Source: a virus
Strand: one strand, 5' to 3'
Length of the DNA stretch: 23,422 nt
IMG/VR virus record: IMGVR_UViG_3300022592_000033
Location: 1 to 23,422 of that record
In this document: positions 1-23,422 of the stretch, piece by piece
How positions within the stretch are numbered: the first letter of the stretch is position 1
Layout: every line of letters starts with the position of its first letter
Program-made: the position numbers and the translations under genes
Notes under the pieces: generated by a model
What the model was told of the DNA's origin: nothing
Database searches by the model: none
What the model saw: the letters and a program-made list of their open reading frames with translations, nothing else

Positions 1-357
1 TTTTGGTCTTTCTTTACTTTTTTGCCCTGTAGCTGCTCCCTTTCCTTGAGGTCCTGTAGCACCTGTATCTCCCTGTGGTCCAGTTGCACCCGGTGCTCCA
101 GCACCGCCACCAACAACAGGATTACCATTGGTATCAACGATACTGGCACCAATGCCTAATACTAGATTACCAGTGGTATCAACCTGTACTGTATGGCCGT
201 TGTTATTTAAGCTGCTAGAACCAGAGGTACCAGGAGTGTGTCCAATCCATTTAACGCCGTCGTATATGTATGTTACACCGTTATCGCCGGTATATTGATC
301 ACCCGCCTGTAAGGGTGTGTGATCTGGGCGTTCTGTTGGAAAATTTAATGCGGCCAT
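1..357 (-). CDS. Collagen-like tail fibre/structural protein, 3' part cut by window edge
   Basis: The reading frame stays open from the ATG at 357 to base 1, giving 119 residues of a longer protein. It starts MAALNFPTERP and then has a GDQYTGDNGVTYIYDGVKWIG-like aromatic hairpin, a start typical of fibre-type proteins in T4-like marine phages. Residues from about 85 are collagen-like Gly-X-Y triplets (GATGPQGDTGATG), which in phages form trimeric shafts. The last triplets before the edge lose Gly (AAT, SKE, RPK). An AAGGA ribosome site lies 10 bases before ATG, and an AATAAATA late-type box lies further upstream. It is downstream of a second collagen-repeat gene on the same strand. Role as a fibre or head fibre is inferred; receptor specificity cannot be read. 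Confidence 0.8.
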   Translation of the reverse strand, partial: MAALNFPTERPDHTPLQAGDQYTGDNGVTYIYDGVKWIGHTPGTSGSSSLNNNGHTVQVDTTGNLVLGIGASIVDTNGNPVVGGGAGAPGATGPQGDTGATGPQGKGAATGQKSKERPK

Positions 358-380
358 TTGCTTTTTATCCTTGCTATCTT

Positions 381-389
381 GTATTTATT
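381..389 (-). promoter_or_regulatory. T4-type late promoter box (AATAAATAC)
   Basis: On the minus strand this reads AATAAATAC, one base from the T4 late consensus TATAAATA. It lies 23 bases before the ATG at 357, with an AAGGA ribosome site between them. The same box recurs before other structural genes in the window. Confidence 0.6.
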
Positions 390-392
390 GTT

Positions 393-2384
393 TTACCAGG
401 TTGACGCTAGTGCCGAGCGGACCCACGTGTTTGTTGCTACACAGATATAAATGTAACTGCTATCGTATGCTATTTGTCCTATGCTACCTGTACTGTTATT
501 GTGTGCTGGGGTAGGAACTACAGTAAGTACATTGCCTTCGGGATTGGAATCAACCCAGGTACTATCATAATATACGTACATTCTACCACCAACAGTATCA
601 TACCATAGATCGCCTACGCTAGGATACAATGGTGCGGTACTTGATGATGTTACTACGCCTGTTCTTGATGACACAGTATCTAAAATATTTACACCATTGG
701 CAAACTGATAATTGTCGGTTTTAACAGGAACTTGTAGTTCAAGATATCCACCAGTGTCTACATTGCCATGGAAACGAGCTACTTCGGCGTCGGCTTGAAA
801 TGATCCAACACCTATGACAATGTCGTTATAACTACCTGAATAATCTGTAGATATAACTAAGTTACCGCCTACAGTATTATCTACTCCAGATCCAAACAAG
901 TAACTGTCATTGGGTTGAGTAATAGTATAAAGTGGATCGTTAAAGGCGCTACCAGCAATACCCATGTCAACCCAGCCGTGTTCTTGATCTGCGCTAATAT
1001 TATTTGGATATGCTGCAAAGTCTGTACTGCCTGTATCTGTAGAATTTAATAGTGCAAACTGTGTATATTCGGCACCCGATCCTGATTGACTAGAACCACG
1101 TGCTACTAACAAAGCATTAGATAGGCCAACATCAGAGGCACCAGTGCCAACAAAGATTTGTCCAGCAATATTAATGTTTCCGCCAATTGCTGCTCCGCCC
1201 TGACCAGTAATAACCAATGTGCCACTAGTAGTATCTTTACTAATAGTACCGTGATCAAGTACTAGATTGCCAAGCATAGTTAAGGAGTTGAAAACTCCCG
1301 ACCCATTGAATGTAGTTGCGTATAGTGTGCCGTTGCTAGGAGTATAGTGTAAAGTAGCATTAGTGTATGTTGCACTATTGCCTGATAACTTGTCGTAAAA
1401 ACCTGGGTAATATGTTCTACTAGCACTAGTTGTAGTAAGATTTTGATATAAAGAAACGTTACCGGTTTGGAAAGTACCATGGTATCCAGCAACATCTCCA
1501 GTGGCACCAGTTAGACCGGTAGCCCCTTGAACTCCTTGTATGCCTTGAACACCTTGCGGTCCGGTGGCACCTACGTTGCCAGTAATACCAATTGGTCCAG
1601 TTGCGCCTTGAATGCCTGTAGCGCCTTGTGATCCAGTTGCTCCAGTTAAGCCAGTGATCCCGGTTGCCCCGTTACTACCAGCTGGCCCTGTAGCGCCTTG
1701 TGGCCCTTGAATTGTGCCAACATCGTGCCAGGTGCTTCCTGTCCATATCCATAAATGTCCATCGTTAGTAATATATCCATCACCAACATTTCCACCGTAA
1801 GATGGAGGTAATTCTGATCCTGTTCCTGTTGCGCCAACAATAGTAACGCTAGTTCCTGCAGGTCCTGTGGCACCTTGTGGTCCAGTAGCACCTTGTGAGC
1901 CAACACCTGTAGCTCCTAGCGGTCCTGTTGCTCCGCTAGGTCCTGTGGCGCCTTGAACCCCTGTTGCACCAGCTACACCAGTGGCGCCTTGAACCCCTTG
2001 TATACCCTGAACGCCCTGTGGTCCAGTAGCTCCGTGTGCACCTTGTATACCTGTAGCGCCTTGTGCTCCGGTCGCTCCTTGTACTCCGGTGGCACCAGTA
2101 ATTCCTACACCAGTGGCACCGGTTGCTCCAGCACCGCCACCTCCGCCATATGATAAACTGTTTACATAAGCAATACTAGCAGCACCTACTACATCATTGA
2201 CTGATAATATAATGTTACCCCGACGACCTGCGACAGAATATACCGGTGAAGCAATAGTAATAGTAGCTGTACCATTTGCAATATTAGCAAAGTTTTGATC
2301 GATCTTTTGAAACGCTACACGTAACGGGTCACCAGTACCATCGTTGGCAGAAAGGCCCACATAGACATTAGCAAAATTACTCAT
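393..2384 (-). CDS. Collagen-repeat tail fibre protein (663 aa)
   Basis: This is a long fibre-type virion protein. The N-terminus ([20 protein letters not shown], then an NFANIANG stretch) is a cap found on structural proteins of T4-like phages. Residues about 85-178 and 226-297 are Gly-X-Y collagen repeats rich in GATG and GPQG. They are split by a globular insert with an aromatic hairpin, [19 protein letters not shown], at about 201-219. The C-terminal half (about 300-663) is beta-rich and carries two more GD/GQ-type aromatic hairpins, at about 591-611 and 635-655. [10 protein letters not shown] and NDSYLFGSG segment at about 470-500 resembles fibre domains known from cyanophages. ATG is preceded by AAGG and a GATAAATAC late box. 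Trimeric shaft plus binding tip is inferred. Confidence 0.85.
1501..1720 (-). repeat. Collagen-coding DNA repeat, block 2
   Basis: This block encodes roughly residues 226-297 of the 663-aa fibre. Degenerate 9-base units encode Gly-X-Y, mostly GAT, GPQ and GIQ triplets, and the near-identical words for [16 protein letters not shown] recur in block 1. Such blocks tend to expand or contract by slippage or recombination. Confidence 0.75.
1852..2130 (-). repeat. Collagen-coding DNA repeat, block 1
   Basis: This block encodes roughly residues 85-178 of the 663-aa fibre as Gly-X-Y triplets. The stretch [16 protein letters not shown] (about residues 121-136) is repeated in block 2 at about 275-290, so the two shafts are probably internal duplicates. 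Confidence 0.75.
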
Positions 2385-2404
2385 TGTTTTTACCTTATTA
2401 TTGA

Positions 2405-2413
2405 GTATTTATC
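2405..2413 (-). promoter_or_regulatory. T4-type late promoter box (GATAAATAC)
   Basis: It reads GATAAATAC on the minus strand, 20 bases before the ATG at 2384. AAGG lies between box and start. It sits immediately after the terminator hairpin at 2415-2445, giving a terminator then late promoter then fibre gene order. Confidence 0.65.
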
Positions 2414-2414
2414 G

Positions 2415-2445
2415 CAAAATGAAAAAGCCCACCGAAGTGGGCTTT
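2415..2445 (-). terminator. Rho-independent terminator with UUCG loop
   Basis: On the minus strand, AAAGCCCAC pairs perfectly with GTGGGCTTT around a TTCG tetraloop, followed by a T-rich tail (TTTTTCATTTT). It stops leftward transcription just before the fibre gene's late promoter. It now lies over 500 bases past the uvsE stop codon because the plus-strand endonuclease gene occupies the space between. Read on the plus strand, the hairpin has no T run but falls in the 5' leader of that endonuclease gene. Confidence 0.85.
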
Positions 2446-2482
2446 AGAGTTGGAGATGATGAACATCGAGCTAAATAACTAT

Positions 2483-2995
2483 ATGACAACTTATTATGTT
2501 TATCAACTTGTTGATCCAAGGACTGGATTACCTTTTTATATTGGAAAAGGTACAGGCAATCGTGCCTACCAGCATACCAAGTTTAAAGATGGTAATCAAA
2601 ATCCTTACAAAGAACGAAAAATAAAAAATATACTAAAGGCAGGTTTAGAACCAATGGTTGAATTTTTATATCAAGACATTATTAATGAAGAAGAAGCATA
2701 CAATTTAGAAAAGAAAATTATTCAAGAAATTGGTATTAAGAATCTAACTAATATCACCGAAGATAGACAACCACCAACTAAAAAAGGATGGAAGCCTACA
2801 GCAGAAACTCTTGCTAAAAGATCTGCTAGCCTCAAAGGATTACTAAGATCTGATGAGTGGCGTAAGAACTTATCTATCGGTCATACCGGAGAAAAAAATG
2901 GTATGTACGGACGTAAAAATTCTCCTGAAACATTAGAAAAAAAACGTAAAGCAATGAAAGAATTTTGGGCTAAGAAAAAAGCCCAAGTTGTTTAG
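2483..2995 (+). CDS. GIY-YIG homing endonuclease with NUMOD3-like DNA-binding repeats
   Basis: This is the only convincing plus-strand gene. From ATG 2483 the 170-residue product begins with TTYYVYQLV, then FYIGKGTGNRAYQH: the GIY-like and YIG elements with the following Arg. The likely catalytic Glu is in AYNLEKKII. The C-terminal half has short basic NUMOD3-like repeats (TAETLAKRSASLKG; GEKNGMYGRKNSPETLEKKR), which place such enzymes on DNA. In-frame starts at 2450 (TTG), 2456 and 2459 exist, with GGAG at 2452-2455. I chose 2483 because family members start just before the Y-x-Y strand. Its last 26 bases overlap the 3' end of uvsE on the other strand. It is a mobile gene that cleaves a target lacking it; the target is not known. 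Confidence 0.85.
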   Translation: MTTYYVYQLVDPRTGLPFYIGKGTGNRAYQHTKFKDGNQNPYKERKIKNILKAGLEPMVEFLYQDIINEEEAYNLEKKIIQEIGIKNLTNITEDRQPPTKKGWKPTAETLAKRSASLKGLLRSDEWRKNLSIGHTGEKNGMYGRKNSPETLEKKRKAMKEFWAKKKAQVV

Positions 2996-4016
2996 CTTCT
3001 TTGTATAAAGCAAATGATGCTAAGTTTTTACCTTTGGCCTCAACTTGTATATCGGCCCATTCAGAATGGGTAAGTGCCCAATTATTACTAGCTTTGTTCC
3101 ACATAAAATCACTATGTGCTCGCAATTTTTGTTTCTTATAACCACTTTCTAGTAAAGTAGCCATATCCGGTGCCACTAATGGATCATGTCCCGTAAGTAC
3201 GTCTTCGCGACTGCAAGAATAATGAATGACAGGACGAGTGCCCCGCCAGCTATCGATAATTCTTCGAATACGCTCATCGTTGACAGATATGTATTCTCCT
3301 TCGCGTATGAGGTGATGATGAATATCAAGCACAATAGGAACAATATCAGTAATGGTAAGACAATCATTTAACCCCCATGAGTTTTCTTCGTTTTCGATAG
3401 TAATACAGTTTCTTGCTTCTGGCGATAGTCGTCGGTACGCACTTCGGATACCGGCTGGACCTTCTCTACCGGAGATGTGGACGTTAATCTTAAAGTCCTG
3501 AAAGGATAGGCCGTAACCCATCCAACGGGCCATATTCGCATGATATTCAAACTCCTCTAATGAACGTTCTACAATGCCTGGGTTACTACTAGCAAGAACC
3601 GTAAATTGCCCAGGATGAAAACTAAGTCTGACACCGCTATTGCGAGCAATATCACCCACTCTTTTGAACGCGGTTTCGGCGTATGATACAACGTCAGGTT
3701 GACGCCAATAATCAGCAAAAGACTCGTGAGTGTAGCAAGGCAAAATGTCGCTAGAAAGCCTAACCATCCTAAGGCTAGGATCAAGTGTGGAGACACGCTC
3801 TACTAACTTTCTTGTTGATTCTATATTTGCCGACATTAAATCCCATAACTTTTGCTCCGCTAAGTCTCTTGTTTGTCTATTTAGCCAAGCAACTGTAGTA
3901 GTACCGGTGTTGTATTGTTTAGCGTCGTCGGTGGATTTAATACCTTCAGTCTGATCTGGGCGATCAATCCACTTACAGCAAAAACCAATTCGTTTAGTGT
4001 ATGCTTGGATTTTCAT
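2970..4016 (-). CDS. uvsE: UV damage endonuclease, UvsE/UvdE family (348 aa)
   Basis: This TIM-barrel endonuclease nicks DNA 5' of UV photoproducts and so starts alternative excision repair. The start at 4016 (MKIQAYTKRIGFCCKW) fits the family. Visible motifs are RLSSD (86-90), HPGQF (134-138), the IENEE strand (207-211), DIHHH (231-235), HSDFMW (301-306) and EAKGKNLA (326-333). The His, Asp and Glu residues in these are the expected metal ligands, and the Lys in EAKGK is well placed to be conserved. GGGAG lies just before ATG. The start lies 23 bases inside the upstream 92-aa gene, so translation is probably coupled. The 3' end overlaps the opposing homing endonuclease gene by 26 bases. T4 itself uses the unrelated DenV glycosylase for this job. 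Confidence 0.9.
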   Translation of the reverse strand: MKIQAYTKRIGFCCKWIDRPDQTEGIKSTDDAKQYNTGTTTVAWLNRQTRDLAEQKLWDLMSANIESTRKLVERVSTLDPSLRMVRLSSDILPCYTHESFADYWRQPDVVSYAETAFKRVGDIARNSGVRLSFHPGQFTVLASSNPGIVERSLEEFEYHANMARWMGYGLSFQDFKINVHISGREGPAGIRSAYRRLSPEARNCITIENEENSWGLNDCLTITDIVPIVLDIHHHLIREGEYISVNDERIRRIIDSWRGTRPVIHYSCSREDVLTGHDPLVAPDMATLLESGYKKQKLRAHSDFMWNKASNNWALTHSEWADIQVEAKGKNLASFALYKEAKQLGLFS

Positions 4017-4272
4017 ACTCCCAATATGTATTACCACGTGCTTCTGCGGTCTTGATAGCTTCTTCAAAACCCTCGTCAACATAGTGCATATCAATTGCTA
4101 CGTCTAGAGCTTTTAAGATAGCCACTCCAATTTCATGTTGATCAGTATCTAACATGTCCTGGCCGATAGTACTTAAACTTTCAACTACAGCATCTAGTTC
4201 TTCGGCCGAAAGTTCTTTGACTTTAACACGATCTTCTAAGATGTCTTCAACTAACAATTCAGCATCAATCAT
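3994..4272 (-). CDS. Hypothetical acidic 92-aa protein
   Basis: I do not recognise this protein. It is acidic and apparently all helical (MIDAELLVEDILEDRVKV, then ELSAEELDAVVESLSTI), with no Cys pairs, signal peptide or membrane segment. The ATG overlaps the preceding stop as ATGA (4269-4272), and GGAG lies 6 bases before it inside the upstream gene, so it is translationally coupled. Its last 23 bases overlap the start of uvsE. It belongs to a run of small genes of the sort phages use early in infection; no function can be assigned. Confidence 0.75.
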   Translation of the reverse strand: MIDAELLVEDILEDRVKVKELSAEELDAVVESLSTIGQDMLDTDQHEIGVAILKALDVAIDMHYVDEGFEEAIKTAEARGNTYWEYENPSIH

Positions 4273-4448
4273 TTTAGCTCCATGATATGTTTAATTACTT
4301 CATTGGCTTCTCTGTAACCACTTGCTTCTAACGCAGACTCAAGGTATTGTTCTTGAATCGTATGTAAGCTATTTACGAAATCAGCGATATCTTTTTTTGC
4401 GATAGTATAACGGATATTATATAGTGGGTTATTATTTTCTGATGCCAT
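4269..4448 (-). CDS. Hypothetical 59-aa protein
   Basis: This short gene begins MASENNNPLYNIRYTIAKKD and ends IKHIMELK. Support comes from a clear AAGGA site before ATG, an ATGA overlap with the next gene, and gap-free packing: without it there would be an unexplained hole in the cluster. It is mixed-charge and probably helical in the second half (HTIQEQYLESALEASGYREA). It overlaps the end of the upstream 87-aa membrane-type gene by 17 bases. Function unknown. Confidence 0.7.
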   Translation of the reverse strand: MASENNNPLYNIRYTIAKKDIADFVNSLHTIQEQYLESALEASGYREANEVIKHIMELK

Positions 4449-4695
4449 GATTTTCCTTAGGGGCTGGTATTTGTTTACTCATAAAAATTTCATATGGCGT
4501 TGTGAGTTCTTTAACCACCCGGGTCTCGCCGTTTGTTTCGGTACCGTTATCAGTGACATATTCGTAAATATAATCATTTTGATTATCACCGGGACAAAAA
4601 TTATCTTGACAATGTAGATAGCCAAAAAAGCAATTTAGGCCAATAAAACTAGCACCCAATATAATTAGTACACGATTTGTCAATGGATCAAACAT
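4432..4695 (-). CDS. Hypothetical single-span membrane or exported protein (87 aa)
   Basis: A hydrophobic stretch (VLIILGASFIGLNCFFGYL, about residues 9-27) follows a short polar N-terminus and could be a signal anchor. The rest is polar and acidic (DNQNDYIYEYVTDNGTET), with three Cys near the membrane (NCFFGYLHCQDNFC). The lipobox pattern is not convincing. The ATG lies only 6 bases after a TATAAT box and there is no ribosome site, so the mRNA may start at the ATG itself. No internal ATG offers a better start. Unknown function; a small early membrane protein is a fair guess. Confidence 0.65.
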   Translation of the reverse strand: MFDPLTNRVLIILGASFIGLNCFFGYLHCQDNFCPGDNQNDYIYEYVTDNGTETNGETRVVKELTTPYEIFMSKQIPAPKENHGIRK

Positions 4696-4701
4696 ATAGT
4701 T

Positions 4702-4730
4702 ATTATAGCACCAATTGAATTGTTGATCAA
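4702..4730 (-). promoter_or_regulatory. Sigma-70-type promoter TTGATC-17-TATAAT
   Basis: The -35 TTGATC (4725-4730) and perfect -10 TATAAT (4702-4707) are exactly 17 bases apart on the minus strand. The predicted start site is at the A of the ATG at 4695, with no leader. The -35 overlaps the end of the upstream gene (4727). Confidence 0.7.
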
Positions 4731-4936
4731 CCTTGGATGAATACTTCTACAGTTTGAATGTGTTTAATAAATTCTTCAAAAGACATTGTATCGTAAGGAC
4801 TATGACAGTAAAACGCCTCGGGCATATCAACACGCATACCATACTTGTAACATTCATGGTAGGTCTTGATGTTATCTTCTTCAACATCATCCCAGGGACG
4901 ATATTCATAACCTAGGTAACTGTACGTGCTATTCAT
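4727..4936 (-). CDS. Hypothetical acidic, aromatic 69-aa protein
   Basis: I do not recognise this protein. It is acidic and Tyr-rich (STYSYLGYEYRPWDDVEEDN, then YHECYKYGMRVDMPEAFYCH), with no membrane segment. AAGGA sits 8 bases before ATG and the upstream gene stops 2 bases before the start, so the two are read together. Its 3' end reaches into the -35 box of the promoter for the next gene. A small acidic early protein of this sort could be a DNA mimic or an inhibitor of a host enzyme, but nothing in the sequence proves that. Confidence 0.7.
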   Translation of the reverse strand: MNSTYSYLGYEYRPWDDVEEDNIKTYHECYKYGMRVDMPEAFYCHSPYDTMSFEEFIKHIQTVEVFIQG

Positions 4937-4938
4937 GA

Positions 4939-5181
4939 TTATTCCTTAAAGTAAACATTAAAAGCCCAGGCGTTTGATTTAAGAGTACTACGATGTCTAC
5001 GATGCGGGCCTCGATACACTACACGAAAACGATATCCTAATTGTTTTAAACTACTACGAACGGATTCTAATTGACCAATTGGTATCATACGCAACTCGGG
5101 ATTATTACCGAGCTCAGTATAAACATTACTGAACCCAGCAATAAACGATTCTGTACGAAGTTCTTTAGGAACATACGGCAT
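4939..5181 (-). CDS. Hypothetical basic 80-aa protein
   Basis: The start at 5181 (MPYVPKELRTESFIAG) is chosen over an in-frame one at 5202 because GAGG lies 9 bases upstream and the previous gene stops one base before it. The C-terminal half is very basic and looks beta-rich (QLGYRFRVVYRGPHRRHRST), which would suit nucleic acid binding, but no family is recognised. It is cotranscribed with the 142-aa gene upstream and the 69-aa gene downstream. Confidence 0.7.
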   Translation of the reverse strand: MPYVPKELRTESFIAGFSNVYTELGNNPELRMIPIGQLESVRSSLKQLGYRFRVVYRGPHRRHRSTLKSNAWAFNVYFKE

Positions 5182-5182
5182 C

Positions 5183-5611
5183 TTAGTTAGCCTCGTAAGC
5201 AACTTTAAGTTTCTTCATAAACTCGGCACGGATCTTAGCCGCTTGCTTTGGAGTGTACGGAGCATCATCTACACCAACTGATACAGAGCCAATGATAAGA
5301 CGAGCATTTTTAGCTACAACGGTCTTAGGCTTTTTAGGTGCCTTAGGTCGAGTAAAAGGATTTTCGTCTTTGATTAAACCAGTGAGCAATCCTGTGGCTT
5401 CGGGTGTATTATACTTGGGATAAGAAATTGCCAAGTTAGTGAGTACATACTTAGCGGCATCATTCTTAGTCATTGGGGTTGGCAAGATTGCCATACTAAT
5501 GTCTGTATCGCCAAGTTTAGCCAACTGTTGGGCACGGCTAATGTCGTTAGCAGTACGGAATTTTAACACACCATTTACACGGCTAAAACCAGCAAATTGA
5601 ACTGTTGTCAT
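5183..5611 (-). CDS. Hypothetical 142-aa protein
   Basis: No family is recognised. The N-terminal 60 residues look folded (MTTVQFAGFSRVNGVLKFRT; then SMAILPTPMTKNDAAKYVLT). A basic Pro/Lys linker follows (RPKAPKKPKTVVAKNA, about 88-103), then a short helical tail (KQAAKIRAEFMKKLKVAYEA). AAGGAG lies 6 bases before ATG, a textbook site. It is the first gene after the promoter at 5641-5669 and would lead the transcript for the next two genes. A basic linker and tail hint at nucleic acid contact, which is inference only. Confidence 0.75.
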   Translation of the reverse strand: MTTVQFAGFSRVNGVLKFRTANDISRAQQLAKLGDTDISMAILPTPMTKNDAAKYVLTNLAISYPKYNTPEATGLLTGLIKDENPFTRPKAPKKPKTVVAKNARLIIGSVSVGVDDAPYTPKQAAKIRAEFMKKLKVAYEAN

Positions 5612-5640
5612 TGCTACTCCTTATTAGTTACTATACAACT

Positions 5641-5669
5641 ATTATATACTAAAGCGAATTATGGGTCAA
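5641..5669 (-). promoter_or_regulatory. Sigma-70-type promoter TTGACC-17-TATAAT
   Basis: The minus strand carries -35 TTGACC (5664-5669), a 17-base spacer and a perfect -10 TATAAT (5641-5646), with the ATG at 5611. The sequence TTGACCCATAATTC is shared exactly with the promoter at 5947-5975. It is expected to be read by host RNA polymerase early in infection. Confidence 0.75.
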
Positions 5670-5679
5670 CCAAAATAGA

Positions 5680-5693
5680 TTAGTACATACTAA
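5680..5693 (-). repeat. Inverted repeat TTAGT-N4-ACTAA, copy A (possible operator)
   Basis: The 14-base element (TTAGTATGTACTAA on the minus strand; arms extend to TTAGTA/TACTAA) begins one base after the stop codon at 5695. It ends 10 bases before the -35 box. A matching element stands in the same place in the next intergenic region (5983-5996). Confidence 0.55.
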
Positions 5694-5694
5694 C

Positions 5695-5919
5695 TTAAAC
5701 AATCGCTGATTTTCCGGGGTTTTGTGCTATAGCGTTAAAGATAGACTGTTGTAATTTCGCAACATCATCATTGGCTACATAAAAGTCTGTGGTTGGATCC
5801 CAATATTCGCCTGCCTTAGGGTCATAGTAAAGTACTTGACCGTTGGGGTAATGAAAAGGGCCTTCTAAACCTTTGCGGGCTTCATACATGGTATTATGTT
5901 TAAAAACGGTATAAGCCAT
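5695..5919 (-). CDS. Hypothetical 74-aa protein
   Basis: I do not recognise this protein. The first two thirds are Tyr/Gly/Pro-rich and look like short beta strands (GPFHYPNGQVLYYDPKAGEY, then WDPTTDFYVAND). The tail is helical (VAKLQQSIFNAIAQN). A strong GGAGG lies 5 bases before ATG. It has its own promoter at 5947-5975 and is flanked on both sides by the TTAGT-N4-ACTAA module, so it forms a single-gene unit. No cysteines or membrane segments. Confidence 0.75.
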   Translation of the reverse strand: MAYTVFKHNTMYEARKGLEGPFHYPNGQVLYYDPKAGEYWDPTTDFYVANDDVAKLQQSIFNAIAQNPGKSAIV

Positions 5920-5946
5920 ATGACCTCCAACATTTACAATACTGTT

Positions 5947-5975
5947 AGTATAGCATAGTTGGAATTATGGGTCAA
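5947..5975 (-). promoter_or_regulatory. Sigma-70-type promoter TTGACC-17-TATACT
   Basis: -35 TTGACC (5970-5975), a 17-base spacer and -10 TATACT (5947-5952) lie on the minus strand ahead of the 74-aa gene at 5919. The first 14 bases are identical to the promoter at 5641-5669 (TTGACCCATAATTC). Confidence 0.7.
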
Positions 5976-5982
5976 CTGTTGG

Positions 5983-5996
5983 TTAGTGGGTACTAA
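5983..5996 (-). repeat. Inverted repeat TTAGT-N4-ACTAA, copy B (possible operator)
   Basis: On the minus strand this is TTAGT ACCC ACTAA, one base after the stop codon at 5998 and 7 bases before the -35 TTGACC. Arms match copy A exactly; only the middle four bases differ. Confidence 0.55.
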
Positions 5997-5997
5997 C

Positions 5998-6216
5998 TTA
6001 ATGTAGGGTGGTGTTATCCAAAGCTTCAACATCAACTATGCCAAAGATTTTAAGGATTTTCTGTACATTCTTAGGTTGCTTAAAAGGTACATAGTCTGGT
6101 AAAAATAATGATTTTAATTTGCCATCGGGACCTAGTATAAAACCATAGTCCTCTTCGCCAATATCGGAATCACATATTCCGTCTTCAAATGCTAACTCTT
6201 CTGACAACTTGCTCAT
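5998..6216 (-). CDS. Hypothetical acidic 72-aa protein
   Basis: The acidic N-terminal half (ELAFEDGICDSDIGEEDYGF) is followed by a hydrophobic, Lys-containing half (NVQKILKIFGIVDVEALDN). No family is recognised. AGGAG lies 7 bases before ATG, inside the 3' end of the metallopeptidase-like gene, with which it overlaps by 32 bases; translation is probably coupled. It is the last gene of the transcript that begins with the sleB-type gene. Confidence 0.7.
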   Translation of the reverse strand: MSKLSEELAFEDGICDSDIGEEDYGFILGPDGKLKSLFLPDYVPFKQPKNVQKILKIFGIVDVEALDNTTLH

Positions 6217-6820
6217 GATTGGCTCCTAGACGTTTAATATACTTAGCTACTTGTTTTTCTAATTGTAACATAACTTTACGATCTTGCCTAAAATTTCGGC
6301 GATACATTCTGTATACCTTTGTCAAGACCATATGTCGATCGTACACTATCATTTCGCTGGCAATGTTAAATGCGTAGGCCAGTATTTCATCTTCGCAACC
6401 AAGATAGTCCTTCATTGTGTCATTGTATCGTAAATTGTTTTTATCTCGGTATCCACGACCATGCTTATATCCACGACGCCGGCAATAATATCGATGTAGG
6501 TATTCGTGAGTGATTGTGTCTGCAAGATGGAAACTCATCCGATCCCAGTCATAATCACTGAAACTGACCCATCGACAGCGTGAACCAAATGTCAAGGTAA
6601 CATAAACACAGGGATCGTCTTGACTATCGTCGTAAGGACGATATTCAGCAGTTATCCAAAAGTTTTTCTTTGATAGTTCAGAGTCACGTACACAATTAAA
6701 TCGCAACTGCGGGTCACGAAACTGCATACGGATTAAATGTGTAAAGCTCTCGGGGGTATAAGTCTTCGGCCCGTGTTTTACAGGAAGTTTTTTTATACGC
6801 TCGAGAGTTTCAAAAAACAT
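6185..6820 (-). CDS. Putative zinc metallopeptidase with HEYLH motif (211 aa)
   Basis: Residues 105-109 read HEYLH in a helix (ADTITHEYLHRYY), the HExxH zinc site of gluzincin-like peptidases: two His ligands and the catalytic Glu106. A downstream helix with CEDEILAYAFNIASEM offers Glu143 or Glu145 as the third ligand. Basic and aromatic residues flank the site (RRRGYKHGRGYRDKN), and the C-terminal 40 residues are basic and helical. There is no signal peptide, so it acts in the cytoplasm or virion. It begins one base inside the stop of the cell-wall hydrolase gene (TAATG), so the two are coupled. Substrate unknown; removal of a host factor is possible. Confidence 0.65.
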   Translation of the reverse strand: MFFETLERIKKLPVKHGPKTYTPESFTHLIRMQFRDPQLRFNCVRDSELSKKNFWITAEYRPYDDSQDDPCVYVTLTFGSRCRWVSFSDYDWDRMSFHLADTITHEYLHRYYCRRRGYKHGRGYRDKNNLRYNDTMKDYLGCEDEILAYAFNIASEMIVYDRHMVLTKVYRMYRRNFRQDRKVMLQLEKQVAKYIKRLGANHEQVVRRVSI

Positions 6821-7524
6821 TACAAACGACCGGACCTTTCTTTAAAGAAAACGTGTCCGCCTACTTGAGCCACTACGGGTTTTCCCCATTGTGGGTGTAT
6901 ATAAACAGCATGAAAGTACAGAGCATCTCTGTACTTTTTTTGCCATTCAGTGTATTCGCCCTGCAATAATCTCTCAGCGACTGCCTGACTGTCTTCCCAG
7001 TGTTGATTTTTCAACTTGGGTACACGAGCCAAAGCACATTTCCAGCTAAACTGGCATACTGTTACTTTTTGACTGATCAACTTGGTTTCAGTATGTGGGA
7101 TCTGTTCCCCAACAATGTTACGAACCATCTTAGTTACTGTAACTTCTCGAATACGTTCTGTTACAGTTTTTTGATCTACTACTGAACAAATTGAACTACC
7201 AAAACGTCCATCACGAACACGGTTAATGGTAACCATTGCTACCGCTACTTTCCCTTCCAAGGGCTCACTGCCAGCTTCGTAATAGATATTGTGTGCCAGG
7301 CAATCTACATCTTTTGAATTGTAGTTGATATCCAAAATAGGATCGATCAATACCTGCACTAAATTGTCAAAACGCTCTCGCGTTTGATATTTGATTGTGT
7401 CAACCATTCCTGGCGACAACTGTGCTACTTGTAATACTTGTACTTCTTCTGCATGACCGGGTGCCATTACGGTCAGGGCTGATATTGCTACTATGACTGA
7501 AACTACTTGAGCCAAAGTTCTCAT
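6820..7524 (-). CDS. SleB/CwlJ-type cell wall hydrolase with signal peptide (234 aa)
   Basis: This belongs to the Hydrolase_2 family, which cleaves peptidoglycan. A Sec signal peptide is clear (basic start, VVSVIVAISALTVM core, GHA cleavage site near residue 25). The conserved core is DCLAHNIYYEAG (74-85) with catalytic Glu83, then VAMVTINRV (95-103), SICSVV (111-116), CQFSW (157-161), ALYFHA (201-206) and GHVFF (223-227). About 35 extra residues lie between SVVDQ and CQFSW, which normally nearly adjoin. AAGGAGG precedes ATG with 7-base spacing. It likely works in the periplasm as an exported endolysin, or loosens the wall locally. It leads an operon with the HEYLH protein. Confidence 0.85.
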   Translation of the reverse strand: MRTLAQVVSVIVAISALTVMAPGHAEEVQVLQVAQLSPGMVDTIKYQTRERFDNLVQVLIDPILDINYNSKDVDCLAHNIYYEAGSEPLEGKVAVAMVTINRVRDGRFGSSICSVVDQKTVTERIREVTVTKMVRNIVGEQIPHTETKLISQKVTVCQFSWKCALARVPKLKNQHWEDSQAVAERLLQGEYTEWQKKYRDALYFHAVYIHPQWGKPVVAQVGGHVFFKERSGRL

Positions 7525-7597
7525 ATTTCGTCCTCCTTAAGTTGTACGATTCGATAAACTGAAAACGTTAGATATTTACGGCCATATCTTAGTAGTT

Positions 7598-7626
7598 ATA
7601 ATACTATATTAATCAGGGAAAGTCAA
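7598..7626 (-). promoter_or_regulatory. Sigma-70-type promoter TTGACT-17-TATTAT
   Basis: -35 TTGACT (7621-7626), a 17-base spacer and -10 TATTAT (7598-7603) on the minus strand, about 70 bases before the sleB-type ATG at 7524. A weak late-like GTAAATAT also lies at about 7572-7579, so the gene might be read both early and late. Confidence 0.65.
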
Positions 7627-7666
7627 GGTAAGTAACGTTTCTGATAGAAAAACCACCATTAAAACC

Positions 7667-9505
7667 CTACTTATTCTGAGATAAGTACGTGGTTAATGAG
7701 GTGTTTTGAGTCAAACTGTTAATAACGGACAATTGAGGTTTTGGGTCATTGGCGTCAGTTTGATTGTTGATTGTTTCTGATATTGCCGCTCGTATAGTAT
7801 CGCCAGCGGCGTCGTTAGTGATTAATCTTTTGATAAAAACGTTGGCTTCAATGCCCAAGTGGTCTGGACCACCCAAGGATCCAACACGTTGCCCAAAACT
7901 TAACAATATACTAGATGGTGCTGTAGCAAATAATGCTCCGGCTCGTCCTAGATTATTAACTTCGTTGGTCAAATGATTTAGCATATAATAATATGCTGTT
8001 TGACTTTGATCCAGGGCTGTACTATTGGGCAAATTATTCATAGCCGAATTGACTCCAACAACTGCCGCAGTAACAAAACTAGGATCGGGGTCTGCATAAC
8101 TGGTTGATGTGGCACCAGAATCTGGATCCGTTGTAGTAGTCCCACTAGCATAATAAACTGTGTATGTTTGTTGTACAGCACTATCTAAATTTTGTAATGC
8201 AGTATAGACTGGTTTTACTATACTAGAGTAATTTGTGTTTATAGTATGTAAGTTTGCCGAATAAGGTATACCGGCTGTAGCACCAAGATAATCAACTATA
8301 ATAGGATTGCCCAACTGTCCAGTACCGGGTGATGTTGCCAAAGCCGCGGCCGATGGGGAAAGTATAGAATCAGAAGATTTAGTTGTTGTGTATTTTAATA
8401 CCGGAACATCTACACTATTAAAAAATTGTGCTACATCAGACCAATTTTTAAAATTGCGTTGACTAACACGACTATTTAAATAATTGGCCAAATCGCTCAT
8501 TGATGTTACACCCAGTGCAGTAACTTGCGGCAAAAATAAAGGATCTATTACCTTGTTAATATCAAGAAGATCTGCTAGCGTCGATATATTTTGTGTAGAT
8601 CCTGTAAATCCTGTAGCTGATATAATTGCGGTTAAATTACTGCCAGTTACGGTTTTGTAAATGTTTAACACTACAGCTGGACTATTACCTGTCACTATAT
8701 TTGTGACTACCACATTATTAATTGATGGTAATTCTACGTCGCCAATTGCTGTTTGTGATGTTACTGTAGTTGACTGTGCTGTAGTTGTAGTTGTAGTCTT
8801 GGGAATATTGGTAATATCCGAAGTATCTAATCCAGCGGCAGTAAGTTGATTACTTAAATTTCCGTAGCTACCAAGATTTTGATTTAATAAATTTTGACCA
8901 AATACATAGGGATCGACGATCAAATTGATGTTGGTTACATTGTACATCGTACCCCAGCTGGCAACAAGATTGGCCAGCAACGGTGCGTGTATTCCAACTC
9001 CGCCGGTGACTAAATCTACTAAGCCGCCATAGGCAATTCCACTTTGAGCGTAAGTTTTATTTTTAAGTAACTTAATACTGGCTATTGTATCAAATACATT
9101 ACTGGCATGACCTTGCACCATGGAAAAAGTATTGGCAAATCCGCTCATGCCATAAGCAAAAGCACCCAACGCTTCGTTTTTAATAGTACCTATTGCGCTG
9201 GCAATGTTACCAGTGTTACGGGCAACCACAGCCCCTTTACTAACCGTTGGAGTAATATTGCTGGGATATATGTCTAATAGAAACTCACCGTGCCGTACTC
9301 CCGACCCAATGGTATTAATAATAGGAACAATAACATTACCAATATTAGGCTCAACAACTGCGGCGGTATAAATTTTGTTTAATAAAACTATTGTGGTATT
9401 TTGATTTTGATAAGTTGATATCTCGGCTAGTAGATTAGAATTAACGTTTAGTCCTTGGCCATTAACAATGGCAGCAGTGGAATTTAATTGTACGGCGGAA
9501 GCCAT
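7667..9505 (-). CDS. Putative virion/baseplate structural protein (612 aa)
   Basis: A Ser/Thr/Asn/Val-rich protein with little charge and only small hydrophobic patches, as in phage tail components. A Thr-rich linker (PKTTTTTTAQSTTVTSQT, about 235-252) splits an N-terminal part (repeated helical patches such as NEALGAFAYGMSGFANTF) from a C-terminal part. It starts one base after the stop of the PAAR gene and has GGGGAA as ribosome site, so the two are cotranslated. I infer a baseplate hub or spike-associated role from that pairing. No enzyme motif is visible, and no named family is certain. Confidence 0.65.
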   Translation of the reverse strand: MASAVQLNSTAAIVNGQGLNVNSNLLAEISTYQNQNTTIVLLNKIYTAAVVEPNIGNVIVPIINTIGSGVRHGEFLLDIYPSNITPTVSKGAVVARNTGNIASAIGTIKNEALGAFAYGMSGFANTFSMVQGHASNVFDTIASIKLLKNKTYAQSGIAYGGLVDLVTGGVGIHAPLLANLVASWGTMYNVTNINLIVDPYVFGQNLLNQNLGSYGNLSNQLTAAGLDTSDITNIPKTTTTTTAQSTTVTSQTAIGDVELPSINNVVVTNIVTGNSPAVVLNIYKTVTGSNLTAIISATGFTGSTQNISTLADLLDINKVIDPLFLPQVTALGVTSMSDLANYLNSRVSQRNFKNWSDVAQFFNSVDVPVLKYTTTKSSDSILSPSAAALATSPGTGQLGNPIIVDYLGATAGIPYSANLHTINTNYSSIVKPVYTALQNLDSAVQQTYTVYYASGTTTTDPDSGATSTSYADPDPSFVTAAVVGVNSAMNNLPNSTALDQSQTAYYYMLNHLTNEVNNLGRAGALFATAPSSILLSFGQRVGSLGGPDHLGIEANVFIKRLITNDAAGDTIRAAISETINNQTDANDPKPQLSVINSLTQNTSLTTYLSQNK

Positions 9506-9506
9506 C

Positions 9507-9824
9507 TTATTCCCCGACTAAGACTGTTGTGGCAGCAACAATTTCCATATGGTGTAGTCCACAGGAACAAAAACTACCAAATCTAGCCAACGGTTTTCCT
9601 TCAACTAATACCGTAGTTGATCCATCAATAATCACAGCAGCGGCACAAGGAGGATTAAATCCTGGTGCTTTTGGATTAAATGGATTGCCATGTATAGTTA
9701 CAGGGCTACCTACCGTCAGCGCCGGACGTCCCTGGATTAAAACTGTCGGGGAGATAGATTGTCCTACTCCCGGCGGTCCAAATAAGGTGTTGGTTAAATC
9801 TCCCTGAGTTGCCGCAAATGCCAT
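9507..9824 (-). CDS. PAAR-motif spike tip protein (105 aa)
   Basis: Short Gly/Pro/Val strands repeat as in PAAR proteins, which cap the membrane-piercing spike of contractile tails (T4 gp5.4). Visible are the GDL start, the segment VLIQGRPALTVGSPVTIHGN, and VLVEGKPLARFGSFCSCGLH near the end. Cys60, Cys86, Cys88, His91 and His92 (with His45) can bind the metal at the tip. At 105 residues it is full length for the family. ATG follows directly on the stop of the upstream gene (TAAATG). A TATAAATAC late box lies about 125 bases upstream, inside that gene. The 612-aa structural gene follows after one base. Confidence 0.85.
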   Translation of the reverse strand: MAFAATQGDLTNTLFGPPGVGQSISPTVLIQGRPALTVGSPVTIHGNPFNPKAPGFNPPCAAAVIIDGSTTVLVEGKPLARFGSFCSCGLHHMEIVAATTVLVGE

Positions 9825-10136
9825 TTAAGTAATTATTCCGCCTCTAGTGACTGGCTGAATACCTGTTGTGGTTTGAATATAATGATCTGCCATGTCCTGC
9901 ATTGCAGGACTGTGCATAACAATATTCGCTTTATTCAGCGTTACACTAGTATTTATATCAGCCGAAATCATGGCCTGCATTAACCCAATGCCCTTGTTAC
10001 TAGGTACTAGAATTAAAGGTTTACTAATTGTATAACAGTCATCTACTGTTTCTATAACTTTTGCTACAATTTCGTCGCCATTGACTAATTTGAAACCCAC
10101 GATATCGCCTTCTGCGTATCCTTTATTGATTAACAT
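9825..10136 (-). CDS. Small Sm/SH3-like barrel protein (103 aa), function unknown
   Basis: The N-terminal half reads as a small beta-barrel of the Sm/LSm type: GDIVGFKLVNGDEIVAKV (10-27) is like an Sm1 motif, followed by a strand TISKPLILV (36-44). The C-terminal part (NKANIVMHSPAMQDMADHYI) is like the Sm2 strand plus a helix, and it ends in a QTTTGIQ tail. Proteins of this shape recur in T4-like marine phages, but I know of no proven role; RNA binding is only suggested by fold. AAGGA precedes ATG. It lies 3 bases after the glutaredoxin gene and carries an internal late promoter box for the PAAR gene. Confidence 0.65.
   Translation of the reverse strand: MLINKGYAEGDIVGFKLVNGDEIVAKVIETVDDCYTISKPLILVPSNKGIGLMQAMISADINTSVTLNKANIVMHSPAMQDMADHYIQTTTGIQPVTRGGIIT
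9949..9957 (-). promoter_or_regulatory. T4-type late promoter box (TATAAATAC) inside the Sm-like gene
   Basis: This is a perfect TATAAATA on the minus strand, within the coding region (over the codons for ADINTS). It is placed to fire about 120 bases before the PAAR gene, giving the spike genes their own late transcript. A GTCCTGC/GCAGGAC hairpin (9894-9910) would be in the leader. Confidence 0.55.
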
Positions 10137-10139
10137 ATT

Positions 10140-10364
10140 TTATCCTTGTAAATGTTTTCTAAGTTCTGTAAACCCGCCTATTAATTGTTCATCCACAAAA
10201 ATCTGTGGCAATGTACGTGCATTTGGTACTGCCTCCAATAACTGCTCTCGAGTCCAATCATGCATGATATTACGTTCTTCGTATTCAATTCCTTTTGATT
10301 CTAATAATGCTTTTGCCTGAAGGCAGTAGGGACAATTTTCTTTACTCCAAACGATTGCTTTCAT
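10140..10364 (-). CDS. grx: Glutaredoxin (74 aa)
   Basis: The CPYC active site (Cys11-Pro-Tyr-Cys14) follows a KAIVWSKENC strand. The cis-Pro motif TLPQIF and the GGFTEL glutathione-site turn complete a full glutaredoxin fold of normal length. The start at 10364 (MKAIVWSK) is chosen over longer frames since GAAGGA lies 7 bases upstream and the longer frame runs into nrdB. It is the electron donor that re-reduces ribonucleotide reductase, matching its place 13 bases after nrdB. T4 encodes a comparable donor, NrdC. Confidence 0.93.
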   Translation of the reverse strand: MKAIVWSKENCPYCLQAKALLESKGIEYEERNIMHDWTREQLLEAVPNARTLPQIFVDEQLIGGFTELRKHLQG

Positions 10365-10377
10365 ATTATAGTCCTTC

Positions 10378-11478
10378 TTATAAACTTGGTAATGCGTCGT
10401 AGTCAATGGCATCACTCATAACGCCGATAACATACGATGTACTTTCCGATTCTTGTAATGCTGTTTGCTTCTTACTAGTATCTGTGTGCTTGTTAAACCA
10501 TGGAATAGGTGTTGTCTTAGGTGCCAATGCCTGATACTTAATGCCAATATCTTTTAATGCGCCAACGGCAGTATAATCAACAAAATCTTTAAGAATTGCA
10601 GCGTTTAAACCAATAACCGGGCCCTTCTGGAATAGATAATCAGCCCAGGCCTTCTCTTCACGTATAACGTCCATGTAGAGTTGATATACTTCTGCTTCGC
10701 ACTCTGCTTTAATATCAGCAAACCGGCTGTCTTCTTTGATTACTTGATTGATCAAGTAAGCAGTCCAACCTTTGTGTAGTAACTCGTCTTGTAGGATTAG
10801 GCTGATGATATTACCGTTACCCATAAAGATACGATTCTCAACCATTGCTAAACTAGTAGCAAAGCTCACCATGAATCTGAATGCTTCTAGTGCATAGCTG
10901 GCGTGTAAGGCCATCCAGATAGCCTTGATGTGATCACGTTCTTTAATTGTTTCGCCTAATTCTTTACGACAATTAATTTTGTGTAGGGCATCATAGTAAT
11001 TGCCAACAGTACTTGCCATATCAACAATTTGTTGTGTGTCGTGTATTGTGTTAAACACATCTTTAGGTACATTATAAATGTTACGAATAATGTGACTATA
11101 TGAACGGCTATGAATATTCGTTTCAAAGAAAGTCCAGTTATAGATAAGTGCTTCTAGTTCTGGTAATGATACTACCGGCATAAACACTTGACTCGGGGCA
11201 CGACCTTGTAAACTATCTAGTGCTGTTTGGCGTAGTAAATTACTTGTAAAGATATGCTTAACTGCATCTGACGCATCTTTAAAGTCGTTGGCATCTTTAG
11301 TAAGACTAATCTCTTCTGGTTGCCAAAAGAATCCACGGGCCGTAGATTCAAAGTCTGCAATCTTTTTGTACTTAACTTCTTCAAAACGTTGAATAGTTAC
11401 AGGACCTGCTGGATCAAGAAACATCTTACGATTAAGATAATCTGTTTTAGTGTTTAGGTCGTATTGTGCTTTACTCAT
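10378..11478 (-). CDS. nrdB: Ribonucleotide reductase class Ia small subunit NrdB
   Basis: This subunit makes the diiron-tyrosyl radical used by NrdA to turn NDPs into dNDPs. At 366 residues it is near the E. coli length (375). Candidate metal ligands are Asp88 (LDSLQGR), Glu119 and His123 (FFETNIHSRSY), Glu198 (ALEAFRF), and Glu232 and His235 (QDELLH). Tyr127 is the radical site, Trp52 and the tail Tyr349 (TSYVIG) the radical path. The helix with Glu119 has E-x3-H where E. coli and T4 have E-x2-H (SETIHSRSY), a one-residue insertion. It starts as ATGA inside the end of the 98-aa gene and is followed by glutaredoxin. Confidence 0.95.
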   Translation of the reverse strand: MSKAQYDLNTKTDYLNRKMFLDPAGPVTIQRFEEVKYKKIADFESTARGFFWQPEEISLTKDANDFKDASDAVKHIFTSNLLRQTALDSLQGRAPSQVFMPVVSLPELEALIYNWTFFETNIHSRSYSHIIRNIYNVPKDVFNTIHDTQQIVDMASTVGNYYDALHKINCRKELGETIKERDHIKAIWMALHASYALEAFRFMVSFATSLAMVENRIFMGNGNIISLILQDELLHKGWTAYLINQVIKEDSRFADIKAECEAEVYQLYMDVIREEKAWADYLFQKGPVIGLNAAILKDFVDYTAVGALKDIGIKYQALAPKTTPIPWFNKHTDTSKKQTALQESESTSYVIGVMSDAIDYDALPSL

Positions 11479-11771
11479 AATTTATCTTCTTCTTTCACTA
11501 ATTCTATAAGCATACGATACTTACTGTATGCGTCAGCGACTGCTGGGTATTTCTCTCTTAACTTGTATTCTTCTTCACCATCTTGAATAGTCATACACTT
11601 AATCCAGTCTGCCTCGTAGGAGGTTTCGATACCATCTTTTCTTGTAACAGCGTTAGTCCATCGTGCTCGGTGTGCCGCGTTGTGTAATCGAGCAAATCCT
11701 TCTCGCATCGGCTCATTCAACTTTCTTGTATCTAATATATACACAGGAGCATTTAAATCGTAATCACTCAT
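11475..11771 (-). CDS. Hypothetical 98-aa protein between nrdA and nrdB
   Basis: I do not recognise this protein. It is charged and mostly helical (REGFARLHNAAHRARWTNAV, then ALREKYPAVADAYSKYRMLI-like helix). It has one Cys (IKCMTI) and an acidic end (KEEDKL). It overlaps nrdB by ATGA and the HNH gene by 8 bases, so it is probably made together with the reductase. No classical ribosome site is seen; AAGAAAC precedes ATG. A role tied to dNTP synthesis is possible by position only. Confidence 0.75.
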   Translation of the reverse strand: MSDYDLNAPVYILDTRKLNEPMREGFARLHNAAHRARWTNAVTRKDGIETSYEADWIKCMTIQDGEEEYKLREKYPAVADAYSKYRMLIELVKEEDKL

Positions 11772-12498
11772 ACTGTTTCTTTTTCATCTTACATCTATCA
11801 AAATGGAACCGCTTCATTGCTGGTCCTCTGCCTTCTTTATTACAATGCGGACATACATAATCATATTTTTTAACACCAGCCAACCGACTTGTTCTTGGAG
11901 GCATAGATTCTACATAATCGTATCTAATCTGCTTGCCCTTACAATGCGTAAACTTTCCTTCTGCGGTTAGTTTAACATTAATTGGAGTCGAGCCAATAGC
12001 GTCGGCACACTCAGTTAGTGTTCTAAACTCTTTTTCAAACTTACCATCGATGCCATAAACATACACTCTTACCCCTACTGCTTCTGTCATTGATGCTTTG
12101 CTTGTTGCCGCAATTTGCTTCTTTGTTTCTTCTGTATGTGTTTTATCTTTCATACCTTTAGGATGCCCAAATTCTTTTTGATACGCTTTCATTTGGACAG
12201 ACATTGATTCTCCCATACGCCTACGCAACCATCCAAATAACTTATTATTAACTCTGCGGTCTGTTTGATGTAGTGTCATTAATTGTGTTGCGTAAACTAA
12301 ATCTCTATTCCCTGGATACATCTTAACTAACAGCTGGTGAGCAACAAAATGTTCCTCTGCTGTTAGCACAGCAATATTACTTTTGTCATTTGTTCCGCCT
12401 AAACAACGCGGAATAATATGATGCCGTTCTTTGTAGCCTTCTAATACTCTTGATTGACTGCGTTCTATTAATCTATTGTAGTGTAAACTGTAGTTCAT
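11764..12498 (-). CDS. HNH homing endonuclease between nrdA and nrdB (244 aa)
   Basis: The start at 12498 (MNYSLHYNRLIERSQSRVLE) matches the usual opening of phage HNH homing enzymes; a longer frame begins with TTG. The HNH core is YKERHHIIPRCLGGTNDKSN (22-41), with His26/His27 and Asn41, then LTAEEHFVAHQLL containing His50 and His54. Residues about 140-190 look like a NUMOD1-type DNA-binding helix-turn-helix (FRTLTECADAIGSTPINVKL). The C-terminus has a C2HC zinc finger (Cys216, Cys219, His232, Cys236). The site between nrdA and nrdB is the place where T4 carries mobE. An AATAAATA late box ends 5 bases before ATG. It is selfish rather than part of the reductase. Confidence 0.9.
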   Translation of the reverse strand: MNYSLHYNRLIERSQSRVLEGYKERHHIIPRCLGGTNDKSNIAVLTAEEHFVAHQLLVKMYPGNRDLVYATQLMTLHQTDRRVNNKLFGWLRRRMGESMSVQMKAYQKEFGHPKGMKDKTHTEETKKQIAATSKASMTEAVGVRVYVYGIDGKFEKEFRTLTECADAIGSTPINVKLTAEGKFTHCKGKQIRYDYVESMPPRTSRLAGVKKYDYVCPHCNKEGRGPAMKRFHFDRCKMKKKQYE

Positions 12499-12502
12499 AA
12501 TA

Positions 12503-12511
12503 CTATTTATT
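12503..12511 (-). promoter_or_regulatory. T4-type late promoter box (AATAAATAG) before the HNH gene
   Basis: The minus strand reads AATAAATAG in the 39 bases between the nrdA stop and the HNH start. The expected transcription start is the A of ATG, so the mRNA may be leaderless. Confidence 0.45.
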
Positions 12512-12537
12512 ATTCTCTTATGATTACCCAATATTTT

Positions 12538-14862
12538 CTAGAGCTTACAAGATTCGCAGTCGGCCTCCTCATCAAAATCTATTGCTTCTAATTTGCCTGC
12601 ATCTATTGCTTCATCAATACCTTTACTACCTTGCTTATTGATTAATGAGTAATACAGAGTTTTTCCGCCCCAACGCAAAAAGTTCATCAAGTTTTTAGCA
12701 ATTAAAGTAGTCGGGACTTTTCTATCAGCAAAATGAGCTGGGTTATAAAAAGTATTAGTTGAAATAGACTGATCCACATACACTTGTATCACCGCGGCAG
12801 TTTTTAAATATCCTACACAGTCTTTCTGTTCCCACATTAATTGATACTTATTTTTTAGTTTAGCGTATTCAGGTACTACCTGCGTTAGGCTTCCTGCTTT
12901 TGATTCTTTGGTACTGATCAGGCTCATTGGCATTTCAATGCCGTTGGTACTATTGATTACAACACTAGAACTTTCAACTGGGGCAACTGCCATTAGGGTC
13001 GCATTACGCACACCATATTGTTTCATGTTGGTTCTTAGTGTTTCCCAATCAAGCTCGGGTTCAAAGTTAGCCAATTCGTTCACTGCTCGAGCACGAAGTT
13101 CCCAAGGAAATACGCCTTGACCGTAGCGTGTTTTTTCACTGTCTAAACAGGGACCTCTTTCTCGCGCTAATTCTACTGTGGCTTCTGTTAGATAAAATGC
13201 TTGATGTTCCATCCAGGATTTAACATCTTGTAGTGCATCTTTGTCACCGTATTTGAGTCCACGCTTGGCATGCCAGTAGGCCAGGTTAGTAATGCCGATA
13301 CCTAAGGGCTGTATTTCATCGTTGCTTAATTTAGACTGGATGGAAAGAAAGTCTTGATAGTCAAGAATATTACACAGGCTACGCTGGAGTATGCGACAAG
13401 CGCGACGCATATCTTCCGGGTTACGGAAAGCTCCCCAATTGATGGAACCCAGTGTACAAAGAGCGATACGGCCATCGCTGTCATCCAGACGTTTAAAGGG
13501 TTTAGTAGGTAAAAGTATTTCACAGCATAAATTTGACTGATAGATAGTGTGGTATTCAGGGTCAAATGGTCCTTGGTTCATTACATTATCAATAAACACC
13601 AGGTAGATACGACCCGTATCAGTTCTCTCCTTAAGTATACCACCTTTGAATACTTCCTCGGCTGACATTACCTTTTTACGTATGTTAGTTTTCTTTTCAT
13701 ACTTGACATACAGTTCTTCAAACAAGGCTGTGTTATTATAAAACGCTTCATACAGGTCGGGTACTTCGTTAGGATCAAAAAATGTTATGTTTTCTTTGTT
13801 CTTAAATCGGCGCCAAAATAGGGCATTAAGGACCACACCATAATCCATGTGTCTAACACGAGTTTCATCTGTTCCTTGATTATTTTTAAGCACAATGAGA
13901 TCGTCGAACTGATGATGCCAGATAGGATAAAATACGGTAGCACTTGCATTGCGAATACCTCCTTGACTACAGCTTCTTAAATCTCCAAACCACTTCTTTA
14001 GGAATGGGATCATGCCGGTGTGCATGATCTCGCCACCACGGATAGGACTACCTAGAGGACGTAAGCGACCAATCTCTAAGCCAATGCCAGCACGTTTGCT
14101 GGCATACTTGGCCATCATCTCCCCAGAAGCAAATATGCTATCCAGATCGTCGTCACTGCGGATAAGAACACAACTAGAAAACTGCTTAGTTGGAGTCCCA
14201 AGCCCAGCCAAGACAGGTGTAGCAAGAGTAAATAGACCATCTGACGCCGCGTTGTAATACTCCTTGATGTAACGCATACGGGCTGAGTTAGGTTCTTCTT
14301 GATGGAATACAGTAGCGGCCGCAATAATATACCTAATCTGTGGCGTCTCATAGATCTCTTTCGTAGCGCGATTGCGTACAAGATACTTCTCAATAAGTTG
14401 TTCAATTGCTGCATAGCTATATCCTTCATCTTTGTCATGGTCAAGCATATCATTCATCTTGTTCCAGTCGTCTTCGGTATACCATTCAAGAAGTTCAGCT
14501 GTATATAAACCTGTGGCTACGTTTGTCTTTACGATATCGTACAGGCGAGGAGGCTCATATGTGCCATACACATCCTTACGTAACATTGACAAACGTTGTT
14601 TGCCTGCTACGTATTGATAGTTAACGTGTCCAACATCGGGATTTGCTTCTACGTCGATTAAGTCCACAATCGCTCGTAATGTTATTTCGTCTATTTCTTG
14701 TGTTGTAATACCGTCAAAGAAGTGTGGTTGACTTTTGATTTCAATCATACTCTGACTTACATCTGCTATACCTGCACAAACCTTAGTAATCTGGGCTTGC
14801 CACTTCTCTACTGCTAACGGCTCTTTGTGTCCGCTTCTTTTTGTGACTTGAATTGTCGTCAT
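12538..14862 (-). CDS. nrdA: Ribonucleotide reductase class Ia large subunit NrdA
   Basis: The catalytic subunit, 774 residues, reduces NDPs to dNDPs. The N-terminal 95 residues form an ATP-cone (VTKRSGHKEPLAVEKW) for dATP control. Active-site residues visible are Cys231 (FSSCVLI), Asn444, Cys446 and Glu448 (SNLCCEIL), Cys469 (ALCTLGSINW), and Tyr737-Tyr738 (KTLYYS) on the radical path. The tail CESCKL (Cys769, Cys772) hands electrons from glutaredoxin. The gene is intact, with no intron or split. It starts 11 bases after the 149-aa gene, with AGAAGAG as a modest ribosome site. It is separated from nrdB by the HNH gene and a 98-aa gene. Confidence 0.97.
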   Translation of the reverse strand: MTTIQVTKRSGHKEPLAVEKWQAQITKVCAGIADVSQSMIEIKSQPHFFDGITTQEIDEITLRAIVDLIDVEANPDVGHVNYQYVAGKQRLSMLRKDVYGTYEPPRLYDIVKTNVATGLYTAELLEWYTEDDWNKMNDMLDHDKDEGYSYAAIEQLIEKYLVRNRATKEIYETPQIRYIIAAATVFHQEEPNSARMRYIKEYYNAASDGLFTLATPVLAGLGTPTKQFSSCVLIRSDDDLDSIFASGEMMAKYASKRAGIGLEIGRLRPLGSPIRGGEIMHTGMIPFLKKWFGDLRSCSQGGIRNASATVFYPIWHHQFDDLIVLKNNQGTDETRVRHMDYGVVLNALFWRRFKNKENITFFDPNEVPDLYEAFYNNTALFEELYVKYEKKTNIRKKVMSAEEVFKGGILKERTDTGRIYLVFIDNVMNQGPFDPEYHTIYQSNLCCEILLPTKPFKRLDDSDGRIALCTLGSINWGAFRNPEDMRRACRILQRSLCNILDYQDFLSIQSKLSNDEIQPLGIGITNLAYWHAKRGLKYGDKDALQDVKSWMEHQAFYLTEATVELARERGPCLDSEKTRYGQGVFPWELRARAVNELANFEPELDWETLRTNMKQYGVRNATLMAVAPVESSSVVINSTNGIEMPMSLISTKESKAGSLTQVVPEYAKLKNKYQLMWEQKDCVGYLKTAAVIQVYVDQSISTNTFYNPAHFADRKVPTTLIAKNLMNFLRWGGKTLYYSLINKQGSKGIDEAIDAGKLEAIDFDEEADCESCKL

Positions 14863-14873
14863 TGATATCTCTT

Positions 14874-15323
14874 CTAGTAATTTTCTAATTGTAAATCTAC
14901 GGCTGTTAACTGCTGTTTTAATTGTAATGTTTTATCGAACTGTTCAATATTTAAGATCTCTCCGTCAATCATATTAAGAATATATTTTCCCTGATTGATC
15001 CAAGCTAAATTATACTCGTATTCGGTTTTTGGGTCTGAGTACTGCCTAATTTCAATATCTAACGTGGTTCTATGCTCTGTTAATAATATAGTATACACTA
15101 TCCCTAAACATTTAGCAACATCACAATAGATATTTTCATAGATTAAAGTCCACGGGTCCGGCCAGGTTTTAATATCATTGGAATCTAAATTATACGGAAC
15201 AAACGGCGCATGACGCCAAAACTCTACAGTTTCGACCAATGCTATTTCCAAAGGTAAAGACTCTAACGTTGTTCGAAATTCACGCCAAGTCCTTAATCGG
15301 TCCTCGGATGGTAATTGAAACAT
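14874..15323 (-). CDS. Hypothetical 149-aa protein upstream of nrdA
   Basis: No family is recognised. The protein is acidic, rich in Trp and Tyr, and mixed helix/strand (WREFRTTLESLPLEIALVET, then HAPFVPYNLD, TWPDPWTLIYENIYCDVAKC). A tail helix follows (EQFDKTLQLKQQLTAVDLQL). It has no signal peptide. It starts one base after the tail-spike stop and has no clear ribosome site; a weak TTTAAATA late-like box lies about 23 bases upstream within the spike gene. Position before nrdA and after a fibre gene does not settle its role. Confidence 0.75.
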   Translation of the reverse strand: MFQLPSEDRLRTWREFRTTLESLPLEIALVETVEFWRHAPFVPYNLDSNDIKTWPDPWTLIYENIYCDVAKCLGIVYTILLTEHRTTLDIEIRQYSDPKTEYEYNLAWINQGKYILNMIDGEILNIEQFDKTLQLKQQLTAVDLQLENY

Positions 15324-15324
15324 T

Positions 15325-16695
15325 TTATACGAATTGTTTTATACTATATTTAAAAGTTGCGGTTGTTGTTACTGTACAGCTTAGATTTCCAGTGTTATCG
15401 ATAAACAAATTGGCACCCAATGCATCAGTGCCCGGTTCGGTGAATTCATCATCAAAATAAACTGTGCCATTGCTGCTATTATATTTCATTGTGCCAGCTC
15501 GGTATGTACCAGCATTATCTGTTAATTGATAATCCATTGTGCCAGCACCAGCACTGAATTGTGTGATGTTAGTTGTACCAATTGCTAAACTAACCGTCTG
15601 TCCGGCGCCAAACTTGGCTGACCCAGAATATATACCACCAATCTGGGTTGAACCAGACAACGTATCGCCGTAACTATAATTGTTACCAGACAGATTGTTT
15701 ATTGCTGTAGGAATTGATGTAAAGTAATTGTTTTCACTTACCAGCCCAGACAATGCGGCAGTGACATTAATACCGTTTGTGGTATTATTTAAAAAACTAC
15801 TATTTTTAATCCTTATACCACGTGAGGTAGCAGTGGCCGCAAATCCATTGGTGCCACCATCAAATACACAGTTATTAAATGTAACGGCTGTGGTACTAGT
15901 ATAGCTTGCCGCTGTAGTAACTAAATTAGTAACACTTGACGGGCCTTTAAAATAAACATTATCAAATACAATGTTGTTAGCACTATCAACAGTGGCCACT
16001 GGGTTTATTCCACCGCGTGTTACAAACTGCATATTAGAAATAAAAATATAAGAAGGAGGAAAACCTGACGTAGATCCTATACTAGGTCCTATTAAAAAGT
16101 TTGCGTCGCCGGTTACTACTGCTGTACCCGATACGGTGGTAATAATAGTATTATTTTTTCCATCGCCAATTAACGTGCAATTAGGAGGAACAATGATAGG
16201 ACTACTAACTAAATAATTTCCGGCTGGTATTTTAATTGCGCGACGTACATTGGCGTGTTCGCCGGTGCCAGGATTGTTTAATGAATTTTTATATATCTGT
16301 TGAATAGCACGATTAAGTGCCAGAGTATCGTCGGTGCCTAGACCAGTGGTTGGATTATAGTTCCCCGCCGCACCAAAATCACGAACAGTAACAATGTCAT
16401 CCAATACACTTTGTAGTGTACGGTTAACCGGATTTAATTGGCTAGCGCCAGTTTGGCTAGTAAAGCCTGAATCAGTACCAGTAAATGTATAGTTAGGAAT
16501 TGTACTTAGGAAATTACTGTACTGAGTTAGAATCTCAGTAACACCTTCGGTAGGAGCACCTTCTATTAGGGTACCATTACCGATATATAATTTACGTGTG
16601 TCTAAACTCCAGCCCATTTCTGCGCTGGCCAATTGCGGTAGATCCTGCTGTAAACCTCTACGAATTTGTATCTGAGATATTTGTACAATCGCCAT
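15325..16695 (-). CDS. Tail spike/fibre with pectate-lyase-like beta-helix (456 aa)
   Basis: The N-terminus (SQIQIRRGLQQDLPQLASAE, then GWSLDTRKLYIGNG) is the virion-attachment cap seen in many T4-like fibres. At 104-111 VRDFGAAG followed by DDTLALNRAI marks the start of a Pectate_lyase_3-type right-handed beta-helix. IKIPAGNYLVSSPIIVPPNC and repeated short strands with Asn ladders (NIVFDNVYF, VTFNNCVF, IRIKNSSF) follow to about residue 340. The C-terminal 100 residues are beta-rich. Such proteins bind or cut surface polysaccharide; catalytic acids cannot be picked out by eye. A TAAATAC late-like box lies 25 bases before ATG. Confidence 0.85.
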   Translation of the reverse strand: MAIVQISQIQIRRGLQQDLPQLASAEMGWSLDTRKLYIGNGTLIEGAPTEGVTEILTQYSNFLSTIPNYTFTGTDSGFTSQTGASQLNPVNRTLQSVLDDIVTVRDFGAAGNYNPTTGLGTDDTLALNRAIQQIYKNSLNNPGTGEHANVRRAIKIPAGNYLVSSPIIVPPNCTLIGDGKNNTIITTVSGTAVVTGDANFLIGPSIGSTSGFPPSYIFISNMQFVTRGGINPVATVDSANNIVFDNVYFKGPSSVTNLVTTAASYTSTTAVTFNNCVFDGGTNGFAATATSRGIRIKNSSFLNNTTNGINVTAALSGLVSENNYFTSIPTAINNLSGNNYSYGDTLSGSTQIGGIYSGSAKFGAGQTVSLAIGTTNITQFSAGAGTMDYQLTDNAGTYRAGTMKYNSSNGTVYFDDEFTEPGTDALGANLFIDNTGNLSCTVTTTATFKYSIKQFV

Positions 16696-16720
16696 TTTTA
16701 AATAAATCCTGAAATATAAT

Positions 16721-16729
16721 GTATTTAGT
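16721..16729 (-). promoter_or_regulatory. Late promoter-like box (ACTAAATAC)
   Basis: Minus-strand ACTAAATAC overlaps the stop codon of the exonuclease gene and lies 25 bases before the tail-spike ATG at 16695. It differs from TATAAATA at two positions, so it is weaker than the others. Confidence 0.4.
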
Positions 16730-17435
16730 TAGATAGGTAATAGAGCTCTACACGTTTGGTCCACTCGTCTGTCCAGTGGTCAAATTCGGCACCTTCAATA
16801 ACAAATTCAAGGTATTTAGGCGTCTCAAATACCCCAGGAGCAAGCTCTTTAGGCTGTACAGCCATCATAATTACACCGCAATTAATATCTGTGCCGTGTG
16901 TAACATTGTGAGCTTGTGCGTATGCGGCTAATTGTACAAAGTAGTCACTGATGTATTCTACCTTCTTAACTTTATTGCTTTGTTTAAAGTCAATAATAGC
17001 GGGCTTGCCCTTCCACACACCTACGCAGTCTGTAGTCCCAGCATATAACCCACTATAATAAACAGGCACTTCTGAGCCCCAGAATTCATCTACGTTAGCA
17101 AGTCCTTCGAGGATAACCTGTGCGGCCATAAACCAACTTGGGTGAGCAAAGGGATTACCGGGTAGTTCTTTCATTTTGTCGCTTAGAACATAATGCTCAA
17201 GGTAACTATGCATACGTGTTCCACGATTAGCGGCTTCGGTAGTAATTTGTTGTGCTCGTTCTACACCTATAGATTTTTTCCAACGATCTAAAGCATCACG
17301 GCTTTCTTGGCTTTTAGTTTTGTCTAGGATTGTTGTAACACTAGGAACTGCAACGCCGTTGGGTAAACAGTAATGTCTTTTTCCATCTATAGTAGTGCGG
17401 CTAATTGGTTCGTAATCGTATCGTGCTTGTATCAT
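16725..17435 (-). CDS. PD-(D/E)XK exonuclease, MGME1/RecB-like (236 aa)
   Basis: The nuclease core is visible: RGTRMHSYLEHYV (71-83), a Glu in WGSEVPVYY (about 121), Asp136 in YAGTTDCVGVW, and Asp149-x-Lys151 in PAIIDFKQSNK, then YFVQLAAYA (165-173). This is the motif order of RecB/Cas4-like enzymes, closest in pattern to the MGME1-type phage exonucleases, which digest single- or double-stranded DNA ends. Replication, recombination or host DNA breakdown are likely roles. It lacks the four-Cys iron-sulfur site of Cas4/AddB, although it is coupled to iscA by an ATGA overlap. It closes the operon that starts at 18720. Confidence 0.85.
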   Translation of the reverse strand: MIQARYDYEPISRTTIDGKRHYCLPNGVAVPSVTTILDKTKSQESRDALDRWKKSIGVERAQQITTEAANRGTRMHSYLEHYVLSDKMKELPGNPFAHPSWFMAAQVILEGLANVDEFWGSEVPVYYSGLYAGTTDCVGVWKGKPAIIDFKQSNKVKKVEYISDYFVQLAAYAQAHNVTHGTDINCGVIMMAVQPKELAPGVFETPKYLEFVIEGAEFDHWTDEWTKRVELYYLSN

Positions 17436-17752
17436 ATTCTAAAAGATTCGCCGCAACCGCAACGATCTTTTTCTAGTGGATTATTGAATTCAAAGCCTTC
17501 GTTTAGGCCCTGTCTAACATAGTCTATTTCTAAATTATCTACTATAGGTAAATCTTTATTGTCTACTATTATACTAAATCCGTCTTGACGAAAGCTAGTA
17601 GATCCTTCCCACGTTGTATCTACATATTCTAGTATGTAGGCAAGTCCGCTACATCCAGTGGTCCTAATACCAATACGAATACCTATGCCCGATCCACGGC
17701 GGGCAAGATTGGCTTGAATTTTTTTACTTGCTGTGTTTGTTACGGTAATCAT
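17432..17752 (-). CDS. iscA: Iron-sulfur cluster carrier IscA (A-type)
   Basis: This 106-residue HesB/IscA protein is full length. Cys34 (TTGCSGLAY) and Cys98/Cys100 (CGCGESF) are the three conserved cluster or iron ligands, and GLNEGFEFNNP precedes them as in E. coli IscA. It receives clusters from the scaffold and passes them to client enzymes. It starts 29 bases inside the end of iscU, with AAGG about 9 bases upstream, and ends as ATGA into the exonuclease gene. Pairing with iscU indicates an ISC, not SUF, source. It is probably host-derived; the N-terminal half is further from the E. coli form than phage IscU is. Confidence 0.95.
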   Translation of the reverse strand: MITVTNTASKKIQANLARRGSGIGIRIGIRTTGCSGLAYILEYVDTTWEGSTSFRQDGFSIIVDNKDLPIVDNLEIDYVRQGLNEGFEFNNPLEKDRCGCGESFRI

Positions 17753-18104
17753 TTACAGCCGCCTTAATTGCATCTTCGGCCAAGATTGAGCAGTGGATTT
17801 TGACAGGCGGAAGGGCGAGTTCTTCCGCAATCTGAGAATTTTTAATTTCCATTGCGGCATCAAGGGTTTTGCCTTTAACCCATTCCGTAACCAGACTCGA
17901 GCTGGCAATGGCAGATCCACATCCGTATGTTTTGAATTTTGCATCTGTAATAATTCCGTCTTCTATCTTTAGTTGTAATTTAATTAAATCCCCACACGCT
18001 GGCGCCCCTACTAATCCTGTCCCAACATCAGTCTGATCCTTAGGGAACGAGCCAACATTTCTGGGATTATTGTAATGATCAAGAACTTTTTCTGAATATG
18101 CCAT
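17724..18104 (-). CDS. iscU: Iron-sulfur scaffold IscU
   Basis: The scaffold on which IscS sulfur and iron are built into a [2Fe-2S] cluster. Cys37 and Asp39 (PACGD), Cys62 (YGCGSAIASSS), and His104/Cys105 (KIHCSILAED) are the ligand set, and LPPVK (98-102) is the HscA chaperone recognition motif. The start MAYSEKVLDHYNNPRNVGSF and the middle are strikingly close to E. coli IscU over the whole 126 residues, so transfer from a proteobacterial host is likely. AAAGG precedes ATG within the end of the upstream gene. It should use host IscS and HscA/HscB, which the window lacks. Confidence 0.97.
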   Translation of the reverse strand: MAYSEKVLDHYNNPRNVGSFPKDQTDVGTGLVGAPACGDLIKLQLKIEDGIITDAKFKTYGCGSAIASSSLVTEWVKGKTLDAAMEIKNSQIAEELALPPVKIHCSILAEDAIKAAVNDYRNKHSK

Positions 18105-18106
18105 AG

Positions 18107-18418
18107 TTACCTTTTACACATTGAATCTGTTGGACTACAAGTTTTGTTGTTATCTGTGGTAGGGTTATTAGAATTTGTTGGGTTGGTTGTTGTGGGCACG
18201 GGTGCAGCAGGCTTGGGTGCTACCGCCGTCGGTGGTGCAGATTTAGGAGCCAGTATTGGGGTCAGTAACGGCTTAGGTGCCTGTGGTGGCGCACTAAGTG
18301 GTCGAGGTTGCGGCGCAGTTGCAGGAGGTTTTTTAACGCTGTCTATCAACTGTTGTAAACCGGCTGCCATTCCGGTGCCAGCAATCAGCATCATAAGCAT
18401 AAAAGAAATGCGTCTCAT
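18107..18418 (-). CDS. Small exported Pro-rich protein (103 aa)
   Basis: A Sec signal peptide is plain (MRRISFMLMMLIAGTGMAAG, cleavage near residue 18-19). The mature part has a short helix (LQQLIDSVKK), then a low-complexity Pro/Ala stretch with about ten prolines (PATAPQPRPLSAPPQAPKP) and a Thr/Asn-rich run. It ends in two Cys (CSPTDSMCKR) that could form a disulfide. No lipobox is seen. A Pro-rich spacer could span the periplasm, as in spanins, but the membrane anchor expected there is missing. It overlaps the next upstream gene by ATGA and its stop provides part of the iscU ribosome site. Confidence 0.75.
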   Translation of the reverse strand: MRRISFMLMMLIAGTGMAAGLQQLIDSVKKPPATAPQPRPLSAPPQAPKPLLTPILAPKSAPPTAVAPKPAAPVPTTTNPTNSNNPTTDNNKTCSPTDSMCKR

Positions 18419-18720
18419 TGGTTAGGCACCAATACTGTTCTGTAGCAGTTACAATTACTATCTAACAAGGCTTCCCAATGAAACCCAGCTGGCGCTGGAT
18501 ATACAGGAGTCATAAGCGGTATTTGCTGTTGAACATAAACTGGCTGTTGAATATACACAGGAGGTCGTGTTGCTTCGTATACAATAACACCACCAGTTAT
18601 GGCAGGAACAGCCCAACCATAACCTGGGTGGTAATAGTATGCGCCGCCGCCGTGGCGCCAGCGTTCAGCGTGTGCTGTTGTGGTCAACAATAACACTAAT
18701 ACAAATAGGATTTTTTTCAT
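18415..18720 (-). CDS. Small exported Tyr/Pro/Gln-rich protein (101 aa)
   Basis: A textbook signal peptide opens the protein (MKKILFVLVLLLTTTAHA, cleavage after AHA near residue 18). The mature part is His/Gly/Tyr-rich (RWRHGGGAYYYHPGYGWAVP), then Pro/Gln/Tyr-rich (PPVYIQQPVYVQQQIPLMTP), with a final segment holding two close Cys (SNCNCYR). It resembles small periplasmic or outer-surface proteins of Gram-negative hosts; I know no function. It is the first gene of the isc/exonuclease operon: a strong sigma-70 promoter and AAGGA lie just upstream. Confidence 0.75.
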   Translation of the reverse strand: MKKILFVLVLLLTTTAHAERWRHGGGAYYYHPGYGWAVPAITGGVIVYEATRPPVYIQQPVYVQQQIPLMTPVYPAPAGFHWEALLDSNCNCYRTVLVPNQ

Positions 18721-18738
18721 AAGGAATTCCTTTACGCT

Positions 18739-18767
18739 ATTATAACGTATTTACTTGTTTGAGTCAA
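18739..18767 (-). promoter_or_regulatory. Near-consensus sigma-70 promoter TTGACT-17-TATAAT
   Basis: -35 TTGACT (18762-18767), a 17-base spacer and perfect -10 TATAAT (18739-18744) on the minus strand, about 19 bases before the ATG at 18720. It should drive the five-gene operon down to the exonuclease early, by host polymerase. The spacer also contains GTAAATAC, a weak late-like box. Confidence 0.8.
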
Positions 18768-18776
18768 ATGGAAAGA

Positions 18777-19199
18777 TTACTTCTGAGCGGCTCGTTTAGC
18801 CATACTGCTTACTACTTTGGCAGGATCACCGGGTGTCGCACCTTGTGCCCCAAGCGGATCCGAATTGTCAACGGTATTTTCTGGTAATGCCAGATAGATG
18901 TATTTGGCTCCAGTTTTTTCGTCGTCTTTGATATCTTTAATTAAGCTCTTAACTACATCGTTGTGTTCGTTTGCAGCTTCTAAGGCAGCATAGTTAAACG
19001 CTTCGTTGCCAGGAATAGCCCGGACCCGATCAATTACAGTATCTACCTTAACACGTGGAGTTACTGCTGAACTTTGTTGTGCTTCGTTACGTAACCATTC
19101 TAACGCAGTGATTAAAGCAGAGTCACCACGTGTCTCTGCTTCATCTTCAATTGCTTCAAATTCTATTTCGGATTCAAGAATGATATCGCGTATACGCAT
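18777..19199 (-). CDS. Putative virion-associated protein (140 aa)
   Basis: The protein starts MRIRDIILESEIEFEAIEDE. The I-I-L-E/S pattern near residue 9 looks like a prohead protease site of the (L/I)-x-E kind, so the start could act as a capsid-targeting peptide. The rest is helical and acidic, then Ala/Lys-rich at the C-terminus (PAKVVSSMAKRAAQK). A GAQGATPGD piece is collagen-like by chance. The ATG shares one base with the stop of the upstream structural-type gene (TAATG). Head or internal protein is inferred from neighbours and N-terminus. Confidence 0.65.
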   Translation of the reverse strand: MRIRDIILESEIEFEAIEDEAETRGDSALITALEWLRNEAQQSSAVTPRVKVDTVIDRVRAIPGNEAFNYAALEAANEHNDVVKSLIKDIKDDEKTGAKYIYLALPENTVDNSDPLGAQGATPGDPAKVVSSMAKRAAQK

Positions 19200-19900
19200 T
19201 AACGACGCTCTCGTCCAAGTTCTTCTTCACCGCCAACAGCGGCATCAGTAGCATCAAAACCGTCGGCTTCTGGAGGAGCACCTAGGTCGCTATCCATATC
19301 GCTTTCGCTGCCGTCCACTGGAGGTAAGTTGTCACCTAGTCCAGCGCCGCCGCTCATGTCCATACCTGTGTCAGCAATTTGCTCTCCGCTTAACACACGA
19401 ACTGCTGTGTCGCTTGTTTCACGTGCTGTGCTTAATGCTGTGTATAGTTCTGTTAATGTTGGGCTGATAGAACCTTTGAATGATTCGGCCTGTTCACTGC
19501 CAATTTGGTCGCGGATCGTATCAATAAGTGCTGGAACTTGTTCGTTCTGTACTTTAGAGATCTTCTCTAGCATGTCCTGAATACTGTCAACAATGTCTTT
19601 AGCGGCTAATACTGCTTCGCTACGACCCATTTCAGATTCGAACAAACCTTGCTCGGAGCCCATCCATTTGTCTAGGCCTTCCTTAACAAGCATAAGTTCC
19701 ATATACTTGCTATTCTTTTCAGCAGTATGACTGCCAAAAGATTTTTTAATAGCCACAATATTTTCACCCAATGCTTGGCTTAAGCGTTGTGCTTTAGCAT
19801 AAGTTAAATTATCATAATCAATACTAAAACCAAAGCGGCTTTCGACGATTTTGTTAATCTTTTGTGGTGTTACTTCGGTACGCATTTCAGAGAGTCTCAT
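19199..19900 (-). CDS. Putative virion structural/head core protein (233 aa)
   Basis: The start at 19900 (MRLSEMRTEVTPQKINKIVE) is chosen because the longer frame opens with TTG. The first 90 residues look conserved and helical (YAKAQRLSQALGENIVAIKK; HTAEKNSKYMELMLVKEGLD), a pattern I associate with head proteins of T4-like phages without a sure name. A long helical middle follows (VDSIQDMLEKISKVQNEQVP) and an acidic, Gly/Asp-rich tail (SESDMDSDLGAPPEADGFDA), as in scaffolding or core proteins. A perfect TATAAATA late box lies 26 bases before ATG. It is coupled to the 140-aa gene by TAATG. Confidence 0.65.
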   Translation of the reverse strand: MRLSEMRTEVTPQKINKIVESRFGFSIDYDNLTYAKAQRLSQALGENIVAIKKSFGSHTAEKNSKYMELMLVKEGLDKWMGSEQGLFESEMGRSEAVLAAKDIVDSIQDMLEKISKVQNEQVPALIDTIRDQIGSEQAESFKGSISPTLTELYTALSTARETSDTAVRVLSGEQIADTGMDMSGGAGLGDNLPPVDGSESDMDSDLGAPPEADGFDATDAAVGGEEELGRERR

Positions 19901-19926
19901 TTTGTTTATTCCCAAACTTATATTAA

Positions 19927-19935
19927 GTATTTATA
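19927..19935 (-). promoter_or_regulatory. T4-type late promoter box (TATAAATAC)
   Basis: A perfect TATAAATA on the minus strand, 26 bases before the ATG at 19900 and directly after the 183-aa gene, whose stop is at 19937. It is the clearest late promoter in the window. Confidence 0.75.
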
Positions 19936-19936
19936 T

Positions 19937-20488
19937 CTATTCCCAGACTTTGTTGTACTTTGCAGTCCTGTGTATTTGTAATAGCTTGTTACGAGCAATA
20001 TTTAGGCGGTTTTCAGCTATTTCCAGTCTGGCTTGCCTGTTATCTACTGCTACAAAATCATTGCGCTTACGTGCTGAGTCTACACCCCACCGTAGATTTA
20101 ACATATCTGCGTAACATTTATTTATTTCTGTACTAAGACCTAGTATTTGATCTGCTTGATAATATCGTTTCTTAAGCGTATATATTACATATAATATAGC
20201 TGAAATCTTATCCTCAAATCTGTGTACAAATTCTAAGTTGTGATCTAGCACATCACAGGTTTTATTCTTATGTAGTTTAAGACGATATTGACCTATACGA
20301 TATCCGTCGTCTGTGGGTAGACAGATAGGTATAGATTCTTCTTGCTGCATTTTAGCCAGCTCTCGCTGAGTCCACTTCTTGATATAGTCAGTGGTAGCTG
20401 AGGTTACTTGTTTTAACTTGTTAGGAGCTTCTACTTCTGTACGTGGTTTAACGAATTTTTTTCTTGTATGTGATTTGACCATTTTCAT
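19937..20488 (-). CDS. Hypothetical basic 183-aa protein
   Basis: No family is recognised. The N-terminus is very basic (MKMVKSHTRKKFVKPRTEVE). The middle mixes strands (GYRIGQYRLKLHKNKTCDVL; NLEFVHRFEDKISAILYVIY) and the end is long basic helix (DNRQARLEIAENRLNIARNK). ATG may be 20488 or 20482. It overlaps the preceding 69-aa gene by 41 bases, so translation is coupled, and a hairpin covers the bases just before the start. Basic helices suit DNA or capsid contact; a T4-like head or packaging accessory role is only a guess. Confidence 0.7.
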   Translation of the reverse strand: MKMVKSHTRKKFVKPRTEVEAPNKLKQVTSATTDYIKKWTQRELAKMQQEESIPICLPTDDGYRIGQYRLKLHKNKTCDVLDHNLEFVHRFEDKISAILYVIYTLKKRYYQADQILGLSTEINKCYADMLNLRWGVDSARKRNDFVAVDNRQARLEIAENRLNIARNKLLQIHRTAKYNKVWE

Positions 20489-20657
20489 TACGGCGCAACA
20501 GGATATCCTGTGCCGTTAGTTGATTTGCTATTTCCTGCTCTCTTTCATTGAGAGCACTTTTTGATATTCTGGGTTCGTGTTGGAACCGACCTAATAGGTC
20601 CGCTTGTTCGTTGTTAATTGCAACTTGTATGTTATTGAGTAATTCTACGATTTTCAT
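20448..20657 (-). CDS. Hypothetical 69-aa protein
   Basis: Short charged helical protein (MKIVELLNNIQVAINNEQAD, then SKSALNEREQEIANQLTAQD, basic end YKKKIR). No family recognised. Its ATG overlaps the stop of the coiled-coil membrane protein gene as ATGA. Its final 41 bases overlap the 183-aa gene. It probably forms a three-gene unit with these two. Confidence 0.7.
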   Translation of the reverse strand: MKIVELLNNIQVAINNEQADLLGRFQHEPRISKSALNEREQEIANQLTAQDILLRRNENGQITYKKKIR

Positions 20658-20914
20658 TTGGTTGCTAAGTGTACTACTACTCCCAATACCGCTGTTAATA
20701 ATGCTACAAATACAGAGGTACCAATAGTAATCAATGTCTTATTGCTTTCTCCGCCCACTTTAGATAGAGCATCTTTGATATCCACTACGTGGCCTTCTAG
20801 TTTGTCCATACGACTATCTAGGTTTTCTAGTTTACTTTCCAAGTTACTATACCTTTCAGCACAAAGTTCTACGTGCGCCTCAAGGCTCTTTTTTTCTATC
20901 TCGGTTGTGGACAT
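20654..20914 (-). CDS. Coiled-coil, single-span membrane protein (86 aa), holin-like
   Basis: ATG 20914 (MSTTEIEKKSLEAHVELC) is preferred over an in-frame TTG. Residues about 20-50 are a heptad coiled coil (RYSNLESKLENLDSRMDKLE). After a short linker comes one membrane helix near the C-terminus (ITIGTSVFVALLTAVLGVVV), ending HLATK. This layout resembles XhlA-type phage membrane proteins, which aid lysis, and one-span holins; it may equally be a virion membrane anchor. AAGAGA is a modest ribosome site. An AATAAATAC late box lies about 100 bases upstream. Confidence 0.7.
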   Translation of the reverse strand: MSTTEIEKKSLEAHVELCAERYSNLESKLENLDSRMDKLEGHVVDIKDALSKVGGESNKTLITIGTSVFVALLTAVLGVVVHLATK

Positions 20915-21013
20915 TGTTTGTCTCTTCGCTTTCTTCAATTTAAGCGATGCGTTGATCTATTGCCTGTACTGAGCCGTAATAAGGAGCCATAATTGGTGCT
21001 GTAGCATCAACTA

Positions 21014-21022
21014 GTATTTATT
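21014..21022 (-). promoter_or_regulatory. T4-type late promoter box (AATAAATAC)
   Basis: Minus-strand AATAAATAC, overlapping the end of the 143-aa gene and about 100 bases before the ATG at 20914. The region in between (20915-21013) holds only a 16-codon frame and no other signal that I can see. Confidence 0.5.
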
Positions 21023-21449
21023 CTATATTAATTTGTTTAATATATATGTTTTTGATAGTTCCGTAGGGGTAGAAGATAGGCAACATAAACTTAGCAGTTT
21101 CGTTTAATCCGGTGATAATAGGGACCTGTTCTAGGTCCTGTAATAGTGCGCCCAATGGTTTACCGGGTAAATCGTATACACCTGCACTTTCTATGGTCCA
21201 GGTCCAGGTCCAAACTTTTTGGCCACCTTCGTAAAAATCACCAAAGTCAAATAATTTCATTGAACCCATTCCTGCCTGTGGTTCAGTCATGTTGTGCGGT
21301 TGGGTACGAAGACTAATACACTGGAGTACAGTTTCCCAGTTGCGTTGTTGGTTACGTTCTTCACTGTCTGCGTCAGCGCCACGTATAACTCCCGTTGCGG
21401 TAATATCAACTAGACTGTAACCTTGGAAGAATTGTATATTTGTTGACAT
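21018..21449 (-). CDS. Putative virion protein (143 aa)
   Basis: The first part reads NIQFFQGYSLVDITATGV, then NQQRNWETVLQCISLRTQ, a pattern I associate with a recurring T4-like phage family of unknown function. A Trp-rich strand (GGQKVWTWTWTIES) and a helix (GALLQDLEQVPIITGLNE) follow, ending in strands (GTIKNIYIKQINIE). There is no signal peptide. The ATG stands 5 bases after a GATAAATA late box and has no ribosome site, with a terminator just upstream, so its mRNA may be leaderless. Structural or assembly role is inferred from the late-type promoter. Confidence 0.7.
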   Translation of the reverse strand: MSTNIQFFQGYSLVDITATGVIRGADADSEERNQQRNWETVLQCISLRTQPHNMTEPQAGMGSMKLFDFGDFYEGGQKVWTWTWTIESAGVYDLPGKPLGALLQDLEQVPIITGLNETAKFMLPIFYPYGTIKNIYIKQINIE

Positions 21450-21453
21450 ATAG

Positions 21454-21462
21454 ATATTTATC
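21454..21462 (-). promoter_or_regulatory. T4-type late promoter box (GATAAATAT)
   Basis: Minus-strand GATAAATAT, immediately after the terminator at 21469-21493 and just 4 bases before the ATG at 21449. The expected start site coincides with the ATG. Confidence 0.6.
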
Positions 21463-21468
21463 GGTCAT

Positions 21469-21493
21469 AAAAAAACGCACAGTAAAGTGCGTT
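21469..21493 (-). terminator. Rho-independent terminator, possibly two-way
   Basis: On the minus strand AACGCAC pairs with GTGCGTT around TTTACT and is followed by seven T. It lies 26 bases past the stop of the 122-aa gene (21519). On the plus strand the hairpin is also followed by a T-rich run (TTCTTTTATTTTT), so it could stop both directions. Confidence 0.85.
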
Positions 21494-21518
21494 CTTTTAT
21501 TTTTACTTAAATTAACTA

Positions 21519-21887
21519 TTAAGCTAGTTTGAAACCGTTAGCTGAAGTAACAGTAGCAGTACCCATGTTGGTCAAAGCCTGGATACGTGTTTGGATTGCA
21601 GAAGTTGCACTACCTTGTGCTTCTAACAATACACTGATACGGTCTGTATCAACTTGATACATAACCACTGTTGAATCAATACTGATACTACGTAGAATTG
21701 CTTCAACGTTACCACCAGTTGCTGAATCAGCAACCTGGTTTGTAACACCAGCTGGTGTTATAACCTTCAATGCTGTTGGGTTCTTTGTTAAACCTGTAGC
21801 GATGATAGTAGCTAATGTACCATCTGTTTTTGCGTCAACGTTGTTGACTCCTTGTGCATCACCTGCATAACGTGTTTGGATTGCCAT
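21519..21887 (-). CDS. Putative virion structural protein (122 aa)
   Basis: The protein begins MAIQTRYAGDAQGVNNVDAK and is Ala/Thr/Val-rich with low charge, typical of a decoration or tail component. Strands such as PTALKVITPAGVTNQVADSA and ISIDSTVVMYQVDTDRISVL alternate with a helix (ATSAIQTRIQALTNM). It forms a single-gene late unit: perfect TATAAATA upstream, AAGGAG 7 bases before ATG, and its own terminator 26 bases after the stop. Such isolation and a strong ribosome site suggest high-level expression. No named family is certain. Confidence 0.7.
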   Translation of the reverse strand: MAIQTRYAGDAQGVNNVDAKTDGTLATIIATGLTKNPTALKVITPAGVTNQVADSATGGNVEAILRSISIDSTVVMYQVDTDRISVLLEAQGSATSAIQTRIQALTNMGTATVTSANGFKLA

Positions 21888-21930
21888 TTTAAATCTCCTT
21901 AATTTATATGTGCGTCTTACCGCATGTAAT

Positions 21931-21938
21931 TATTTATA
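21931..21938 (-). promoter_or_regulatory. T4-type late promoter box (TATAAATA)
   Basis: A perfect TATAAATA on the minus strand, 43 bases before the ATG at 21887; the leader includes AAGGAG. It lies in the gap after the ligase-like gene (stop at 21969). Confidence 0.7.
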
Positions 21939-21968
21939 CAAAGTAAAAAAAATCAATAAGTTAGTGGT

Positions 21969-23054
21969 TTATTTTGAGAATAATGCCGCACTAAAAGTGC
22001 CACGATTTACTAGTTTAACCAGGCCTGTTGGGGTATTAAACACAAACCCTTCCCCGGCAGGTTTACCGTTAACTGATTGTTGTATTCCCTGTACTTGTTT
22101 TTCTAGCTGGTCAGCTAGATTTACTTTTAAAGCATAGATAGAGTTCCATATTGTAAACAAGCCATTAAGACCTTTTTGTTCTCTATACAAATAACCGCCC
22201 ATGTTTTCTCCTACTAGTTGTTTGTATTGCTTGGCACTGACATTAGTTTGTAGCCAATCAATTAGTTTTTCGTTAGTTTGTCCAGTAATACGTTTATTCA
22301 TATACTTTTGTAATGCTTGACGCACTACACCTGGTAAACCAGTTAAGAATTTATCTGCTACTGTGCTGTACTGATTGACAGCGGATGTTGCGGCTTTGGT
22401 TAATTGTACAGGATCATTTAATTTAAACTCAAGACCGGCGCCGGGTGTTAGTATTACAACGGCACCGTCGGTTTTTAATCCTTGACCGTTCCACTGTGCT
22501 GGACGTGCATGAGAGTCGGCAAAATATTGGTGTACTACAACGCCGCCAACACTACGACCAATTTGTTGGCCTAGGGTTGATTTAGCTGGAACATGATATT
22601 CTACTACATTAGGTTTGAATGCGTACATTCCGTTTTTTGGTTTTAATTGCTGCCACCAAAGCAAATCACCCCAAAAGAAACCTGTACTAGATCCTACCGC
22701 GGATTCTAGTCCGGCCCAAATGTTTGTTAACTTAGCATACAAGTCAGGACGTAGTTTACCGCTGGCCTTTTTACTGTCGTACTCTTGCCATTTAGCTGGA
22801 CTGTCTGCAAAGAACTTAGCATCAAACATATACTTGTCTTGTACAGTAAAACGACCATCTGGCATACGTCCAAATATCAATGCTGGAAAACCGTCCCACT
22901 TAATTGTGACCGAGCCAGGATTTTTAATAACATACATCAAACTTTCTAATGCGGCTCGTGCGGCACCACCACCATCAAATATTGAGTCCTCTGGATGTGG
23001 TTGTGCTCCAGTGCGAGCTTCTATTAGGATGTTATTAATAAAATCTAATTTCAT
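21969..23054 (-). CDS. Ligase/nucleotidyltransferase-like protein with capsid-targeting-type N-terminus (361 aa)
   Basis: The N-terminus MKLDFINNILIEARTG resembles T4 internal-protein targeting peptides (MKTYQEFIAEA), with LIE/A as a prohead protease-type site after residue 12. VTIKWDGFPALIFGR holds Lys52-x-Asp-Gly, motif I of the covalent nucleotidyltransferases (ligases, capping enzymes). FFWGDLLW (126-133) fits motif III. Motif IV and V candidates are EGFVF (335-339) with Lys347 in LVKLVN, or DGAVVIL (196-202) with Lys211 in FKLND. An AMP-linked ligase fold is inferred; the acceptor is unknown. The ATG overlaps the previous gene by ATGA. No late box is seen directly before it, so it is read with the gene upstream. 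Confidence 0.65.
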   Translation of the reverse strand: MKLDFINNILIEARTGAQPHPEDSIFDGGGAARAALESLMYVIKNPGSVTIKWDGFPALIFGRMPDGRFTVQDKYMFDAKFFADSPAKWQEYDSKKASGKLRPDLYAKLTNIWAGLESAVGSSTGFFWGDLLWWQQLKPKNGMYAFKPNVVEYHVPAKSTLGQQIGRSVGGVVVHQYFADSHARPAQWNGQGLKTDGAVVILTPGAGLEFKLNDPVQLTKAATSAVNQYSTVADKFLTGLPGVVRQALQKYMNKRITGQTNEKLIDWLQTNVSAKQYKQLVGENMGGYLYREQKGLNGLFTIWNSIYALKVNLADQLEKQVQGIQQSVNGKPAGEGFVFNTPTGLVKLVNRGTFSAALFSK

Positions 23055-23422
23055 ACCACATGGCCCATCTTACGGAACCAAGCGGCTGTTCCTGGTGCTA
23101 CATCTTCAGGAAGTGTTAGTAACCCCTTGGCTTGGTCTTGCTTGGCCTGCGCCAACTTACCTTCGCGGTCGGGGTCACCTTCTAATGCTTTTAATACAGT
23201 TGATACTGAGTTTAAATCTGCTGCATGTGCGCCCGGGTTCAATAGTATTTTTGCTGCTGCTTCACGGGTGTCTGCAATCACGGAGTTATCATCCCGGCGC
23301 ATTACTGTACCGCCAAATGCATCTACTTTAACGCCTAAGAACTTACCAATACTGTTTAATAAAATGTACAACTGTGCCGCTTTAAATTTTGGATCATCAT
23401 AACTGCCACGCGGTCCATGTTG
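23051..23422 (-). CDS. Hypothetical protein, 5' end beyond window
   Basis: The frame is open from the right edge to the stop at 23051, with no in-frame ATG, so the start is outside. The visible 123 residues include a short helical N-part (KFKAAQLYILLNSIGKFLGV), then DAFGGTVMRRDDNSVIADTR and an Ala/Lys/Glu-rich helix (REGKLAQAKQDQAKGLLTLP), ending AAWFRKMGHVV. No family recognised. It is coupled to the ligase-like gene by ATGA, which suggests a shared role, perhaps a virion or internal protein. Confidence 0.7.
   Translation of the reverse strand, partial: QHGPRGSYDDPKFKAAQLYILLNSIGKFLGVKVDAFGGTVMRRDDNSVIADTREAAAKILLNPGAHAADLNSVSTVLKALEGDPDREGKLAQAKQDQAKGLLTLPEDVAPGTAAWFRKMGHVV

Follow-up and report, generated by a model that had tools for sequence, protein, structure and literature searches.

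The internal proteins and the Alt protein of phage T4 bear a short N-terminal leader ending in (L/I)xE↓A, a type of site at which the classic P1' residue is alanine, serine or glycine, and Alt itself carries an ADP-ribosyltransferase domain. Known ligases, among them NgrRnl, TbREL1 and the ATP-dependent DNA ligases, have a nucleotidyltransferase fold with motifs I, III, IV and V in a common order. A ligase accompanied by a small polymerase-type enzyme is found in African swine fever virus, a DNA virus with a minimal PolX fold and a DNA ligase, and in jumbo phages, where the excerpted account of RNA ligase and RlaP pairs (a ligase fold beside a pol-beta-fold enzyme) mentions no packaging leader (PMC7824862). 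Ten residues of the T4 IPIII peptide are enough for packaging (PMC9026906). According to a review, cyanomyoviruses are without the T4 g30 DNA ligase, provided that no distant homologue has escaped detection (PMC2984593).

The locus described here lies in the window, by which we mean the whole 23,422-nucleotide stretch analysed (positions 1 to 23,422 of IMG/VR virus record IMGVR_UViG_3300022592_000033; Table 1). A Pfam search places its focal protein in DUF6267 (PF19782); the protein also belongs to phrog_455, both families being annotated without a function, and T4-GC 71 of the cyanomyoviruses is the same family. The family has members in 386 phage records, almost all from T4-like cyanophages, and in many uncultured viral contigs. 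An NCBIfam search of the protein gave no match, a DNA-level search of the window against phage records and a related-loci search started from the Vibrio-phage DUF6267 member found nothing, and none of the papers covered by a text search for DUF6267 mentions it. We propose, at what we judge to be an even chance, that the protein and its neighbour form a packaged and injected gap-filling and sealing repair pair, made up of a DUF6267 ligase-like enzyme with a T4-type leader trimmed in the prohead and a PolX-like partner; DUF6267 may be a new family of ligase-like proteins that here bears a packaging tag and is partnered by a polymerase.

Table 1. Coordinates and strand of the locus, its motifs and other genes in the window.
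Feature	Position	Strand	Remarks
Preceding gene (PolX-like partner), C-terminal 123 aa, cut by window end	23051..23422	-	4-base overlap with ligase-like gene
DUF6267 (PF19782) ligase-like protein, 361 aa	21969..23054	-	ATG start; Pfam E 6.5e-30; predicted ligase fold
Leader, residues 1-12 (MKLDFINNILIE), candidate capsid-targeting peptide with putative prohead-protease site LIE↓A	23019..23054	-	disordered; conserved [LI]xE
Motif I, K52-W-D-G, candidate AMP-accepting lysine	22890..22901	-	invariant, 75 homologues
Motif III acid D130 (G129-D130-L-L)	22665..22667	-	invariant; in strand 125-133 of the model
Helical insertion, residues 216-318, between motifs III and IV	22101..22409	-	model secondary structure
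Motif IV, E335-G336	22047..22052	-	invariant
Motif V, K347 (KLVNR; second lysine of usual KxK is Val)	22014..22016	-	K347 and V349 invariant
Counterpart of protein L007:11186-11905 of the 354-kb relative	19199..19915	-	by position and start
Small protein with similar leader MRIRDIILE↓S, possibly a further packaged protein	18777..19199	-	354-kb relative starts MRIKEIIFES
Class I ribonucleotide reductase small and large subunits, HNH-endonuclease-like ORF between	10378..14862	-	glutaredoxin adjoins the small subunit
PAAR-motif spike-like protein	9507..9824	-	
Cell-wall hydrolase	6820..7524	-	PF07486
UvdE-type UV-damage endonuclease	2970..4094	-	PF03851, E 3.8e-39

A sequence-only reading of this gene had named K52-W-D54-G55, G129-D130, E335-G-F-V-F and K347 as ligase-superfamily motifs and E12↓A13 as a leader cleavage site, and all of these residues are present. 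Seven of them (K52, D54, G55, D130, E335, G336 and K347) are the same in all 75 homologues, whose identity spans 22-82%, a constancy that sets them beyond chance; Lys52, which that reading expected at the AMP pocket, is lost in none, and the seven are still invariant when cyanophage, Vibrio-phage and Methylophilales-phage members are added to the alignment. Motif V is unusual in that its second lysine is replaced by valine in every homologue, with R351 following in 73 of 75. In an AlphaFold2 model built from the homologue alignment (mean pLDDT 90, pTM 0.85) the residues fall at superfamily positions: Lys52 just after a strand, Asp130 inside its strand, Glu335-Gly336 preceding strand 337-341 and Lys347 in strand 344-348, with no further domain after motif V.

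Foldseek with this model gave weak matches, the best being human DNA ligase 1 (E 0.2). All 50 matches listed by VIA-align are RNA or DNA ligases, led by the Naegleria RNA ligase (Z 7.8 over 186 residues) and the Trypanosoma brucei RNA editing ligase TbREL1 (Z 7.3), followed by archaeal and human DNA ligases (Z 6-6.8); values of Z < 8 lie in the range where unrelated matches occur, and the slight lead of the RNA over the DNA ligases is within the range of a tie. Judging from the aligned ranges (361 with 339 residues), K347 falls within one residue of Naegleria K326 and E335 within one of E312, the residues named as mutated in the Naegleria structure entries. Despite the low Z, chance is hard to invoke when every listed match comes from a single superfamily and the catalytic residues are both invariant and in superfamily order, and the ligase fold expected by the sequence-only reading is recovered in the predicted structure.

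Searches by sequence gave no such result: phmmer and profile searches of solved structures found no ligase, hhalign against the T4 Rnl2 family reached a probability of 1% only, and DUF6267 was the sole credible Pfam match, with none to PF01068 (ATP-dependent DNA ligase) or PF09414 (Rnl2-type). Since sequence profiles do not reach the known ligases, the ligase link rests on fold and motifs, by which DUF6267 looks like a divergent nucleic-acid ligase-like protein of the polynucleotide-ligase superfamily. It shares the predicted fold and motif order with the known ligases and differs from them in having Asp for Glu in motif III, in lacking the second motif V lysine and any domain after that motif, in having some 100 helical residues inserted ahead of motif IV, and in the lack of detectable sequence similarity.

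The preceding gene bears on which nucleic acid such an enzyme would act on. Its fragment in the window is 81% identical over 123 aa to a full-length counterpart (L007:7231-8001), and G47-S48, D57, D59 and D120 are invariant in 22 sequences (a GS..GDxD..D pattern). No Pfam match was obtained, PolX included, and PolX was not found from the partner sequence without the fold. The predicted structure (pLDDT 80) covers the PolX palm and C-terminal domain: Foldseek returned 135 matches at E <= 1e-3, the best being Pol lambda (E 5e-6) and the 50 listed all Pol lambda, and VIA-align matched AsfvPolX with Z 10.2 over 158/177 residues. The gene order runs helicase, 82-aa protein, tagged variable protein, PolX-like, ligase-like. 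A search started from the partner gene alone gave 63 loci with 1 kb or more of sequence downstream; 62 of these have DUF6267 downstream on the same strand, the sole exception having only 1064 bases. At more distant DUF6267 loci other proteins with a GS..GDIDI pattern occupy the same place. The partner thus looks like a small family-X-like polymerase, translationally coupled to the ligase-like gene; this PolX-like partner and its coupling to DUF6267 are new here.

On one contig (L066, identical to L383) the PolX-like and DUF6267 domains are joined in a single 616-aa ORF (L066:5254-7104), which keeps a leader-like segment, KFDFVKSLKE↓D, at the junction. Other flagged PolX-DUF6267 fusions, except L383, were rejected as overlaps of stop-to-stop frames. 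The PolX-like proteins themselves start MYLYE↓GGN or similar with the Glu invariant (e.g. L007:7231), which is too short for the usual leader. The pair resembles that of African swine fever virus in joining a minimal PolX fold to a ligase in a DNA virus; it differs in belonging to a tailed phage with a T4-type head, in using a different ligase family, and in that its genes are neighbours or fused.

The main rival reading is a packaged RNA-repair pair, which would mend and rejoin tRNAs or other RNAs after cleavage by host defence nucleases, the role proposed for the RNA ligase and RlaP pairs of jumbo phages. RNA ligases head the fold list, and the jumbo-phage pairs, with a ligase fold beside a pol-beta-fold enzyme as here, have been described (PMC7824862). 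The closest folds among the 50 VIA-align matches listed are indeed nick-sealing RNA ligases, and a 354-kb relative already has a DNA ligase, so that a second one would be less needed. Several features of the locus nevertheless point away from RNA, and we consider RNA repair rather unlikely: the partner fits a template-dependent PolX with palm and C-terminal domain, comparison with Pfam RlaP gave nothing at E <= 1 (although divergent proteins can be missed), the locus lies directly behind the replicative helicase, and the operon showed neither a kinase nor a phosphatase that would act on RNA ends. The window also encodes a UvdE-type UV-damage endonuclease that could feed the same repair path. 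With the PolX fold and the place behind the helicase, it favours DNA as the substrate of the repair pair we propose.

The second element of that pair is the leader. In the window protein (MKLDFINNILIEA) it belongs to a stretch, residues 1-16, that is disordered in the model (pLDDT < 50), and a leader is also present in the DUF6267 protein of the Melnitz-type Methylophilales phage (MLTLINFSKYITED). Several cyanophage homologues start right at the core (HLEHxED), which makes the leader an add-on. By itself [LI]xE in one protein is a weak signal, being found within residues 4-16 in 11.7% of the proteins of the 354-kb relative. In DUF6267, however, [LI]xE stands directly before the core in 68 of 68 distinct leaders (a 69th row, the leaderless P-HM1 start, was left out), and likewise in all 36 distinct leaders at loci found from the neighbouring gene, about 20 of which were not in the first set; the leaders share descent, so the 68 are not independent observations. 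Their sequence varies, as does their length, with the site after residue 9 to 15, and the next residue is A, D, V, E or S. Aspartate, valine or glutamate occupies P1' in about 40% of leaders, a departure from the classic A/S/G. Two family leaders, MKTYTEYLVEA (L392) and MKTYTDYLVEA, closely recall the T4 IPII/IPIII start MKTYQEFIAEA.

The machinery for such a leader is present in the 354-kb relative (the window is a 23-kb fragment only), which encodes a gp21-type prohead protease (PF03420, E 4.8e-26) and a gp22-like scaffold, and whose gp23 shows KMLAE↓N in place of the FLTE↓A of T4. Across this genome as a whole the strict leader pattern is only mildly enriched (5/56 against 1.1 expected, P 0.006). 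The leader conservation and the protease bear out what had been read from the single sequence, a capsid-targeting leader of T4 type ending in an (L/I)xE site, and make the window-protein leader a candidate T4-type capsid-targeting peptide. The likeness to the T4 internal proteins and Alt lies in this leader; the cargo differs in its predicted ligase fold, and the packaging of DUF6267 is a prediction. We know of no mass spectrometry for any leader-bearing DUF6267 protein.

Other genes of the operon in relatives start with peptides of the same kind (MKINEVIVEA, MKIRDIILEG, MRINSILSEN). One protein of the 354-kb relative, L007:11186-11905, which has a counterpart in the window, matches phrog_14154, a virion structural protein (E 8.9e-13). 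In cyanophage S-SM1 the T4-GC190 gene (L321:28257-29420), a cytidylyltransferase-like protein of the HIGH type that begins MKKFSAFLNEA, overlaps the end of DUF6267, and its product was detected in purified virions by mass spectrometry (PMC3037559). The leaderless DUF6267 protein of S-SM1 (T4-GC 71) is annotated only as hypothetical, in line with its missing leader. A protein tagged MKIRDIILEG↓GWDTTLTQGT stands between the PolX-like and ligase-like genes at some loci (L014:6988-8004, L010:7039-8004, L029:856-1872, L026:5841-6950); its YGDIDL...VQVDFM pattern is suggestive of another pol-beta-fold enzyme, and two such proteins searched in Pfam gave no match. The gene after the helicase can likewise carry a packaging-type leader (L058:3447-5999, MKVNDILVED; L361:1078-3504, MRINSILSEN), and its product, whose length ranges between about 140 and 850 aa, resembles an internal head protein that changes fast.

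These neighbours weigh against the simpler view of an ordinary, unpackaged replication or repair ligase whose leader would be a docking peptide, for instance for the helicase or clamp, ending in LxE by chance. That view draws on the conserved place beside a gp41-like helicase in distant phages, on the cyanophage forms without a leader, and on the cyanomyoviruses without a known DNA ligase (PMC2984593). We find it quite unlikely, since [LI]xE is kept before the core everywhere although leader sequence and length vary, and since leaders of this type also occur on unrelated neighbours, the S-SM1 one being a virion protein. The leader evidence would serve equally well for an injected effector acting on a host target by nucleotidylation or ligation. 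The sequence-only reading had spoken of a new kind of early weapon, comparable in delivery to T4 Alt. The comparison stands for the proposed delivery and fails for the chemistry, the window protein having the ligase-superfamily fold and motifs instead of the ADP-ribosyltransferase domain of Alt. The weapon itself is less likely than repair, given the PolX-like coupling and the place behind the replicative helicase; such an injected effector appears very improbable beside strict coupling to a repair-polymerase-like gene, location in a replication cluster, and a family kept across hundreds of cyanophages, unlike fast-changing effectors.

The KxDG, D, EG and K residues are invariant across the wider DUF6267 family, from which the window lineage differs by its added leader and PolX-like partner. 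Cyanophage DUF6267 proteins have no leader and are paired with a HIGH-type cytidylyltransferase-like domain, both being in one protein in S-PM2. The position behind the replicative helicase, conserved in distant phages, is found in the cyanophages too: DUF6267 lies in the gp43-uvsX-gp41 cluster in P-HM1, syn9 and S-PM2. In Melnitz-2 it lies beside recA and the helicase. None of these four phages gave a match to PF01068 or PF01653, and all four carry DUF6267. The 354-kb relative and the Vibrio phage encode a separate PF01068 DNA ligase, for which reason DUF6267 was rejected as their sole DNA ligase; there it would be an extra enzyme dedicated to repair. We suggest tentatively, as a possibility less likely than not, that freshwater and marine T4-like phages package and inject a DNA repair kit of PolX-like polymerase and ligase together with further tagged proteins of nucleotidyltransferase fold, and that the leaderless cyanophage form is the missing DNA ligase of the cyanomyovirus replisome.

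In the repair pair that we favour, the leader would put the ligase-like enzyme into the prohead core, a gp21-type protease would trim it after E12, and the trimmed enzyme would stay in the mature head and enter the cell with the injected DNA. There Lys52 would take up AMP and pass it to a 5'-phosphate; the polymerase would fill a gap and the ligase-like enzyme would seal the remaining nick. The incoming genome would in this way be repaired, whether of light damage, packaging nicks or host cuts, before phage gene expression.

Several hundred sequenced cyanomyoviruses and many freshwater phages carry DUF6267, which has had no assigned function. If it is a ligase, the stated gap in the cyanomyoviruses (PMC2984593) would have an answer open to testing. 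A leader ending in (L/I)xE is suggested as a general rule for spotting packaged enzymes in uncultured T4-like phages. As a gene resembling a repair polymerase adjoins a tagged ligase-like gene, phages may inject a repair kit; if the tagged form is injected, these phages would bring repair enzymes with their genome, and early infection under light or nuclease attack would have to be reread.
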